Shown in pieces: positions 1 to 64,000 of a stretch of 64,000 nucleotides of DNA. The DNA comes from Terribacillus halophilus. Its GTDB lineage: Bacteria; Bacillota; Bacilli; Bacillales; Amphibacillaceae. The notes beneath the pieces were generated by a model. The model was given only the letters and a program-made list of their open reading frames with translations. It did not search any database and was not told the origin of the DNA. The translations under genes and the position numbers were made by a program. Each line of letters starts with the position of its first letter. The stretch's first letter is position 1. The stretch covers positions 2,344,235 through 2,408,234 of the forward strand of contig NZ_LT727828.1 of NCBI RefSeq assembly GCF_900162685.1, written 5' to 3'.

Positions 1-15
1 ATGGAGGGTTTTAGG

Positions 16-183
16 ATGGAAAACTTCTTCGAGAAAGCAAAACACAAAATGCAGGGCTTGACGAACAAGCCAAGTCAGGATGACTCTGCCACAGCGCAAG
101 AGGCCATCCAATCTGCATACAACGACGCAACTGCAGAAGAAAAGCAGCAATTGCAGGACTTCCAGCAGAAGCTCGACCAGTAA
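16..183 (+). CDS. Small glutamine-rich protein, possibly DUF3813-like
   Basis: A 55-residue soluble protein of unknown function, starting MENFFEKAKHKMQGL and ending in a Gln/Asp/Lys-rich helix. An ATG also stands at position 1, but a GGAGGG ribosome binding site at 3-8 lies just ahead of the ATG at 16, so the later start is chosen. There is no signal peptide or membrane segment. The N-terminal 'F..A...' helix followed by a low-complexity A/Q/E region recalls the short Bacillus DUF3813 proteins, but this is from memory and weak. It is followed at once by a strong terminator. The upstream context lies outside the window. Confidence 0.6.
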   Translation: MENFFEKAKHKMQGLTNKPSQDDSATAQEAIQSAYNDATAEEKQQLQDFQQKLDQ

Positions 184-186
184 CAG

Positions 187-220
187 AAAGAGGCAGATCC
201 GATATCGGATCTGCCTCTTT
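187..220. terminator. Bidirectional intrinsic terminator
   Basis: A perfect 17-bp palindrome (arms AAAGAGGCAGATCCGAT) flanked by A and T runs. It lies between two converging genes and reaches into the stop codon of the kinase gene on the minus strand. Confidence 0.85.
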
Positions 221-3200
221 ACTGTTCTTCCTCTTTTTTATAAGCGATGAACCCTTTATTGCCATGCTGCAGAATGGACTGCAAAATAATCGTCGATAGC
301 TTATTGGGCGGATAAGGCTTAATAAGATAATGATTAATTTCATATTCTTTTGCCTTCTCCATTTCCTGAATCGCACTGGATATGAAGATTGGTACGTCTT
401 GTAGAAACGGCTGCTGTTTGATGTGATGGATAACATCCCAGCCGTCCACACCTTCACCAAGCATTAAGTCAATAACAAAAGCTGCGGGCTTGATATTGTG
501 CAGTTGGTTTATCAGAGTTTCGCCTGAGACAAAGCGATTAACCGTAAAACCTGCATCTTTCAGTTCATCTTCCAGGAGCATTGCTAAACTCCTGTCATCC
601 TCAAGCAGAACAATTTGTCTGCCATTTTCTTCTTTCTGCGTAACTGTATGGTCATCTGTTTCAACAAGCGGAAGGACAAGACTGAACACACTTCCTTCAC
701 CTTCTGCAGAGCGAACCATGATCTTCCCGTTATGCGCTTCTATAATTTCCTTACATATCGCCAGTCCCAATCCAGTTCCGCCGATTTTACGTGCGCTGGA
801 ATTATCAAGCCGGTTGAATTTCTGGAAAAGCCTGCTTAATTCTTGATCCGGTATTCCAATGCCTTCATCGGAAACGTGTACGAACAGCTGATGTTCCTGC
901 TGCTGAATGGAAACAACTACGTCTCCTCCATCTGGTGAGAACTTGATTGCATTACTAAGCAAATTCGTCACTACCTGAATCATCTTATCCCGGTCAGCAG
1001 CAACATAATCGTTATTACTGTTCTTCTGGATAACCAAGTTATGATGAGGACTTGTAGTTTGGAAGTTCTCTACAACTTGCTCTACAATTGGTGTAAATGC
1101 CTGCTTTTCTTTCACGTACTCTTGTTTTCCTGCTTCCATACGTTGCAAATCAAGAAAATCATTGATCAAGTTCGTCAATCTGGTTGCTTCTTGATGAATC
1201 GTCGTTAAATATCTAGCTTGGCGCTCTGGCTTCAATTCCCGATTAATCATTAATTCCGTGTAGCCGAGGACACTGGCGAGCGGTGTTCGCAGTTCATGGC
1301 TAACAGTACTGACAAGATTCGATTTCATTTGATCTACTTCGTATTCTGCTGTTATATCGCGATAGACGAATAACGTGCCAATTTTTTCACCATGGCGTTT
1401 GATTGCCACATGATAGAGCAGCAGTACTTTGTTTTCCATACCGCTGACACGCAGCCGCAAACCGCCTTCTGGCTGTTTCTCTTCAAAAATAGCCTGTTTA
1501 ATATATTGTTCATACGCTTCTTGATTATCAATATACGTTTTTGTATAGTCCATCCAGACTTCGTAGCTATTACATGCATTCCGGTGAGCCGCAACACTAG
1601 CAAGCTGCAAATAGACCTGCCAGTTGGCGTTATACTGCAATAGTTCTCCGTTTGTACTGACAAACTGGATACCTTCATTCACATTGTCGATGATATCTTG
1701 ATTCAGCTGTCTGTTGTATTCTGTTAGTTCATACGATTCAATTTTATCGAGGAATAAGCTGAGTCGTTTCAGAATCCAGTTCAGCTCTCTTTTTTCACTA
1801 TCACGGAACGGCATTTGGAACCTTGTGCAAATAAAGATTGCAACAAGATCACCAGCAGAATTATGGACCGGTATATGTAAATCCTCACTAATGCCGTTAC
1901 CGTGATATCCTTGTTCTGTGTGCGCTGCTATTCTCTCCAAAACAAACGATTCCGGAGTATCTTTCAGTCGGTTGACCACATGCTGGAAATGCTCAGCTAC
2001 TGGTTCTTCGAAATGTCGATTAAGACCAATCGCTGCCCATTCTGGTGTCTCGGTCATAAAGACTAAACCATAGTCATATCGATAAATAGCTGCCAGCTCT
2101 GAAATTATCGTATCCAGCAGTGCCTGTTTCTCCATCGTTACCGACAGCGTATTATTCATCAGATTCATCCGTTCGATCCCTTGTTTCGTCTCTTCCGTCT
2201 CGCGTAAAGACTCACGAAGTTTCTTTTCAGATTCCATAATACGCGTAATGTCTTGCTCAATAACGATTAACTGTTCTATCATCTGGTCTTCATTCGTATA
2301 AGGCACAATCGTTGCATGCACCCAAAAGCTTGTTCCATCTTTCTTCTGGTGTTCGAGCGTTCCACTCCAGGCTTGACCTTTGAACAAATCAGGAAATACT
2401 TGACGGATATCTGTTGTAATTTCTTCATGGGAAGTAATACTTAACAAATTTCTGCCGATTAATTCTTTCTCCGGACATTGAGAGATAGAACTAAAATTAG
2501 CATTTACTTGGCTGATGACACCTTTGTTATCCAGTACAATTACCATTGCTGATTCATTCAATGCCCAATTCAGATTACGCAAATCATACACAAAACCTTC
2601 CAGTTGCTGCTGCTGTTCTTTCAGCTGTGCATTTTGTTCGGAAAGGTTTTGCTCCCGATTTTGGATTCTTTTCGTCATCTCCCGGAATGCATCTGACAAA
2701 ACCCCTATTTCATCTTTGCGCTTCAGCGGTGCAACCGTCACATTCTTTCCTTGCGCAACGTCATAAGCAGCATTGGATAATTCATACAGCGGCTTTCCAA
2801 TATTTCGTGTGAACTGCCTGTTGAAGAATAAGAGCACCGCGAATAGGAACAAAACAAACAAGAACAGCATATAAGACTCCTGATTATTATCATCCATAAA
2901 GCGATCATGTAATTGAGTTACCTCCGCTTCATTTAACTGCCTTAAACGTTCTGTTACACGAAGAATCGTATTGATGTCTGAAATTCGCTCATCGGCAACT
3001 TCATCTGTAAGATCTTGCACATTATCTGAAGAAATCGCTTCCTGAAGCTGCGGATAATAAGCATCCCAATAAAGGTTTTCAAAACTTTGGAGCCGTTCTA
3101 CATACGCTTGTTCCTGACTGGAAAGATCAGTTGCTTTCAACTGCTCCAGGTTCTCCTCCAAGGAGGCATGCGCATCTTCTGCAGTCGTTCTTTCTTCTTC

Positions 3201-3434
3201 GCTTATATAAAGAGCATAGCCGCGCATATGGAAAACCATTTCGCTAACATTATCTTTAATTGATTGAATGACTCCCCGCTTCTCCACAAGTATATCGCGC
3301 GCTCTCTCATATTCCTTGTTGGTGGAATCGTGTATGTAGAAAAACGTAGTCATACCGAGAAGCGTTGCTAACAGTACAAAAAATAAGATGTAAAGAAATT
3401 GCCGCTTAATTGATTTGCGAAAGAAGTTAGGCAT
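219..3434 (-). CDS. Membrane hybrid sensor histidine kinase with C-terminal receiver
   Basis: A 1071-residue sensor kinase that autophosphorylates and passes phosphate to its own receiver. Domains read from the sequence: TM1 about 13-33, an extracellular helical region (CHASE3/4-helix-like) to about 186, TM2 187-204, HAMP about 205-260, a coiled coil, PAS about 290-395, GAF-like about 430-560, a second PAS-like region about 580-695, HisKA with His713 in SHELRTP, HATPase with the N box NLLSNAIKFS and G boxes DEGIGIP and GGTGLGLAI, then a REC domain with LLEDD at the acidic pocket, Asp989 as likely phosphoacceptor and a conserved Lys in LIKPY. It overlaps the upstream single-domain regulator by 8 bp, so the two are co-translated. 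The stimulus is unknown. With the HPt and GGDEF genes next door it would form a phosphorelay (inference). Confidence 0.93.
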   Translation of the reverse strand: MPNFFRKSIKRQFLYILFFVLLATLLGMTTFFYIHDSTNKEYERARDILVEKRGVIQSIKDNVSEMVFHMRGYALYISEEERTTAEDAHASLEENLEQLKATDLSSQEQAYVERLQSFENLYWDAYYPQLQEAISSDNVQDLTDEVADERISDINTILRVTERLRQLNEAEVTQLHDRFMDDNNQESYMLFLFVLFLFAVLLFFNRQFTRNIGKPLYELSNAAYDVAQGKNVTVAPLKRKDEIGVLSDAFREMTKRIQNREQNLSEQNAQLKEQQQQLEGFVYDLRNLNWALNESAMVIVLDNKGVISQVNANFSSISQCPEKELIGRNLLSITSHEEITTDIRQVFPDLFKGQAWSGTLEHQKKDGTSFWVHATIVPYTNEDQMIEQLIVIEQDITRIMESEKKLRESLRETEETKQGIERMNLMNNTLSVTMEKQALLDTIISELAAIYRYDYGLVFMTETPEWAAIGLNRHFEEPVAEHFQHVVNRLKDTPESFVLERIAAHTEQGYHGNGISEDLHIPVHNSAGDLVAIFICTRFQMPFRDSEKRELNWILKRLSLFLDKIESYELTEYNRQLNQDIIDNVNEGIQFVSTNGELLQYNANWQVYLQLASVAAHRNACNSYEVWMDYTKTYIDNQEAYEQYIKQAIFEEKQPEGGLRLRVSGMENKVLLLYHVAIKRHGEKIGTLFVYRDITAEYEVDQMKSNLVSTVSHELRTPLASVLGYTELMINRELKPERQARYLTTIHQEATRLTNLINDFLDLQRMEAGKQEYVKEKQAFTPIVEQVVENFQTTSPHHNLVIQKNSNNDYVAADRDKMIQVVTNLLSNAIKFSPDGGDVVVSIQQQEHQLFVHVSDEGIGIPDQELSRLFQKFNRLDNSSARKIGGTGLGLAICKEIIEAHNGKIMVRSAEGEGSVFSLVLPLVETDDHTVTQKEENGRQIVLLEDDRSLAMLLEDELKDAGFTVNRFVSGETLINQLHNIKPAAFVIDLMLGEGVDGWDVIHHIKQQPFLQDVPIFISSAIQEMEKAKEYEINHYLIKPYPPNKLSTIILQSILQHGNKGFIAYKKEEEQ

Positions 3435-3789
3435 CGAGAATATCCTCTACAAGTAACACCAGCTGCATAGGACTAAAAGGTTTAGCCATATAATAAGGAA
3501 TTCCAGCTTTCTTTGTTTCCTCAATGTCCGATTGCTGCGTCTTTGCCGTAAGCATAATGATTGGATATTGCTGTTTCCATTCATCTGTGAGCGAATGTGC
3601 CACTTCTATCCCTGTCATCCCAGGCATCATATTATCTAATATCACCAAGTCATATATTTCTGTTTGCAACTTTTTCAGCACATCCCGGCCGTCTACTGCA
3701 TTGTCGATGTTATGCCCTTCGTCTTCCAGCGTATCCGTAATAAGCATACGAAGGACTTCTTCATCATCTGCCACTAAAATTCTTGCCAT
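3427..3789 (-). CDS. CheY-like single-domain response regulator
   Basis: A 120-residue stand-alone receiver domain. Visible features are the acidic pair at Asp8-Asp9, the phosphoacceptor Asp52 in LVILDNMMPG, the conserved Thr in MLTAK and the Lys in MAKPF, so all catalytic receiver residues are present. There is no output domain; such proteins act by protein contact or as phosphate shuttles. The gene sits between the GGDEF gene (15-bp gap) and the hybrid kinase (8-bp overlap), all on the minus strand, which fits one operon. It could be the mobile intermediate between kinase and HPt; that is inference. Confidence 0.92.
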   Translation of the reverse strand: MARILVADDEEVLRMLITDTLEDEGHNIDNAVDGRDVLKKLQTEIYDLVILDNMMPGMTGIEVAHSLTDEWKQQYPIIMLTAKTQQSDIEETKKAGIPYYMAKPFSPMQLVLLVEDILDA

Positions 3790-3804
3790 CTATTCTATCT
3801 CCTC

Positions 3805-5121
3805 CTATGTACGGAGTATCATCCGTTTAATTCTGGCTGCAACTTCTTCGACACAGAATGGTTTGGTCATATAATCATCTGCTCCAAGTTCCAGCGCCTT
3901 TACGACATCTTGATTATCCTGCCTGCCTGTAAGCATCATAATAAACAGGTTTTTCTCATTCGGGAATGTCCGAAGCATACTCAGCACCTCTAAGCCATCC
4001 ATATCAGGCATTACACCATCCAGCAGCACAATATGCTTGCCTGCTTGTTTTATCCAATCCGAAGCTAACAGCGTACTGCCGTTGGCAAATGTTCGCAACT
4101 GTATTCGATAACCATCAAGCTGTAAATCTCTTAAATTATCATCCAGCAAAGAGCGAATGACTGCATCATCATCTACAACCGAAAGATAGAGAGATTTATA
4201 AGGCTCTTCCATCATCTGAAAGCGCGTCTCATATACATTCACTTGTTGCTTTCCATTACGCTTTCCGTAATATAGGGCTTGGTCTGCCCGCTCAATAAGC
4301 TGATGCAAAGAAAACCGCTGTTCATTCGAATTGGATGAGATGCCAGCGGTAAAGGAATTATAAATCGTTTCCTGTGTGAGTTCCTGAGGTTTTTGCATGT
4401 ATCCTTCCAACATATCGCGCAAACGATTGGCTGCTGCATCACCCGATATACCCGGCATCAGCAGCAAAAACTCTTCTCCGCCATAGCGGATCACATAATC
4501 TTCTTCTCGAACGGCATGTTTTAAATACGCTGCAAAATTACGTAATATAGTGTCTCCGCTTGCATGTCCATATGTATCATTTACTTGTTTAAAGTTATCT
4601 ATATCAAGCACTGCGCAAGCAAGTTCTGACATTCGGCCAATTGGAAAACTGGCGAGAAATGAGCGGTTATATACCTGTGTTAAAGGATCTACTACCACTC
4701 GCTGCTCCATTGTATCCAGCAGACTCAAGCGATTGAATAGAAGCTCGATCACCAGTTCATCTACTTCAGCTGCGTCGAGAATGTCTGTAATACCATTACG
4801 CAAATAACGCCGCTTTTCTTCCATCGTCAGTTGTCCGCCGATAAACATGACAAAAGAGAACATTTTTTGCTGGATATATGCTGTGTCTTCTTTTGCTATA
4901 TGACCTCTCCAATTGCCGTCAATCAATGTAATGAGCGGATGCGAATCATAAAGGTGAGCAATGGCACGTTCTTTATCTGCAGCAACAATGACTTGAAGAC
5001 CTTCTTTTTCTATACGTTCTCTTGCTCGCATGAGCCAATCATTATTACTGGATATGAGAAGAACGGGCTCCTGTCTAATTAGTTCTCGCGGACTTGGGGG
5101 CATTTCCGGTTTCTGCTGCAA
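3805..5121 (-). CDS. REC-GGDEF-REC diguanylate cyclase (3' part of an interrupted HPt-REC-GGDEF-REC gene)
   Basis: The readable product is 438 residues. It has an N-terminal degenerate receiver (about 17-130, acidic pocket replaced by SSNN), a GGDEF domain (about 140-300) with an intact GGEEF active site at 214-218, and a C-terminal receiver (about 314-436) with VVDDD, LLDGVMPD and TKPF motifs. An RxxD motif (Arg205, Asp208) stands exactly five residues before GGEEF, the usual product-inhibition site of c-di-GMP synthases, so the cyclase should make and be inhibited by c-di-GMP. The start given is a TTG with only a weak ribosome binding site. The same frame continues upstream through an amber codon at 5194-5196 into an HPt domain, so the ancestral protein was about 524 residues. 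Whether the 3' part is expressed on its own is unclear. Confidence 0.8.
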   Translation of the reverse strand: MQQKPEMPPSPRELIRQEPVLLISSNNDWLMRARERIEKEGLQVIVAADKERAIAHLYDSHPLITLIDGNWRGHIAKEDTAYIQQKMFSFVMFIGGQLTMEEKRRYLRNGITDILDAAEVDELVIELLFNRLSLLDTMEQRVVVDPLTQVYNRSFLASFPIGRMSELACAVLDIDNFKQVNDTYGHASGDTILRNFAAYLKHAVREEDYVIRYGGEEFLLLMPGISGDAAANRLRDMLEGYMQKPQELTQETIYNSFTAGISSNSNEQRFSLHQLIERADQALYYGKRNGKQQVNVYETRFQMMEEPYKSLYLSVVDDDAVIRSLLDDNLRDLQLDGYRIQLRTFANGSTLLASDWIKQAGKHIVLLDGVMPDMDGLEVLSMLRTFPNEKNLFIMMLTGRQDNQDVVKALELGADDYMTKPFCVEEVAARIKRMILRT

Positions 5122-5193
5122 TTCTGCCTCAATTGCATCTATTATCGGAAGCCAGACAGCCTTGCTGAGACGCGAGTCCTCAATTTCCGCAAT

Positions 5194-5379
5194 CTATTTC
5201 AATTGAGTTTCTGCAACTTCAGAGAGCGTATCCAATCCAATCGATGCACCGGTACCCTTTATTTGATGAACAAGTTGATACAAGTCATCCTTATAAATTA
5301 CGTCTTGCTGTTTAAACATCGCAAAGCTTTCATTAATCTTTGACAAAAAAATCTCTTGGTATTTCTTCAATCTGTACAC
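5194..5379 (-). pseudogene. HPt domain, N-terminal part of the GGDEF protein, cut by an in-frame TAG
   Basis: Sixty-one codons from a GTG start encode most of a histidine phosphotransfer domain with the motif HQIKG (His38). The frame ends at TAG (minus strand, + positions 5194-5196). The same frame then reads on with good coding character (IAEIEDSRLSKAVW and so on) for 24 codons to the TTG used as start of the GGDEF ORF. Both parts share one frame without an indel, so the break is a single nonsense codon, probably from a CAG, AAG or similar codon. The last helix of the four-helix bundle is lost if TAG is read as stop. A sequencing error, a strain-specific mutation or readthrough are all possible. 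Confidence 0.7.
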
Positions 5380-5430
5380 CTCTACCTTTTTTTACACTTG
5401 ACCTGGTGTATAAGCTAAGATTGCAGATTG

Positions 5431-5439
5431 ATTATAACA
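5431..5439 (-). promoter_or_regulatory. Extended -10 promoter for the HPt/GGDEF/kinase operon
   Basis: On the minus strand TGTTATAAT, an extended -10 element, lies about 55 bp before the GTG start of the HPt gene. I see no good -35 hexamer, as is usual for extended -10 promoters. Confidence 0.45.
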
Positions 5440-5476
5440 TAACGACCTTCTGCCCATCTGAACACCATTAAAAAAT

Positions 5477-5893
5477 TTACGTTTTCATTATATCTGTCAG
5501 TTTTACGAGAAATATACCATATAACAAGTGCCCGGTATACCAGATGAACAACGCATATCCGTCTCCCATCGCCGGGACAGGTTTCACAGCGAGCATGACT
5601 AATGGGAAATAAACACCTGCCACAACAGTACTCATTATCATTCCAATTAGCCACTTGTTAACAGTTAGTCTTCTCTTCAACATGATATAAACAGGAACAA
5701 TTGCCCAGGAAATAATTAAATGAAACAAATTAAGCAACAGTTGATTCCACTCCACTTGTTTTAAGAGCGGAATAAAATCCACATTCATTAAAAGCGTATA
5801 AACACGGATACCTGTAAGCTGCTGCCAAAGAAACATCCATCCAGATAATATAAGTCCAGCAATGCTGCCAATCAGCAGAATTCTTACAAACAT
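5477..5893 (-). CDS. Four-TM integral membrane protein of unknown function
   Basis: A 138-residue hydrophobic protein with four predicted membrane segments (roughly residues 3-22, 50-72, 82-103 and 112-132) and short basic loops (LKRRLTVNKW). AGGAGG lies only 2 nt before the first ATG (5899) and 8 nt before the ATG at 5893, so the latter is chosen. I do not recognise the family. It stands alone between the signalling operon and the divergent NifU-N gene, so context gives no function. Confidence 0.7.
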   Translation of the reverse strand: MFVRILLIGSIAGLILSGWMFLWQQLTGIRVYTLLMNVDFIPLLKQVEWNQLLLNLFHLIISWAIVPVYIMLKRRLTVNKWLIGMIMSTVVAGVYFPLVMLAVKPVPAMGDGYALFIWYTGHLLYGIFLVKLTDIMKT

Positions 5894-6021
5894 TCCCATC
5901 TCCTCCTTTTCATTTGAAGATACCCGTACAACGCTGGAATGAAGCTAATTATTTCCCGCTTTTTAAAATGGTGTCTATCTGCTATGATAGGGGTAAGTAT
6001 GGACGCTAGGAGGTCAAGAGC

Positions 6022-6285
6022 ATGAGTATTAGAGTGGAAAATACCCCGAATCCGAATGCAAAGAAATTTACAACTGATAAAATGATTTTTGAAGGGAATG
6101 GCAGTGTTTCTGTTATGCCTGGACAAACGAGCGAATATGACATCATGAATCAGCTGATGACAGTTGAAGGTGTCGATAATGTATTCGGTTTCCAAAACTT
6201 CATTACAATTAACAAGCTGCCGAACGCAGATTGGGACGAGCTTTCCGCGAAAGTCGTCGCAGTTATGGAAGAAGCAGGTTACTAA
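6022..6285 (+). CDS. NifU N-terminal (Nfu-N) domain protein
   Basis: An 87-residue protein starting MSIRVENTPNPNAKKF, the hallmark of the scaffold-protein Nfu/NifU N-terminal domain, with the later FGFQNFITINK segment also typical. The domain occurs at the N terminus of Nfu iron-sulfur scaffold proteins, but here there is no CxxC-bearing NifU-like domain, so cluster binding is unlikely and the role is unknown. AGGAGG at 6009-6014 sets the start. An extended -10 (TGC then TATGAT at 5983-5988) lies upstream. It is a single-gene unit closed by a strong terminator. Confidence 0.88.
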   Translation: MSIRVENTPNPNAKKFTTDKMIFEGNGSVSVMPGQTSEYDIMNQLMTVEGVDNVFGFQNFITINKLPNADWDELSAKVVAVMEEAGY

Positions 6286-6321
6286 AAAAGCTGAGGAGCT
6301 ACTATATGCTCCTCAGCTTTT
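6286..6321. terminator. Bidirectional intrinsic terminator
   Basis: Perfect 14-bp stem (AAAAGCTGAGGAGC, 6286-6299 with 6308-6321) between the converging NifU-N and YitT-family genes. Confidence 0.85.
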
Positions 6322-7168
6322 ATTTGTCTTTCCGGAAGAAACCGTAAATACCTGCTGTCTCGACAACGTTCATGAAAGCAGCCGGATCCACTTCCTTGAT
6401 GATATGCTCTAAATCATACAATTCATAACGTGTTATAACGAGCATCAGCATATTTTTATCTTGTTTCGTGTAACCGCCTCGAACTGGAATAACGGTAATA
6501 CCGCGAACCATCTTATTGTAGATGGCTTGTTGGAGTTCGTCCGATTGAGAGGTGACAATCATAGCAGTTACTTTTTCATAACGTGTATGAATGGCATCAA
6601 TAACCCGGGTAGAGACATATAATGTGACCAGTGTATACAAGGCATTGGCAGGCTCATTAAGTATGCCAGCCAGAAGAATGATAATTCCATTCAACATAAG
6701 GAAGTAAGTACCTACGGGTCTATCTTTCAGGCGAGACAGAATCATGACAACAATGTCCATCCCGCCAGTAGAAGCACCCCACTTCAATGTAAGACCGACA
6801 CCCACACCAGCAATTACCCCACCAAATACTGCGTTTAGGATAATATCATCCGAGAGCGCATGGATCGGCAGCAGCTCCAGCATGACAGTCATACAAGCAA
6901 CAGAGAAGAGGCTGTAGATCGTAAAGCCTTTCCCCACCTTCATCCAGCCTAGAATAGCTACTGGAACATTTAATAGAAAGAGCCAGATACCTGTCCCAAT
7001 CGCGGTTGTTCCTACTACTTGAGCAAAGAAATCATATAAAAGCTGGGCAGCACCGGTAAACCCGCTGCCATATACACTTGCAGGTATTAAGAAGAAATTC
7101 AGTGCCACCGCATTAAGCAAGGCGCCGAATATGACAACAATGATACGTTTGATTTCAAAATAAAACAA
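6320..7168 (-). CDS. YitT family membrane protein (DUF161/DUF2179)
   Basis: A 282-residue protein with about five or six membrane segments in the first 190 residues, including the glycine-rich motif LKWGASTGGMDIV typical of the family, and a cytosolic C-terminal DUF2179 domain (about 195-280, RGITVIPVRGGYT). The start is TTG, placed by AGGAGG 7 nt upstream. Function of the family is unsettled. It is a single gene preceded by its own possible promoter and a terminator-like hairpin at 7196-7241. B. subtilis has several paralogues (YitT, YpjC, YqfU), so I give no symbol. Confidence 0.9.
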   Translation of the reverse strand: MFYFEIKRIIVVIFGALLNAVALNFFLIPASVYGSGFTGAAQLLYDFFAQVVGTTAIGTGIWLFLLNVPVAILGWMKVGKGFTIYSLFSVACMTVMLELLPIHALSDDIILNAVFGGVIAGVGVGLTLKWGASTGGMDIVVMILSRLKDRPVGTYFLMLNGIIILLAGILNEPANALYTLVTLYVSTRVIDAIHTRYEKVTAMIVTSQSDELQQAIYNKMVRGITVIPVRGGYTKQDKNMLMLVITRYELYDLEHIIKEVDPAAFMNVVETAGIYGFFRKDK

Positions 7169-7195
7169 CTATGTACCTCCTTCTAAAACACTCAT

Positions 7196-7241
7196 AAAAA
7201 AAGCTTGCGCAGATCGGTAGAAAGCTATTCCTGCGCCAAGC
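7196..7241 (-). terminator. Intrinsic terminator after asparagine synthetase, or leader hairpin of the YitT gene
   Basis: On the minus strand GCTTGGCGCAG pairs with CTGCGCAAGC (one bulged G) and is followed by eight T residues. It lies 80 bp past the asnB stop, but a TATAAT at 7251-7256 lies only 10 bp before it, so it could also sit at the 5' end of the YitT-gene transcript. Confidence 0.65.
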
Positions 7242-7250
7242 CCGCGAATC

Positions 7251-7256
7251 ATTATA
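7251..7256 (-). promoter_or_regulatory. Possible -10 element for the YitT-family gene
   Basis: TATAAT on the minus strand, 83 bp before the TTG start. The -35 region is only T-rich (TTTCTT at 17-bp spacing), so this is weak. Confidence 0.3.
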
Positions 7257-7320
7257 GCGAAAATGAAAGCAAAAGAAAATAGTTTTATTATGTAAGGAGC
7301 AAAAAAGCTCCCTGATCAGG

Positions 7321-9168
7321 TCATGCGCGTATTTTCACGTTATAGTGGCGCAGCCAGTAATCAATTTGTGCCAAATGAGCCAGCAACTGTGGTCCTGTCA
7401 TCAATTGACCGAACCATGGAGCTGTTACATCCTGCCCTTTGCTTTTCACAAGGGCTTCGATTTCCTGACGGTCGAACAGATCGAATAATCGTGCATCATT
7501 ATCTCGCAAAATTTCTTCCATCCATTTAACAACGGCTGCCGTATACACTGGATTATGTGTTTTCGGGTAAGGACTCTTCTTTCGGTACAGCACTTCATCG
7601 GGCAAAATACCTTCGAGTGCCTTTCGCAAAATGCCCTTCTCCTTATTTCCATGCGTTTTTATTTCCCATGGTATGTTCCAAACATATTCCACTAAACGGT
7701 GATCACTAAACGGAACGCGTGCCTCAAAACTTGCTCCCATGCTCATGCGGTCTTTCCTGTCGAGCAATGTCGGCATAAACCAGTGCATATTCAAATAAAA
7801 CATCTGTCTTCGCTTCGCCGCCTCTGCTTCTTCGCCTGGCAGCTGCGGTGTTTCATCAATAGTAGCTTGGTATCTGCTGAGCATATAGCCGTGCAAATCT
7901 AAGTCTTGCTGCCATTCTTTTTTGAGCAAATTGTTCCGAACTTGAGCGGATCGAATCCATGGGAAACCTTCTCTGTTAAGATCATCTTCTCGATAAAACC
8001 ATGGGTAGCCGCCAAAAATTTCATCTGCACATTCTCCTGATAAAGCAACAGTCACGTCTTCTTTAATACGTCCGCAGAACCAAAACAGAGAAGCGTCCAC
8101 GTCTGCCATGCCTGGAAGGTCACGAAGAATCGTTGCTTCTTTCAGTGAATCGGCAAGCAAGTGATTATCCATCACATGCGTCGTATGATGCGTATCAAAA
8201 GCTTTTTGCATCTTTTTTACGAAGGTCTGATCGCTCTCCGGCTGGAATTCGCTTTTCTTAAAGTATGTGTCATTGCCGTCAAAGTCGATAGAGAATGTAG
8301 ACAATTGCCCTTTTCCTGTCTCTTTATAGTGATTTGCTGCAATTGCAGTAATAGCGCTGGAATCAACTCCGCCAGAAAGGAACGTTCCAAGCGGTACATC
8401 AGAAACAAGCTGCCGTACTACAGCATCTGTCAGAAGCTCCCGAACTGTTGCTGCCGTTTCCTCTATGGAGTCGGTATGCTCTTTGCTTTCGACATTCCAA
8501 TAGCGTGTCAGTTTCAAACCGTTTCGGTCGAACTTCCCAACATGACCTGCTCGCAGTTCATTAATGCCTTTAAAAACGCCGTGACCAGGCGTCCGTGACG
8601 GTCCAAGTGAGAGGACTTCTGAGAGACCATCTTGATCAAGAACTGCCTCTACTTCAGGATGAGCAAGGATTGCTTTTATTTCCGATCCAATTAAAAGGCC
8701 GCCATCCTGCTCCATGTAAAAGAAAGGTTTTACCCCTAATCTGTCTCTGGCAAAGAAAAGCATTTCTGATTTGTCATGCCAAATGGCGAACGCAAAAATA
8801 CCATTAAACTTTTCGACACATGCATCCTGCCATTCGATATAACTCTTTAATAATACTTCTGTGTCAGAATGCCCTTGGAAAGTCCAGCCGCGCCGCAACA
8901 ATTCTTTGCGGATATCTTCTGTGTTGTAAAGCTCTCCATTATAAACCAATGTATAAGTACCACGTTCATCGGTATACTGCATCGGCTGCTTGCCACCTGC
9001 AGCATCTACCACGATTAGTCGTCTATGTCCGAACAACACATGTGACGCACCCCAATCGTTATACTCATCTGGTCCTCGTTTTGATAAAGTCTGTGCCATC
9101 TTTTGAATCACAGGCTGTTCTTGTGTCAGATTTCGTTTAAAGTTAATCCACCCAGTAATACCGCACAT
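7321..9168 (-). CDS. asnB: Asparagine synthase (glutamine-hydrolysing), AsnO type
   Basis: Converts aspartate, glutamine and ATP to asparagine, glutamate, AMP and PPi in the cytosol. The 615-residue protein begins with Met-Cys-Gly, Cys2 being the glutaminase nucleophile after Met removal. The class II glutaminase domain (about 2-210, RGPDEYNDWG, YNGELYN) is followed by the synthetase domain with the ATP-binding loop FLSGGVDSSAI near residue 265 and LSGECADEIFGGYPWF near 375. Length matches B. subtilis AsnO (YisO), whose neighbour is yisL as here. The B. subtilis AsnO is linked to sporulation; whether that holds here is not shown. Confidence 0.95.
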   Translation of the reverse strand: MCGITGWINFKRNLTQEQPVIQKMAQTLSKRGPDEYNDWGASHVLFGHRRLIVVDAAGGKQPMQYTDERGTYTLVYNGELYNTEDIRKELLRRGWTFQGHSDTEVLLKSYIEWQDACVEKFNGIFAFAIWHDKSEMLFFARDRLGVKPFFYMEQDGGLLIGSEIKAILAHPEVEAVLDQDGLSEVLSLGPSRTPGHGVFKGINELRAGHVGKFDRNGLKLTRYWNVESKEHTDSIEETAATVRELLTDAVVRQLVSDVPLGTFLSGGVDSSAITAIAANHYKETGKGQLSTFSIDFDGNDTYFKKSEFQPESDQTFVKKMQKAFDTHHTTHVMDNHLLADSLKEATILRDLPGMADVDASLFWFCGRIKEDVTVALSGECADEIFGGYPWFYREDDLNREGFPWIRSAQVRNNLLKKEWQQDLDLHGYMLSRYQATIDETPQLPGEEAEAAKRRQMFYLNMHWFMPTLLDRKDRMSMGASFEARVPFSDHRLVEYVWNIPWEIKTHGNKEKGILRKALEGILPDEVLYRKKSPYPKTHNPVYTAAVVKWMEEILRDNDARLFDLFDRQEIEALVKSKGQDVTAPWFGQLMTGPQLLAHLAQIDYWLRHYNVKIRA

Positions 9169-9256
9169 TTTGCCGCTCTACTCCTTTACTCGCCGATTTC
9201 ATGTCGTTAGCCGTTACTTCTACAACATATGAAAACCTGCGATAAACGTGAGTATT

Positions 9257-9283
9257 GAAAAAAGCCTGCCAGAAGTGGCAGAC
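9257..9283 (-). terminator. Intrinsic terminator after the yisL gene
   Basis: Hairpin with arms around TGCCA/TGGCA and GAAG loop, directly after the yisL stop, followed on the minus strand by seven T residues. Confidence 0.75.
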
Positions 9284-9667
9284 TTATGCAGGTAAAAATC
9301 CCATCGGCAGAATACCGAAGCCCAGCAGCAGTGTTATCACAAGTGCGATGAAAAAGATGATCCACCATGCTTTTGCTGATTTTTCCTTTTTCATTTTGAC
9401 AAGAATCATTTCCATGCAGACAATAACAAGCAAGCCTGCAACACCCTTAATGATTGCTTGGACAGTAAAAGAAGATCCAGATGCGTCAAAGTATCTCCAT
9501 AATAGTACAAATCCGGTATACAGAATGACTAAATAGTCCAGTCGCAGTATCATGTGCGGAATCGTTGCTTGTTTACTTTTCTTCTCGTTGTACAGAACAA
9601 GTGCTGCAAAGAAGAGCACTATTCCGAGGCCCCAGCCAATAACATGAGTCAATATCATGCCGTCCAT
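9284..9667 (-). CDS. yisL: YisL family membrane protein (DUF1516)
   Basis: A 127-residue membrane protein with four hydrophobic segments and the conserved piece IPHMILRLDYLVILYTG of the YisL/DUF1516 family. AAAGGAGGT lies 8 nt before the ATG at 9667, so this start is chosen over the longer frame starting at 9688. Function is unknown. As in B. subtilis it sits beside the AsnO-type asparagine synthetase gene. It is a single gene with its own terminator. Confidence 0.88.
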   Translation of the reverse strand: MDGMILTHVIGWGLGIVLFFAALVLYNEKKSKQATIPHMILRLDYLVILYTGFVLLWRYFDASGSSFTVQAIIKGVAGLLVIVCMEMILVKMKKEKSAKAWWIIFFIALVITLLLGFGILPMGFLPA

Positions 9668-9727
9668 TATGTACCTCCTTTTGAACAATTCATTTCTATC
9701 ATACCATGATTCCCTCTTATTTCGGCA

Positions 9728-10936
9728 TCAAGACACACGCTGCATTTTTTTCTTTCGCAACGGCTGTATTTTCCCGTATGTCAGAATGCGCCACAACCAT
9801 TCCACAGGTCCGAATGTATAATATCGGAACCAAATTCGGCTCACGATTACTTGAAATACGAATACCCCTATGACGAAAGCAACAAAGCCAATCAAAGAGA
9901 ATGATGCGTATAATCCAAAACCGATATTGTAAAACAAGAAGAACATAAAGACAGATTGAAACAAGTAGTTAGATAAAGACATACGCCCAACGTAGCTGAG
10001 CTGATGTGCAATCCAGCTAAAAACAGGCAACCGAGAGACAAGCGTGATGAGCGAGAGGTAAAATAACGCACACGCAGGTCCACCGATGGAATCTTGTGCA
10101 ATACTCAGCCAAAGTGGCGCACCAATTAAGTATGGCCCTGCCTTGAAGACAAGAAAAATAGCACCTGTAATAGTCGTGAACCAAATAAGTTTGCGTCGAT
10201 TTGCAACCGGATTATGCAGCAGCTTCGTGCGTGCAAGATAAGCGCCGAGCAGCAGCAGCGGTAGTATCATGAAAATACCCATGATTAACCCTCCAACTCC
10301 ATTCGAGCTTGACCAGTCTATCCAGTTCTGCTGCAAAATATCACCATACGACCCATTTCCATAAGCAGTAAGTTTATTTGGAATATCCATTGACTCAACC
10401 ATATACGCATCCATTTCGCCTTCAGGCAGAAGTGAACCGAGAAGTGTACTCAATGTTAACAGCACGACAATCGGTAACAGCAGAATCGGAATCATCATCA
10501 ATAATACCCATCTCGGTGTATAAAGAAAAGGAATGAGCAATAAACCTAAAATTGCATATGTAAATAAAATATCTCCATGCCAAATGAGAAACGCATGGAT
10601 AGAACCCAGAACGAGCAGAACGAGCATTCGTCTGCTCAAAAACCAGCCTGGTCTGATGCCATCTCGTTTTCTGCTGTCAAAGATAAGCTGCATCCCGAAG
10701 CCAAAGAGAATGGAAAACAACGTATAAAAACTTGCCTGGAAGAAGATATCGATGCCGCCGAGCAAAAAGTTATCAAGGGTTGAATCCCATTCTGGTGAAT
10801 CCATGCCTGGCATGTAGTAAGGAGACCCGAAGGATGGTGCGTTCACCATAAATATACCAAGAATGGCTGCTCCTCTTGCTGCATCAATCCAGTTCAAGCG
10901 TTTTGTCTGCGGCATAGCTCGCAACGTTTCTTTCAT
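9728..10936 (-). CDS. DUF418 (YeiB-like) multi-pass membrane protein
   Basis: A 402-residue protein with about ten membrane segments. The N terminus (RLNWIDAARGAAILGIFMVN) has the DxxRGxAxLGI motif of DUF418/YeiB proteins, related to acyltransferase-3-like membrane proteins. The C-terminal half carries the DUF418 core (YVGRMSLSNYLFQS, GPVEWLWR). An AGGAAAGGCGG site precedes the ATG. Possible role in transport or modification of cell surface compounds; no direct evidence here. It stands alone. Confidence 0.88.
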   Translation of the reverse strand: MKETLRAMPQTKRLNWIDAARGAAILGIFMVNAPSFGSPYYMPGMDSPEWDSTLDNFLLGGIDIFFQASFYTLFSILFGFGMQLIFDSRKRDGIRPGWFLSRRMLVLLVLGSIHAFLIWHGDILFTYAILGLLLIPFLYTPRWVLLMMIPILLLPIVVLLTLSTLLGSLLPEGEMDAYMVESMDIPNKLTAYGNGSYGDILQQNWIDWSSSNGVGGLIMGIFMILPLLLLGAYLARTKLLHNPVANRRKLIWFTTITGAIFLVFKAGPYLIGAPLWLSIAQDSIGGPACALFYLSLITLVSRLPVFSWIAHQLSYVGRMSLSNYLFQSVFMFFLFYNIGFGLYASFSLIGFVAFVIGVFVFQVIVSRIWFRYYTFGPVEWLWRILTYGKIQPLRKKKMQRVS

Positions 10937-11059
10937 ATGTTTCCGCCTTTCCTATTCACATTAGTCCAGATGCACCATTTCAAAAAATAGATGGATACAA
11001 GCTGTCAGAATTGCTAAAATTAGTATATCACATGCTTTCGCAGCAGAGAGGATTGTTTT

Positions 11060-11674
11060 ATGTTTAAAAAACTAGCTTCAGACGCTTTAGGTCTATCCGA
11101 TATTGGTAAGATTATACCGCCTAGTGATTATGATAAAACAGATGCCGATGATTACGTCATGAATGAAGATAATGAAAAAATCTACTTCCTTATTAAAACA
11201 AGGCAGGATGAATATTGTTTTACCAATCTAGCAATCATTCATGTAGACGGTGATAGCGCCGTTTCCTCCAAGCGCACACTACGCCGCTACCCATACATGC
11301 AGCACCGTATCAGCAATGTTTATTTAGAAACAGCTGGAAAGGTAGATTTAGATATTGAAATCAAGTTTACAATCGACGGTCAGGCAATCAGTATTGATGT
11401 AAAAAAAGACCAAATCGATCAGTTGAAAGATTTGTACAAAGCTTTACTGCGTATTGCCGAGATTAACTATGAAAACAGCTTGTACACAGATATGGCGCAT
11501 ACAAGTCTGGATAAAGCTGCTGCTATTCTCCAGCAGTCCCGCTATACGGATGGCACGTTGGACGACACGTACAAAAAGCTGACCGAATTCGGCTTCGAAT
11601 GGTTATCTTCTACCAAAGATAAATACCATACACATGACTTTGGTTTCATTTATGAGAAATATATCAACAACTAA
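11060..11674 (+). CDS. yvbH: YvbH-like bacterial PH-domain protein
   Basis: A 204-residue cytosolic protein. The N-terminal part (about 1-125) is a bacterial pleckstrin-homology-like domain with EKIYFLIKTRQDEYCFTNLA and SKRTLRRYPY, and the C-terminal part (about 130-195) matches the YvbH oligomerisation region. Length equals that of B. subtilis YvbH, to which the N terminus (MFKKLASDALGLSDIG) is very close as I remember it. Function is unknown; a membrane- or oligomer-associated role is inferred from the fold. Single gene with own terminator. Confidence 0.85.
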   Translation: MFKKLASDALGLSDIGKIIPPSDYDKTDADDYVMNEDNEKIYFLIKTRQDEYCFTNLAIIHVDGDSAVSSKRTLRRYPYMQHRISNVYLETAGKVDLDIEIKFTIDGQAISIDVKKDQIDQLKDLYKALLRIAEINYENSLYTDMAHTSLDKAAAILQQSRYTDGTLDDTYKKLTEFGFEWLSSTKDKYHTHDFGFIYEKYINN

Positions 11675-11712
11675 AAAGAAGTGGCTTCGCATGTTGCGAG
11701 CCACTTCTTTTT
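11673..11712. terminator. Bidirectional intrinsic terminator
   Basis: Stem AAAAAGAAGTGGCT (11673-11686) with AGCCACTTCTTTTT (11699-11712), extended inward by TCGCA/TGCGA; serves the converging yvbH and GNAT genes. Confidence 0.85.
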
Positions 11713-11715
11713 AGT

Positions 11716-11991
11716 TCAGAGAGGTCCTTCCCATACGCCATCGTATTTCTTATCAGAACTGAGTACTTGATGTGCGAATGTGCACACAGGAACGATTTGT
11801 TTGTCCTGTTTCTTCGCGTAATCAACCACATAATCTATTAATTCAGTCCCAAGACCTTCTCCTTGAAGTTTCTCTTTTACTAGCGTATGTTCGATCACAA
11901 TATCATCTGTTTCCTGAAAAGACACTTCTGCATCCGGTTCCTCCCTGTCCCCGACATAGAAACGTCCTTCCTCTTGTTTTATATCAGCCAT
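11716..11991 (-). CDS. Small GNAT-type N-acetyltransferase (YjdJ-like)
   Basis: A 91-residue protein with the acetyl-CoA binding segment LQGEGLGTELIDYVVDYAKK and a following beta strand IVPVCTFA, as in the short YjdJ-type GNAT proteins, which hold only the core of the fold. Substrate is unknown. AGGAGG lies 9 nt before the ATG. It converges on yvbH and is followed by the shared terminator. Confidence 0.88.
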   Translation of the reverse strand: MADIKQEEGRFYVGDREEPDAEVSFQETDDIVIEHTLVKEKLQGEGLGTELIDYVVDYAKKQDKQIVPVCTFAHQVLSSDKKYDGVWEGPL

Positions 11992-12127
11992 CCTTTAGCC
12001 TCCTTTTTCCGTCTGCTTTTACTCTACCCCCCTATTCTGACAGGTATGCATCTTGCCAAATCTGGTTTGTTTTTTATTTAATATGGGAAAGGTTAGAAGA
12101 ATAACATCAATGAGAGAGGCGTCTTCT

Positions 12128-13492
12128 ATGCTTACCAAACTATTACCAAGATCGGTACGAAAAATTTTGCATATGTCGCACAGGCAGCGAAAGCACGAAT
12201 TGCAGCAAAATTTATGGCTGATGCCAACTATATATATAATAGGAACCTTGCTTCTCGTCTCTTTACCTTTGCTGTTAGATCTCGTTTTAAACTTACCTTA
12301 TTACACAACGGGATTTTTTAATGCTTCTGCTTCTAATACGGGGACACTCGTCAGTGTATTAGTGAGCGGCACCTTGCTGCTTGCTGCTTATACACTGAAC
12401 TCCATTCTCGTTGTTCTGACAAGTTTCAGCTCAGAATATTCACCTCGAATGCTGTTTAACTTTATATCCGATCGTACAACACAGCATATATTAGGCCTAT
12501 TCTATGGAAGTTTTGTTTTTATGCTTATTTCTTTCCTCTTTGTGACAAATAGTTCCAGAGATTATTTCACAGCCGTACCAATCTCCTGTACACTCGTTAC
12601 ACTGGCAGCTGTTATCGGCTTCACTATCTTCGTGAACCATACGACAAATTGGATGCAGCTCCATAATATTGTAGACGCCATGAAAGATGAGTCAGAAAAG
12701 ATTATTAAATCAACAATAATCGATGAACTGGAACCATACCGAGTCGATGAACCAGGGTACACATTTGAAGATTACCCTGTGTATACTTATAAAGCTTCCA
12801 AAGCGGGCTATATTCAGCTTGTTAATTTTAAGGACATGATTAAACAAGCAAAAGAAGACAATATCGTCGTTAAGCTGGAAGCCAAATCAGGTGATTTTGT
12901 TCTTAATGGCAACTGCTTATTCTGTTACCGTGGCCCCGGAGCCCAAGATTTGAAAGTCGAAAGATACAGCAAACTCATTCAAGTTGGACATAAACGCTCC
13001 GAAATCCAGGATGTGGAAATGAGCATGAATAAATTAAGTGAGGTTGCAATTAAATCAATTGGGAATGATGACCCAACATCTGCTATTAATACTTTCCATC
13101 AAATGGCAGTATTAATGATCAATATGGATGCGTCTACTACACTGCACCCTTACCTTCAGGATGATGAAGAGCAGACGCGTGTTGTCTATAAATCCGTCAC
13201 TTTCTCCACCTATTTGTACGAAGGATTTGGGAGAATCCGTCATTATGCAGGAGAAGATTATTTACTAATTATTGAGATGATGCAGATATTCATTCGATTG
13301 ACCGACTCCATTTCAGAAAAGAATTATCCAGTAATCTGGGAATTTGCCAAAGACACCGTATTTAACGTTCCAAATTCTGCTTTCTTTCATGCCGATCGCG
13401 TCCGCTTACTCAAAAACATGAAGGAATTGGCTGATGCCACCGGTCATACGAGGGAATATTATGCATTGGAACGTTACCTGAAAACCAATTAA
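12128..13492 (+). CDS. DUF2254 family membrane protein
   Basis: A 454-residue protein with four membrane segments in the first 180 residues (about 30-50, 76-98, 120-142, 152-172) and a large soluble C-terminal part, the arrangement of DUF2254 proteins. The segment VLTSFSSEYSPRML is characteristic. An upstream ATG exists at 12053, but GAGAGG at 12113-12118 best places the start at 12128. Function of the family is unknown. Single gene closed by a strong terminator. Confidence 0.85.
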   Translation: MLTKLLPRSVRKILHMSHRQRKHELQQNLWLMPTIYIIGTLLLVSLPLLLDLVLNLPYYTTGFFNASASNTGTLVSVLVSGTLLLAAYTLNSILVVLTSFSSEYSPRMLFNFISDRTTQHILGLFYGSFVFMLISFLFVTNSSRDYFTAVPISCTLVTLAAVIGFTIFVNHTTNWMQLHNIVDAMKDESEKIIKSTIIDELEPYRVDEPGYTFEDYPVYTYKASKAGYIQLVNFKDMIKQAKEDNIVVKLEAKSGDFVLNGNCLFCYRGPGAQDLKVERYSKLIQVGHKRSEIQDVEMSMNKLSEVAIKSIGNDDPTSAINTFHQMAVLMINMDASTTLHPYLQDDEEQTRVVYKSVTFSTYLYEGFGRIRHYAGEDYLLIIEMMQIFIRLTDSISEKNYPVIWEFAKDTVFNVPNSAFFHADRVRLLKNMKELADATGHTREYYALERYLKTN

Positions 13493-13528
13493 AAGGGAGA
13501 CAGCACGTGTGATGCTGTCTCCTTTTTT
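13491..13528. terminator. Bidirectional intrinsic terminator
   Basis: Stem GGAGACAGCA (13496-13505) with TGCTGTCTCC (13513-13522), flanked by A and T runs, between the DUF2254 gene and converging addA. Confidence 0.85.
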
Positions 13529-16500
13529 ATAGCTGCCGCAAAATTCCCTTATCGAAAAAGTAAAGATACCTTTCTTTGACTGGCCTTTTCCATATCCGCT
13601 CAATTGCATTGGCGTATAGTTCAATCTGCACACGGTATTTCTCCATAAGGACATTCGCCCTTCTTTCTGGATCGTCTCCAAATAACGCGTCTGTTTTGTA
13701 GTCAAGCAGTACTAAACCGTCCTCTTCTACAATAATTTGGTCGACAACTCCTTGAACGACTACCTTATCAGAAGCAGCTCCTGTCCAATCGTTATACAGT
13801 TCATTCGCAGGCAGTGCCAATGTGAACGGCGTTTCCCGATAGGATTGTTCTGCCTGGCGTATACGCTCTGCAACCGAAGATGCTAGGAAATCGAGAATTT
13901 TCTCCGCGTCGATTGCCGCTAACGCATCTTTCTGCAGAAACTCTTTCTCTACTAACTCTAGCAGAAATTCCTCCAACTTCTGTTTACTCCACTCCTTGTG
14001 GACATCAAGTTGCTGCAATACTGCATGCACAGCACTTCCTCGTTCTGCTGGGGTGAGTTCCTTCGACTCCTGCAGAAAACGTGGTCTGCTAGCAATAGGC
14101 GCTCGTTGTTGGATTCGATTTACTACTCGGATATCACTATAGCTATCTCGAATTTCTCGCTGCCGTTTAATTTCTGTCACTGTCTGTTTGGCACGAAATC
14201 TCGTTGCCTCTGCATACGGATAACGATACGTGAGCCGATCGTCTACTTCTGCTTTCCATTCTGTATTTTCTTCGCCAGGCTGCCAATTGCTAATACGCTG
14301 GAGCAGTTCTTGATTTGCTTCTTCTTCTTGCTCCTCTGCCAGCACATACTCTTTGCTAGCTTGCAAGCAGATTCGCCATCTGGATTGGTCCTTTGTAATC
14401 TCTTGCGGCAGATTAGCAGCAAGCTCTTCAGCACGAAGCTCTTCTGCTTGTTCATGCCGCATCAACGCAGGAGCTACCCAATCCAGATAAGATGTCGCTT
14501 CTAAACGGTAATAAGATGGCAGCACCCAGTCAGGATGTTCGGCTATCTGCCGCCATTTTTGCAACTTTTTATCTAAAGAAGCCACATTACCAACCATGAC
14601 AAGCTTTTCCTTCGCTCGCGTCAGCGCTACATATAATACCCGCATTTCTTCAGCCAAAGATTCTCGCTGTTTCTCCGCTTTTAACGCATGGTAAATTAAA
14701 GTAGGGTACATAAGCCGTTTCGCAGGGTCGATATATTTACTGCCAAAGCCCAAGTCCTTATGCAGCAAATAGCGCTCCCGAAGATCCTGCTGATTGAACA
14801 TTTTGTCCATAGCACCTGTAATAACAACAGGGAACTCAAGTCCTTTACTTTTATGGATAGTCATGATGCGCACTACATCTTCTTGCTCACCTAAAGCCTT
14901 GGCAGCTCCCAAATCATCTCCGCGTTCTTCCATTCGTTCGATAAACTTCACAAAACGGAAAAGTCCTCGGAATGATGTGTTCTCATAATTTCGCGCCCGG
15001 TCATACAGTGCACGTAAATTCGCTTGGCGCTGACGGCCTCCTGGAATACCACCGACAAAGTCATAATAACCTGTTTCTCGCATAATGGACCAAATGAGAG
15101 CAGATAATGCACCTTGTCTAGCTTCCATTCTCCAGCTGTGCAGCCACTCCAGCAGCCGTTCAATTTTTACGGAGATAGCATCATTTGCTGTTTTCACATA
15201 TGATTTAGCTGCTTCAAAGTAACTGCTTCGCTGATTAGCTAAGCGAATCTTAGCAAGATCATCTTCTTTCAACCCAATGATTGGCGAACGAAGAACAGCT
15301 GCGAACGGGATATCTTGCAATGGATTATCGATTATTTTCAGCACGCTCATCATTACTTTGATTTCAATTGCTTCCAGGTAACCAGTCGAAAGCTCTGCAT
15401 ATACTGGAATACCTTGCTGCTTCAATTCATCAACAATAGCTGGCGCCCACGTCATGGAGCGCAGCAGAATGACAATATCACGATACTGAAGATCACGCTG
15501 CTGCTGCGTGCCTTTATCAACTACTTGCATCGCACCTTCGCCTTCATGTCCAATCCATTGCTGAATCATCCGAGCGTAAGCACGTCCTTCCAGCTGCGCT
15601 TTCTCCAAATCCTCCACCATTTCCGTGTCGGTATCCGCCTCGTCTGTTTCCTCCGATCCATCACGGTTGATGACAAGGAGCTCGACGTCGGTATCTGCTT
15701 GTTTAAGTTCATCGTACATCTTATTGGCATAAATCAGTTCCGCTTCCTTCTCATACTGCATCTCTCCGACATCCTCCGAAAATAACTGGCGGAAGATATA
15801 GTTTGCACCATCCAGTACTTGCTGGCGGCTTCGGAAATTGCTGGCAAGGTCTATTCGCATACCAGGATGCTCCGCTTCGGAAAAGGCTTTGTATTTCGTT
15901 AAGAACAAGGATGGTTCCGCATGCCGGAATCGATAGATACTCTGTTTCACATCTCCAACCATAAACATATTACCGCTTCCCGAACGATCGGAAAGTAAGG
16001 TGACAAGCGTCTCCTGCACCAAGTTTGTATCTTGGTATTCATCCAAAAGCAGTTCCTTGAAACGGCTTTGATAGCTTTCGGCAATAGCAGACGGAATAAT
16101 ATGTTCTGGAGTACTATTTTCGTCAATCAGCACTTCCAAGCAAAAATGTTCTAAGTCTGAGAAATCGACTAAAGCTCGCTCACGTTTTTCCGATTGATAG
16201 CGGGTGCGGAACTGTTTAACGAGCAGAGCCAGCTGCTGAATGGAAGGATAAAGCTCTTGCATATCAGCTAAATAGACTTCCAGATTTCGTGCAAACCAGT
16301 CACCGGCAAGCTTACCCCATCTTTTTTTATAAGAATCGCGCAATGACTTGGCTTGTGCTTTTTTCGCATCATCACACTCTATTTTTTTACCCGGCAATCG
16401 ACCGAATGACTGCTCCTTGATAAAGCTGACGGCGTCATTCCAGCTGCCGCTTACAAGTTCTGTTGCTTTTGCGATGAATTTCTTCTCGGCTTCAAAGGTT

Positions 16501-17252
16501 CCGGCATAATGATACGGCCCATCCGCTTCACGTGTAAGCGCTAATGCCTGCTCTGCTTCCTGCAGCATGGCCTGAAGCTGATCATTTGCTTCCCGCTTTA
16601 ATACTTGAAGCCATGGAAGCTCGGCTTCTTCCTCCATTGCTGCGACATCATATAACTGTGCCATTTGATCCAGCCATGTGTCTGGATACGGATTCTGCGT
16701 CGCAAAATCATACAGCTTGAGAATGAGGTCTTCTACTTCCAAATCGTTTCGGTCATTACTAAAACGGTCCACAACACCGAAGAAAGCAGCTTGCTCTTCG
16801 CCCTCTTTGCCGTACCATTCTTCCAGCAAATCGCCCATTACTTCCTGACGGATCAAGTCTGCTTCCAAATCATCTGCAATACGGAAACTCGGATCCAGAT
16901 CCAGCATGTACGCATACTTTCGCACTACGTCGAGACAAAACGAATGGAGTGTGGAAATAGATGCGTGCTGCAGCAAAGAAAGCTGTTTACGAAGATGCTG
17001 GGAAGATGGATCTGCTTCTAACGCTTTTTCAAGTGCCGTTCCGATTCGGCTGCGCATTTCCTGTGCAGCTGCATTCGTAAACGTAACAACGAGCAGCTGA
17101 TCAATATCGACTGGATCGTCTTGATTTACGAGCTTTTGGATAATTCGTTCTACCAGTACAGCTGTTTTTCCTGAACCTGCTGCCGCTGCTACTAAAATAT
17201 CATGTCCTTTAGCGTCAATTGCCAGCTGCTGTTCATTTGTCCACTGAACCAT
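13527..17252 (-). CDS. addA: AddA, helicase-nuclease subunit A
   Basis: Subunit A of the AddAB ATP-dependent helicase/nuclease, which resects double-strand breaks and starts recombination at Chi. The 1241-residue protein has a UvrD-type SF1 helicase with Walker A AAAAGSGKTAVLVERI at about 22, motif II LLLDEYQDTN near 390, later motifs such as RIMTIHKSKGLEFPVV and VLYVALTRAKEKL, and a C-terminal RecB-like nuclease domain with LVLLDYKTDAL near 1175. Length matches the family (about 1230 in B. subtilis). AGGAGG precedes the ATG, which lies 20 bp inside the end of addB, so the two are translationally linked. Confidence 0.97.
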   Translation of the reverse strand: MVQWTNEQQLAIDAKGHDILVAAAAGSGKTAVLVERIIQKLVNQDDPVDIDQLLVVTFTNAAAQEMRSRIGTALEKALEADPSSQHLRKQLSLLQHASISTLHSFCLDVVRKYAYMLDLDPSFRIADDLEADLIRQEVMGDLLEEWYGKEGEEQAAFFGVVDRFSNDRNDLEVEDLILKLYDFATQNPYPDTWLDQMAQLYDVAAMEEEAELPWLQVLKREANDQLQAMLQEAEQALALTREADGPYHYAGTFEAEKKFIAKATELVSGSWNDAVSFIKEQSFGRLPGKKIECDDAKKAQAKSLRDSYKKRWGKLAGDWFARNLEVYLADMQELYPSIQQLALLVKQFRTRYQSEKRERALVDFSDLEHFCLEVLIDENSTPEHIIPSAIAESYQSRFKELLLDEYQDTNLVQETLVTLLSDRSGSGNMFMVGDVKQSIYRFRHAEPSLFLTKYKAFSEAEHPGMRIDLASNFRSRQQVLDGANYIFRQLFSEDVGEMQYEKEAELIYANKMYDELKQADTDVELLVINRDGSEETDEADTDTEMVEDLEKAQLEGRAYARMIQQWIGHEGEGAMQVVDKGTQQQRDLQYRDIVILLRSMTWAPAIVDELKQQGIPVYAELSTGYLEAIEIKVMMSVLKIIDNPLQDIPFAAVLRSPIIGLKEDDLAKIRLANQRSSYFEAAKSYVKTANDAISVKIERLLEWLHSWRMEARQGALSALIWSIMRETGYYDFVGGIPGGRQRQANLRALYDRARNYENTSFRGLFRFVKFIERMEERGDDLGAAKALGEQEDVVRIMTIHKSKGLEFPVVITGAMDKMFNQQDLRERYLLHKDLGFGSKYIDPAKRLMYPTLIYHALKAEKQRESLAEEMRVLYVALTRAKEKLVMVGNVASLDKKLQKWRQIAEHPDWVLPSYYRLEATSYLDWVAPALMRHEQAEELRAEELAANLPQEITKDQSRWRICLQASKEYVLAEEQEEEANQELLQRISNWQPGEENTEWKAEVDDRLTYRYPYAEATRFRAKQTVTEIKRQREIRDSYSDIRVVNRIQQRAPIASRPRFLQESKELTPAERGSAVHAVLQQLDVHKEWSKQKLEEFLLELVEKEFLQKDALAAIDAEKILDFLASSVAERIRQAEQSYRETPFTLALPANELYNDWTGAASDKVVVQGVVDQIIVEEDGLVLLDYKTDALFGDDPERRANVLMEKYRVQIELYANAIERIWKRPVKERYLYFFDKGILRQL

Positions 17253-20200
17253 CTTGTTCCACCTCCTTCTTAATGCTGTTTAACACTTCGTCATCTTTCA
17301 TATCTTTTATTGCACGGTATTGGTTGCTGGCAAGTGATGCATCAAATTGGCATACTGCCTTAAAGTCACAAAATGTACATGCGCTCCGATCGTGATGGCG
17401 GTATGGATTCAAATGCACACCGCCGTTTGTTATATCAAGACCCGCTTGCTCCATCAAGAATCTTGTATGCTGCTGTAACGCACGGAAAGTATCCTGATCG
17501 GCTGTCTGAGAACCAGAACGGAAAGCTCCATCCTTTTTCAACCCCGCCGGAATGATTTTACTCATGCCAGATTCAAGTGAGGTATCCATCATACGCGCAA
17601 CCGATTCGTTTTCCAGCAGCATCCCTTGCATCTTGAACTTTTTAAAGATTTCTTCCTCGATATCTACTTGTGATCTGCTTGATTGGGAAATAAGCGGATT
17701 ATGCACATGGAAATACAGCACACCCGCTGGAGTTGCCCGCAGTCCAAGCCACTGTTCCGAATGGGAGAGAACTACATCCAAATAAGCAAGCATTTGGAGT
17801 GCGAGTCCGTAGTATACTTCAGTCAGATTCAATGCTTTGCTGCTGGACTTGTAATCAATAATTCGAAGAAACAGCTCTTCTTGATCAATCGCTTTATCTA
17901 CTCGGTCAATCCGCCCTCTAAGCTGGATGTCATATCCATTCGGCAGTGTAAGTTCAATCGGCGGAAGTGTCTGGTTCTCTCCGAAATCAAGCTCCAGGCC
18001 GACCGGTGAAAATTTACTCTGCCTCGCTTGCTCGCTTAGTGTATAGGCTGCTCGGGAAATAATTTCTTGGAGCTTCTGTTGAATATATTTGAATCGATTC
18101 GAGCTGTGCAGGATTTGATTTTGAAGAACTGGCGCCAAATTCCCCATTGCTCGCTTCGCATATCCCGAAGCATCCTCTCGGTTCAGCTGTGCATAATTCC
18201 GTCCCTCGAGCTGCACCCAATCCGTGATCTGTTTTAAAGCTTCATGGAAAAGCTGCCCAATATCAGGCGCATCCAATTTGTATGTTCGCCTGTTTTCCAA
18301 GCCAAGGCTGTACTTAGCAAAATGCTGGTAAGAACAGCGATAGTACGTTTCCATTCGTGACACACTTGCTTTCACCTTTTTCGGGAATAGCTGCTCCTTC
18401 GTCTCTTCAGCCAAATCTTCTACTTCATTTCGATAGAAAAGACTTTGGAGAATTCTTCTTGTCAGCTCTTCCTCGCTCTCATGCTGGATGAACCAGTTTA
18501 GAACACTATCCCAAATCGGATGAATCGGATAGCTCCGCATCTTCCGAGCAAGCTGTGTTGTCAGTGCTGACCGGCTCTGATCAATTGTCGCAACAAAACG
18601 TGCTGTGTCAAGACTGTCCTCTGGGTCTTGGAGCATTCGCTCATCACAGCACCAGTCAAAGAGATCCTTCACTCGCTGTACGAGCGAAGAAGCCATCTTG
18701 GCCTTTCCTTCTTGGTCACTAATCGGGTAACTCACCCACAGCCGCTCACTCGCTGCCGTAAAAGCAACGTACATATAAAAGTTTTCATCCAGCAGCTGCC
18801 GCTTGCTTCCGGCCGCAAGCTGAACACCATACATAGCCAGCAGCTCCCGGTCTTCTTCGCTGATCAAGCCATCTGGCTTCGGCTTCATCGGCCAAACACC
18901 TTCGTTAACTCCTAACAAAAATGCACATTTCAGACCGCTCACTTTACTGTGGTCAATCGTCCCGACGATTACTTGATCCAAACTTGGCGGGATATGGGCA
19001 AACTCAAGTGACTCAAAGCCCGTCTCCATCGTGTGACGGAAGACCTGCAGCGAAACACGTTCTTCTCCTACGATCTCCACTGCTTCATCTAAGAGCTGGA
19101 GCACAGAATCCCATACTTGATCCTGCTCTCTTGCTCGCTCCAATTCTCCGCGTTCATCGAATGTCATTTGCATTTCTTCCAGCCGCTGCGGAACATGCAG
19201 CTGCTCCAGCCAGTTATAAACCGCAATTGCGCGCTCCCGGAATGTCTTTCCTTCACGCAGTTTGCGATCAAATTTCTTCATTGCATCCGCTACTTGGCGG
19301 CGATAATGGTTAATCCGCTTTTGCGTTTCCATTTCCTTGTCTGTCTGCCGAGCCGAATCGAATCCGCGGAAACGCTGGAAAATCCAGTCTTCCTTTTGCA
19401 GCCACCGATCTCGGGAACGAATCCCATATTCCAAGCAATAATTTTCTAATTCATCGATTGCTTCTTCTGTTAGCGGGTATTCGTCATCGGACTTGGGAAT
19501 GAGTCCTGTCTTCAGTACACGGAACACAGCTTCATAACGCCAGTTGCCGTCCACAACTTCCATTCCAGAGCGGATGAGCTCGAGCAGCGGGTGGTGAATC
19601 ATCGGTTTCTTTTGATCAATAAATACAGGAATATGATAATCAGCAAATACGGTTTCGATTAATTCGTGATATACATCTGCTTGTCTAAGCAGCAGCGCGA
19701 TGTCTTGGTAACGATAGCCTTTTTCACGTATGAGCGTAACAATCTCTTGTGCTACACCTTCTACCTCTGCTCGCGGATGGACTGCTTGCGCCAGCGTAAC
19801 CGGTACTTCTTCTTTTACAGCAGGAGCCGGCCGTGTCTCAAAATGCTTTTCTAAATGAAGAAAAGCAGGATTATGACCAAATCGACCTTCCGCTGGATCT
19901 AGTTTCTCTATTGATGTGATTGGCACATTCCGCTCTTGTGCTGTTTGCTTTATTTGAACAAACGTATCATGTGTGCGCGCAAACAAATCTAGCTCGTCCA
20001 CATCCTGCCGATCAGCTCCGTCTAATGTCAGCGTAACAGTTACCTGCTTCGCTTCCGTCATTAAGCTGCCAATAACTTCTAACTCTTGCGGAGTGAACTG
20101 ATGGAAGCCATCTAAGTATATTTCCGAATCCTTCACAGAACGGGATAGCGGTATTTTAGATGCAAGTAGATGCAGCTGATCTTCACTGTCAATATATTTA

Positions 20201-20739
20201 TCCCGCAAAAGTGCGGTAAGTCTATCGTAGATATAACTAATGTCTTCCAGCTTGTCCTTTAGTGACCCTTCATTAGAATGCGGCTGCTGGAATTGTTCCA
20301 TTTCGCGAATTTGGTCTTGGAGCAGCTCAGGTGTAATGCGATATCGCTTCAATTCCGAGATCATGTTCTCCAGCTGTTCCATAAAACCGTTCTTTTCAAT
20401 CGCTTTTTGAAACACATTCCAATCTGATTTTCGTTCCTCTGTAATTTTACGCAGCATCATTTGGACACCCGTCGAGGTTATGAACTGTTTTGTCGCACCG
20501 CCGGTTTCCTGCAGAACATACCAGGCCAGCCGGGACAAACTATAAACTTGTGCTCGAATACTTCCTTCTACGCCAGTTTGTCTGATCAGCGCTTGTTCTT
20601 GCTGAAAGGTCATCTGATCTGGTACTAAATAAAATATATTCGGCCCCATTGGGTCTGTTTGCAGCTTGTCTGCAATTTCATCCAGACAAGCACGTGTCTT
20701 GCCGGCTCCGGACCGGCCGATTATAAAACGTACACCCAT
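17233..20739 (-). CDS. addB: AddB, helicase-nuclease subunit B
   Basis: Subunit B of AddAB. The 1168-residue protein begins MGVRFIIGRSGAGKTR with a Walker A-like loop, has a helicase-like but degenerate body, and ends with a second nuclease domain (LRIIDYKSSSKAL near 1000) and the iron-sulfur cysteines: one in YYRCSYQHF near 785 and the triplet in CTFCDFKAVC near the C terminus. The longer reading frame begins at 20820, but AGGAGTG lies just ahead of the ATG at 20739, and the resulting length agrees with B. subtilis AddB (1166). It precedes addA with a 20-bp overlap. Confidence 0.97.
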   Translation of the reverse strand: MGVRFIIGRSGAGKTRACLDEIADKLQTDPMGPNIFYLVPDQMTFQQEQALIRQTGVEGSIRAQVYSLSRLAWYVLQETGGATKQFITSTGVQMMLRKITEERKSDWNVFQKAIEKNGFMEQLENMISELKRYRITPELLQDQIREMEQFQQPHSNEGSLKDKLEDISYIYDRLTALLRDKYIDSEDQLHLLASKIPLSRSVKDSEIYLDGFHQFTPQELEVIGSLMTEAKQVTVTLTLDGADRQDVDELDLFARTHDTFVQIKQTAQERNVPITSIEKLDPAEGRFGHNPAFLHLEKHFETRPAPAVKEEVPVTLAQAVHPRAEVEGVAQEIVTLIREKGYRYQDIALLLRQADVYHELIETVFADYHIPVFIDQKKPMIHHPLLELIRSGMEVVDGNWRYEAVFRVLKTGLIPKSDDEYPLTEEAIDELENYCLEYGIRSRDRWLQKEDWIFQRFRGFDSARQTDKEMETQKRINHYRRQVADAMKKFDRKLREGKTFRERAIAVYNWLEQLHVPQRLEEMQMTFDERGELERAREQDQVWDSVLQLLDEAVEIVGEERVSLQVFRHTMETGFESLEFAHIPPSLDQVIVGTIDHSKVSGLKCAFLLGVNEGVWPMKPKPDGLISEEDRELLAMYGVQLAAGSKRQLLDENFYMYVAFTAASERLWVSYPISDQEGKAKMASSLVQRVKDLFDWCCDERMLQDPEDSLDTARFVATIDQSRSALTTQLARKMRSYPIHPIWDSVLNWFIQHESEEELTRRILQSLFYRNEVEDLAEETKEQLFPKKVKASVSRMETYYRCSYQHFAKYSLGLENRRTYKLDAPDIGQLFHEALKQITDWVQLEGRNYAQLNREDASGYAKRAMGNLAPVLQNQILHSSNRFKYIQQKLQEIISRAAYTLSEQARQSKFSPVGLELDFGENQTLPPIELTLPNGYDIQLRGRIDRVDKAIDQEELFLRIIDYKSSSKALNLTEVYYGLALQMLAYLDVVLSHSEQWLGLRATPAGVLYFHVHNPLISQSSRSQVDIEEEIFKKFKMQGMLLENESVARMMDTSLESGMSKIIPAGLKKDGAFRSGSQTADQDTFRALQQHTRFLMEQAGLDITNGGVHLNPYRHHDRSACTFCDFKAVCQFDASLASNQYRAIKDMKDDEVLNSIKKEVEQDGSVDK

Positions 20740-20894
20740 GTTAGGCTTCACTCCTGTCTTCCATTCTATTATTCTTATTTTACCACGTTCCGTGTAGCAA
20801 AGGAAAAAGGATAAGCACATTTGTTCGCTTGCATTTACTGGAAAGCGAAGTTTATTGTTCGAAGCAGCAGCCTAGTTCACATGTTCTAATGTAA

Positions 20895-20942
20895 AAAAGC
20901 CGAGCAATTCTGGGATTCACACCTCAGAATTGCTCGGCTTTT
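20895..20942. terminator. Intrinsic terminator after lepB
   Basis: Perfect 18-bp stem (AAAAGCCGAGCAATTCTG, 20895-20912 with 20925-20942). It follows lepB on the minus strand, 30 bp past the stop, and insulates addB. Confidence 0.85.
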
Positions 20943-20971
20943 CGTTTATTAAAATCCTGTCGTTACAGCCT

Positions 20972-21514
20972 CTATTCACCAATTCCTGCTGCTGACATTG
21001 GCCAAAAGCGGGCGTCTACTTTTCCGACGACTTTTTCGATCGGTATAAAGCCGAATGATCGGCTGTCAAGACTGTCTCTGCGGTTATCACCCATGACGAA
21101 CAGCTTATCTTCAGGTACTGCTGCCCGATCCGTAACTTCTTCCAGCGTAAAATCTTTGGTCAGCTGGCCATCCACTTTATCTCGGTAGTTTTCCAAGTAA
21201 TGTTCCGGCCTGTATACACCATTGACGAACAGCTTATCATTATGAACTTCGATTGTGTCTCCCGGCATTCCAATGACTCGCTTTACATAATCTTCATCTT
21301 CTGTAGCATGAAATACGATGACATCAAAACGTTGAATACTAGACGCATCATCCATGAACTTATTCACCATTAGGAAGTTTCCATCCTGCAAGGTCGGCTC
21401 CATTGATTGCCCTTCAACACGGTAATCCGCAAACATTAATTCTCTGGCAAAGAAGAACACAAGCAGTATGCCGCCTAAAGAGAGTAACCACTTCCAGTGC
21501 TTCGTCTTTTTCAT
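20972..21514 (-). CDS. lepB: Type I signal peptidase
   Basis: Removes signal peptides from exported preproteins at the outer face of the membrane. The 180-residue protein has one N-terminal membrane anchor (about 9-27), the catalytic Ser37 in GQSMEPTL and the general base Lys78 in DYVKRVIGMPGD, then box E GDNRRDSLDSRSFG, so it is a Sip-type (prokaryotic, single-anchor) enzyme. Gene order with yhjE matches B. subtilis sipV (yhjF). GGAGG lies 7 nt before the ATG, but it abuts a strong hairpin (21525-21557) that could limit translation. Confidence 0.95.
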   Translation of the reverse strand: MKKTKHWKWLLSLGGILLVFFFARELMFADYRVEGQSMEPTLQDGNFLMVNKFMDDASSIQRFDVIVFHATEDEDYVKRVIGMPGDTIEVHNDKLFVNGVYRPEHYLENYRDKVDGQLTKDFTLEEVTDRAAVPEDKLFVMGDNRRDSLDSRSFGFIPIEKVVGKVDARFWPMSAAGIGE

Positions 21515-21524
21515 GTGTTATCCT

Positions 21525-21557
21525 CCGGTGTAAGTGTTTTGCAACACTTTACCCCGG
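21525..21557 (-). promoter_or_regulatory. Intercistronic hairpin overlapping the lepB Shine-Dalgarno
   Basis: On the minus strand CCGGGGTAAAGTGTT pairs with AACACTTACACCGG (4-nt loop, small bulges). The 3' arm ends in the CCGG that overlaps CCGGAGG, the lepB ribosome binding site. There is no T run, so it is not an ordinary terminator. Confidence 0.5.
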
Positions 21558-21568
21558 CTTAGGATGCT

Positions 21569-22216
21569 TTAATCCTTATGAGAATGCTCTAGTTTTTTGT
21601 TTTTCTTCTTCAATCTAGTTTCCACATACTTTCCAATTATCCAGAAGAGGATAATCGCGCTCGCTACAACAACAGCTTTTATTGGATTTTCAGCAAAGGA
21701 AGTCAGGCTGTCCCCTACATAAGCGATAGAGAAAATCATTAATGCTTTACCAAGAATAACCGCCAGCGCGAATTGCTGCAGGCTGATTCTCGATAATCCA
21801 GCTACTACATTAATGATAGCAGAAGGCGAGAACGGGAAGCATAACAATATAAACAGCGGACCAAAACCATGTCGATCCAGCCACTCGGTTATCTTCTTCA
21901 CTTGTTTATTGTTCCGCAGCCAATTGATCATGCGTGTATGACGATAGCGCCGAATCAGCCAAAACACAGTGATTGCGCCAAGTGTCGTGCCCACCCAGGA
22001 ATATAGAAAGCCCCATAGAAGACCGTATGCCACCGTATTAGTAAGAACGAATACGACGAGCGGCAGAAATGGCAAAAAACTTTCCAAATAGGGAAGTACA
22101 ATGCCGGGTATAGGACCCAAATTTTCGTATTTATCTAACAGGGACTTTGCGTAATCGTCCCATGTTCCATTGCGGAACATTTCCATTACATCGTTCCAAC
22201 TAAAACCTAAGACCAT
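21569..22216 (-). CDS. yhjE: TVP38/TMEM64 (VTT domain) membrane protein YhjE
   Basis: A 215-residue membrane protein of the VTT/TVP38/TMEM64 (DedA-related) family, with segments such as LESFLPFLPLVVFV, the glycine-rich stretch AYGLLWGFLYSWVGTTLG, and the conserved FCFPFSPSAIINVVAG-like reentrant region (here LLCFPFSPSAIINVVAGLS). The C-terminal tail is basic. Homologues are thought to move lipids or ions; the substrate is not known. It precedes lepB by 54 bp on the same strand, as yhjE precedes sipV in B. subtilis. Confidence 0.9.
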   Translation of the reverse strand: MVLGFSWNDVMEMFRNGTWDDYAKSLLDKYENLGPIPGIVLPYLESFLPFLPLVVFVLTNTVAYGLLWGFLYSWVGTTLGAITVFWLIRRYRHTRMINWLRNNKQVKKITEWLDRHGFGPLFILLCFPFSPSAIINVVAGLSRISLQQFALAVILGKALMIFSIAYVGDSLTSFAENPIKAVVVASAIILFWIIGKYVETRLKKKNKKLEHSHKD

Positions 22217-22351
22217 CTAACCATTCTCCTATTCCCTGCAAAACACCTTTTTTCCATTTTAAACGAAAAGTCCAAGCATGCAAAGTCTGTTGGATAACTC
22301 CTTCTTTTCCTGCATTTGGTTATTCAATTATAAATTACCGGTATGATCCTG

Positions 22352-22380
22352 TTTTCACTTTACAAGCAATAGGGTATAAT
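22352..22380 (+). promoter_or_regulatory. Sigma-A promoter for yhjD
   Basis: TTTTCA (22352-22357), 17-bp spacer, TATAAT (22375-22380), 33 bp before the yhjD start. Confidence 0.6.
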
Positions 22381-22413
22381 GGAACATACGTTCGTAATAG
22401 GAGGGGAAGGCAA

Positions 22414-22803
22414 ATGCGTTGTCTTAGTGAGTCGGAATACAGGCTGGGGTCACGCTTTCTGTTTTTATCTATGGCCATCGTTGTTCTGCAGCAGGACATT
22501 CAGATTGTGGAGGAAGGAAAGCACAAAATTAAAACCCATTTGCTGCATACATTACAGTCTATGGAGAAAGCAGCTTTAGAAGAGCGCCGACAGCTGCGCA
22601 CCAAACTCCGAGCGAGTAATATGCAAATTGTAACAGCTGAAAAAAATGATGCCTTTACTACCTTCTTGTTTATCACAAAAGAATGCGAAGAGAAGCGGAA
22701 TTACTTTAATCCTGCTATACGAAAGAAAGTCGAGGCAATCCTGCTTGAGCTTACAGAAAGGGTTCCGCAATCTGGTCCCCGCCATACTTCCACAAATGCC
22801 TGA
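22414..22803 (+). CDS. yhjD: YhjD-like protein
   Basis: A 129-residue soluble helical protein resembling B. subtilis YhjD: the pieces VLQQDIQIVEEGKHKIK, AEKNDAFTTFLFITK and RNYFNPAIRKKVEAILLEL follow the family pattern as I remember it. Function is unknown. AGGAGGGGAAGG precedes the ATG and a good promoter lies upstream. The last 53 bp overlap the end of comK on the other strand, so the two transcripts must overlap. In B. subtilis yhjD also lies near this region. Confidence 0.8.
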   Translation: MRCLSESEYRLGSRFLFLSMAIVVLQQDIQIVEEGKHKIKTHLLHTLQSMEKAALEERRQLRTKLRASNMQIVTAEKNDAFTTFLFITKECEEKRNYFNPAIRKKVEAILLELTERVPQSGPRHTSTNA

Positions 22804-23269
22804 TTCGCTTATCCAGCAAAAATCTGTATTGGGCTGTGCGCTGCACTTGGTTCATCATAGAGCCATAAGAGACATCGAGTGTGAGGGTATGATCATTTTT
22901 GAAAATGATGCGTGTACGCTGATGAGGTGCAGCTTCCATGAGCTTGATGTGGGAATGAGAAATCCAGGAGCATGTATGGGAAAGCGGCGAGGAGGTAGGA
23001 AAGAAGTACATACCGCTGACAGGATCAATTGATATTGGCGCTTTATGCGTTATACCACAAATTTCTTTAACGCCTGCCTGTCTTCCTTTCAAACTGCTTC
23101 CATAAAACTTACAAGCTAAGTCAATGAATTTACTTGGAGGGGTGCGGTAAGAATAGCTGTTTTCTGTTTCCAGTACTTCGCAGCCAGGATGGCCGTTTTC
23201 AAGGCTTTTCGGCAATACCGCCATCGTAAGCGGTGTAAGTTCTGCCACTGCGGGGCTTTGATTTATCAT
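22751..23269 (-). CDS. comK: Competence transcription factor ComK
   Basis: Master activator of DNA uptake genes; binds paired AAAA-N5-TTTT boxes. The 172-residue protein carries the family core: LTPLTMAVLP, FIDLACKFYGSSLKGRQAGVKE, ITHKAPISIDPVSGMYFFPT, SWISHSHIKL and SYGSMMNQVQRTAQYRF. B. subtilis ComK is 192 residues; this one lacks most of the C-terminal tail that there carries regulatory and proteolysis determinants, which may alter MecA/ClpCP control (inference). The start is fixed by AAAGGATG ahead of the ATG. I see no clean K-box pair in the 130-bp upstream region. The 3' end overlaps yhjD by 53 bp. Confidence 0.92.
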   Translation of the reverse strand: MINQSPAVAELTPLTMAVLPKSLENGHPGCEVLETENSYSYRTPPSKFIDLACKFYGSSLKGRQAGVKEICGITHKAPISIDPVSGMYFFPTSSPLSHTCSWISHSHIKLMEAAPHQRTRIIFKNDHTLTLDVSYGSMMNQVQRTAQYRFLLDKRIRHLWKYGGDQIAEPFL

Positions 23270-23377
23270 TATGTCATCCTTTCTGATGCAGGAAAAGAAG
23301 GATTGCTTTTACAATAGCAAATAAAACGTCGAAAAACAGTAGAATTTTGCTTTCTTAATAGAATCCTTACAATATAA

Positions 23378-23413
23378 AAGCAGAAGCAAGGTGTTTCATC
23401 ATTGCTTCTGCTT
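23378..23413 (-). terminator. Intrinsic terminator after yhfN
   Basis: Perfect 12-bp stem (AAGCAGAAGCAA 23378-23389 with 23402-23413), followed on the minus strand by TTTTATAT. It contains the yhfN stop codon region. Confidence 0.75.
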
Positions 23414-24577
23414 GTTTTCAGCATATTCTTTTATTGTTTCAATACGGTCTTGCATAGGCGGATGGGTAGAACGAAGCCATGTAATAATCGGCCAAGGATC
23501 TGAGTCTCCTTTGGATACGCTTTGCATCTTCTGAAACATGCTAATACCAGCTTCTGTATCAGGTGCATGCTCCAGTGCATAGGCATCCGCTTGCTGTTCC
23601 ATCTCCCGGGAAACGTATAGCGATACAGGCTGACTGACAAGCTGAAAGGCAGTCAGCATGAGCAGGAAAAGCGGCACGGCTTGCAGCTGATGCGCCTGCA
23701 GCTGTCTCTTGGCCAAATAGTTAGCAGAAAGTCTTTTTGTCATCCACAAGAGCAGGAGCCCGAGCACAAGAAATCCTGCTGTACCCCAATACACATGATG
23801 CAGCACATAATGTCCGATTTCATGAGCCACAATGAACAGCACCTCCTCCTGCTCCAACCCTTCAATTGTAGTGTCATAAAGGACAACACGTGCACTATCA
23901 AATACTCCTGTTACGTAAGCGTTATACGTTACCGTTTTGGCACTCTTCCCTATCTCCAGCAATGTTGCCTCCGGAATACCAGCTTCACCAGTCAGCTGTT
24001 GAATTTGTGTACGCAGCTGTCCCTCTCGTAAACTATGAAAATCCTCATAAATCGGATCAATCCAGATTGGCTGTACATAAACGACAAAGATAGCGCACGG
24101 GACGAGCATAACCCAAAGAAGAATCCACCAGTTTTTCTGAAACTTTTTCATAAGCAGCTGTGAAAGATAGACGACTGCTGTCACAGCCAAATAAAGCAGC
24201 AGCAAACTTAATGCATACTCCCCAAGCCAATCAAAGAAGGGCTGTACACTAATAGCGGCACTGCGCGCATTCCAGTATCCTGCCAGCCGGAATGGCAGCT
24301 GAACGACACCGTAAAGCAAAACCAGAACCAATACAAAGACTGCTGCAGCTGGCAGCCTGGAGAGTCGCCTTTCCAGACTAGCTGCAAGCTCCTTCCAACG
24401 CCGGCTTTTCCAGACGAAATACAATAACACTGGCAATAAAGGAAGACGCGCGAAATATACTGCATGCCCAATACTGGCATAACGGCTTGCATTCGTGTTA
24501 AGCTCCGGATAAAAAAACGGAAAGAAGATCCAAATAGCAATCACGTACAAACTGTAAGCAAAAACGAGCCGTTTCAT
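23399..24577 (-). CDS. yhfN: M48 family zinc metallopeptidase YhfN
   Basis: A membrane zinc protease of the Ste24/HtpX class. The 392-residue protein has several membrane segments, the zinc motif HEIGHYVLHH near residue 250 and the downstream QQADAYALEH supplying a further ligand, then the conserved STHPPMQDRI near the C terminus. Two adjacent ATG codons exist (24580 and 24577); AGGAGG is only 3 nt from the first and 6 nt from the second, so the second is favoured. B. subtilis yhfN lies near lplJ and yhfI as here. The substrate is unknown; membrane protein or lipoprotein turnover is likely. Confidence 0.92.
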   Translation of the reverse strand: MKRLVFAYSLYVIAIWIFFPFFYPELNTNASRYASIGHAVYFARLPLLPVLLYFVWKSRRWKELAASLERRLSRLPAAAVFVLVLVLLYGVVQLPFRLAGYWNARSAAISVQPFFDWLGEYALSLLLLYLAVTAVVYLSQLLMKKFQKNWWILLWVMLVPCAIFVVYVQPIWIDPIYEDFHSLREGQLRTQIQQLTGEAGIPEATLLEIGKSAKTVTYNAYVTGVFDSARVVLYDTTIEGLEQEEVLFIVAHEIGHYVLHHVYWGTAGFLVLGLLLLWMTKRLSANYLAKRQLQAHQLQAVPLFLLMLTAFQLVSQPVSLYVSREMEQQADAYALEHAPDTEAGISMFQKMQSVSKGDSDPWPIITWLRSTHPPMQDRIETIKEYAENKQKQ

Positions 24578-24591
24578 CATATTCCTCCTAG

Positions 24592-24621
24592 AAAAAAAGA
24601 GACGGCCCGCAGGACGTCTCT
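24592..24621 (-). terminator. Intrinsic terminator after lplJ
   Basis: AGAGACG pairs with CGTCTCT, followed on the minus strand by seven T residues, 8 bp past the lplJ stop. Confidence 0.8.
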
Positions 24622-24628
24622 ATGAAAA

Positions 24629-25624
24629 TCAGTACATCAAATCGATGAAATCATCTTTATCAATCTTGCCAAGATAATGGCTTACATTCACATCTGCCAG
24701 TGCTTGCTGAATAGCAGCTCGTTCATAGCGAATACCTTGCAGTTTTTCCTCAAGTTCACTAACTTCTCCAACACCGAAGTAATCACCGAAAATACGAATT
24801 TGCTCAATCATCCCTTTTTTCACATCTAAACGAACATCCACATTTCCCGCCGGGAACTTGTGTGTTTGCTGGATATTGAAGCTAGGTGATTTGCCATAGT
24901 TCCACTCCCATTGTTGGTATCTTTCTTCGCTAAGTTTGTGGATAGCTTTCCAATCTTCTTCTGTCAGTTTGTAACGCGGCACGTCTTTCGTATCCTCGAC
25001 GTCGAAGATATAACGAAGCAGCATATCTCTGAATTCGTCCATCGGAAGCTTATGATCCATGAATTCTGAGATATTCGCTACACGACTGCGAATCGATTTG
25101 ATTCCCTTCGATTCGATTTTTTCTTTTTTCACCTTCAGCGCTGAAACAACATGTTCAATCTCTGAATCATACATCAATGTCCCATGGCTGAACATCAAAC
25201 CTCTTGTAGAGAATTGTGCGTTTCCTGAAATTTTCCTTTCGCCTACAAGTAAATCATTTCGTCCTTTTAACTCTGCTGGCACGCCTAGTTTATTCAACGC
25301 GTCTGTCACCGGTTTTGTAAACTTAGCAAAGTCTTGGAAGCTGTTGCCATCATCCTGTGTGATAAAGCTGAAATTCAAGTTTCCAAGATCGTGATATACG
25401 GCTCCGCCCCCAGATAAGCGACGCACAACGTGAATGCCATTATCATCTACATATTTAGTATTAATTTCTTCAATTGTGTTTTGGTTTCGGCCAATGATGA
25501 TGGACGGCTCATTTATGTAGAAAAGCAGATAGGTATCGTCTTGTCCGAAATTTTTTAAAACGTATTCTTCGATAGCGAGGTTAATCCTCGGATCGTTAAT
25601 CCCTTCATTATCAATAAAGCGCAA
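24629..25624 (-). CDS. lplJ: Lipoate-protein ligase LplJ
   Basis: Attaches free lipoate, via lipoyl-AMP, to lipoyl domains of 2-oxoacid dehydrogenases and GcvH. The protein shows the ligase signature NEPSIIIGRNQN, VRRLSGGGAVYHDLGNLNFSF and KISGNAQF with the catalytic lysine region. The open frame begins at a TTG at 25645, but a GGGGGT site 8 nt ahead of a second TTG at 25624 gives a start that yields 331 residues, the same length as B. subtilis LplJ, and begins at the conserved RFIDNEGINDPRINLA. It sits between yhfN and yhfI as in B. subtilis. Confidence 0.95.
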   Translation of the reverse strand: MRFIDNEGINDPRINLAIEEYVLKNFGQDDTYLLFYINEPSIIIGRNQNTIEEINTKYVDDNGIHVVRRLSGGGAVYHDLGNLNFSFITQDDGNSFQDFAKFTKPVTDALNKLGVPAELKGRNDLLVGERKISGNAQFSTRGLMFSHGTLMYDSEIEHVVSALKVKKEKIESKGIKSIRSRVANISEFMDHKLPMDEFRDMLLRYIFDVEDTKDVPRYKLTEEDWKAIHKLSEERYQQWEWNYGKSPSFNIQQTHKFPAGNVDVRLDVKKGMIEQIRIFGDYFGVGEVSELEEKLQGIRYERAAIQQALADVNVSHYLGKIDKDDFIDLMY

Positions 25625-25706
25625 AATAAAAACCCCCAGTGTCAATAAATGTTTATCCTAGTAATATTCTACCGAATCCGAAGCCCGATAGCAATTCAGA
25701 GAAAAA

Positions 25707-25727
25707 GGGAAGGGTATTACCCTTCCC
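25707..25727 (-). terminator. Intrinsic terminator after yhfI
   Basis: Perfect 9-bp GC-rich stem (GGGAAGGGT/ACCCTTCCC) with ATT loop; on the minus strand it is followed by TTTTTC. It contains the yhfI stop codon. Confidence 0.8.
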
Positions 25728-26448
25728 ACGTTAATCCTTCATATGCAAGGTTCACTTTGCCGCTAAAAACACTGCCTGCTTCCTCTAATAGCTGACGATG
25801 CTCTCCGAAATGCGGCAGATGACTTAGAAACAATGTCTTTACACCAGCTTGTTCAGCAATGCCACCGACTTGGAGACTATTCATATGACCAGCTGCTTCC
25901 CCATCCTGATCTTGATAGAAGTTACAATCGGTAATAAGAAGATCCGCTCCTTTGCTGAATTCTGCCCATTCATCCAAATAACTGGAATCAGCTGTATACA
26001 CAATATCTGATTCGCCATCTGAGATACGCATACCGTAGCATGGTACTGGATGTTTCGTTTTCATAAAGCTAATAGCAAAAGGACCTACGCTAAGAATCTC
26101 ATCCGGTTTGTAGGCAATACCTTCTGTAAATTTATGAGTTAAGCTCTTAAAGCCTGTCTCATTTTCTGCGTGCGCATATATTGGCAGTACATCTTCTGTT
26201 CCTTTCAAGCTATTCTGCACTTGCCATACATGCTGGAGCGCTCCTACATCAGCTACATGATCGGGATGGTAATGACTTAAGACCACCGCATCCAACTTTT
26301 TCGGATCTATAAAAGCCGGCATCCGGGATAAGGCACCGCTGCCGCAATCAAGTAATAGCGCATAGCCATCCTTTTCTACTAAATAACAAGAGCTCGCACT
26401 TTCCCATCCTGGATATGCGCCCCAAAATCCAATCACTGTCAATTTCAT
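25717..26448 (-). CDS. yhfI: Metallo-beta-lactamase-fold hydrolase YhfI
   Basis: A 243-residue MBL-fold hydrolase of the RNase Z/phosphodiesterase-like branch. The zinc site motif LSHYHPDHVAD lies near residue 57 and further ligands are in TADSSY (about 150), TDCNFY and FLSHLPHFGEH (about 210). It starts MKLTVIGFWGAYPG, the usual N terminus of this group. The substrate is not known; cyclic nucleotide or RNA hydrolysis has been suggested for relatives. AAGGAGAGG precedes the ATG. Confidence 0.92.
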   Translation of the reverse strand: MKLTVIGFWGAYPGWESASSCYLVEKDGYALLLDCGSGALSRMPAFIDPKKLDAVVLSHYHPDHVADVGALQHVWQVQNSLKGTEDVLPIYAHAENETGFKSLTHKFTEGIAYKPDEILSVGPFAISFMKTKHPVPCYGMRISDGESDIVYTADSSYLDEWAEFSKGADLLITDCNFYQDQDGEAAGHMNSLQVGGIAEQAGVKTLFLSHLPHFGEHRQLLEEAGSVFSGKVNLAYEGLTWEG

Positions 26449-26609
26449 ATTTTGTGCACCTCTCCTTCTGTTATTACCATTTACCGATTATTGCATAACT
26501 AAACCTGCTTATCGTTTAGGAAATTGTTTGTCAAGACTAGTCTGCAAACTGCATATATGACATAATATAACAAAAAGAGAGAATAAAAACAGTTGACGGG
26601 GGATAACTG

Positions 26610-27173
26610 ATGAGACCAGAATTGACACGCACAACAGATGCAGATGCTTTTTTGGATTATTACTGGCTGAAAGAAGAACTCATACAATTCTGCCGCGAAA
26701 ATGATTTGCCGGTTTCCGGCTCTAAAATGGAGCTTAGTGCTAGAATTGAGCATTTTTTAAGAAGTCGCATGGTAGAAAAGAAACTTACTAAAAAAAGACC
26801 TCGAAATAAAAAACGATCCAATCAACCACTCAGCCGTTCCACTATCATTACCGAAGACCATCGCTGCAGCCAAGCTGTACGCACATTCTTCAAGCAGGAG
26901 ATTGGACCGCATTTTCATTTCTCTACCTATATCCAGCAATATTTCCGAGTGAATGCTGGTAAAACCTATCAAGATGCAATTGATGCATGGCATGAAGAAG
27001 AAAAGAAACATCAGCAGGGTTCCACATCCAAGAAAATAATTGCACCGCGGAGTGAGTATAACCGATTTATCCGAGCACTCTTCACGGATACGGTAAACAG
27101 AGAAACAGAACGTGAACAAGCAATTGACACTTGGACCAACAATAATGACGAGCCTTATTCTCATAGTACTTAA
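26610..27173 (+). CDS. SAP-domain protein with DUF6434-like C-terminus
   Basis: A 187-residue basic protein. Residues about 18-52 form a SAP motif (WLKEELIQFCRENDLP then GSKMELSARIEHFL), a helix-extended-helix DNA-binding unit. A strongly basic linker follows (KKLTKKRPRNKKRS), then a C-terminal domain (about 80-165) with QAVRTFFKQEIGPHFHFST and YQDAIDAWHEEEKK, as in the SAP/DUF6434 proteins of Firmicutes. Function is not known; DNA binding is inferred from the motif and charge. GGGGG precedes the ATG. Single gene with terminator. Confidence 0.85.
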   Translation: MRPELTRTTDADAFLDYYWLKEELIQFCRENDLPVSGSKMELSARIEHFLRSRMVEKKLTKKRPRNKKRSNQPLSRSTIITEDHRCSQAVRTFFKQEIGPHFHFSTYIQQYFRVNAGKTYQDAIDAWHEEEKKHQQGSTSKKIIAPRSEYNRFIRALFTDTVNRETEREQAIDTWTNNNDEPYSHST

Positions 27174-27189
27174 GACTATAGATGTAATA

Positions 27190-27219
27190 CCTCTTTGTTT
27201 GTTTAAAGAGGTTATTTTT
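27190..27219 (+). terminator. Intrinsic terminator after the SAP-domain gene
   Basis: CCTCTTT pairs with AAAGAGG around a short T-rich loop, followed by TTATTTTT. Confidence 0.7.
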
Positions 27220-27221
27220 GT

Positions 27222-27463
27222 ATGGCTGAAAGAACTCATGAAGATAAGAATGTACGTTGCTGAAAGGTACCGCGTACCAGCATGCATTCGAGGACATGCT
27301 GCAAGCTTATCAAAATCTGATGCAGCACTTATTACGTTTTCCGAAAGCAGTGCAAATAGAAATGGTAACCGTAACTAGAGAAAAAACAGAAAGATTCAAG
27401 ACACCCTCCCTTTTTTTACGTACTAAAAAAGCTCCTCCTTTAGGAGAAGCTTTTTTCACGTAA
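27222..27463 (+). pseudogene. Possible small frameshifted ORF of unknown function
   Basis: An ATG at 27222, with AAAGAGG 10 nt before it, opens a 13-codon frame ending in TGA at 27261-27263. A -1 shift at 27257 continues into a 68-codon frame with good coding character (GTAYQHAFEDMLQAYQNL, RFPKAVQIEMVTVTREK). A single missing base could account for both, giving an ancestral protein of about 80 residues. The 3' end runs through the hemY terminator, and the AAAGAGG is also part of a terminator arm, so this is weak. I do not recognise a family. Confidence 0.22.
27425..27456. terminator. Intrinsic terminator after hemY
   Basis: AAAAAAGCT and AAGCTTTTTT flank a CTCC/GGAG stem; it overlaps the hemY stop on the minus strand. 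Confidence 0.7.
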
Positions 27464-28861
27464 GTAAGCAAGTACATTCTGCACGGCTTGTTCACCGCTG
27501 TCAATACAATCCGGAATACCAATTCCGTCGTAGGAACCACCTGCCAAGTATACCCCTGGAAGATGGATTGCCATGTTTGCCCGTACGTCTGCAACCCGCT
27601 GCAAATGACCGACAACGTATTGCGGCATTGCTTGTTTCCAGCGACTGACGACCGAAAAGAGCGGCTTGCTTTTTATTCTCATTATTTTATTCAAGTCTTT
27701 TAACGCAATCTGGACGATTTCATCATCAGATAGATCCACTACACCACTATCATCTGGTCTGCCGACGTAGCAGCGGAGCATCACTTTGCCTTCTGGCGTT
27801 GTGCCTTCCCACTTTTTATGTGTCCAGGTACAAGCAGTGATGCGATATTTGCTATTACGAGAGATAACAAAGCCTGTTCCATCGATATCTTTCTTAATTG
27901 CAGAAGCATCAAATGTCATCGCAACCGTGGCAACAGAGGTTGCTTTCATTTCTTTTAGCTGCTCCATGAAATCATACTGGCTCAGCATGCGCTGAACAGC
28001 AAAGAAAGGCGAAGCGAGCACAGCAGCATCAGCTCGGAAGACTTCTCCATTGCCTAGCAGCAAGTGATAATGATCCGCTTTGCGCTCAATATGGTCAACA
28101 CTCGTATCCAGCTGGACAGTGCCAGGTTCAAGCTGCGCTTCCAGACCTTCTACCAATGACTGCAAACCATTTTTTAAAGAAAGAAATGCTCCCGGAGGCT
28201 TAACATCTTTTTTCTGTTTCGGCGGCTTCGGCATCGTCGCCTGCAGGCCTTTGACTACACTGCCATACTGCTGTTCCAACTCATAAAACTTTGGATATGT
28301 AGCCATTATACTCAGTTCATCGATATCTCCAGCATATACACCAGACAAAAGCGGCTCCAGCACATTCACGACTAGTTCGTCACCAAAACGGCGGCGGAAG
28401 AATAACCCCATAGATTGATCCTGCATCTTTTTCCCCTTAGGCAGCATCGGTTCAACGCTAATGCGCGCTTTTCCTTTTGTGGATAACAGACGCGATTGAT
28501 AATATGGTTTCAAGTCGGTCGGAACACCCATGAATGCACGTTTAGGCATCTTGTGCAGCTTCTTACCAGCAAGGATATACGATTGTCCCGTATTGTTGCG
28601 TATAAGATCCTTTTCCATGCCAATATCATGAATCAGGCGAGACGCAGATTCTTTACGTGCTAAAAAGGAGTCTGGTCCTCGCTCAATTGTAAATCCGTCT
28701 TTTTTTAGTGTATTAATCTTCCCGCCAAGACTGCTAGATGCTTCAAACAGCTTCACTTCATAATCAAGACGATATGCACGAATCTGTTTCTGCAAGTAAT
28801 AGGCAGTCGTCAGTCCGGCTATGCCGCCTCCAATGATCGCAATTTGTTTTTTATCAGCCAT
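27440..28861 (-). CDS. hemY: Coproporphyrinogen III oxidase HemY (CgoX)
   Basis: FAD enzyme oxidising coproporphyrinogen III to coproporphyrin III in the Gram-positive coproporphyrin-dependent heme pathway. The 473-residue protein starts near the dinucleotide loop [18 protein letters not shown], has [20 protein letters not shown] typical of protoporphyrinogen-oxidase-type enzymes, and ends with the FAD motif [18 protein letters not shown]. The frame opens at TTG 28870, but the ATG at 28861 overlaps the hemH stop by 8 bp and is favoured. It is the last gene of hemE-hemH-hemY. Confidence 0.95.
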
Positions 28862-29801
28862 GGCGCTCAACTCTTGCCTGCTGTTCCAATACCACCTTCG
28901 CTAATGTATTGATGAATAGCTGGTCTGTGTTTGGCATAGCAGGACGATAGTATTTTGCACCTAGTTCGTCACATACGACCTTACATTCATAGTCATTATC
29001 ATAAAGCACTTCTAAATGGTCCGTAATAAAGCCAACTGGCGCATAAACAAAGGAACGGTAGCCTTTTTGCTCATAAAGCTCGCGTGTAAGGTCTTGTACA
29101 TCTGGTCCAAGCCATGGATCTGGTGTATTACCTTCACTCTGCCAGCCAAGTTCTACATTCTTAATACCAGTTTGTTCTTGAATCAAATCAGCAGTGCGTT
29201 TCAGCTGATCAGGGTATGGATCGCCATTTTGCAAAATTTTCTCCGGCAAGCTGTGTGCAGATACTATTAGTGCTGCTTTCTCACGCTCTTCTTTTTCCAT
29301 ACCTGCAAAGATTTCCGCGATATTATCAGACCAGTATTTGATGAAACCTGGTTCATCATACCAGCTTTCGACAGAAGTAATCTGCAAGTTGCCAGCTTCT
29401 TGTGCTGCTTTATGGGCACGTTCATTGTAAGATTTTACACTGAATGTACTGTAATGCGGTGCCAAAACGATAGAGATAGCTTCTGTAATACCATCGGCTG
29501 CCATTTTTGCTACACCTTCCTCAATGAAAGGTTCAATATGCTTCAAGCCAAGATATGCTTTGAATTCAATCACATCTTGGTATTTGTTCAAAGCTGTCTC
29601 TAAAGCTTGAGCTTGCTCTTCTGTAATACGTGCAAGCGGGGAAATACCGCCGATTGCTTTATAACGGCTAGTTAAGTCCTCCAGCATTTCAGGTGTCGGC
29701 TTACGTCCATGCCGAATATCTGTATAATAACGTTCAATATCTTCTTCTTTATATGGCGTACCGTACGCCATTACAAGTAAACCAACTGTTTTCTTTGCCA
29801 T
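28854..29801 (-). CDS. hemH: Coproporphyrin ferrochelatase HemH (CpfC)
   Basis: Inserts iron into coproporphyrin III to make coproheme. The 315-residue soluble monomer begins [20 protein letters not shown] and shows the family motifs [24 protein letters not shown] with the active-site His, and the Glu in [12 protein letters not shown]. Length is that of Bacillus ferrochelatases (about 310). It follows hemE by 15 bp and overlaps hemY by 8 bp, so the three are an operon. Confidence 0.96.
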
Positions 29802-29816
29802 GTCTTACACCTCTGG

Positions 29817-30866
29817 TTATAGAATTGAGTTTTGTTTTGCAGAATACGAATGAATGAAGGCAGTCAGCTTCTTCAGAACACTTGGGCTTATTTCCGGCGT
29901 CACGCCATGTCCAAGATTGAATACATGCGGACCAGCTTGGCGGCCCTGGTCCAAGATGTCCTTCGTACGCTCCTCCAGTACATTCCAATCGCTTGTGAGG
30001 AAAGCTGGATCAAGATTGCCTTGCAAGGTTTTCGTAATACCTTTGTTTCTTGCTTCTTTAATGGAAAGTCTCCAATCCAGTCCAATAACATCTACCGGCA
30101 GATCGTTCCATTCCAAGATTTGATGACTAGCACCTACTCCAAACAATATAAGCGGAACATTCAATTCACGAAGTGATTGGAAAATATGTTCCATTGTCGG
30201 CTTAATAAATGTGCGGTAATCTGCAGCATTTAATGCGCCGACCCATGAATCAAAAATTTGAATAGCAGAAGCGCCAGCCTTCACTTGGGCTTTCGCATAC
30301 GTAATAGAAACTTCTGCGAGTTTATCCATTAAAGCAAACCATGCTGCCGGGTCGCTATACATAAGCGATTTTGTCTTATGATAGTTTTTAGATGGTCCCC
30401 CTTCAATCATATAGCTCGCTAGTGTGAATGGTGCACCGGAAAATCCAATTAACGGCACTTCCAGCTGTTCTTCTGTCAGCAGCTTGATCGTTTCCAGAAT
30501 ATAAGGGATATCTCGATCCGGATCTAAACTCCCTAGTTTTTCTATATCCTGAAGATTCCGCACAGGGTTAGCAATTACTGGGCCAATACCCGATTTAATA
30601 TCAACATCCACGCCAATACCAGGCAATGGTGTCATAATATCCTTATAGAGGATTGCTGCATCGACATTATATTGTTCGACTGGCAGTCTTGTCACATAAG
30701 CTGCAAGCTCAGGCTGATGCGTAATTTCAAACAAGGAATATTTCTCTTTTAATTCCCGATATTCTTTCTGCGATCTACCTGCTTGACGCATGTACCATAC
30801 AGGTGTGTAATCCGTCGCTTCTCCACGGAAAGCACGCAGTATCGTATCATTTTTGATCTTAGACAT
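29817..30866 (-). CDS. hemE: Uroporphyrinogen decarboxylase HemE
   Basis: Decarboxylates uroporphyrinogen III to coproporphyrinogen III. The 349-residue protein has the N-terminal signature [18 protein letters not shown], the second signature [17 protein letters not shown] and the C-terminal [10 protein letters not shown]. The frame extends to 30890, but AAAGGAGAACG lies 7-8 nt before the ATG at 30866. First gene of hemEHY; pbpF lies upstream on the same strand, the same order as in B. subtilis. Confidence 0.96.
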
Positions 30867-30991
30867 AATCGTTCTCCTTTGTCTCCTCATTATCCGTTTC
30901 CAACTATACGAAATTTTATGAGCATTTGTATAGCGATTGACTCATAAAAAAAGCTATTTTTTGAAGAATTGTGTCAGAGTCGTGAAATTCG

Positions 30992-33175
30992 TCAGAATCC
31001 GAATCCAGACAAGACAGTATGGTTGGATTCTGTGCCGCTTTCATCTGTCAGCGGATTGAAAGGCACTACATAATAAGAAGTATCTTTCAGCAAGCTGACT
31101 TTATCTACTGTGTATGATCCCTTGCCCTGTACTTCCCCTATTTTCTCCGCGCCGTCATCGGTTTCTTTGTAGACATGATACACAATTCGTTTATCATCAC
31201 TTGCCGTCCATGTCAGATCAGCATTAACGATACGCAGACCTCCAAAACCATAGTCGATGGAAGCATCCGTTATCGTCGGCAGCTCGACCGGTCCGCCAAT
31301 ATCCTCGGCATTTTCCGGTTTTTCGAAACTAGATGATATCGTCCGATACTGTGATACTTGGCGCAAAATCGATTTTGTCAGTGCAGTCGGTTTTGAGCTG
31401 CCGCTTTCAAGGTAGTTGTCTTCTGAAGAATTATCATAGCCCATCCAGCTGACCGCCACGAATTCCGGCGTGTAACCGGCAAACCAGGCATCCTTATCCT
31501 TACCCTCTACTAAAGGATGCTGTGTGGTCCCTGTTTTCCCAGCCAAGGCACCGTAATAAGTGCCAGCAGTTCCAGTTCCGCCTGTAATGACACCTTGCAG
31601 CATACGTGTCATATCCCATGCAGTTTGTTCCGAGAATACTTGTTCAGTCTGCGGTTCCGCATTGTAAGCTGCCTCTCCGTTTCGATCATAGATAACATTA
31701 ATGGACTGCGCTTCAATCCATTGTCCTTCATGTGCAAACGTTCGGAAACCTTCCGCAATCTGAAGCGGCGTTAGTCCTTTCTCAAGTCCGCCCAAGGCAA
31801 TAGAAAGGCCTTTGTCCTCTGGCAGCTCAATTTGCATTTTTTCCAGATAAGACTTGCTTGTCTTTATACCAATTTGGTCAAGCAGCCAAACCGCCGTCGT
31901 ATTTTTCGACTCCTGCAGTGCTTCGTACATCGTAATGTCGCCCTCATACTCATCGTTATAATTGGATACTTTGTACTTACCGCCATCATACGACTTCTTC
32001 TCATCCGGCAGTTCGCTGTACGGATTATAATCCCCTGTTTCCAACGCTGGTCCATAAACAGCTAGAGGCTTCATAACAGATCCTGGCTGCCGCTGTACCG
32101 TAACGCGGTTTAAATCACCATATTCAAACTTACGCGCTCCAGCCGCTGCTACGATTTTACCTGACTTTTGGTCGAGCATGACAAACGCTCCTTGGATACC
32201 TTCTGATGAGCCATTAAAATACGTATCGTCCTGCATCGTTTTGTACGCTGTGCGCTGAATATCTTCATCTACGTTTACCACAATCCGATATCCGCCTGTA
32301 CGCAATTCTTCAAGAGAAAGGTCATATTTTTCTTTCGCTTCCTCTGCAACCAAATCAATATAACTTTCAATCCATGGACGTTCTTGCTCCTCTTTCGGCT
32401 CTGTTACGCCGAGATCTTCTGCTTGGGCAGCTTCCTTCTCTTCAGTCGTAATATAACCGTGTTCTTCCATTTCTTCTAGTACTAAATTTCGTCTTTCCTT
32501 CGCCAAATCCGGATTATTATTCGGCGAGTAAGTATTTGGTGCCTTTGACAAAGCTGCCAGCATGGCGCTTTCCGAAAGTGTCAAATCACTGGCGCTTTTA
32601 TTGTAATAATAGTTAGCTGCTGACTCAATTCCATAAAGACCGTGCGCAAAATAAATTTCATTCAAATAATATTCAAGAATATGCTTCTTTGTGTAATGAC
32701 GCTCCAAGTAGACAGCAGCCATCGCTTCCTTCGCTTTACGCGTAAACGTCTTGTCATTTTTAAAGAATAGATTCTTAGCTGTCTGCTGTGTGATTGTACT
32801 TCCGCCTTCTACTTTGCTTAATGCAATGATATCCCGGTACAATGCTCGGGCAGTTGCACGGAGGTCAATCCCGTGGTGTTCGTAAAAACGTGCATCTTCA
32901 ATTGAGACGAATGCATTTTTCACATGATCCGAAATCTTATCAAACTTCACCGGCTCCCGGTTTTCTTCATAAAATTCCGCAATTACTTCTCCGTCTTGAT
33001 TCTCGACTGTTGAAGCAGCTTTCAACGTTAAATCTTCTTTATCAATAACGAGTCTTCCCCCGAAAAAGAGCAGGATATAGGCAGCGGTCACGAGTGCGAG
33101 CACGATACCTGCTCCGAAAAGATAAAACGTCTTCCGGCGCATACGCATTCGCAATTTATGTTCTGATCGTTTCAT
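30992..33175 (-). CDS. pbpF: Class A penicillin-binding protein (PBP1A family, PbpF-like)
   Basis: Bifunctional peptidoglycan synthase outside the membrane. The 727-residue protein has a basic cytosolic N terminus, one membrane anchor (about 15-38), a glycosyltransferase-51 domain with EDARFYEHHG and the GGSTITQQTAKNLF motif, then a transpeptidase domain with SVMK (in QRQPGSVMKPLAVYG), SKN and KTGTT motifs. A fibronectin-III-like segment ends the protein (about 620-720). The frame opens at 33211, but GAGGTG about 12 nt before the ATG at 33175 favours that start. Position upstream of hemE agrees with B. subtilis pbpF. Confidence 0.93.
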   Translation of the reverse strand: MKRSEHKLRMRMRRKTFYLFGAGIVLALVTAAYILLFFGGRLVIDKEDLTLKAASTVENQDGEVIAEFYEENREPVKFDKISDHVKNAFVSIEDARFYEHHGIDLRATARALYRDIIALSKVEGGSTITQQTAKNLFFKNDKTFTRKAKEAMAAVYLERHYTKKHILEYYLNEIYFAHGLYGIESAANYYYNKSASDLTLSESAMLAALSKAPNTYSPNNNPDLAKERRNLVLEEMEEHGYITTEEKEAAQAEDLGVTEPKEEQERPWIESYIDLVAEEAKEKYDLSLEELRTGGYRIVVNVDEDIQRTAYKTMQDDTYFNGSSEGIQGAFVMLDQKSGKIVAAAGARKFEYGDLNRVTVQRQPGSVMKPLAVYGPALETGDYNPYSELPDEKKSYDGGKYKVSNYNDEYEGDITMYEALQESKNTTAVWLLDQIGIKTSKSYLEKMQIELPEDKGLSIALGGLEKGLTPLQIAEGFRTFAHEGQWIEAQSINVIYDRNGEAAYNAEPQTEQVFSEQTAWDMTRMLQGVITGGTGTAGTYYGALAGKTGTTQHPLVEGKDKDAWFAGYTPEFVAVSWMGYDNSSEDNYLESGSSKPTALTKSILRQVSQYRTISSSFEKPENAEDIGGPVELPTITDASIDYGFGGLRIVNADLTWTASDDKRIVYHVYKETDDGAEKIGEVQGKGSYTVDKVSLLKDTSYYVVPFNPLTDESGTESNHTVLSGFGF

Positions 33176-33340
33176 TATGTTTCTTTCACCTCTTACGTAT
33201 CCCCATGTCATTGTATAGCTTTATTATACGACAATTTATGCCATTTACCCATTATTCCTTACAAAGGCAGGACACTGCTTGCTTTTGAATGGGAACAATT
33301 GCTAAACTGACTCTAACATACTACCGGGAGGATGAATAGA

Positions 33341-33838
33341 ATGGTCGCATATTTCACCAATGGTACAACTGATTTTCTTCGTAAGCTAAAAGCACAGGAA
33401 ACAGCTAAGGTTTGGGTGCTAGAAGGTGCTGAAGGCGCACTTGCTTACACAGAGGAGCCTAATGCTGCAAGCTTTACTTCCCCACGCGCGTATGAACAAG
33501 TAATTGGAACAGGAGAGCTTCCTGATAAAGGATATATTGCAATTAATAATATCCCAGTAACGGATGAAGGAAGACCACTATTTGAAGATATGTTCAAGCG
33601 CCGAGCAGGTAAAATTGACCAGACCCCAGGTTTTCATGCACTCCGTGTCCTAAGACCGCAATCTGGCAATACATATCTTGTGTTAACAGCTTGGGAATCA
33701 ATGCAGCACTTTGAAGACTGGAAACAATCAGAAGCCTTCCAGCATGCACATAAAAAAGATGTTGACCAGCCAAAAAAACCACCATTTAGCGGCGGACCTG
33801 CTTATGTTACTACTTATCATATCGACCACGAAGCATGA
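33341..33838 (+). CDS. hmoB: Heme-degrading monooxygenase HmoB (YhgC)
   Basis: IsdG-like heme monooxygenase. The 165-residue protein matches B. subtilis HmoB in layout: an N-terminal half (MVAYFTNGTTDFLRKL), then the ABM ferredoxin-like domain with RPLFEDMFKRRAGKIDQTPGFHALRVLRPQ and the heme-binding segment TAWESMQHFEDWKQSEAFQHAH. An ATG at 33332 directly abuts GGGAGG, so the ATG at 33341, 9 nt away, is used. It is divergent from pbpF-hemEHY, putting heme breakdown beside heme synthesis. Confidence 0.92.
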   Translation: MVAYFTNGTTDFLRKLKAQETAKVWVLEGAEGALAYTEEPNAASFTSPRAYEQVIGTGELPDKGYIAINNIPVTDEGRPLFEDMFKRRAGKIDQTPGFHALRVLRPQSGNTYLVLTAWESMQHFEDWKQSEAFQHAHKKDVDQPKKPPFSGGPAYVTTYHIDHEA

Positions 33839-33858
33839 GCAAATAAGTACTTCATTAA

Positions 33859-33898
33859 AAAACGGCCTATATGCGACAATATGCATATAGGCCGTTTT
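33859..33898. terminator. Bidirectional intrinsic terminator
   Basis: Perfect 16-bp stem (AAAACGGCCTATATGC 33859-33874 with 33883-33898) between converging hmoB and the PAP2 gene. Confidence 0.88.
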
Positions 33899-33910
33899 CT
33901 ATATTTCAAA

Positions 33911-34564
33911 TCAATAAGAGCGCACTTTCTCTCTTCCAAATTTATACTGAAGCCACTTATAAAGCAGAATCCAGATAATCAGAAAGATTAATCCAAACGA
34001 ATAGCCGCCCAAAATATCTGTTACGTAATGAACACGCAGAACATAGCGGCTCAAGCCGATTAATAAAACAAGAAAACCAGCCACGACAGTGATGGTAAAG
34101 CGCAGCCTTTGCTTTAGATACTTCCAAAGAAAATAGACGATGATACCGTATGTAATGAAAGATACCATCGAGTGACCAGAAGGAAAACTAAACCCTTCTC
34201 CGTCAACGAATGCCAATATAGTAGGTCGTTCTCTTTGTACCATTTTCTTAATAAGAAAATTGAATTGATAACCGAGAGCTGTTGCTGTAAACACAATCCC
34301 TGCTCCGATTAGATCCTTTCTTTTGATCGCTAAAAACAGACCGAATACAAATGCCAACACACTTAAAACCGTACTGGAGCCAAGCTCTGTAATCCAGCGG
34401 AATAAGTCATACCAAAATGTCCCTTCCAAAGTTGCAGGATACGAAGATGTCCATTGGTCAAGTAAAGGTACGGGGTGCAATCTGACATCCATCATTAATA
34501 GGAATGCCAGTATGATGGAGATAGTAAATAGCAATATATATCTTTTTTTGTGTGGAAGTTCCAT
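33911..34564 (-). CDS. PAP2 family membrane phosphatase
   Basis: A 217-residue membrane phosphatase with six hydrophobic segments and all three PAP2 motifs: KKMVQRERP (motif 1), FPSGHSM (motif 2) and SRYVLRVHYVTD (motif 3), placed at the outer face. Likely substrates are lipid phosphates such as undecaprenyl-PP or phosphatidylglycerol-phosphate; YodM is the nearest B. subtilis type by memory. It is a single gene, divergent from the ferritin-like gene. Confidence 0.92.
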   Translation of the reverse strand: MELPHKKRYILLFTISIILAFLLMMDVRLHPVPLLDQWTSSYPATLEGTFWYDLFRWITELGSSTVLSVLAFVFGLFLAIKRKDLIGAGIVFTATALGYQFNFLIKKMVQRERPTILAFVDGEGFSFPSGHSMVSFITYGIIVYFLWKYLKQRLRFTITVVAGFLVLLIGLSRYVLRVHYVTDILGGYSFGLIFLIIWILLYKWLQYKFGREKVRSY

Positions 34565-34663
34565 TATTTCACCTCATCCAGCATTGTACTATGCGTATTG
34601 TTTAGAAAACAAATCAAAGGGGAATATACATGATTAGATAGCCAATCAGAAAGGATGATAAAC

Positions 34664-35125
34664 ATGGCAGACAATATTAGAAAAATCAAAGATGACTCTC
34701 AATTACAGGAACTGATTGATGGCTTGAACGTAGACTTAGCGAATGAATATGCCGCTTCCATCATGTATACAACATACGGCGCAGCTGTTTCCGGCTTATA
34801 CCGCACCGTTTTGAAACCATTCTTCGAGGATGAAATCACAGATGAAATCGGGCATGCGAAGTATTTGGCGGACAAGATTGTAACACTTGGCGGCACGCCT
34901 ACTACTTCTCCAGCAGAAGTACCGTATCATACAGATGTAACAAAAATGCTTACGGAAGCACGTGACGCAGAACAAGCTACAATAGAACGTTACGAAAAGC
35001 GTAAGCAGCAAGCTGAAGATTTGAACATGACCGAGCTTGTTATTAAGTTGGAGGATCTTATCTCCGATGAAACAAATCACCGTGACGAGCTGAATCGCCT
35101 CTTAAGTGACTCTCGTTTATCCTAA
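34664..35125 (+). CDS. Ferritin-like (bacterioferritin-type) protein
   Basis: A 153-residue four-helix protein of the ferritin-like/bacterioferritin superfamily. Candidate di-iron ligands are Glu in NVDLANEYAAS, Glu and His in DEITDEIGHAKYLADK, Glu in RDAEQATIERYE and Glu/His in DETNHRDEL. It may store or detoxify iron. AAAGG abuts an ATG at 34655, so the ATG at 34664 is chosen. Single gene with terminator. Confidence 0.87.
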   Translation: MADNIRKIKDDSQLQELIDGLNVDLANEYAASIMYTTYGAAVSGLYRTVLKPFFEDEITDEIGHAKYLADKIVTLGGTPTTSPAEVPYHTDVTKMLTEARDAEQATIERYEKRKQQAEDLNMTELVIKLEDLISDETNHRDELNRLLSDSRLS

Positions 35126-35162
35126 ACAATAGAAAAGCTGAAACATCCGTGTTTTAGCCATC

Positions 35163-35203
35163 GTCCAAACCATCCTCTTCATTAAAGGTGGTTTGGACTT
35201 TTT
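35163..35203 (+). terminator. Intrinsic terminator after the ferritin-like gene
   Basis: Perfect 10-bp stem GTCCAAACCA/TGGTTTGGAC (35163-35172 with 35189-35198) followed by five T residues. Confidence 0.8.
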
Positions 35204-35336
35204 ATTACAATAAAATGGGATACAGAGCAGTGTTTCCAATCAGTCTCCCCTATTAAGTGTTATAGGCAGACTACTTTCTAGATCCTCTCACATCTTGTTT
35301 TCTGAATAAAGTAATTATTAGAGTGTAGAGTTATGC

Positions 35337-35342
35337 TATACT
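35337..35342 (+). promoter_or_regulatory. Extended -10 element before the M20 amidohydrolase gene
   Basis: TGC then TATACT, 32 bp before the chosen ATG. The -35 region (AT-rich, around 35314) is a poor match. Confidence 0.4.
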
Positions 35343-35374
35343 GGACTTATTTCATATTAGGAGGCGGGTTTCGT

Positions 35375-36538
35375 ATGCTAACGAAGTTATTTACTAAAAT
35401 TGATGAATTCTATGAAGATATGGTTGCTACAAGAAGATACCTGCACCAGCATCCAGAACTGTCCTTTAAAGAAGAGAAGACAGCGGCATATATTGCCAAT
35501 ACATATGAAGAACTCGGCATTCCTTACCAAAAGAACGTTGGAGGAAACGGAGTCGTTGCCACATTGCAAGGCGGAAAGCCCGGCAAGAAAATTGCCTTGC
35601 GAGCTGATTTTGATGCCCTGCCAATACAAGAAGAAAATGATGTATCGTATAAATCGACTATAGCAAATGTGATGCACGCTTGCGGTCATGATGGTCATAC
35701 CGCAACCTTGCTCGGTATCGCCAAAGCAGCCAAGGCGTTGCAGGACGAATTACCAGGTACACTGGTGTTTGTTCATCAGCATGCCGAGGAATACGCACCA
35801 GGCGGAGCCAAGCCAATAATTGAGACTGGTATCCTTGATGACGTGGATGCTGTTTTTGGCACTCATCTTTGGTCTAATACACCGCTTGGCACAATTGAAA
35901 CCGCCGATGAAGCGTTTATGGCTGGTGCAGATCGTTTTGAAATCGAAATTATCGGAAAAGGCGGCCATGGCGCTCAACCGCATCAGACAAAGGATGCTGT
36001 TTTAATTGGCTCCCAAGTTGTAACTGCCCTTCAGCAAATCGTCAGCCGACGCTTGGATCCTTTAAGTACAGCTGTTGTAACAGTCGGAACATTTGAAGCA
36101 GGTGCTGCGTTTAATGTGGTTGCCGGTACAGCCAAACTAACAGGAACAGTACGTACATTCGATACCACTGTACAAAAACAGATTAAAGCGGAAATTGAGA
36201 AGGTGCTTCAAGGCATCACAACAGCCAACGATGCCGGCTACTCGTATGAATATATAGAAGGTTATCCACCAGTAATCAACCATCCAGCTGAAGCACAACT
36301 GGTGCTGAAAGCTGCTGAGCAAGTAACAGAAGTAAAGCATGCAAATAGCGTGCTGCCGACAATGACAGGAGAAGATTTTGCTTATTACTTGCAGAACAAG
36401 CCTGGAGCGTTCTTCTTTACTGGCGCCATGAAAGAAGATCATTATTATCCGCACCATCATCCGAAGTTCGATTTTGATGAACGCGCGATGACTGTTGCAG
36501 CAAAAACACTGCTTAGCACCTATATTGCGTATCAATAA
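35375..36538 (+). CDS. yhaA: M20 family amidohydrolase (YhaA-like)
   Basis: Zinc-dependent deacylase or aminoacylase. The 387-residue protein has the catalytic domain split by a dimerisation insert (about 175-290). Metal-binding motifs are HACGHDGHTATLLG near 95, HQHAEEYAPGGAK near 130, GTHLWSNTPLG near 155 and the C-terminal PTMTGEDFAYYLQ and HHHPKFDFDE. An upstream ATG (35333) has no ribosome binding site; AGGAGG lies 9 nt before the ATG at 35375. Location next to ecs agrees with B. subtilis yhaA. The natural substrate is unknown. Confidence 0.92.
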   Translation: MLTKLFTKIDEFYEDMVATRRYLHQHPELSFKEEKTAAYIANTYEELGIPYQKNVGGNGVVATLQGGKPGKKIALRADFDALPIQEENDVSYKSTIANVMHACGHDGHTATLLGIAKAAKALQDELPGTLVFVHQHAEEYAPGGAKPIIETGILDDVDAVFGTHLWSNTPLGTIETADEAFMAGADRFEIEIIGKGGHGAQPHQTKDAVLIGSQVVTALQQIVSRRLDPLSTAVVTVGTFEAGAAFNVVAGTAKLTGTVRTFDTTVQKQIKAEIEKVLQGITTANDAGYSYEYIEGYPPVINHPAEAQLVLKAAEQVTEVKHANSVLPTMTGEDFAYYLQNKPGAFFFTGAMKEDHYYPHHHPKFDFDERAMTVAAKTLLSTYIAYQ

Positions 36539-36576
36539 AAAAAGATCAGCGTGAGGCTTTCACGCTGATCTTTTTT
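36538..36576. terminator. Bidirectional intrinsic terminator
   Basis: Perfect 17-bp stem (AAAAAAGATCAGCGTGA 36538-36554 with 36560-36576) between the converging amidohydrolase and ecsC genes; overlaps both stops. Confidence 0.88.
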
Positions 36577-37288
36577 AAGTTAACATGCGGATTCGATATG
36601 CATGCATCGCTGCTGTTCCCAATTGTTCAAGAAATTTACCATTGATAATGGCACCAACAAAAGCACCGACACCTGGCAAGAGCTGCATCATTTTTACCAA
36701 GTCAATATGATCACGATATTCCTGCTGCAGAACCCGCCAATTCACATCATCAATTGCCCCAGTTACTTGATTCCAATTACGAATCTCTTCCCAAAGTTGT
36801 ACTCTTGTATTTCCGCTGGAAAAAGTAGCGCTGAAAACCTGCAATAGAAACACGCGTTCACTGAATGCCGTAACATCAAATCCGTAAATCCTACCTATAT
36901 CAAAAAGACATTTCATTTTAATGCTCAGCAACAGGGGGAAATCCGCCATCCCCAAAATCACGCCGCCGGCACCTGTGCCTGCTCCTTCAATTCTTGCAGT
37001 CGTTTTATATCGATTAATTACTTTTCTCACTTCTTTTTCTCTTTCTTCAAAACTCCAGCTTTCCTCCACGTTTATAGGAAGAATATATTTAGAAGACGTC
37101 AGGCTCAGCTCGATCATTTGCCGGACGGCTGTCGTAATCGTGGTGTGAACAGCCTTAGGAATTCTATCTGTAATGATATCCTGCGTCCCTTTTGACATGC
37201 GCTGAAACCTGCCGCCACGGCGCTGCAGAGAGTTGTAATAGAACAATGCTTCCTTCCGTTTTCTTTCTTTGTAATGATCGTCCTGCAT
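36575..37288 (-). CDS. ecsC: EcsC family protein
   Basis: A 237-residue protein of the EcsC family, with the conserved GAGTGAGGVILGMADFPLLLSIKMKC-like core (glycine-rich hydrophobic segment near residues 103-130) and a second hydrophobic stretch near the C terminus. It is the third gene of ecsA-ecsB-ecsC; the function of EcsC is not established and it is dispensable in B. subtilis. GGAGGG precedes the ATG. The gap to ecsB is 12 bp. Confidence 0.93.
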   Translation of the reverse strand: MQDDHYKERKRKEALFYYNSLQRRGGRFQRMSKGTQDIITDRIPKAVHTTITTAVRQMIELSLTSSKYILPINVEESWSFEEREKEVRKVINRYKTTARIEGAGTGAGGVILGMADFPLLLSIKMKCLFDIGRIYGFDVTAFSERVFLLQVFSATFSSGNTRVQLWEEIRNWNQVTGAIDDVNWRVLQQEYRDHIDLVKMMQLLPGVGAFVGAIINGKFLEQLGTAAMHAYRIRMLT

Positions 37289-37300
37289 CTTCCATCCCTC

Positions 37301-38515
37301 CTATTTTAAACGTTTTGATACGTATAAACGCACAAATCCAATAGCGAAGGCGATCCCGGCAGCTAACGCTAAGCCAAAGCCAATAATATCTGCATGCAGC
37401 AAGAAGACAAGGCTCAATAGTACTGCTTGCATAATTCCCAATATCTGCAAAAGAGATAAAAGCGCATGCTTACGTGAATCATCTTGTACGGGGTAAAGAT
37501 CCATCCATGCGATTGTCCGATGATGTTTCCACATACCGACAAGCTGAAAACCTGTTAAATATAGGAACAGAATCGCAAATGCCAGCTGAACCCAAAGATT
37601 TGGTATAAAGTAAATGATCACGCCAGCAAGTATTGTCAGCCGCAGAAAGAGACCGAAATAGTCCCCGCCTCTTACAAAGGTAACGCGGAATAAATAATCA
37701 TACGTATGCCGTTGATCAAATGGAACCCTTCTTATAAACAGATTAACTATTGCTTGCCGCTTATGTACTTTCGTTTTCAAATGCGGCACATCGGCAAACT
37801 GATTTGCGATGCGGTAAAACGCCTGCATGCGGGCTTGATCCTTCTCAATGAGCAAATCCCATGCCAAACCACCCTGCTTACAGCTTAAGCTGTAGTTTGT
37901 AAACAGCAAAGCCACAAATAAAACAGTCAAAACACCTGCTGCTAACAAATCACCGCGTACGAGCAGCCAAAAGCTGCCCACATTGAGAATAACCCGGAGT
38001 GTTTGTTCTAGTCTTCTGTGATTCACATTGCGTATCTTCAGCATCCACCAATTCATATACAAATTCCAAAGCTTAAAGATCAGCATAACAACAAAAATAA
38101 GCAAATAGGAAGTGAAATCCTCCCCCAAATTTGCTGCAAAAAACAAAGGCGCAAGTGCCGCAGCAGCTAAAAGCAGCAAATAAAGCTGCGTAAAGAAACT
38201 ATACCCAATCGTTAATCTAAAATAACGATGCATTCTTGGTTCGAGCGGAAGCAAGAAAATTAAATCTGCTTCCTTTAGCAGTGTTCGCACTGGACTATAG
38301 CTGACAAGCAAGCCGAACACTGTACCAATTAGCAGTGCCGCAGGAAAATCTTTAGACAATGTCTCCAGCCATTGCTGGTAGTAATACGCCAGTCCAGAAA
38401 TGATGAAAAGCATGGCAATAGCTAAATGCTGATTGAAAATATAGCGCAGATAGCGGTTCAGTTCCTTCATATGGTCTGAAAGCCGCTGTTTGAAAAAGAT
38501 GTCCGCATTAAACAT
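37301..38515 (-). CDS. ecsB: ABC transporter permease EcsB
   Basis: Membrane subunit of the Ecs ABC exporter, which in B. subtilis affects protein secretion, competence and sporulation. The 404-residue protein has about ten membrane segments and the family pieces EADLIFLLPLEPRMHRYF and MWKHHRTIAWMDLYPV. It overlaps ecsA by 8 bp and is followed by ecsC. Exported substrate is unknown; peptide export has been proposed in other Firmicutes. Confidence 0.95.
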   Translation of the reverse strand: MFNADIFFKQRLSDHMKELNRYLRYIFNQHLAIAMLFIISGLAYYYQQWLETLSKDFPAALLIGTVFGLLVSYSPVRTLLKEADLIFLLPLEPRMHRYFRLTIGYSFFTQLYLLLLAAAALAPLFFAANLGEDFTSYLLIFVVMLIFKLWNLYMNWWMLKIRNVNHRRLEQTLRVILNVGSFWLLVRGDLLAAGVLTVLFVALLFTNYSLSCKQGGLAWDLLIEKDQARMQAFYRIANQFADVPHLKTKVHKRQAIVNLFIRRVPFDQRHTYDYLFRVTFVRGGDYFGLFLRLTILAGVIIYFIPNLWVQLAFAILFLYLTGFQLVGMWKHHRTIAWMDLYPVQDDSRKHALLSLLQILGIMQAVLLSLVFLLHADIIGFGLALAAGIAFAIGFVRLYVSKRLK

Positions 38516-39254
38516 GGCTGTCTTCTTCCTTTGTCAGCTGTACATACAAATCGTCCAGTGTAGCGTTTGGCATATGAAATTCATGACGAAGCTCGTCCAT
38601 CGTACCAGCCGCGCGCAGCTTCCCATCATGCAAAATAACAATTCGGTCGCAATAGCGCTCCGCAGTGGCAAGAATATGCGTGGACATTAACACACCTGCT
38701 CCATTCTCCTTCGCTTGATTCATTAGCTGTAAATACGATTGAATACCAAGCGGATCCAGACCAACGAATGGTTCATCCACAATATAAAGATCCGGTTCAA
38801 CAAGGAACGTACACATTATCATTACTTTTTGGCGCATTCCTTTTGAAAAATGAACAGGAAACATCTTAAGCTTCTTCTCCAGTCGGAATTCTTTCAACAA
38901 AGGCGGCAGCCGTTTATCAAAATCTTCTTTAGATACATTATATGCTTGAGCAGTCAGCCGCAAATGATCATATAGTGTCAACTCATCGTAAAGTACCGGC
39001 ATCTCCGGTATATAGGAAAAATTACTTCGGTATGTTTCTGGTGATTCAGCAAAATTACTTCCGTTTATCCGAATGCTGCCTCCCTTTGGCTGCATCAAGC
39101 CAATAATATGTTTTATGGTCGTGCTTTTACCTGCTCCATTTAAGCCGATTAGTCCGACAATCTCGCCCGCATTGACGTGAAACGACACGTCTTTCAACAC
39201 ATTCTTATGTGTATACCCACCGGTTAGTGCATCAATATGTAATAAAGGCTGCAT
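38508..39254 (-). CDS. ecsA: ABC transporter ATP-binding protein EcsA
   Basis: ATPase of the Ecs transporter. The 248-residue protein shows Walker A GLNGAGKST, the Q-loop region FSYIPEMPVLYDEL, the signature HFSKGMRQKV, Walker B LYIVDEPFVGLDP and the H-loop MSTHILATAERY. The frame opens at 39278, but AAAGGGGAAAGGGCCC precedes the ATG at 39254, and the resulting length agrees with B. subtilis EcsA (247). It is divergent from hit, across a 440-bp gap that holds a structured region. Confidence 0.96.
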   Translation of the reverse strand: MQPLLHIDALTGGYTHKNVLKDVSFHVNAGEIVGLIGLNGAGKSTTIKHIIGLMQPKGGSIRINGSNFAESPETYRSNFSYIPEMPVLYDELTLYDHLRLTAQAYNVSKEDFDKRLPPLLKEFRLEKKLKMFPVHFSKGMRQKVMIMCTFLVEPDLYIVDEPFVGLDPLGIQSYLQLMNQAKENGAGVLMSTHILATAERYCDRIVILHDGKLRAAGTMDELRHEFHMPNATLDDLYVQLTKEEDSHV

Positions 39255-39278
39255 GGGCCCTTTCCCCTTTCTCCACAC

Positions 39279-39627
39279 TCTACTGCTAAAAGTTTACCAA
39301 AGCGAGCCGTATTTGCCAAAATAAAACGGTTATAACTTTCGTCAGCGTGCACATACTATTCTTGAAGCAAAGAAGTTGCCAAGAGGGTTTCCAAAGCAGG
39401 ACCCATTTAATGAGATGAGGTGTTGGTAGGAGATACAGACCGCTACGTCCGAAAGTAAGCTGATTTACAATCGTAAGCAAGCTGAAAGTGTACTGGCGCT
39501 AACTACGTAAGCCGCTGTACAGTTCGAAATGGTTCTTTCCTCTTGGCACCTTGCTTCCGAGGCAGACACTCCCAAAACGCGAAGAATTCCAATATTCCGG
39601 CCGTTACGGGAGGTCTGCCTATTTTTA
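39279..39627 (+). other. Structured non-coding region between ecsA and hit, possible RNA or degenerate repeat
   Basis: This stretch has no convincing coding frame. It contains a TGTAC/GTACA hairpin near 39487-39523 and ends with GGCAGAC (39561 area) facing GTCTGCC (39613-39619) across a GGGAG/CTCCC stem extension, followed by TATTTTTATT, which looks like an intrinsic terminator on the plus strand. No T-box, SAM, lysine or cobalamin riboswitch signature is visible. A part near 39498-39532 resembles 40600-40634 beyond yhaH, suggesting a worn intergenic repeat. Confidence 0.35.
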
Positions 39628-39637
39628 TTCGACTTAC

Positions 39638-39667
39638 TTTACAAGCATGTCCATTCCTTTATACAAT
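39638..39667 (+). promoter_or_regulatory. Sigma-A promoter for hit
   Basis: TTTACA (39638-39643) and TACAAT (39662-39667, 18-bp spacer) or TATACA (16-bp spacer), 28 bp before the hit ATG. Confidence 0.6.
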
Positions 39668-39694
39668 ATGTATACATGCCAAAGGAGTGATCGT

Positions 39695-40117
39695 ATGCAC
39701 GAAAAGGATTGTATTTTTTGTAAAATTGCCGCAGGTGAACTGCCATCTGCAAAAGTGTATGAAGATGATGAAGTTCTTGCTTTTATGGATATCGGCCAAG
39801 TAACAAAAGGCCATACCCTCATTATTCCTAAGACACATACGAAGAATATATACGAAACATCGCCAGAACTGGCTCAGGAAGTGTTTGCACGTGTACCAAG
39901 AATAGCAAATGCCATTAAAGAGGCATTCCAGCCTGCAGGTATGAACATACTTAGCAACACGGAAGCTGCAGCAGGTCAGACCGTGTTCCATCTGCATGTA
40001 CATCTTATTCCTCGATACGGTAAAGATGATGGTTTTCACGCTACCTTCGAGCAGCATGATAATATTGCCAGCGACCATCTTGGCGAATTAGCAGAAGTAA
40101 TCAGCAGCAAGATTTAA
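39695..40117 (+). CDS. hit: HIT family protein
   Basis: Histidine-triad nucleotide hydrolase. The 140-residue protein starts MHEKDCIFCKI with a CxxC that binds zinc in many HIT proteins, and carries the triad FHLHVHLIPRYG with the nucleophilic His. Likely substrates are AMP-lysine-type or nucleotide phosphoramidates. The frame is open from 39551, but AAAGGAGTG stands right before the ATG at 39695. It is divergent from ecsAB, as in B. subtilis. Confidence 0.95.
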   Translation: MHEKDCIFCKIAAGELPSAKVYEDDEVLAFMDIGQVTKGHTLIIPKTHTKNIYETSPELAQEVFARVPRIANAIKEAFQPAGMNILSNTEAAAGQTVFHLHVHLIPRYGKDDGFHATFEQHDNIASDHLGELAEVISSKI

Positions 40118-40164
40118 TAAGCTCGTACGATGAGGTTTCACTGCTACATAAGAAGAGAACATAG

Positions 40165-40170
40165 TATAAT
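40165..40170 (+). promoter_or_regulatory. -10 element for yhaH
   Basis: TATAAT, 22 bp before the yhaH start; no clear -35 partner. Confidence 0.35.
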
Positions 40171-40191
40171 GAAGTAGGAAGGAGTGAGATG

Positions 40192-40560
40192 ATGGCTAGT
40201 AGCAAATCAATCGCTTTAGGTATACTCGTTGGGAGTACAGTCAGCGCCGCAATCACACTGCTGACAGCACCATCCTCTGGGAAGGATCTGCGTTCAGATG
40301 CGAAACAGCGCAGCGACGAATGGAAGGTTACATTCAATAATCTTAAAAATGAAGGAATGCAGCTGAAAGAACAGATTGCCAAAACTTCTAAAGAAGGCTC
40401 TGTGATGTTCAAGGAACTATCAACTGATGTAAAAAACTCCATCGACAGCTGGAAACGAACAGTTGAACCACATCAAAAAAATATCCAGAAAAGCTTAACT
40501 CAAATCGAGAAAAGCTTGAAAGATCTGGAAGAAAAAGCAAACCAAAAAAATGATCAGTAA
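40192..40560 (+). CDS. yhaH: YtxH domain protein YhaH
   Basis: A 122-residue protein with an N-terminal hydrophobic segment (IALGILVGSTVSAAITLLTAP), the PSSGKDLRSDAK motif of YtxH proteins, and a long helical, Lys/Glu-rich tail. Members are general-stress or surface-associated proteins of unknown mechanism. Two adjacent ATGs exist; the spacing from AAGGAG favours the second at 40192. It lies just after hit as in B. subtilis. Confidence 0.88.
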   Translation: MASSKSIALGILVGSTVSAAITLLTAPSSGKDLRSDAKQRSDEWKVTFNNLKNEGMQLKEQIAKTSKEGSVMFKELSTDVKNSIDSWKRTVEPHQKNIQKSLTQIEKSLKDLEEKANQKNDQ

Positions 40561-40592
40561 AAAAAATGCTCTCCGTGAAGGAGAGTGTTTTT
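40561..40592 (+). terminator. Intrinsic terminator after yhaH
   Basis: CTCTCC pairs with GGAGAG around GTGAA, preceded by an A run and followed by GTTTTTTTT. Confidence 0.8.
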
Positions 40593-40865
40593 TTTATTGG
40601 TAACTAACGTAAGAGCAGTGCTTCGAAAATACACTCCACTGATTTGTGCTATGAGAAGACTTCATCGTGTAGCCAGAATACGAAGGCTCCTCGAAAATAA
40701 GAAGCAATTTTCTTATCGGTTCAAAAGCTATTCTTGTCCAACGGTAACAGCAAGAGTTGGAGAGGCAGCAAACGTGAAAGGACTGCATTAAAAAAGTATC
40801 GATGAATTAATCGTTGCTCATAAAATGTGTTAATCTTGTTCTGTCTGTCCCAGACGGTTTTACAA
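40593..40865. other. Intergenic stretch without recognisable gene
   Basis: About 270 bp between the yhaH and opuAC terminators. Six-frame reading gives only short arginine- or cysteine-rich frames of no family. A segment at about 40600-40634 resembles 39498-39532 in the ecsA-hit gap (shared CTAACnACGTAAG and TTCGAAAT pieces in the same orientation). B. subtilis has scoC near this place; no trace of it is seen. Confidence 0.4.
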
Positions 40866-40897
40866 AATAAAAAACCTCTCCCGCATGGAAGAGGTTT
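40866..40897 (-). terminator. Intrinsic terminator after opuAC
   Basis: On the minus strand AAACCTCTTCC pairs with GGGAGAGGTTT around ATGC and is followed by a T-rich run, 15 bp past the opuAC stop. Confidence 0.8.
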
Positions 40898-40911
40898 CTC
40901 CAGTTATTCTA

Positions 40912-41796
40912 TTATTTTGCTTCAAGATCCTCAATGGAATCTGCATCTACATAGTCAGGTACGACAAGCCCTGTTTTTGCACCTTCCAAGTTTGGTCCCA
41001 AGTCAACAACTTGGTCTTTGTATTGGTCATACAAGTCACCATGCGTTGTTGGAAGCCAAGCTGCTACCATTGCGTCTGCTTCACCTTGTGCAACAGACTG
41101 CCACATAACAGCGTTATCAATTGGCGTAATTGTTGTATTGAAACCTAGGTCATCAAGTACCACTTTCATAACGTTCGTAGAAGCTACCTCAGAGTCCCAT
41201 TCTACGTATGCAAGGCTTACATCTCCGCTGCCTTCCTCTACGCCTTCTGTCCACTCAGCCACTTTGTCAGAGTTGTTGTCTACCCAGTTGCGAGCTGCTT
41301 CAGCTGGATCTGTACCATCGCTAACTTCCAGCATTACTTCTCCCATATCTTCGGTTGTCCAGTTAAACTGATCTAGCACTTTGTTAGCATCAGGCATATC
41401 GTCTGCAAAACCAAGACGTGTCATTGTATTGATTGTTTCTTCTTCACCGAAAGAACCTTTTGGATCTTCCAAATATTTCAGATCATATTTACTGAACATC
41501 CAATGTGGTGTCCAGCCTGTGATAATGATTGGTTCTTCGTCTTCAATAGCGTTGCCTAGCTCTGTCGCCATAGCACCGCTGGAAGATGGCTGCAATGTCC
41601 AGCCTTCTAGCGAATCATAATCTTCAATTGCTTTTTCTGTCGCTTTCATTACGCCGGCACCAGCTTCAATACCTGTAACCGTATAATCAACTTGTTCACT
41701 AAAGCTGCCAGAAGCAGAATCGTCATTTCCGCACCCTGCTGCTACCAATGTCAAAGCTAACCCTGCAGATACACCTAATGTTTTCCATTTCTTCAT
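40912..41796 (-). CDS. opuAC: Glycine betaine ABC transporter, substrate-binding lipoprotein OpuAC
   Basis: Extracytoplasmic binding protein of the OpuA osmoprotectant importer. The 294-residue precursor has a signal peptide with lipobox LVAAGC (Cys22 lipidated). Trp residues in the mature part (GWTPHWMFSKYDLKYL, EWDSE, WLPTTHGDLYD) fit the aromatic cage that holds betaine. AAGGGGAG precedes the ATG. Last gene of opuAA-AB-AC. Confidence 0.95.
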   Translation of the reverse strand: MKKWKTLGVSAGLALTLVAAGCGNDDSASGSFSEQVDYTVTGIEAGAGVMKATEKAIEDYDSLEGWTLQPSSSGAMATELGNAIEDEEPIIITGWTPHWMFSKYDLKYLEDPKGSFGEEETINTMTRLGFADDMPDANKVLDQFNWTTEDMGEVMLEVSDGTDPAEAARNWVDNNSDKVAEWTEGVEEGSGDVSLAYVEWDSEVASTNVMKVVLDDLGFNTTITPIDNAVMWQSVAQGEADAMVAAWLPTTHGDLYDQYKDQVVDLGPNLEGAKTGLVVPDYVDADSIEDLEAK

Positions 41797-41852
41797 ATAA
41801 TTAAACTCCCCTTTTCTTACGTTTATTGAAAGCCTGTAACAGGCATTTCTAC

Positions 41853-42707
41853 TTATTTAGATTTGTCTTTATAAACATTCTGCGTAAAGCGGTCGATGAT
41901 GATTGCAAGCACAACAATACTTAGTCCAGCAACAAATCCCGGCCCTACTTGCGCGCGTTGCAGAGATGACAACACTTCGCGGCCAAGTCCAGGCGCACCG
42001 ATCATGGATGCGATAACAACCATTGATAGTGCCAGCATGACTGTCTGGTTAATACCAGCCATAATTGTATACTTCGCCATCGGCAATTCAACTTTAAACA
42101 GTTTTTGCGGCCCGGTTGAACCAAACGCATCAGCAGCCTCTACTAATTCATCGGATACTTGGCGTATACCAAGGTTTGTAAAACGAACTGTTGGCGGTGT
42201 AGCGAAAATCAATGATGCAAATATACCAGGCACCACACCAATACTGAAGAATGCAACAGCTGGAATTAGATAAACAAATGCAGGCATTGTCTGCATAAAA
42301 TCAAGTATTGGCGTAATAATAGCTTCAGCAATCTTGCTCTTAGACATTAAGATACCAATTGGGATACCAATGATGACACATAAAATACTAGCTGTTAACA
42401 CGAGTGTAAATGTGTCCATCAATTCGCTCCATAACTCTTGATTCCATATGAAAAGCAGCCCGACAATACTGAATATCGCCAAACCAAACTTTTTCCCTGT
42501 CATAAAGAAGGCTAATATAGCGATTACCAAGATAAAAATGACAGGAGGAATTGCATCCAGGCCTTGCGTTACCATATCCATGAAATTCCCTAAACCATCT
42601 TTTATTGGGTCAAACAAAAAAGAAAATGTATCCGTTAATAAATCAACAAAATCACTTATCCATTCAGCTACTGGCAGCGATTTGACGTTCTCCATAAAAT
42701 TAAGCAT
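41853..42707 (-). CDS. opuAB: Glycine betaine ABC transporter permease OpuAB
   Basis: Membrane channel subunit of OpuA, 284 residues with about seven or eight membrane segments. It carries the ABC permease EAA loop [23 protein letters not shown] that docks the ATPase. It overlaps opuAA by 8 bp (ATG inside the opuAA end) and precedes opuAC by 56 bp. Expression is expected to respond to salt stress. Confidence 0.95.
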
Positions 42708-43896
42708 TCACGTTCACCTCACCCTCACCAGCAAGTGCTCCGATAACTGCACCTCTGACGATAATTCCTAATAGCTTGCCATTCTCCGTTACTGCGAGAG
42801 GAACTGGCGAATCATGGATAACAGCAAACAAATCATGCAGCTGTGTATCTTTCTCTACTGTCGGTACTTCACGCTGAATAATTTCCGATAAGTTCGTCAC
42901 TTCATTTTTACGAGCTTCATTCGCTGCATCTGCCGTAATTATTCCCTGCAGCGTCCGTTTGCTATCGACAACAAAAATACTGGACAATCCAGCTTCTCGC
43001 ATCCGTTCTAACGCAACACGCGGACCATGCTTATCGATATTAATTGTTTCTGGACGTTTCATAATCTGATGAGCAGTCAGTACTTTCGCACGATCTACAT
43101 CCTCAACAAATTTCTCAACGTAGCTGTTAGCTGGATTCATGAGAATTTCTTCTGGTGTTCCGATCTGCACAATATTACCGTCTTTCATTAAAGCAATGCG
43201 ATCTCCGATTCGAAGTGCTTCATCTAAATCATGCGTGATAAACAGAATGGTCTTTTTCATTGATTCTTGAAGATCAAGTAATTCATCCTGCATATCTTTG
43301 CGGATAAGCGGATCTAATGCAGAAAATGCTTCATCCATAAGTAAGACCTCTGGATCATTCGCAAGTGCTCGTGCAAGACCAACACGCTGCTGCATTCCTC
43401 CGGATAGCTGTCCTGGATACTGTTCCAGATAACCGCCCAAGCCAACTAGCTCCAAGGATTTCTTTGCTTTCTCCGCTCTTTCTTGCTTATCTACGCCTTG
43501 CACTTCCAGTCCATATTCCGCGTTTTGCAAGATTGTTCTGTTCGGGAACAGCCCGAAACGCTGGAATACCATGCTCAGCTTTTCACGACGCACACGGCGA
43601 AGCTCTTTTTTATCCATTTTCGCAAGATTTTCCCCTTCAATGAAGACATCTCCGGTTGTTGGTTCAATCAATCGGTTAATCAAACGGACTAAAGTGGATT
43701 TACCGCTGCCTGAGAGACCCATGATGACAAATATCTCACCTGCTTCCACTTCAAATGAAGCGCGATTAACCCCAACTGTGCTCCCTGTTTCTTTTAGTAT
43801 CTCTTCCTTTGTTTTTCCAGACTCAGCCAACTGAAGTGCGGCCTTCGTATTCTTTCCAAACACTTTAGAGAGATTATTTACTTGAATGATTGGCAC
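42700..43896 (-). CDS. opuAA: Glycine betaine ABC transporter ATP-binding protein OpuAA
   Basis: ATPase of OpuA. The 398-residue protein has Walker [10 protein letters not shown], signature [15 protein letters not shown], Walker [14 protein letters not shown], and a C-terminal tandem CBS module (about 270-395) that in OpuA transporters senses ionic strength or cyclic dinucleotides. A GTG at 43905 overlaps the AAAGAGGTG site itself; the GTG at 43896, 8 nt downstream, is the better start. First gene of the operon; the upstream 300 bp hold a long dyad shared with the divergent regulator gene. Confidence 0.95.
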
Positions 43897-44037
43897 AGTA
43901 TTCACCTCTTTTTCATTAGTTTTCTGTCATGTTCCTGTAACAATAAGGAACAATTACCCATTACTATGTTTCGACTCTATTAATTCTAAACATAAACTAA
44001 AAACAAATCAAACGTGATGAAATGTCATTACTGAACA

Positions 44038-44071
44038 TTTAGTACGTACAGAATATACTGTACGCACTAAA
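44038..44071. promoter_or_regulatory. Near-perfect 14-bp dyad, likely operator of the divergent GbsR-type regulator
   Basis: TTTAGTACGTACAG (44038-44051) faces CTGTACGCACTAAA (44058-44071) over the 6-bp spacer AATATA; 13 of 14 positions are complementary. The spacer overlaps a TATACT (plus) and a TATATT (minus) hexamer, so a bound dimer would cover possible -10 elements in both directions. It lies between opuAA and the regulator gene. Being an operator is inference. Confidence 0.6.
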
Positions 44072-44084
44072 CGGAATGTTTGCT

Positions 44085-44111
44085 TTGAATTCCTTTGATT
44101 TACTCTATAAT
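44085..44111 (+). promoter_or_regulatory. Promoter of the GbsR-type regulator gene
   Basis: TTGAAT (44085-44090), 15-bp spacer (16 if TTTGAA is used), TATAAT (44106-44111), just downstream of the dyad and about 95 bp before the ATG. Confidence 0.5.
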
Positions 44112-44206
44112 GCTTTATTAAGAGATATTTCCTTTCTGCAAAAGTTTCATGTAAGCTTTACCTACGGATTACATATATAAAGAAACAAAGGGGGGGACTC
44201 TGATAA

Positions 44207-44680
44207 ATGAAAGCGCAAAACTCATTGTACGATTCTCTCATCATGGAATTAACGCGGACCGGAGAACTGTTCCGTTTGTCACCTACAGAAGCACGGCTGC
44301 TTGCCGTTTTATATGTAGAAAACTCTTCGCAGACATTAGATCAAATGGCTAATTTAATTGGAAAAAGCAAAACTGCTGTCAATATAGCTATCCGCAATTT
44401 ATCTCACTTAGGACTTGTTGAACGAGTGTGGGTAAAAGGTGAAAGGAAGGACTATTATACTAGCGCCAATTCAGTATACAAGAAATTGATGACGCTTCAA
44501 GTAAAACAGTGGCATACGCAGACCACGCGGCAAGTGGAAGTGATGGAGCAATTCAAGCAGGCAATACCGAAAAATAATCCGCAACGGCTGCAGATGCAGG
44601 AGAAACTATCTGCCAGCTTACAATTTCACGAACAAGCAGCTGGTATACTCAAAAAAATAACCGCTATTAGCCAAAGCTAA
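44207..44680 (+). CDS. GbsR/MarR-type transcriptional regulator divergent from opuA
   Basis: A 157-residue winged-helix protein of the GbsR subfamily of MarR regulators. The DNA-binding part (about 25-90) reads EARLLAVLYV, DQMANLIGKSKTAVNIAIRNLSHLGLVERVWVKGERKDYY in sequence pieces; the C-terminal helices (100-150) form the dimer and inducer region. In B. subtilis GbsR and OpcR repress osmoprotectant genes and respond to choline or betaine. Being divergent from opuA with a long dyad between them, it most likely represses opuA and itself; this is inference. A GGGGGGG-rich site precedes the ATG. Its stop lies inside a terminator shared with yhaI. Confidence 0.87.
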   Translation: MKAQNSLYDSLIMELTRTGELFRLSPTEARLLAVLYVENSSQTLDQMANLIGKSKTAVNIAIRNLSHLGLVERVWVKGERKDYYTSANSVYKKLMTLQVKQWHTQTTRQVEVMEQFKQAIPKNNPQRLQMQEKLSASLQFHEQAAGILKKITAISQS

Positions 44681-44691
44681 TAGCGGTTTTT
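44659..44691. terminator. Shared bidirectional terminator holding both stop codons
   Basis: Perfect 12-bp stem AACCGCTATTAG (44659-44670) with CTAATAGCGGTT (44677-44688). The TAA of the regulator (44678-44680) and the TAG of yhaI (44677-44679) both lie in the 3' arm; A and T runs flank both sides. Confidence 0.85.
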
Positions 44692-45024
44692 CATGTCCAA
44701 TAAGATCAGTTCATCTACCAGACTTTTGTATGTATCATCTTCTTTTTCCTCGCGAAGTGCCAGCAGCACTTCCCAATAATGAAGCTTTTCCGGCAGCATG
44801 CCGACAAATTCAAGTAAAAGTGACGTGTAATCAAGTAAGCCTTCCTCTTTTTGTTCCAGAAATAATTTGTTTAATCGCTGAAACAATTTTAAGACAGCAG
44901 CATACTCCTCCTCATTTACATTGCGTTCAATGAGAAGCTTCCGAAAAGGATATTTGTCTAACACACCCGTCTCTGCAATTAACTGCAAATGAAAAGACAG
45001 CGTACTCTTTTTTTCTTCCTCCAT
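44677..45024 (-). CDS. yhaI: YhaI family protein (DUF1878)
   Basis: A 115-residue acidic helical protein matching the DUF1878/YhaI family: LQLIAETGVLDKYPFRKLLIE near the N terminus and LLEFVGMLPEKLHYWEVLLAL in the middle. Function is unknown. AAAGGAAG precedes the ATG. It overlaps the GbsR-type gene end by 4 bp, with a shared terminator. In B. subtilis yhaI lies next to yhaH and scoC; here opuA and its regulator lie in between. Confidence 0.85.
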   Translation of the reverse strand: MEEEKKSTLSFHLQLIAETGVLDKYPFRKLLIERNVNEEEYAAVLKLFQRLNKLFLEQKEEGLLDYTSLLLEFVGMLPEKLHYWEVLLALREEKEDDTYKSLVDELILLDMKNRY

Positions 45025-45112
45025 AAAAACGCTTCCTTTGTCTTTAAAACTGACCGAATTGTACGATCGTAACTTGTCCTTTTATTTTAAAGTAAATTTT
45101 CTAAGAAAGCTA

Positions 45113-45141
45113 TTGATTTTCCCGTTAAAACGTACTAATAT
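45113..45141 (+). promoter_or_regulatory. Sigma-A promoter for the DUF3267 gene
   Basis: TTGATT (45113-45118), 17-bp spacer, TAATAT (45136-45141), 57 bp before the ATG. Confidence 0.6.
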
Positions 45142-45198
45142 CTCTTAAGTGACGAAGGCTCACCGTATTTTCTAGTTGACCGAAGGGAGCTATGAACA

Positions 45199-45735
45199 AT
45201 GAACTGCTGGAGAAGTGTCAACGTCAAGAAAGATCTAGGGAAACACCGCATCTTACTTGTCTCCACTCTCATAGGAATTCTAACATTCATTATACTTTAT
45301 CCGATGCTGACGCTGATCCATCCTAATTTCAAGATTGAAGAAACACATTTATTGTTAAGCATGCTATCTATTTATATACTTCCTTTTATCCATAGCATCT
45401 CACATTTGATACCTTTTTGGATTACAAAAAAAAGTTGTATATACAAACTGCACTGGATTGGCCAGTGCTCGCCAATGTTTCATTTTAAGGTTAGAACGGA
45501 AACCAGCCGGCTTATTCCTTTCTTTTCTTTATTAATGCCGACAGTACTAATAACAATACCTTTGTTTGTAGCTGCTGTACTCTCAAGTACGATGCCGATT
45601 TATTTTTTGCTCCTTGTTAGTGTTAATGCGGCTATGACATTCTCGGATGCCTTCTATTTATGCAACCTGCTGCAGGCACCGCGTAAATGTGTCATTTCCG
45701 GCACAGAGAAGAGTTATGATATATTAACGAAGTAA
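45199..45735 (+). CDS. DUF3267 family membrane protein
   Basis: A 178-residue membrane protein with four hydrophobic segments and the motif PFIHSISHLIPF on the second, where DUF3267 proteins carry an H...H pair like that of membrane zinc proteases. The N terminus MNCWRSVNVKKDLGKHR is typical of the Bacillus members. GGGAG lies 9 nt before the ATG at 45199. A protease role is only suggested by the motif. Single gene with promoter and terminator. Confidence 0.85.
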   Translation: MNCWRSVNVKKDLGKHRILLVSTLIGILTFIILYPMLTLIHPNFKIEETHLLLSMLSIYILPFIHSISHLIPFWITKKSCIYKLHWIGQCSPMFHFKVRTETSRLIPFFSLLMPTVLITIPLFVAAVLSSTMPIYFLLLVSVNAAMTFSDAFYLCNLLQAPRKCVISGTEKSYDILTK

Positions 45736-45758
45736 CGCTCCGCATTAGGAGCGTTTTT
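45734..45758 (+). terminator. Intrinsic terminator after the DUF3267 gene
   Basis: AACGCTCC pairs with GGAGCGTT around GCATTA, followed by TTT; starts at the stop codon. Confidence 0.75.
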
Positions 45759-45838
45759 ACATATGGAAAAACTGTGGAATCGCCCCCATAGGTTGCCTTT
45801 TCGTATCTAATATGTGATATATTGTCTTATGGGGAAAC

Positions 45839-45853
45839 GGCGGACAAGCCGCC
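45839..45853 (+). promoter_or_regulatory. Small GC hairpin in the prsA leader
   Basis: GGCGG and CCGCC around ACAAG, 36 bp before the prsA ATG. A further pair CCCCATA (45784-45790) and TATGGGG (45828-45834) brackets the likely promoter. Significance unknown. Confidence 0.3.
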
Positions 45854-45888
45854 ATTCAAATTCAAGTGGATTAGGAGTGTTTATTTAC

Positions 45889-46767
45889 ATGAAGAAATTG
45901 GCTATCGCTGCAGTATTCGCGACAAGCGTTGTCGCACTATCAGCATGTGGTTCCGGTGAGACAGTGGTAGAATCAAAAGCTGGGGACATTTCCAAGGAAG
46001 ACTATTATCAAGAATTGAGTGGCAAATACGGCGAACAAGTATTGCAGACAATGGTACTTGAGAAAGCCCTTGATGATAAATACGACGTGGAGAAAGAACA
46101 GATTGACAAACAAGTGGACAAATTAAAAGATCAATATGGTGATTCATTTGATTCTGTTCTTCAGCAAGCAGGTTACAGTGATGAAGATGCTTTCCGCGAA
46201 AAAGTGAAAGCAAGCTTGCTTCAGCAAAAGGCTATTGCTGACGGTGTGGAAGTTACCGATGAGGAAATCCAAACTCGTTATGACCATATGAAGACAGATT
46301 TAAATGCGAGTCATATACTTGTAGCAGATGAAGATACTGCAAAAGAAGTGAAAAAGAAGCTAGACGACGGAGAAGAATGGGATAAACTCGTTGAAGAGTA
46401 CTCTACAGATACTGGTACAGTTGAAGCAAAAGGCTCTCTAGACTGGTTTAGCGCCGGCTCAATGGACGCAGCTTTTGAGAATGCAGCATACGCATTGGAT
46501 AAAGGCGAAATCAGTGAACCGGTGGAAAGCAGCTTTGGCTGGCATATTATCCGTTTGGATGACAAACGTGATACAGAAAATGAAGTTGGCTCACTTAAAG
46601 AAGAAAAAGAGCAAATCAAGACAGAACTTGCAGTTCAAAAAGTTGACTCTGCTGAACAGCAAGAAAAAATCAATAAATTACTAAAAGATGCTGACTTCGA
46701 TATCAAAATCGAACAGTACGAAGATTTGATTGATAATATGACAGCTGCTTCTGCAACAGCTGGCTAA
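45889..46767 (+). CDS. prsA: Foldase lipoprotein PrsA (peptidyl-prolyl isomerase)
   Basis: Folds secreted proteins at the outer face of the membrane. The 292-residue precursor has a signal peptide with lipobox ALSAC (Cys20 lipidated), an N-terminal SurA-like helical part, a parvulin domain (about 135-230) with ASHILVADEDTAKEVKKKL, GSLDWFSAGSMDAAFENAAY and SSFGWHIIRLDD, and a helical C-terminal tail. TAGGAGTG precedes the ATG. Length equals that of B. subtilis PrsA. Followed by a terminator and the divergent-convergent yhaL. Confidence 0.96.
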   Translation: MKKLAIAAVFATSVVALSACGSGETVVESKAGDISKEDYYQELSGKYGEQVLQTMVLEKALDDKYDVEKEQIDKQVDKLKDQYGDSFDSVLQQAGYSDEDAFREKVKASLLQQKAIADGVEVTDEEIQTRYDHMKTDLNASHILVADEDTAKEVKKKLDDGEEWDKLVEEYSTDTGTVEAKGSLDWFSAGSMDAAFENAAYALDKGEISEPVESSFGWHIIRLDDKRDTENEVGSLKEEKEQIKTELAVQKVDSAEQQEKINKLLKDADFDIKIEQYEDLIDNMTAASATAG

Positions 46768-46774
46768 TACAAGC

Positions 46775-46808
46775 AAAAGACCGAAACGTCATTCGTTTCG
46801 GTCTTTTT
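46775..46808. terminator. Bidirectional intrinsic terminator
   Basis: Perfect 14-bp stem (AAAAGACCGAAACG 46775-46788 with 46794-46807) with T and A runs, between converging prsA and yhaL; it overlaps the end of yhaL. Confidence 0.87.
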
Positions 46809-46995
46809 CATGTGTATTTATTTGTGTGTTCCGTTTAGCTCGCTCCTCTTCCATTCGCTCCATATAGACATTTCCTTCCCGCTCGATGAATTGCTGCTCT
46901 GTTTGGTAATCGTGCCGCTGCGTTCGGAATGCCATGAAGCCGCTGCCTATCATACAAAGAAAGACGAGCATGACCCACATCGGTATATCTGGCAT
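46789..46995 (-). CDS. yhaL: Sporulation-associated protein YhaL
   Basis: A 68-residue protein with one N-terminal membrane segment (about 6-23) and a charged cytosolic tail with QQFIEREGNVYMERMEEERAK, the mark of the YhaL family. In B. subtilis YhaL is needed for efficient sporulation and lies beside prsA, as here. AGGAGG precedes the ATG. It overlaps the prsA terminator at its 3' end. Confidence 0.87.
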   Translation of the reverse strand: MPDIPMWVMLVFLCMIGSGFMAFRTQRHDYQTEQQFIEREGNVYMERMEEERAKRNTQINTHEKDRNE

Positions 46996-47058
46996 GGTTT
47001 ATTCCTCCTTGTCCTATTGGCTAATATCTATGCACTAGGACAAGCAATTATGTCAAAG

Positions 47059-48324
47059 TCAGGAAGAGGCTCGTTGTTCTTTATGATATCGTTTAAACAT
47101 GGCTTGATACACGAAAGCACTGAGCAAAGCCAATAATGCAAGAATTGTAAATGTCAGCTGATAACTAATGTAGCTGACTAATACTAGGCTTAGAGGTGCC
47201 AGTAGCTTACCAAGTGTAAACCGCAAGCTTGCCGCTGAAAAATACTGCCCGCGGCTCTCTTCTGACGCCAATGTTGCTACAAAGCTTTCCTGCAGCCCAA
47301 CTACCATCAGTTCTCCCATTGTAAACAGGACCATCGCAATGACAAAGATCCAGAAGCTTTCGGTCAAACCATATAACCAAATACCGGCTGCATACGCAAT
47401 ACTAGATGCAACGAAGACACGTGCAATCCGAAATTTTGTGACCAGTTTCGTTATATATACGGTAAGTAAAGCGACTAATAAGCCATTTAGAGCCAGAATA
47501 AGCGAAAATGCTTGCTTTCCATCTACTTGCATCCTAAAATCACCAATCGCAAAGACAGTCTGATTGTCTATAACCTCACTTGTATAAACAGCAATTAGAA
47601 TATCCAGCTGCATGAACGTCTGTGCAACGAGGACCCCAGCAACAATAAAGAGCAGGAACGTTCGGTCTTGCGCGATAAGCCGATAAGTTTGCAGCTCCCG
47701 CCATACCGCCTTGTACCAGGTACCATGGTCCGCCTTTGCTTGCTTCTGTTCCGGAACAGTCTCTCTGATGAACACTTGCATAATGACGAATAAAATACTA
47801 GTAAGTACAAATCCAGCAAGAAGCATCTGAAACCGGTAAGAATAAAATAATATCGTACCAATTAGCGGTCCAACAACAACGGCAATATTAAGACTTGTAT
47901 AAAAGACTGCAAATACGGAAGCTCGGTGTTTCTCCTTGACGACATCTGCCACCATGGCATGCGATGCCGGCCAATACAAAGCACTCCATATACCAAGAAA
48001 GCTAAATGCCAAGAAAGTTAGGGCTGATGATGACAGCCAAGGAGAATTGGCAAATGCAAACACCAGAAAAGTGATAGATTGACCAGCTACTGCAATACTC
48101 ATCATCTTTCTCCTGCCGAAACGATCCGCACAATATCCTCCTACTAAGCTAGCCAGCACAGAAAGGGCTTGCGAAAACATGAGCAAGATCCCGGCACGTC
48201 CTTTCCCGAACGCGTCTTGAAAAAATATCGTCATGAATGGAAAATAAGCCCAAAACAAGAAATGCATCATCGCTTCTCCAAACAAGCGGATTTTCAGGTT
48301 ACGATCCCAATCTTTCCATCTCAT
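47059..48324 (-). CDS. MFS transporter (drug-efflux type)
   Basis: A 421-residue major facilitator with twelve hydrophobic segments. The loop 2-3 motif reads GGYCADRFGRRKMM, typical of drug:H+ antiporters, and a long cytosolic loop follows segment six (about 190-215). Substrate is unknown. It lies 30 bp after yhaM on the same strand and may be read from the same transcript. No terminator is evident right after it. Confidence 0.9.
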   Translation of the reverse strand: MRWKDWDRNLKIRLFGEAMMHFLFWAYFPFMTIFFQDAFGKGRAGILLMFSQALSVLASLVGGYCADRFGRRKMMSIAVAGQSITFLVFAFANSPWLSSSALTFLAFSFLGIWSALYWPASHAMVADVVKEKHRASVFAVFYTSLNIAVVVGPLIGTILFYSYRFQMLLAGFVLTSILFVIMQVFIRETVPEQKQAKADHGTWYKAVWRELQTYRLIAQDRTFLLFIVAGVLVAQTFMQLDILIAVYTSEVIDNQTVFAIGDFRMQVDGKQAFSLILALNGLLVALLTVYITKLVTKFRIARVFVASSIAYAAGIWLYGLTESFWIFVIAMVLFTMGELMVVGLQESFVATLASEESRGQYFSAASLRFTLGKLLAPLSLVLVSYISYQLTFTILALLALLSAFVYQAMFKRYHKEQRASS

Positions 48325-48354
48325 ATTCTCCCTCTATTCTATTACTCTCTCTAT

Positions 48355-49302
48355 TTACTCCCGCTCAAAAGCAGGCTTATAGAAACTGCGGTTCTCCATA
48401 GAAAAGATACGCTCAGAGAAATCTCCTGGCGCGACTTTATCCATCACCCGCTGCAATGTATTCATTTTTGCATCGATTAAGTCAATAATATGCAACAGCT
48501 CTGCCTCCCGGACAAGCGGCGGCTTTGGACTTCCCCATTCCCCTTTGCCATGGTGGCTCAAGATCATATGCTGCAGCACCATTACTTCTTCTGCTTCGAT
48601 TTTTAGCTCTCGAGCAGCATTGGCAATCTCATCTGACATAATGGAGATGTGACCAATTAGCTTGCCCTCTATCGTATAAGATGGATTAGAGGCACCTGAT
48701 AATTCCCGCAATTTACCGATATCGTGAAGGATGATTCCTGCATACAGCAAATCTTTATTGATTTCGGGGTAAAGGTTTTTTAACTCCCGCGCAATGCGTA
48801 GCATCGACACAACGTGGAATGCCAAACCTGACACAAATTCATGATGATTGCGAACCGCTGCTGGGAAAGCCAGCAAGTCATCCTGATAATTAGAAAGAAA
48901 GTAGCGTGTGATCCGCTGCAAGTTCGGGTTCTCCATTTCAAAGATAAAAGAAGTGAGTTCCTCTAACAGCTGCTCCTTCGAAAGCGGCGCTCGCTTAACA
49001 AAATCATGCGGATGCACGCCGTCGTTCGGCTCGGCCAGACGAATAGCTTGAATTTTTAGCTGCAGTCTGCCGCGAAATGCATTCACTTCACCTTGTACTT
49101 TTATTACCTGGTCTGCTTGATACCGCTGTTCATCAGCAGACGAAGCATCCCACAGCTTGGCTTCGATATCACCTGTATCATCTCCGAGTATTAAGGTAAG
49201 GAAAGCTTTCCCATTACTTGCTACGGCTTTGTCTGCCTGCTTAATTAGTAAATAGCTATCAAATTTGTCTCCTACTTGAAAATATCCAATTCCTTTTTTC
49301 AA
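48355..49302 (-). CDS. yhaM: 3'-5' exoribonuclease YhaM
   Basis: Trims RNA 3' ends. The 315-residue protein has an N-terminal OB fold (about 8-85, FLTLILGDDTGDIEAKLWDA) and an HD phosphohydrolase domain (about 155-280) with HHEFVSGLAFHVVSML and LHDIGKLRELSG. The start is TTG, set by GGAGGAG. In B. subtilis yhaO-yhaN-yhaM are contiguous; here a GbsR-type gene is inserted between yhaN and yhaM, still on the same strand. Confidence 0.95.
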   Translation of the reverse strand: MKKGIGYFQVGDKFDSYLLIKQADKAVASNGKAFLTLILGDDTGDIEAKLWDASSADEQRYQADQVIKVQGEVNAFRGRLQLKIQAIRLAEPNDGVHPHDFVKRAPLSKEQLLEELTSFIFEMENPNLQRITRYFLSNYQDDLLAFPAAVRNHHEFVSGLAFHVVSMLRIARELKNLYPEINKDLLYAGIILHDIGKLRELSGASNPSYTIEGKLIGHISIMSDEIANAARELKIEAEEVMVLQHMILSHHGKGEWGSPKPPLVREAELLHIIDLIDAKMNTLQRVMDKVAPGDFSERIFSMENRSFYKPAFERE

Positions 49303-49373
49303 TGTCTTTCTCCTCCCTCATAAATACAGCCCTTACTATACTAGCAAGGGCGTTTACGTTTCTTTCCAATAGC

Positions 49374-49922
49374 TTATCTCTTTGGCGGCTTTGGAACGTA
49401 CTTAAATATCTCTCCTGATTCTACAACATGTAAAAACTTCAGAAGCCATGTATAATAATCACAAGCATATAAAAGACGGTCTATATCTTGCTCAATTCTT
49501 TGACGAAGCTCCGCATCATCTGTCGATTCCTTCAGCTGATGCAGCTCTTCAATCGTCTCTTCTGCTTCTTCCAAGTTAGATTGTGTTGTTTTCTCCCATT
49601 TATTTCCAAATAGAGCTGTAAATGACTTGTACCAGTCTTCCTCTGATTTATATAAATCTTTGCGCATACCCTTCTTATAAGCAGGCTCCACCATCTTCAT
49701 CTCTGCCAATGCACGTACGCCTGTGGACATGCTCGTTTTGCTCATTTCTAAAGCATCTCTCATATCATCCAGTGTCATTGGACGACCTGCAAAATACAGA
49801 GCTCCATATAGACGGCCAACAGATGAGGTAATTCCGTACAAATTCATATTCTTGGCGATGACTTGTATGAATTTTTCAATCGATTCCTCATACTTAGCCC
49901 AATTCTCTTCATTACTCGGCAA
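49374..49922 (-). CDS. GbsR-type (MarR superfamily) transcriptional regulator, second copy
   Basis: A 182-residue winged-helix protein of the GbsR family. The sequence NLYGITSSVGRLYGALYFAGRPMTLDDM followed by ALEMSKTSMSTGVRALAEMKMVEPAYKKGMRKDLY is close to B. subtilis GbsR/OpcR, and the C-terminal ACDYYTWLLKFLHVVESGEIFKY region bears the aromatic residues that in GbsR bind choline. The frame is open to 49952; GGAGGG lies 7 nt before the TTG at 49922, giving the start MPSNEENWAKYEESIEKF. No osmoprotectant gene is adjacent: it sits between yhaN and yhaM, so its targets are probably elsewhere. Confidence 0.87.
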   Translation of the reverse strand: MPSNEENWAKYEESIEKFIQVIAKNMNLYGITSSVGRLYGALYFAGRPMTLDDMRDALEMSKTSMSTGVRALAEMKMVEPAYKKGMRKDLYKSEEDWYKSFTALFGNKWEKTTQSNLEEAEETIEELHQLKESTDDAELRQRIEQDIDRLLYACDYYTWLLKFLHVVESGEIFKYVPKPPKR

Positions 49923-50007
49923 TGCCCGTCCCTCCAGCTTACAATAATACAATTTTTTATCCTATAAGTTTACCATCATTGACGTTTTTTTGCGACTGCT
50001 AAAACGT

Positions 50008-52830
50008 TTACTGATACGTTTCTTGCATTTTTTTCAGGCAAAGCACTTTTGCTTGCTTGGATAGCTCTGCTGCAGGTTCTTCCCATGAGAATAAGATGAA
50101 CTGCTGTGCATCTTTCTCTTCATGAAGGATGCTGTAAAACATTCCCCTTCTGCTCTGATCCGAGTGACTGAACGCATCATCAATTAATAATGGTAAAGTC
50201 TGTTTTCTTCCTATCTTCCTCGAAAGAGCCAACCTCAAACAAAGGTAAAGCTGCTCCACCGTTCCATTGGACAAAGACTCGACTGAAAATTCTCTGCCGT
50301 AACGGTTCTTTACAACTAAGCTCCCTGACTCTGTTAATATCAATTGCTCATAATGAGTAGTCACTTTCGAGAAAAGACGAGAAGCTTCCGATAATACGTC
50401 CGGAAATCTGTCTTCTTGAAATGCTCTTTTTGTTTGAAGAAGCATATCATATGCCAGTTTCCTTATCACCCACTTGCGACCAGCGGAGAGCAGCTCCTGC
50501 TTTTGATACTGCAGCTCATGATATGCACTTGAAGCAGCTGCATCTGATTCAATCGAAGCAAGCTTGACCTCCAGCATAGCCGCTTGCTTTCGACATGTAT
50601 CTAACTCTTCTTCGACAGCCTCCAGCTTTGTCTCCAGTTCGGCAATCTTTCGTTCTGCTTCTTCCTGCAAGCTACTAGGCTCTTCTGCAGCCAATTCTTC
50701 CTCAGGCAGAATTGACCGTGCTTGCATGTTATAGTGCTCTAAATCTGCATCTAACTGTTTTCTTTTCAGATAAAGTTCCGATAAGTTCTGAAACTGCTTG
50801 TCGTTCTCTGCTCCGACTGCAGCAAGCAGCATTGCTTTTTGTTTTCTCAAGGGGTTGAGTTGTACTGCCAACGATTCCATTCGATGCCGAATGTCTGCTG
50901 CTTGAACTAGCAGCTGTTCTTTGCCATGCCTTAGCTTTCGCTGCCTTTCCAATACATATTCTGCTTCCTTCATAATCTCTCGCGCCGGTAATGATTCGGA
51001 TGATCCGACGATTGCGCCTGCCTGTTCCACGACAGATGTGTGCTCGCGCTGCAGTTGTTCTAGCTCTTGATTTATTTTTTGTTGTTCTTGATCCATCTGC
51101 TCCTTTAATTCCCATTCTCGCGCTGCTTTTTCCCAGTCAGACAGCGGTATATCTTGCAAAAAGGGATATCGTTCCACGTGTGCCACTTCTTGGGCATGCA
51201 ATTCCTCATACGCGAGAAGCTGCGTTTTTTGCTCCTGCTGCAGATCAGCAAGCTGTATTTCCAAAGGATGACGCTGTTCCTCCAACTGACGCCACCTGAG
51301 CCGCAGCTCCTGCTGCTCTTTTATCTTTTCCTCCACGTAGGAAGATATTTCTGGCTGAACATTTGCTTTTTTCTTCTCCAGCCGCCAAAGCACTAATGCA
51401 CTACCAAGAAGAATAATACCACTGGCTGCCAAAATCCAGCTAGTCATTATTATTCCGCTTCCAGCAAGCAGAACAGACAAGATAACCTGCAGTTTTATTG
51501 CGAAAAGTTCATTTACATTTGGAGAATGTAGTTTGTTATTGTCTCTCTGATCATGCAGCAGCCGATATTCCTTCTCTGGAATAAGGTTTTGCTGCAGTCG
51601 TTCTTGAAAAGTATTAATTTTGTCTATTTCTTGCTGCTTTACCGTGACCGCTTTCTCTGTACGTTCTCGTTCTGCGTTGTGAATCATGACTTGTTCGTGT
51701 AGAAGCCGCCACTGATCTTTTGTATCCGTTCTGTATATATCACCGGTGAAACGCTCCGGATATGCATAATGAAGATTCATAGTACTTGCTTCCATCTGCA
51801 GATTAGCTGCTGTTTCCTGCAGTTTTTCTATGCGCGCATACTGTCCTCGCCAGTCGGAGCGCATCATCAGTTCTTGGAATTGGTTATATGCGTCTTCTTC
51901 AATCTGCTGCTCTTCTATCGAGAGCAATTCTTTGTTCATTCGTTCCGCTTCTTGCTGCTTTACATGCTCTTGCGCTTCTAATGGCTGCAATTGGGTCTGC
52001 AGTTCTTGCATACGTTTTATTCCATCTGGCGGAAAGGCTTCTATATGTTCTAGTTGCCGTAATTGCTCTTTTGAAAAAGCGGCTTTCTTTAGCCAAGGAA
52101 CAGCTAGCAAATATTGTTTTTGTACAGGAATTTGTCTGCGCAAGTCTGCTTTTTCATTTTGCAGTTCCTCAATTCTAGCTGCTGTTTCCTGCAGTTTTTC
52201 TTTGTCTGGCAAGTAGGACTCTTCCTTATTGTGCAGTTCTCGTACATGTTGTTCCTGTTCAGCAAACGCACGCAGCATGGTATTGATTTCTGGTTTTCTG
52301 CCTTGTGGGCGATAGAGCTGCTGTAAATCCTGAAGCAGCTTCTTCTCTAATTTATGAACCGCGGCTGTGCCGGCCTGCCCTGCTTCAAGCAGAACTCGAC
52401 CTAGCTGTTCTTTATCTGTAAGCTGCAAAGATGACAGTGTTTCTGTGTCCAGCGTAAATACTTGCTTGTATACGGCAGCATCAAGCCCGCCAAGCTGCCG
52501 CTCCAGCCACTGCTGATCTTTTTGGTCCGCTTTTGTATAACAAACTGCTTGTCCATTATGTCGGTCTTGGATGCGTTCCACCACAACTTCACCTTCCGGA
52601 AAGAGCAACTTGAGCCTGCCGCCTGGTGTCCCACCTGTCCTGGGCAGATACCGCTGCAGCTCTCGTGGACGCATGCCGAAAAGCATATAAATGAGAAAAG
52701 CTTTAAAAGTTGATTTTCCTGTTTCGTTCTCACCATGCACGATGACAAGCGATTGGTCTAAGAAGTTGAAAGTAAAATCATGCAGTTTACCAAAATCATA
52801 AATATGTCCGCCGCTAATACGCATGTTCAT
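50008..52830 (-). CDS. yhaN: SbcC/Rad50-like ATPase YhaN
   Basis: A 940-residue SMC/Rad50-like ATPase that pairs with the nuclease YhaO. Walker A GENETGKST is at 33-41. Long coiled coils (about 180-440 and 490-790) flank two central hydrophobic segments (about 445-490), a feature of the YhaN branch. The C-terminal half holds the signature ESLSNGTVEQLYLCLRLAL and the Walker B-like LPLLIDDAFSHSD. Its ATG overlaps the yhaO stop by 4 bp. In B. subtilis YhaN is about 960 residues. A role in DNA end repair is inferred from the family. Confidence 0.94.
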   Translation of the reverse strand: MNMRISGGHIYDFGKLHDFTFNFLDQSLVIVHGENETGKSTFKAFLIYMLFGMRPRELQRYLPRTGGTPGGRLKLLFPEGEVVVERIQDRHNGQAVCYTKADQKDQQWLERQLGGLDAAVYKQVFTLDTETLSSLQLTDKEQLGRVLLEAGQAGTAAVHKLEKKLLQDLQQLYRPQGRKPEINTMLRAFAEQEQHVRELHNKEESYLPDKEKLQETAARIEELQNEKADLRRQIPVQKQYLLAVPWLKKAAFSKEQLRQLEHIEAFPPDGIKRMQELQTQLQPLEAQEHVKQQEAERMNKELLSIEEQQIEEDAYNQFQELMMRSDWRGQYARIEKLQETAANLQMEASTMNLHYAYPERFTGDIYRTDTKDQWRLLHEQVMIHNAERERTEKAVTVKQQEIDKINTFQERLQQNLIPEKEYRLLHDQRDNNKLHSPNVNELFAIKLQVILSVLLAGSGIIMTSWILAASGIILLGSALVLWRLEKKKANVQPEISSYVEEKIKEQQELRLRWRQLEEQRHPLEIQLADLQQEQKTQLLAYEELHAQEVAHVERYPFLQDIPLSDWEKAAREWELKEQMDQEQQKINQELEQLQREHTSVVEQAGAIVGSSESLPAREIMKEAEYVLERQRKLRHGKEQLLVQAADIRHRMESLAVQLNPLRKQKAMLLAAVGAENDKQFQNLSELYLKRKQLDADLEHYNMQARSILPEEELAAEEPSSLQEEAERKIAELETKLEAVEEELDTCRKQAAMLEVKLASIESDAAASSAYHELQYQKQELLSAGRKWVIRKLAYDMLLQTKRAFQEDRFPDVLSEASRLFSKVTTHYEQLILTESGSLVVKNRYGREFSVESLSNGTVEQLYLCLRLALSRKIGRKQTLPLLIDDAFSHSDQSRRGMFYSILHEEKDAQQFILFSWEEPAAELSKQAKVLCLKKMQETYQ

Positions 52831-54056
52831 TCTACCTCCATCACAGTTTGGAGCAGGAGCTGTTTTGCTTCTCCTACCAGCTCCTGCATCTCTTCTTCGG
52901 TATATGCATGCTTGATTTTTCGGAACTGACGATTAGCCATGAGCTCATGCAAGCTGCGTTTGATATCCTCCATCTGGTACGAGCAGGAAAACAAGGCGGC
53001 GGTAAAGTCATCCCGTTCCAAGAGCTGCTCTTCATCTAATTCAAATTCAACCTGCACTGTAAACCCTGCAAGTACCGTTAACCTGCCAAGCTGCATTTGC
53101 TGTTCATTGACCATATCAATCAGCTCCTCCAGCTGATTCTCCTGCTGCCATTTCACAAGCGGGTTGGCAGCTTCATGAAAATGTACATATAAGACCACCT
53201 GTCCGTACATTTCCTCCCATGCGGCACTCGCTTCCATTAATTTGGCTTCTGCTTCATATAGTTCCCAGGCTTCTTTGACAGAAAAGGTTACTTCTTCAAA
53301 TCGGATAGCTTGTAAAGGAAGAAATGTCAGGGTGCTGGACTGTCCTTCCAATTCGACTAAATAACAGCCTTTCTCGCCTGTCTCTTTACGATGTCTACCT
53401 TGGATGTTACCCGGATAAATAATTGGCGGCTGCTCTGTCAGTATTTCTCGTTTATGTATATGACCCAGCGCCCAATAATCAAAATCGGCTTGTTTTAAGT
53501 CCTCTATCGTAAAAGGTGCATAAACATCTTCTGGGCCGCCTGTCATAATGCTCCCATGCAGCATGCCAATCTGATACATATTATCTCCCACAGATTGGTA
53601 CTGTTTGCTGACCCTCGTGTTCACATGGCGGGCTGTATAACTGAAGCCATGAATAGCTGCTGCGGGTACTTTGTTTTTCGAATGGATGAACGTTTCTACT
53701 TGCTCTGATTGAAATATATGCACATTGTCCGGATACATCATCACCGGTTTATTCCCTGTATAATCATGATTGCCGTATTGCATGTACACATCTATCTGAG
53801 CAGCACGCAGCTCCTTGCATGCTTCACGCAATGCAACCAACGCCTTCAGCGATTGCCTGTTAGAATCAAAAATATCTCCGGCCAATAAGATAAAATCAAC
53901 TTTATACGATATAGCATATTGTACAAGTCGTTGTAACGCTTCAAATGTACTTTCTTGAAGACGCGTTTTCATCTCAGGGTGCGCAGCAGTCAATCCTTCC
54001 ATTTTGCTATCCAGATGCAGATCAGCGGCATGGATAAACGATAATTTTGGCGGCAT
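52827..54056 (-). CDS. yhaO: SbcD/Mre11-like nuclease YhaO
   Basis: A metallophosphoesterase of the DNA repair exonuclease type. The 409-residue protein carries the metal motifs HAADLHLDS, LLAGDIFD, YGNHDY, the His-containing GMLHGSI and ALGHIHKRE in order. An ATG at 54062 abuts the GGAGAGG site; the ATG at 54056, about 7 nt away, is favoured. It overlaps yhaN by 4 bp, so both should form a complex similar to SbcCD or Mre11-Rad50. Confidence 0.94.
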   Translation of the reverse strand: MPPKLSFIHAADLHLDSKMEGLTAAHPEMKTRLQESTFEALQRLVQYAISYKVDFILLAGDIFDSNRQSLKALVALREACKELRAAQIDVYMQYGNHDYTGNKPVMMYPDNVHIFQSEQVETFIHSKNKVPAAAIHGFSYTARHVNTRVSKQYQSVGDNMYQIGMLHGSIMTGGPEDVYAPFTIEDLKQADFDYWALGHIHKREILTEQPPIIYPGNIQGRHRKETGEKGCYLVELEGQSSTLTFLPLQAIRFEEVTFSVKEAWELYEAEAKLMEASAAWEEMYGQVVLYVHFHEAANPLVKWQQENQLEELIDMVNEQQMQLGRLTVLAGFTVQVEFELDEEQLLERDDFTAALFSCSYQMEDIKRSLHELMANRQFRKIKHAYTEEEMQELVGEAKQLLLQTVMEVE

Positions 54057-54129
54057 AGACATCCCTCTCCGTTTTTATTTCTATAGTAGCATGCACAATG
54101 TGCGAATGCACGTTCGGTTTGTAAATATA

Positions 54130-54164
54130 AAAGAACTCCTTACCGTTTTGGTAAGGAGCTCTTT
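54130..54164 (-). terminator. Intrinsic terminator after yheA
   Basis: Stem CTCCTTACC/GGTAAGGAG extended by AAAGA/TCTTT with one mismatch; T-rich on the minus strand. 4 bp past the yheA stop. Confidence 0.8.
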
Positions 54165-54167
54165 ACA

Positions 54168-54521
54168 TTATTGCTCTTCTGATTGACCGTAAAGCTCTTC
54201 AAGCGGCTTTGTAATAATACGGCTGATATCATTGATTGCAACATTCAAACGTTGTTCTTGTTCCATCAATTTTGCAATGGATTCGTTTTGCTGTACGACT
54301 TGTACAACGCTTTGTGCTTGCTGTACTTCTTCTTCTGTGATTTCTTGTCCTTGCATTTGCTTCTGCTGAAGTTCCAGCTGAACATTACGGAAGTTCTCGA
54401 ACATCTCTTTAGAAGAAGAATCGTTCATTACCGTATCATAAGCGGCTTTCAAGCCTTGGAATTCTTCACTTTCACGAATTGCTTTCTCTAGTTCATACGC
54501 ATGATCGTACATATTAGCCAT
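54168..54521 (-). CDS. yheA: YlbF/YmcA family protein YheA
   Basis: A 117-residue helical protein of the YlbF/YmcA family (NMYDHAYELEKAIRESEEF then YDTVMNDSSSKEMFENFRN). Relatives YlbF and YmcA form a complex with YaaT that affects RNase Y, competence and biofilm; YheA itself has no established role. GAGGAGG lies before the ATG at 54521, and the length equals B. subtilis YheA. Own terminator follows. Confidence 0.9.
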   Translation of the reverse strand: MANMYDHAYELEKAIRESEEFQGLKAAYDTVMNDSSSKEMFENFRNVQLELQQKQMQGQEITEEEVQQAQSVVQVVQQNESIAKLMEQEQRLNVAINDISRIITKPLEELYGQSEEQ

Positions 54522-54593
54522 GGGTACGTACCTCCTCAAATTTACTCAAGTTCCACTATAACAAACAAGCGAACCGCTGTATAGTTCAAGCTA

Positions 54594-55721
54594 TCAGACA
54601 AACAGCGCGATAATGCCTTGGACAATGCCGATAATACCGCCTAACAGAAAACCAAGATAAGTGATTAGTTTGAACTCCCGCTTGGAAATCGCCAGCACAA
54701 GGTCTTCGACACGATCCAGCGGAAAACCAGACACTTCTTGTTCAACCATCTTGGCAAGTTCCAGCTGCCCCATAAGAACTGGCACCTGTCCTGCTAAACG
54801 CTCAAGCAATCGTTGAACGAGCAGCGACACTTTTTCTGATAACACATTGTCTTGAATTGGCTTTGTATACACGGAAACCGGTGTATTAAGTAACCGGTCC
54901 AATGGAATAGCGTGCGCAAGCAGCTGCTTTATCCCTTCTTCCACTGTATCTTGTCCAATTACATTCGTTACATCATTTATCTTTCTGTTTAGCAGTTTAT
55001 CCATTTCACCGGCTAGCAACTGTTGCAGCCAGCGATTCGTGCCCTCAGACCCAACTGACTCTGTAATAACAGGCTGGATTTTATCTGCGGCACTTTCAGG
55101 GTCCATAAAGGAAGATAGCATACTGCCGAGAAACCCTCTTCCTTGCAAGAAGCTGCGAACAAGTTCCTGTATTTTTCTGCGGCCATCATAGCTGTCTACA
55201 TAGGAAAGCAGCATTTGTTGAATATGAGAAGCAGCGTGGGCTGCTGCAGCTTCTTTCCTTTGCTTTAGTTCTTCAGGAAGTAAACTGCTCAGCTCCTGGT
55301 CACCATGCAGATACAGCTGTTTACTTACAAGTTTTGCCGCACTTGTATAGAGCGTTTCAGCTTTTAGCTCGACGTTGATATCTGCAAGCAGCTGTCTGAT
55401 GGTCTTTTCGGAACGAAGGAAGCGAAGAACCTCTCGCTGCACCCCTGCGTCCACTTTGTTTTGAAAATCTTTATCGCGCAGCTTCGCCTGCATGCCTGCA
55501 GGTGTAAGCAGGTGCTCCACGACCGTTTTCCCTAGGGAACGCGCTAAATCATCCCTACGTTTCGGAATCAATCCCGGTGTAAACGGAAGTCTCCATTTCC
55601 CTATATAAATGGCGCGATGAGGCTTGAACAGCATCTTGATCGCTAAATGATTTGTGATTCCCCCAATCAGTGCTCCCACGACCGCCATAGATAATATCAA
55701 CCAAATATCTCCACTATTCAT
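54594..55721 (-). CDS. yheB: DUF445 family membrane protein YheB
   Basis: A 375-residue protein with hydrophobic segments at both ends (about 7-28 and 352-374) and a long helical middle. Family marks are GGITNHLAIKMLFKPHRA, LPFTPGLIPKRRDDLARSLG and the C-terminal GFLLGGIIGIVQG. Function is unknown. As in B. subtilis it follows close to yheA, transcribed in the same direction. Confidence 0.92.
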   Translation of the reverse strand: MNSGDIWLILSMAVVGALIGGITNHLAIKMLFKPHRAIYIGKWRLPFTPGLIPKRRDDLARSLGKTVVEHLLTPAGMQAKLRDKDFQNKVDAGVQREVLRFLRSEKTIRQLLADINVELKAETLYTSAAKLVSKQLYLHGDQELSSLLPEELKQRKEAAAAHAASHIQQMLLSYVDSYDGRRKIQELVRSFLQGRGFLGSMLSSFMDPESAADKIQPVITESVGSEGTNRWLQQLLAGEMDKLLNRKINDVTNVIGQDTVEEGIKQLLAHAIPLDRLLNTPVSVYTKPIQDNVLSEKVSLLVQRLLERLAGQVPVLMGQLELAKMVEQEVSGFPLDRVEDLVLAISKREFKLITYLGFLLGGIIGIVQGIIALFV

Positions 55722-55813
55722 GTTTTATCGACCTTTCTGTTTTCTTCGGTTTTAGTATAATACAATTAACACCAATTACAAAGAAACTGTCTGTATGAAT
55801 AGGAGAGGTACAT

Positions 55814-56692
55814 ATGCTGGATGAACTGGAAAAAATGATTTCGGGCATCATAAGAGCTGCTAGTACGGAAATGCTTGATATGGAAAATTATCATTGGTTT
55901 CGTTTGGAAGATGGTGAAAGTATTGGTTTCCCAGTTGAGCAGCTGAACGAACGAGAACTCGCTTTACTTCATCATCTCGGTTCTCCCATTACCATTCCGC
56001 GAGGATCAAGCAGAGATACAGACTGGTACAACCTGCTTCACGGCATAAAAGACACAAACAACTTTATTGCAGACCCGCTGTATGCTAATGGCTGCCGGTT
56101 TATTTTCTTTCATATTGATGGCTACATTGGTGCTGATGTTTTCAGAGAAGCGATGGACAGTCTGACCGATTATCCGCTTGCATGCGTTTGGTATAATCGC
56201 CAATCCGGAATGTTGATTGAAAGCCGCCAAAAAGAGTCTATCTCGTATGAGGAAGTGGTGGATATGGTGATGTATGATTTATCCGTTTCTCTCCGCCTCT
56301 TTGTGAGTCCGTGGCTTGCTTCTTTGGAAGATGCACCTGCTCAATATACGTGGCTGCATTCGGCTTATAAACAGATACCGCTTCACGCAGCCAAACATGT
56401 CCTTCACTTTCACGATAGCATTCCGCAGCTTATAAGTACGCTGCTGCCAAATGCAGATCGAAATTACATCATGCAGCATATTCTGCAAGGTTTAGATGCA
56501 GATGAGGAACTGTTGCGGACAATAAAAATGTATTTCGCCTGCAACCAAAATCTTACCTTGACTGCTAAAAAGCTGTTTATTCACCGAAATAGTCTTCATT
56601 ACAGATTAGATAAACTAACAGAACGCACCGGACTTGATATTCGAAAATTTCAAGATGCATTTGCTCTTTACTTCGCCATTCAGAATATGTAA
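55814..56692 (+). CDS. PucR-type helix-turn-helix regulator
   Basis: A 292-residue protein with a C-terminal PucR/CdaR-type HTH (about 235-290): LRTIKMYFACNQNLTLTAKKLFIHRNSLHYR in pieces, followed by RLDKLTERTGLDIRKFQDAFAL. The N-terminal two thirds contain no recognised sensory domain; a weak helical or GAF-like fold is possible. Relatives control purine, sugar-acid or proline use, but no metabolic gene is adjacent here, so the target is unknown. GGAGAGG precedes the ATG. Confidence 0.85.
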   Translation: MLDELEKMISGIIRAASTEMLDMENYHWFRLEDGESIGFPVEQLNERELALLHHLGSPITIPRGSSRDTDWYNLLHGIKDTNNFIADPLYANGCRFIFFHIDGYIGADVFREAMDSLTDYPLACVWYNRQSGMLIESRQKESISYEEVVDMVMYDLSVSLRLFVSPWLASLEDAPAQYTWLHSAYKQIPLHAAKHVLHFHDSIPQLISTLLPNADRNYIMQHILQGLDADEELLRTIKMYFACNQNLTLTAKKLFIHRNSLHYRLDKLTERTGLDIRKFQDAFALYFAIQNM

Positions 56693-56794
56693 AATTGTCG
56701 GTTGTTTAGAAAGCTCTTTAGATGACACTGCCACCACACATGCAAAGTCTTCATGCAGTTTCGCACAGAAAAGTAAGCAGGTGTACCCCACAAG

Positions 56795-56821
56795 AAAGGG
56801 ACACCTATTAGGTGCCCCTTT
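56795..56821. terminator. Intrinsic terminator between the PucR-type and SASP genes
   Basis: AAAGGGACACCT faces AGGTGCCCCTTT (one mismatch, ATT loop); 18 bp past the SASP stop on the minus strand. Confidence 0.65.
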
Positions 56822-56838
56822 AGCCATTCGATATGAAA

Positions 56839-57045
56839 TTAGAATTGTTGTCCGCCGTTAAGCTGCTGCTGCGCAGTAGCTACAAGACGTTTCGTGATTT
56901 CTCCACCGACAGAACCGTTTGCACGGGATGTTTCGTTACCATCTAGAGAAACACCAAATTCTTGTGCGATTTCGAATTTCATTTGATCAAGAGCTTGTTG
57001 TACGCCAGGTACTAGCAATTCGTTTGAGCTGTTGTTGTTCGCCAT
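56839..57045 (-). CDS. sspB: Alpha/beta-type small acid-soluble spore protein
   Basis: Coats and protects DNA in dormant spores. The 68-residue protein has the two family signatures: [11 protein letters not shown], with the germination protease cleavage site between Glu and Phe/Ile, and [25 protein letters not shown] precedes the ATG. A sigma-G-like -10 lies upstream. The location near yheAB matches sspB of B. subtilis, though the exact paralogue is not certain. Confidence 0.93.
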
Positions 57046-57102
57046 GTTTGTTCACCTCCTATGCCTATAGTTTGAGCAAGAAGGTGTTTTTTATCAGGCT
57101 TA

Positions 57103-57109
57103 TATAATG
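57103..57109 (-). promoter_or_regulatory. Possible sigma-G -10 element for the SASP gene
   Basis: CATTATA on the minus strand fits the CATnnTA consensus of sigma-G promoters, 58 bp before the SASP ATG. The -35 partner is unclear (a GCCATG lies 15 bp upstream). Confidence 0.4.
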
Positions 57110-57135
57110 GAACTACTGGCCAAACATGGCAATTC

Positions 57136-58521
57136 TTATTTCGGGTACGTCATCTCTTCTGGTTTGATATAAGATTCGAATTGTTCCTCTGTCAAAAGAC
57201 CGCTTGCCACAGCCGCTTCTTTTAGCGTTGTATTCTCCGCAAAAGCTTTTTTGGCGATTTTAGCTGCATTCTCATAACCAATATACGGGTTGAGAGCAGT
57301 TACAAGCATTAAGGAATCCTGCAAATTCTTCGCGATCTTATCTCGATTTGGTTCCAATCCTACGACACAACGATCATTAAAGGAAAGCATACTGTCCGCT
57401 AAAAGCTGTGCAGATTGAATGAAGTTATAAGCAATAACAGGCTTGAATACATTCAATTCGAAATTACCTTGGCTTGCTGCAAATCCAATTGCTGCATCAT
57501 TCCCCATCACTTGCACCGTTACCATTGTAACTGCTTCGCTCTGTGTTGGATTCACTTTTCCTGGCATAATTGAACTTCCAGGCTCATTAGCCGGAATTTC
57601 AATTTCACCAATACCGCAGCGTGGGCCGCTCGCCAGCCAGCGGACATCATTGGCAATCTTCATCATATCGGCAGCCAAACCTTTCAGTGCACCGTGTGCA
57701 AAAACGATTTCATCATGGCTTGTTAGTGCATGGAACTTGTTTTCAGCAGAGCGAAAATCTTTTCCTGTAGCAGCAGCCAATTCTTGGCACACCTTTTCTG
57801 AAAACTCCGGATGTGCATTCAATCCCGTACCCACAGCCGTTCCGCCAATAGCCAGTTCTTGGATGTACGGGAGACTTGTCCGAATCATCTGCTCCGATTT
57901 TTCCAGCATTCGATGCCATCCGCTAATTTCCTGTCCAAGTGTAAGTGGAGTTGCATCCTGTAAATGGGTACGTCCAATCTTGACAATATCCTGGTACGCA
58001 TCAGACTTCTCTTTTAATGTCGTCTTCAACTGTTTCAGAGCAGGCAGAACTGTATCTTCCAACTGCGTCACAGCAGCTATATGTAATGCTGTCGGATACG
58101 TATCATTGGAGCTTTGCGATTTGTTAACATCATCATTCGGATGAAGCCTTGTATCCTTGCCTTGTTCCTCCAGCCACTTATTGCCTACAAATGCAATAAC
58201 TTCATTCACGTTCATATTAGACTGCGTGCCACTGCCCGTCTGCCAAACAACAAGCGGAAAATGGGTATCCAGCTCGCCAGATATAATTTGATCAGCCGCA
58301 TAACCAATTGCATCGCTTTTATCTTCCTCTAAGAGACCGAGTGCACAATTAGCTTTTGCAGCACTTTTTTTTAGCAAAGCGAAAGCGTATACAATTTCTT
58401 TCGGCATTGTTTCCGTACCAATCGGGAAATTCTCTTTACTTCGCTGCGTTTGCGCTCCCCAAAATTTATCAGCTGGTACCTGGATTTCACCAATCGTATC
58501 TTTTTCTACACGAAATTCCAT
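57136..58521 (-). CDS. fumC: Class II fumarate hydratase
   Basis: Fumarate to malate in the TCA cycle; soluble homotetramer without iron-sulfur cluster. The 461-residue protein starts [23 protein letters not shown]-like (start region), has [32 protein letters not shown] and the superfamily signature [13 protein letters not shown]. The frame opens at 58572, but GGAGAGGGG upstream of the ATG at 58521 and homology to B. subtilis CitG (462 residues) support the later start. The stop lies 27 bp before the SASP promoter region, and no terminator is evident. Confidence 0.96.
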
Positions 58522-58739
58522 TATTACTTTCCCCTCTCCAGAACTTGATTTTAAGTCTCTTACTTTCTTCATCAGACATCCTTATTGTATCAAATAATCT
58601 GCATTTTTGCGGCTTCTGCGACACAAGGTTGTGTATCTTTTCATTTTTGAAAAAATTTAATAATTTCCCTACCCATCTTTCTTACAATGTGTTAAAATCG
58701 AATTGAATTAGTACACAGATTAGTTAATCACGTGCAGTA

Positions 58740-58767
58740 TTTACAAGCACAAATGGACAAGTAAGTT
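58740..58767 (+). promoter_or_regulatory. Promoter of the candidate small RNA
   Basis: TTTACA (58740-58745), 16-bp spacer, TAAGTT (58762-58767). The inverted repeat GATTAGTTAATC (58718-58729) sits just before the -35, a place fit for a regulator. Confidence 0.45.
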
Positions 58768-58770
58768 TTA

Positions 58771-58856
58771 GGCATCCTTATGCCGCTAAATTAGTATGTG
58801 ACCTCCCATCACATAAATATGGAGCCACCGCCTTCTTCAAGGCAGTGGCTCTTTTT
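58771..58856 (+). ncRNA. Candidate small regulatory RNA with C-rich loop
   Basis: About 86 nt with three successive perfect or near-perfect hairpins and no reading frame. Hairpin 1 is GGCAT-CCTT-ATGCC (58771-58784). Hairpin 2 is TATGTGA-CCTCCCA-TCACATA (58795-58815), whose C-rich loop is complementary to Shine-Dalgarno sequences. Hairpin 3 is GAGCCAC-C-GCCTT, loop CTTC, AAGGC-A-GTGGCTC (58822-58851) followed by five T residues, an intrinsic terminator whose T tract is on the plus strand only. A promoter-like pair ends 4 bp before hairpin 1. The layout resembles C-rich Firmicute sRNAs such as RsaE/RoxS or FsrA, but I cannot assign a family. Confidence 0.6.
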
Positions 58857-59695
58857 CAGCTCTTTAAGTCAGATTTCATTTGAAAATGTTCCTCTAATGT
58901 TACGCCCTCTTCCTGTATCTGTTTTGCAAGATCTTTTCCAACGTAGCGGATATGCCAAGGTTCATAGCTGTATCCTGTAATGTCTGTTTTCCCTTTCGGA
59001 TAGCGCACGATAAAACCATGTTCATAAGCATGATCCGCCAGCCATTTTCCTTCATCCGTATTAATAAACGTCTCTTCCAGCGCAAGTGCCATCTCCGCTG
59101 ATGTTAAATCGATCGCCAAACCAGATTGATGCTCACTGCGGCCTGGTCTTGATGACACTTTATCTGTTTCTTCCTGGCCTTGTGTAGCGACGTTATTTTC
59201 ATAAATCTGCTTCTGTCTCGCTTCTGAGCGATATCCGCTTGCTGCTACAAGATCCATTCCATCTTTCTCTGAAGCAGCGAATAGTTCCTCCAGGGCAGCG
59301 GCAGCTTCTTTACGCATCTTTCTTTTCTCCAGATGTTCGTTAAAGTAAAATGGTACGTTCGGCTCCACGAGATCCTTTGGTGCCCATCCATCCGGGAACT
59401 GTCTTGTTTTGTTAACAACCACTTCTATGCTATCCGGATTATCAACTGTTACTGGTTTTTCAATTGTGCCAATAACATCGTCTGCTTCCTTCTGATGCTG
59501 ATCCGGCTTCGCTTCTGCAGGTTCTTCCTCAACAGCTGCTTCCTCTTCCTTTGGCTGCTCTGCTTGTTGATTCTCCGTCTGATTCTCTGTTATTTTCGTT
59601 TCGTTCGTATTTTCTTTCTGGCTTGTTTGCTGGTCTTGACAGCCAGCTGCTACGAGCACGGCACCTAGTACAGCAAACAACATCAAACGCTTCAT
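58856..59695 (-). CDS. D-alanyl-D-alanine carboxypeptidase lipoprotein (M15/VanY type)
   Basis: Trims peptidoglycan stem peptides outside the membrane. The 279-residue precursor has a lipobox LVAAGC (Cys19), an acidic Gln/Glu-rich linker (about 25-75), then an M15B domain with zinc motifs SEHQSGLAIDL (His and Asp) and YEPWHIRYVG (His), and SGYRSEARQKQIY. YodJ-like in B. subtilis; either D,D- or L,D-activity is possible (LdcB relatives). GAGGAG precedes the ATG. Its 3' end abuts the terminator of the candidate sRNA on the other strand. Confidence 0.92.
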   Translation of the reverse strand: MKRLMLFAVLGAVLVAAGCQDQQTSQKENTNETKITENQTENQQAEQPKEEEAAVEEEPAEAKPDQHQKEADDVIGTIEKPVTVDNPDSIEVVVNKTRQFPDGWAPKDLVEPNVPFYFNEHLEKRKMRKEAAAALEELFAASEKDGMDLVAASGYRSEARQKQIYENNVATQGQEETDKVSSRPGRSEHQSGLAIDLTSAEMALALEETFINTDEGKWLADHAYEHGFIVRYPKGKTDITGYSYEPWHIRYVGKDLAKQIQEEGVTLEEHFQMKSDLKS

Positions 59696-59765
59696 TTCGA
59701 ATTTCTCCTCTGTGTTACTTCTATTATAAAATTAATTATAGCATAGCCATACGTTTATTTCGCAC

Positions 59766-59803
59766 ACAAAAAGACCCGTCTTGTCCACTGCAAAACGGGT
59801 CTT
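59766..59803 (-). terminator. Intrinsic terminator after the IDEAL-domain gene
   Basis: AAGACCCGT pairs with ACGGGTCTT, followed on the minus strand by TTTTT; 17 bp past the stop. Confidence 0.75.
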
Positions 59804-59819
59804 CTTAGTTTTTATATAG

Positions 59820-60059
59820 TCATTCTAATGTGTAAGGTCGGTACGCGGCACTTAATTCGTTAAACAGCACTTGGTTGTTTTGATCAATACTGTCATTAAT
59901 TTGGGCTTCCAGTCTGTTCTTGTTCCAAGTAAAAAGAAATTCATCCAGCATAAGTTTAGCAGCAAGTTTCACTTCAAACGCAATCTCTCGTTTAGCAGTT
60001 ACATAAGAACGCTTTCTGTTCGTTCTTTGCAGACGGTAGACAACTTTATGCTTTTTCAT
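59820..60059 (-). CDS. IDEAL-domain small protein
   Basis: A 79-residue basic-to-acidic protein. Residues about 35-70 (AKLMLDEFLFTWNKNRLEA then INDSIDQNNQVLFNELS) form the IDEAL motif, found at the end of YpiB and in short proteins such as YozD and ComK-linked factors. The motif mediates protein contact; the partner here is unknown. GGGGG precedes the ATG. Single gene with terminator. Confidence 0.82.
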   Translation of the reverse strand: MKKHKVVYRLQRTNRKRSYVTAKREIAFEVKLAAKLMLDEFLFTWNKNRLEAQINDSIDQNNQVLFNELSAAYRPYTLE

Positions 60060-60141
60060 GGAACGATTCCCCCTGGTTCCTTTTTTTCATTATGCTGGAT
60101 ATACATCAATTTTGCAACAATTTTCTGACTTGTTCGTTAAA

Positions 60142-61404
60142 TTAATGTAAATGCGGAACTGGTTGGTGCTTATGATTCTTTGGATCAGGGGGTTTAATGA
60201 ATTTCAATGTTAATAATGCTGCAAGAAAAGCTGTACCGCTAAAAGTAACAATCAGCCAAATAAGGTCTGTTTTTAAGAGCAAAGCAACGACTGGCGGGCC
60301 AGCAGCTACGCCGACATAACGCATCGCACTAAATAGGGCAGTAACTGTTCCTCGTACGTCTTTTTCCATATTGCTTGTAATAAGAGAATCCAGACAAGGT
60401 AGGCCTGCGCCAATTCCAATACCAGCAATAAGGAACACAGCCATCATGAAGACGACTCCTTTTGAAAAGTATAAAGCGATTGTAACTACTCCTGCACAAA
60501 CAATGCCGGTAAACGTAATCCACTTCATCAGTTTGCCGTTGCTTTTAATCCACTTCCCTGTCAAATATGATGCTAGACATAGCGCAGCAAGCGGAATTGC
60601 CAGTACTGCCCCTTTCACGATACCATGCATTCCATATTTCTCTTCTAGAACTGTACTCAAGTAGAATAGAATACCAAAAAGAATAAACATAAGAATCGCG
60701 CCTATAAGGAAAATCGCTGTTAACCAGCCGCCATGCTTATGAAACGTTGCTTTTGTGCTTTTAAGGAACGTTTTAAAGTCATTTCCCTTCTTGTCATCTT
60801 TCGGCTTTTTAATGAGAAAGAGAACGAGGACAAAAGAAATAGCGCAGAATACAGGAATTGCATAAAAAGGCAGATACCAGAGAAAACCTGCCAGAAGCGC
60901 TCCCAGTACAGGACTCAGCACCTTTCCCAAAGTATTAGCAGTTTCGACTATACCAAGTGTAGCACTGACATCTTCTTCTTTTTCGAACATGTCTCCAACA
61001 AGCGGCAGTACAACTGGCGCTGCCCCAGCCACGCCTACCCCTTGCAGTATTCGGCCAATCATAATCCAAAGGTACGGGTTTTCACTGCCTACCGAAAATA
61101 TCCCAGCAATCAGCCCTCCGGCCCCGGCAATTATCAGGGAAGGCAAAATCACGACCTTACGCCCAAATCGATCGGATAAAAAACCAGCAACTGGGATGAA
61201 AATGATGGCTACAATTGAATAGAATGTAATGATAAAGCTTGATTGTAACTTGCTTATCCCCAACTCTTCCTCCATTAATGGAAGGACTGGAAGCAGCATG
61301 GAATTTCCGAGTGTCATAATCAGTGGAATGGATGCCAGCGCAACTATTGCCCAGCGCATGTTTTTTGGTGAACTGCTGTTCGATGTCTTTTTGGTTGTTG
61401 CCAT
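60142..61404 (-). CDS. MFS transporter (YmfD/YitG-like)
   Basis: A 420-residue major facilitator with about twelve membrane segments and motif A GFLSDRFGRKVVILPS between segments two and three, plus RILQGVGVAGAAPVVLPL of drug/siderophore exporters. The frame opens at 61485, but GCAGGAG precedes the ATG at 61404, and residues before it are not like an MFS N terminus. The C terminus is His/Pro-rich (PKNHKHQPVPHLH). Substrate unknown; resemblance to bacillibactin or drug exporters is from memory. Confidence 0.88.
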   Translation of the reverse strand: MATTKKTSNSSSPKNMRWAIVALASIPLIMTLGNSMLLPVLPLMEEELGISKLQSSFIITFYSIVAIIFIPVAGFLSDRFGRKVVILPSLIIAGAGGLIAGIFSVGSENPYLWIMIGRILQGVGVAGAAPVVLPLVGDMFEKEEDVSATLGIVETANTLGKVLSPVLGALLAGFLWYLPFYAIPVFCAISFVLVLFLIKKPKDDKKGNDFKTFLKSTKATFHKHGGWLTAIFLIGAILMFILFGILFYLSTVLEEKYGMHGIVKGAVLAIPLAALCLASYLTGKWIKSNGKLMKWITFTGIVCAGVVTIALYFSKGVVFMMAVFLIAGIGIGAGLPCLDSLITSNMEKDVRGTVTALFSAMRYVGVAAGPPVVALLLKTDLIWLIVTFSGTAFLAALLTLKFIKPPDPKNHKHQPVPHLH

Positions 61405-61470
61405 GAACTTGTCTCCTGCCTTTCGCAAACTACTCCTATCGTTTGCAAAGCATGCACTTTTTATCCAAAT

Positions 61471-61498
61471 AAAAAATCCCTGCACGGTGGCTGGGATT
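61471..61498 (-). terminator. Intrinsic terminator after the small unknown gene
   Basis: AATCCC pairs with GGGATT, followed by TTTT on the minus strand; it overlaps the stop codon of the small gene and lies before the MFS gene start. Confidence 0.65.
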
Positions 61499-61718
61499 AA
61501 TTTGCCTGCAGCAGTTCAGCATTATCCAGATAAGTCCAATAACAATTGCGCCAGCCCTGCTCCCTGGCCAGCATGTCAAAACTCTCTGCATCACTCCCAT
61601 AGAAACGAATGATTGCTTGCTCGGGAGTAACTTTCCCGGGGTCGATAATAATATCCAGTTCTTTGTAAAAACGCATCCCTTCCAAGCTGCCTTCAATAAT
61701 AACTTTTTCCTGGTTCAT
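61497..61718 (-). CDS. Small protein of unknown function
   Basis: A 73-residue soluble acidic protein: MNQEKVIIEGSLEGMRFYKE, then IDPGKVTPEQAIIRFYG and EQGWRNCYWTYLDNAELL. The alternation suggests an alpha/beta fold. AGGGG lies upstream of the ATG. I do not recognise the family. It lies 92 bp upstream of the MFS gene on the same strand, with a terminator between, and is divergent from the CDF exporter gene. Confidence 0.6.
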   Translation of the reverse strand: MNQEKVIIEGSLEGMRFYKELDIIIDPGKVTPEQAIIRFYGSDAESFDMLAREQGWRNCYWTYLDNAELLQAN

Positions 61719-61837
61719 TTTTTTCCAACCCCTTCGTATATTGATGTAAATGAAGAATATAATGTATTATCTTGTACCCATTCTGGACATGCAGTAATCT
61801 TTCCTGCCCCGGAATGAGATCGGAGGAATCTTTACAT

Positions 61838-62698
61838 ATGGGCCAGTATGATAACCTTAAAGCAGGCGAGAGAGGAGCAATGCTTAGCATCGCGGCTTAC
61901 TTGGTGCTTTCATTTATTAAATTACTCGTTGCCTACATCGGAGATTCAGATGCCCTGCTGGCAGATGGCCTGAATAACACAACCGACGTTGTTGCTTCTG
62001 TCGCTGTACTGGCCGGATTAAGAATCTCACGTAAACCACCTGACTTGGATCATAAGTATGGACATTTCCGTGCAGAAACGATTGCTTCACTTGTTGCTGC
62101 ATTTATTATGATTTCTGTAGGTCTTCATGTATTACTTGATACACTTGAGCGGCTAATGCAACCCGACTACGTGCAGCCGGATATGCTGACAGGCTGGACT
62201 GCTATAGGATCAGCAATGGTCATGTGGGCGGTATATCGCTACAATCTTGCGTTAGCAAAGCGTATTCAAAGTCCAGCTTTAATGGCTGCAGCGCAAGACA
62301 ACCGTTCGGATGGAATGGTTAGTATTGGCGCGTTTATCGGCATTTTTGGAGCCCAGTTCGGTTATTATTGGCTAGATCCACTGGCAGGATTCATCGTTGG
62401 GGTTTTAATTTGTAAAACAGCATGGGATATTTTCTATGATGCTACGTACTCCCTTACTGATGGTTATGATGTGGACAGGTTATTACAAATACGTCATACG
62501 ATTGTGCAGGATGAGGATGTGTTGGAGGTCGTAGAAATAAAGGCGAGATTGCATGGAAATCAATCTCTCGTTGATGTAATTATCCGAGTAGATGCCTCCC
62601 TCAATGTTGCCCAAGGACATGCCATAACTGAAAGACTGGAAAAGCTGCTCGCTAAGAAGCATGATATTTTCCATACATTGATTCATATCGAACCATAG
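61838..62698 (+). CDS. mneP: Cation diffusion facilitator, probably Mn(II) exporter MneP (YeaB)
   Basis: Metal/proton antiporter. The 286-residue protein has six membrane segments, metal-site motifs LLADGLNNTTDVVAS (segment 2) and AQDNRSDGMVS (segment 5), the HKYGHFRAETIAS loop, and a cytosolic C-terminal domain. Its sequence follows B. subtilis YeaB/MneP closely as I remember it (DGLNNTTD, LICKTAWDIF, SLTDG). An upstream ATG at 61772 has no ribosome binding site; GGAGG lies before the ATG at 61838. Metal specificity is inferred. Confidence 0.88.
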   Translation: MGQYDNLKAGERGAMLSIAAYLVLSFIKLLVAYIGDSDALLADGLNNTTDVVASVAVLAGLRISRKPPDLDHKYGHFRAETIASLVAAFIMISVGLHVLLDTLERLMQPDYVQPDMLTGWTAIGSAMVMWAVYRYNLALAKRIQSPALMAAAQDNRSDGMVSIGAFIGIFGAQFGYYWLDPLAGFIVGVLICKTAWDIFYDATYSLTDGYDVDRLLQIRHTIVQDEDVLEVVEIKARLHGNQSLVDVIIRVDASLNVAQGHAITERLEKLLAKKHDIFHTLIHIEP

Positions 62699-62732
62699 AA
62701 AAAAGCCTATACCGTTTACTGGTATAGGCTTT
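62699..62732. terminator. Bidirectional intrinsic terminator
   Basis: Perfect 12-bp stem AAAGCCTATACC (62702-62713) with GGTATAGGCTTT (62721-62732) between converging CDF and map genes. Confidence 0.87.
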
Positions 62733-62740
62733 CCATATCT

Positions 62741-63496
62741 TTATTCCTCATCTTGATCTGTCAGGATAACAGGACCATCTTTCGTAATGACAATCGTATG
62801 CTCGTACTGAGCAGACAGAGACCCATCAACGGTACGCGCTGTCCAGTTATTATCATCCATTTGACTGCCCCATTCCCCGATATTAAGCATCGGTTCGATT
62901 GTAATAACCATGCCTTCTTTCAAGCGCGGGCCTTTATTCGGCAAGCCAAAATGCGGGATATGCGGATCTTCGTGGATAGTTGGCCCAATACCATGACCAG
63001 TAAAGTCACGTACGACAGAGTAGCCTTCTGCTTCTGCATATTGCTGGATTGCATGACCAATATCCCCAATGCGAGAACCAGGAAGTGCCTTCTCAATTCC
63101 TTTGTATAAAGAATTCTTCGTTACTTCAAGCAAACGCTCCGCTGCTTCACTTACTTCTCCAACCGCGTAAGTCCAAGCAGAATCAGCTAATCCGCCATTC
63201 AAGTTTACAACCATATCAATTGTTACAATATCTCCATTGTTCAATGGCTCGTTTCTCGGAAATCCGTGGCAGATTTCATCATTGATGGAAGCACATGTTG
63301 CATAAGCGTAGCCATTGTAGCCTTTCTGCTCAGCAGTAGCACCATGCTTTTCCAAATAGCTCTCTACAAATTGGTCGATTTCCATCGTTGTAATACCGGG
63401 TTTAATCATATTGCGAATTTCTTTATGAATAGCAGCAAGCAGCTTGCCCGCTGCTCGCATCATTTCTATTTCACGCGCACTCTTACGATTAATCAT
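62741..63496 (-). CDS. map: Type I methionine aminopeptidase
   Basis: Removes N-terminal methionine from new proteins. The 251-residue protein has the pita-bread fold motifs: the Asp pair in VTIDMVVNLNGGLADSAW (spaced by 11), His in GHGIGPTIHE, Glu in ITIEPML and Glu in QYEHTIVIT, all five metal ligands present. The N terminus MINRKSAREIEMMRAAGKLL and the length correspond to the second Bacillus enzyme, MapB (YflG), rather than the ribosomal-cluster map gene. GGAAGAG precedes the ATG. Confidence 0.95.
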   Translation of the reverse strand: MINRKSAREIEMMRAAGKLLAAIHKEIRNMIKPGITTMEIDQFVESYLEKHGATAEQKGYNGYAYATCASINDEICHGFPRNEPLNNGDIVTIDMVVNLNGGLADSAWTYAVGEVSEAAERLLEVTKNSLYKGIEKALPGSRIGDIGHAIQQYAEAEGYSVVRDFTGHGIGPTIHEDPHIPHFGLPNKGPRLKEGMVITIEPMLNIGEWGSQMDDNNWTARTVDGSLSAQYEHTIVITKDGPVILTDQDEE

Positions 63497-63593
63497 TCGT
63501 TTCTCTTCCTTTCTGACGACAATGCTTCCTAATCCATTATAGAGTGTATCATATTATGCCAATACGGTTAAATTGTTACGCTGCTTATTTTAG

Positions 63594-64000
63594 TCAGTCC
63601 AGCTCCTCATTTCCCTTTATATTGGAATGATTGGCAATGAGCAGTGCACAAACAAGAAGTACGATAGCCATCGCATACAACAAAATTGTCAACGGGTTTT
63701 CATGGTCAATAATAATTAAGCGGATGATGGCTGTGATACCGATGTAAATGAAGTATCGAAGCGGAAAATGATAGTCATGTGTGAAGTATTTAATTATCAA
63801 ACTGATAAACTCAAAATAAAGGAAATAAACTATAATTCCTTCTGCGAGATAAAAATACGTAACTTCTTCGTTACGAATTAGCAGCACATCAAAAATAAAT
63901 ACTGTCTTTTTTAATAGAAAGACAACCAAAATCATCGCAAGGATGGTTAATGTGATATTAAGTACTGTCTGTAGCAAAACGGCAATCAATGCAGTCTTCT
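63594..64000 (-). CDS. psiE: PsiE family membrane protein (partial, 5' end outside window)
   Basis: At least 135 codons of a phosphate-starvation-inducible-E family protein with four membrane segments. Family marks are YFEFISLIIKYFTHDYHFPLRYFIYIGITAIIRLIIID. A TTG at 63989 could start it, but the frame stays open to the window edge and the residues before that TTG (K-T-A) continue the usual N-terminal part of the family, so the gene most likely begins beyond 64000. Function is unknown. Confidence 0.88.
   Translation of the reverse strand, partial: KTALIAVLLQTVLNITLTILAMILVVFLLKKTVFIFDVLLIRNEEVTYFYLAEGIIVYFLYFEFISLIIKYFTHDYHFPLRYFIYIGITAIIRLIIIDHENPLTILLYAMAIVLLVCALLIANHSNIKGNEELD

Follow-up and report, generated by a model that had tools for sequence, protein, structure and literature searches.

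Operon layout and reading frame

The window analysed here, a stretch of 64,000 nucleotides (G000:C13:2344235-2408234), comes from a genome of 3.45 Mb in 13 contigs. Its minus strand carries an operon of three consecutive genes, which encode an HPt-REC-GGDEF-REC protein (5370-3805), a receiver (3789-3427) and a hybrid kinase (3434-219). In window coordinates, the features at the locus are:

5477..5899, minus strand: upstream 140-aa ORF with hydrophobic stretches and without a Pfam family; scraps of it mark scars in G001, G003 and G007
5368..5370, minus strand: likely TTG start of the HPt-REC-GGDEF-REC gene; TTG-AAG-AAA kept in relatives, SD pairing -10.0 kcal/mol
5194..5370, minus strand: 58-codon HPt fragment before the amber, stop included (ORF calls, translation); Pfam Hpt below cut-off
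5266..5268, minus strand: HPt histidine, codon 35 (family alignment)
5188..5232, minus strand: predicted HPt helix 3, residues 47-61, with the amber inside (structure model)
5194..5196, minus strand: in-frame amber TAG, codon 59 (translation); sense in six genus orthologues
5116..5163, minus strand: predicted HPt helix 4, residues 70-85, behind the amber and so lost (structure model)
3805..5121, minus strand: REC-GGDEF-REC frame open behind the amber, with TTG 5119-5121 as a possible but weak internal start (ORF; SD -5.6 kcal/mol)
4246..4695, minus strand: GGDEF domain with GGEEF and I-site (Pfam PF00990, alignment)
3829..4179, minus strand: C-terminal receiver, REC2 (Pfam PF00072)
3427..3789, minus strand: stand-alone receiver, second operon gene, intact (ORF, Pfam, comparison with relatives)
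219..3434, minus strand: hybrid histidine kinase HAMP-PAS-HisKA-HATPase-REC, final operon gene, intact (ORF, Pfam, genome search)

Translation of 3805-5415 on the minus strand gave a single frame whose sole interruption is the TAG at 5194-5196, and which ends at its natural stop (3805-3807), itself also a TAG. This agrees with the preliminary description of the locus, which had placed the HPt and GGDEF ORFs in one frame with only this TAG between them and no frameshift. The first gene likely starts at TTG 5368-5370 and not at GTG 5379, because its SD pairing is stronger (-10.0 versus -4.0 kcal/mol) and because the codon directly after the equivalent of that GTG is a stop in two relatives (L010 and L013), in which the TTG-AAG-AAA start is retained. 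Counted from this TTG, the frame has 521 codons, of which the amber is the 59th. The preliminary description had expected 524 residues, a length that counts from GTG 5379; uninterrupted homologues of the kind it foresaw do exist.

The amber falls within the HPt domain

The GGDEF domain was recognised by Pfam with 118 bits and has GGEEF at its active site, the motif of a diguanylate cyclase. Pfam did not report the first receiver of the HPt-REC-GGDEF-REC protein, and this receiver is degenerate in the genus, with S, S and N at the acidic-pocket positions that are D/E in most rows of the family alignment. It nevertheless still has an Asp at the phospho-acceptor column (window 4700-5100, minus strand).

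The HPt histidine, the GGEEF motif, the Arg and Asp of the I-site, and the Asp and Lys of REC2 are all present, as the preliminary description had stated in calling the key residues intact, but the amber lies inside the HPt domain and interrupts it. Pfam Hpt matched the fragment over residues 28-54 (profile positions 27-53 of 84) with 23.8 bits, against a cut-off of 24.6, and scored 20.5 bits on the whole G002 protein. We modelled the first 90 codons with AlphaFold2, reading through the amber and using a two-row alignment of the window sequence and Halobacillus L036. The model has helices at residues 2-20, 27-43, 47-61 and 70-85 (mean pLDDT 91.6), with His35 within helix 2, the amber codon 59 within helix 3, and helix 4 beyond the stop. 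Because in this confident model the amber interrupts helix 3 and deprives the domain of helix 4, the HPt is predicted to be no intact module: its product would end at residue 58 in helix 3, leaving the four-helix bundle unfinished. A Foldseek search of the HPt model against the PDB yielded no match with an E-value of 0.001 or lower. HPt proteins from plants and bacteria are among its weak matches (probability up to 0.98, E 0.24), and the top-ranked of these matches is a redesigned protein, a designed bundle. No PDB chain was matched by the sequence of the HPt region. The HPt label thus stands on a conserved motif and a predicted fold.

Whole, broken and missing operons in the genus

We compared ten genomes of the genus, including that of the window (G000). 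Six orthologues run through the amber codon in one frame (G002, G004, G005, G006, G008 and G009), and the nearest relative with the gene, G002, is 90% identical and has a sense codon at this position. The comparison of this codon in close relatives, which the preliminary description had proposed, therefore returned sense in 6/6 alignable genus orthologues.

All three genes are uninterrupted in 5/10 genomes (G002, G004, G005, G008 and G009). The G002 kinase seems to contain a TAA, which was set aside as a mere end difference because it lies at residue 1069 of 1071. The other 5/10 have a broken operon or none at all: in addition to the amber in G000, there is a different in-frame TAG in the C-terminal receiver of G006 (L011/L122), a frameshifted copy in G003, and scars in G001 and G007. 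In G003, the cyclase is split over two frames, with the switch at about codon 122-127, and the free receiver also occupies two frames; there are fragments of the upstream ORF, and the kinase is reduced to a scrap. A search of the whole G001 genome found neither cyclase nor kinase. At the corresponding site (L173:8396-8723), residues 11-94 of the upstream ORF adjoin C-terminal scraps of the kinase (1025-1040 and 1060-1070), an arrangement that identifies the site, by its sequence, as a deletion scar. The operon was likewise absent from the G007 genome when searched, and where it is missing (L174:8607-8657) a scrap of 32-39 bases remains of the upstream ORF. This scrap was matched by blastn at E 1e-9 or better in three comparisons, and at 4e-9 at worst with the window; at the protein level it scored 25.8-28.5 bits, whereas none of 40 shuffles exceeded 24.6.

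On a midpoint-rooted nucleotide tree of the three genes, G000 groups with G001 and G002, and G003 groups with G007. From the placement of the genomes on this tree, we count at least four apparently independent events of breakage or loss: one each in G000, G001 and G006, and one or two in G003/G007.

The G006 operon has a further peculiarity. Its copy (L149) carries more synonymous changes than that of G005 in the receiver (21 versus 6) and in the kinase (167 versus 129), and no such rise is seen in AsnB (26 versus 35) or YitT (7 versus 15). An excess limited in this way suggests recombination into the G006 operon.

Selection across the broken frame

Between G000 and G002, dN/dS over the whole cyclase frame is 0.081, and two other pairs gave 0.085 and 0.115. 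By stretch, the G000-G002 values are 0.068 for codons 1-60 (TAG skipped), 0.113 for codons 61-84, and then 0.054, 0.090 and 0.091; those of the kinase and the receiver are 0.062 and 0.064. A chance open frame is ruled out by the orthologues that run through the codon and by the low dN/dS on both sides of the TAG.

When changes were polarised with five agreeing outgroups, synonymous and nonsynonymous changes numbered 25 and 11 on the G000 branch and 26 and 22 on the G002 branch; with G004 as sole outgroup, the counts were 42 and 16 for G000, and 48 and 31 for G002. The absence of a nonsynonymous excess on the G000 branch rules out a long-decayed pseudogene. By a mixture estimate, the G000 branch has a neutral share of 0.02-0.04 (upper bounds 0.09-0.14), although the estimate is crude, since the intact G002 copy scores higher, at 0.10. 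Since dN/dS is 0.08 across the broken frame and the branch shows no excess of amino-acid change, the stop appears to be recent. Low dN/dS would fit a working gene too, so that either the amber is young or the frame downstream is still in use. Otherwise the locus has the marks of a recent pseudogene, with close intact orthologues (five of them whole) and a derived stop found in G000 alone.

Homologues in the family and order

At the family level, 24/159 genomes matched at 1e-60. Among the 31 matches listed, stops occur only in G000 and, in a different place, in G006; G003 is partial, and G026 aligns only from residue 98. At the order level, in a sample drawn without G006, 160/397 genomes matched at 1e-65, and among the 150 matches listed, which were counted by hand, only G000 has an internal stop and only G003 is partial. 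Uninterrupted homologues are thus found, and a fused HPt-REC-GGDEF-REC protein is the rule, not the separate genes that the preliminary description had raised as an alternative.

In an alignment of 30 family proteins, 10/30 have another residue in place of the HPt His or cannot be aligned there (rows L127, L129-L133 and L135-L138), while the REC2 Asp is retained in 30/30 and GG[D/E]EF in 29/30. A receiver and a kinase lie downstream of the gene in 15/20 His-bearing rows versus 0/10 His-less rows, and the latter form two clades on a midpoint-rooted tree. One of the His-less rows, L135, has an unrelated-looking two-component pair upstream (29% or less). Several His-bearing paralogues (L139, L140, L141, L143 and L144) have no receiver or kinase next to them; their next ORF, of about 350 aa, has a hydrophobic start and is followed by a further ORF.

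A rule that the HPt His is lost wherever the kinase is missing did not hold generally. At the order level the His is kept in 30/30 rows, these being the best matches of a His-bearing query (L220 repeats L123), and both neighbours lie within the 1500-base flank in 11/30, so that 19/30 rows without the REC-kinase pair keep the His. In these alignments, every row that has lost the HPt His also lacks an adjacent kinase, and absent neighbours do not imply loss. We treat this pattern as a lead, because the rows are few and related.

Alternative explanations for the amber codon

A recent, lineage-specific nonsense mutation that uncouples the phosphorelay from the cyclase, as one of at least four losses of the operon, is in our view the probable explanation. 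Of the three options that the preliminary description had named, it is the best supported, given the conserved frame, the low dN/dS and a stop unique to G000. Since the stop was seen in one genome only, in a frame that appears fully constrained with one codon as its sole obstacle, an error of sequencing or assembly, or a polymorphism peculiar to a single isolate, must be weighed against it. We consider this unlikely: the contig with the window measures 2.56 Mb, the genome is 100% complete and 1.18% contaminated, and among 55 matched non-shadow ORFs of the window there is no other mid-gene stop. (A non-overlap filter left 60 G002 ORFs, of which 55 were matched and four flagged, one of them mid-gene; the other flagged ORFs have stops at residues 7/9 and 9, a matter of start choice, and at 113 of 135.) A poor assembly was rejected on the same grounds, as the unfiltered flags were mostly opposite-strand shadow frames and the filtered set left the one mid-gene stop. 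The repeated breakage across the genus also argues against an error, because in a genus that breaks this operon repeatedly a real lesion is unsurprising. Regulated or programmed readthrough, the third option, would yield a small amount of full-length protein. The coding constraint on both sides of the amber would fit it, as would the variability of the amber column, which holds eight residue types in the other 29/30 family rows, so that many residues would be tolerated at codon 59. Furthermore, Belinky et al. 2021 (PMC7918605) make the case that bacteria often carry in-frame stops under purifying selection. The same authors, however, describe most such stops as short-lived, on the scale of polymorphism, and their brief persistence speaks against readthrough. 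So do the conservation of the stop in 0/6 genus orthologues alignable at the codon, the use of TAG as the gene's own terminator, and the lack of a CUA anticodon among the 60 tRNA genes called in the genome by ARAGORN (Rfam also gave 60 tRNA matches, and the one uncalled by ARAGORN has, by eye, a Lys-type TTT loop). No PylS scored above cut-off, the best match reaching 28.9 bits against 178.15. Genome-wide recoding of TAG was rejected on the terminator, the tRNAs and PylS. A structured readthrough signal was likewise rejected, as the RNA fold around the amber is average (z 0.22), with 113/200 shuffles folding at least as well. With suppressor tRNA, PylS, fold and stop conservation all negative, we hold readthrough to be highly improbable.

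The amber might also truncate the protein without silencing it, so that an HPt-less REC-GGDEF-REC cyclase is made from TTG 5121 or a later ATG, with phosphorylation at REC2 still possible. This outcome, which we rate as possible but short of probable, is a live rival because of a precedent for activity past such a stop: in Shigella flexneri (PMC11327459), dgcE, dgcQ and dgcN with nonsense mutations before GGDEF still raised c-di-GMP, and nonsense-mutated cyclases gave several products, as would be expected if more than one start codon were used. A review (PMC10333796) also describes c-di-GMP enzymes that function in truncated form. At our locus no damage is seen in GGEEF, the I-site or REC2, and dN/dS there is 0.09, although this low value may merely reflect a recent stop; the family drops the HPt His (10/30) while keeping the REC2 Asp (30/30) and GG[D/E]EF (29/30). 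The in-frame starts past the amber are TTG 5121, which is preceded by GAGG (SD -5.6 kcal/mol), ATG 5103 (-2.2) and ATG 5031 (-3.1). Yet TTG 5121 is weak, given that 22% of the 992 internal in-frame starts in window ORFs pair as well and that only about 4% of 46 window gene starts are weaker. Its GAGG-TTG is not new in G000, being present in G002, and this first start lies 25 codons beyond the amber, whereas the Met given for the tabulated Shigella cases is either upstream of the stop or within a few codons past it. An extended version, in which evolution has repeatedly uncoupled this cyclase from its phosphorelay and the amber is one such step, with the HPt expendable, an HPt-less cyclase made from the internal start, and the kinase and receiver repurposed, would accord with the two family clades without adjacent REC and kinase, which lost the HPt His yet kept GGDEF and REC2; we regard it as doubtful.

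Interpretation and comparison with known systems

Under the recent nonsense mutation that we favour, a single-codon change would have arisen in the gene that opens the three-gene phosphorelay/c-di-GMP operon. Ribosomes would stop at codon 59, in HPt helix 3, leaving the HPt unfinished, and the bulk of the diguanylate cyclase would not be made from its own start. The hybrid kinase and the free receiver would still be made, and the phosphorelay would lose its c-di-GMP output. From the sequence, we infer loss of function of the broken cyclase gene. As the operon has been broken or lost at least four times, the pathway appears dispensable in the genus. Taken singly, the amber is an ordinary nonsense mutation, and it is the repeated loss of the operon that adds interest: the locus would represent a natural, dated case in which c-di-GMP synthesis has been cut off from a histidine phosphorelay, beside sister species in which the operon is whole, otherwise broken or deleted. 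If loss is truly so frequent, the genus would be a small natural experiment on the pathway's worth.

A literature search on HPt-REC-GGDEF found no paper. The closest parallel is provided by dgcE, dgcQ, dgcN and dgcM of Shigella flexneri, for which PMC11327459 likewise reports a premature stop before an intact GGDEF, in some cases with an I-site, and intact orthologues. By comparison, the input here is an HPt in a Bacillales-type kinase operon, and the next start is weak and 25 codons off. The low dN/dS around an in-frame stop, well below 1, also recalls Belinky et al. 2021 (PMC7918605), whose test needs the stop in orthologues of at least two species, whereas here it occurs in one genome. As for architecture, the best-ranked NCBIfam match is to the PleD-type cyclases (NF007135), which likewise combine two receivers with GGDEF. 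The G002 protein, however, scores 171 bits against the curated cut-off of 474 and so falls outside that family; its domains run HPt-REC-GGDEF-REC, with a degenerate first receiver. Proteins from the same taxonomic order, such as that of Halobacillus litoralis (L036), have the same domains, and many copies lie in an operon with REC and a hybrid kinase; they differ from the window gene in being encoded by one uninterrupted frame.
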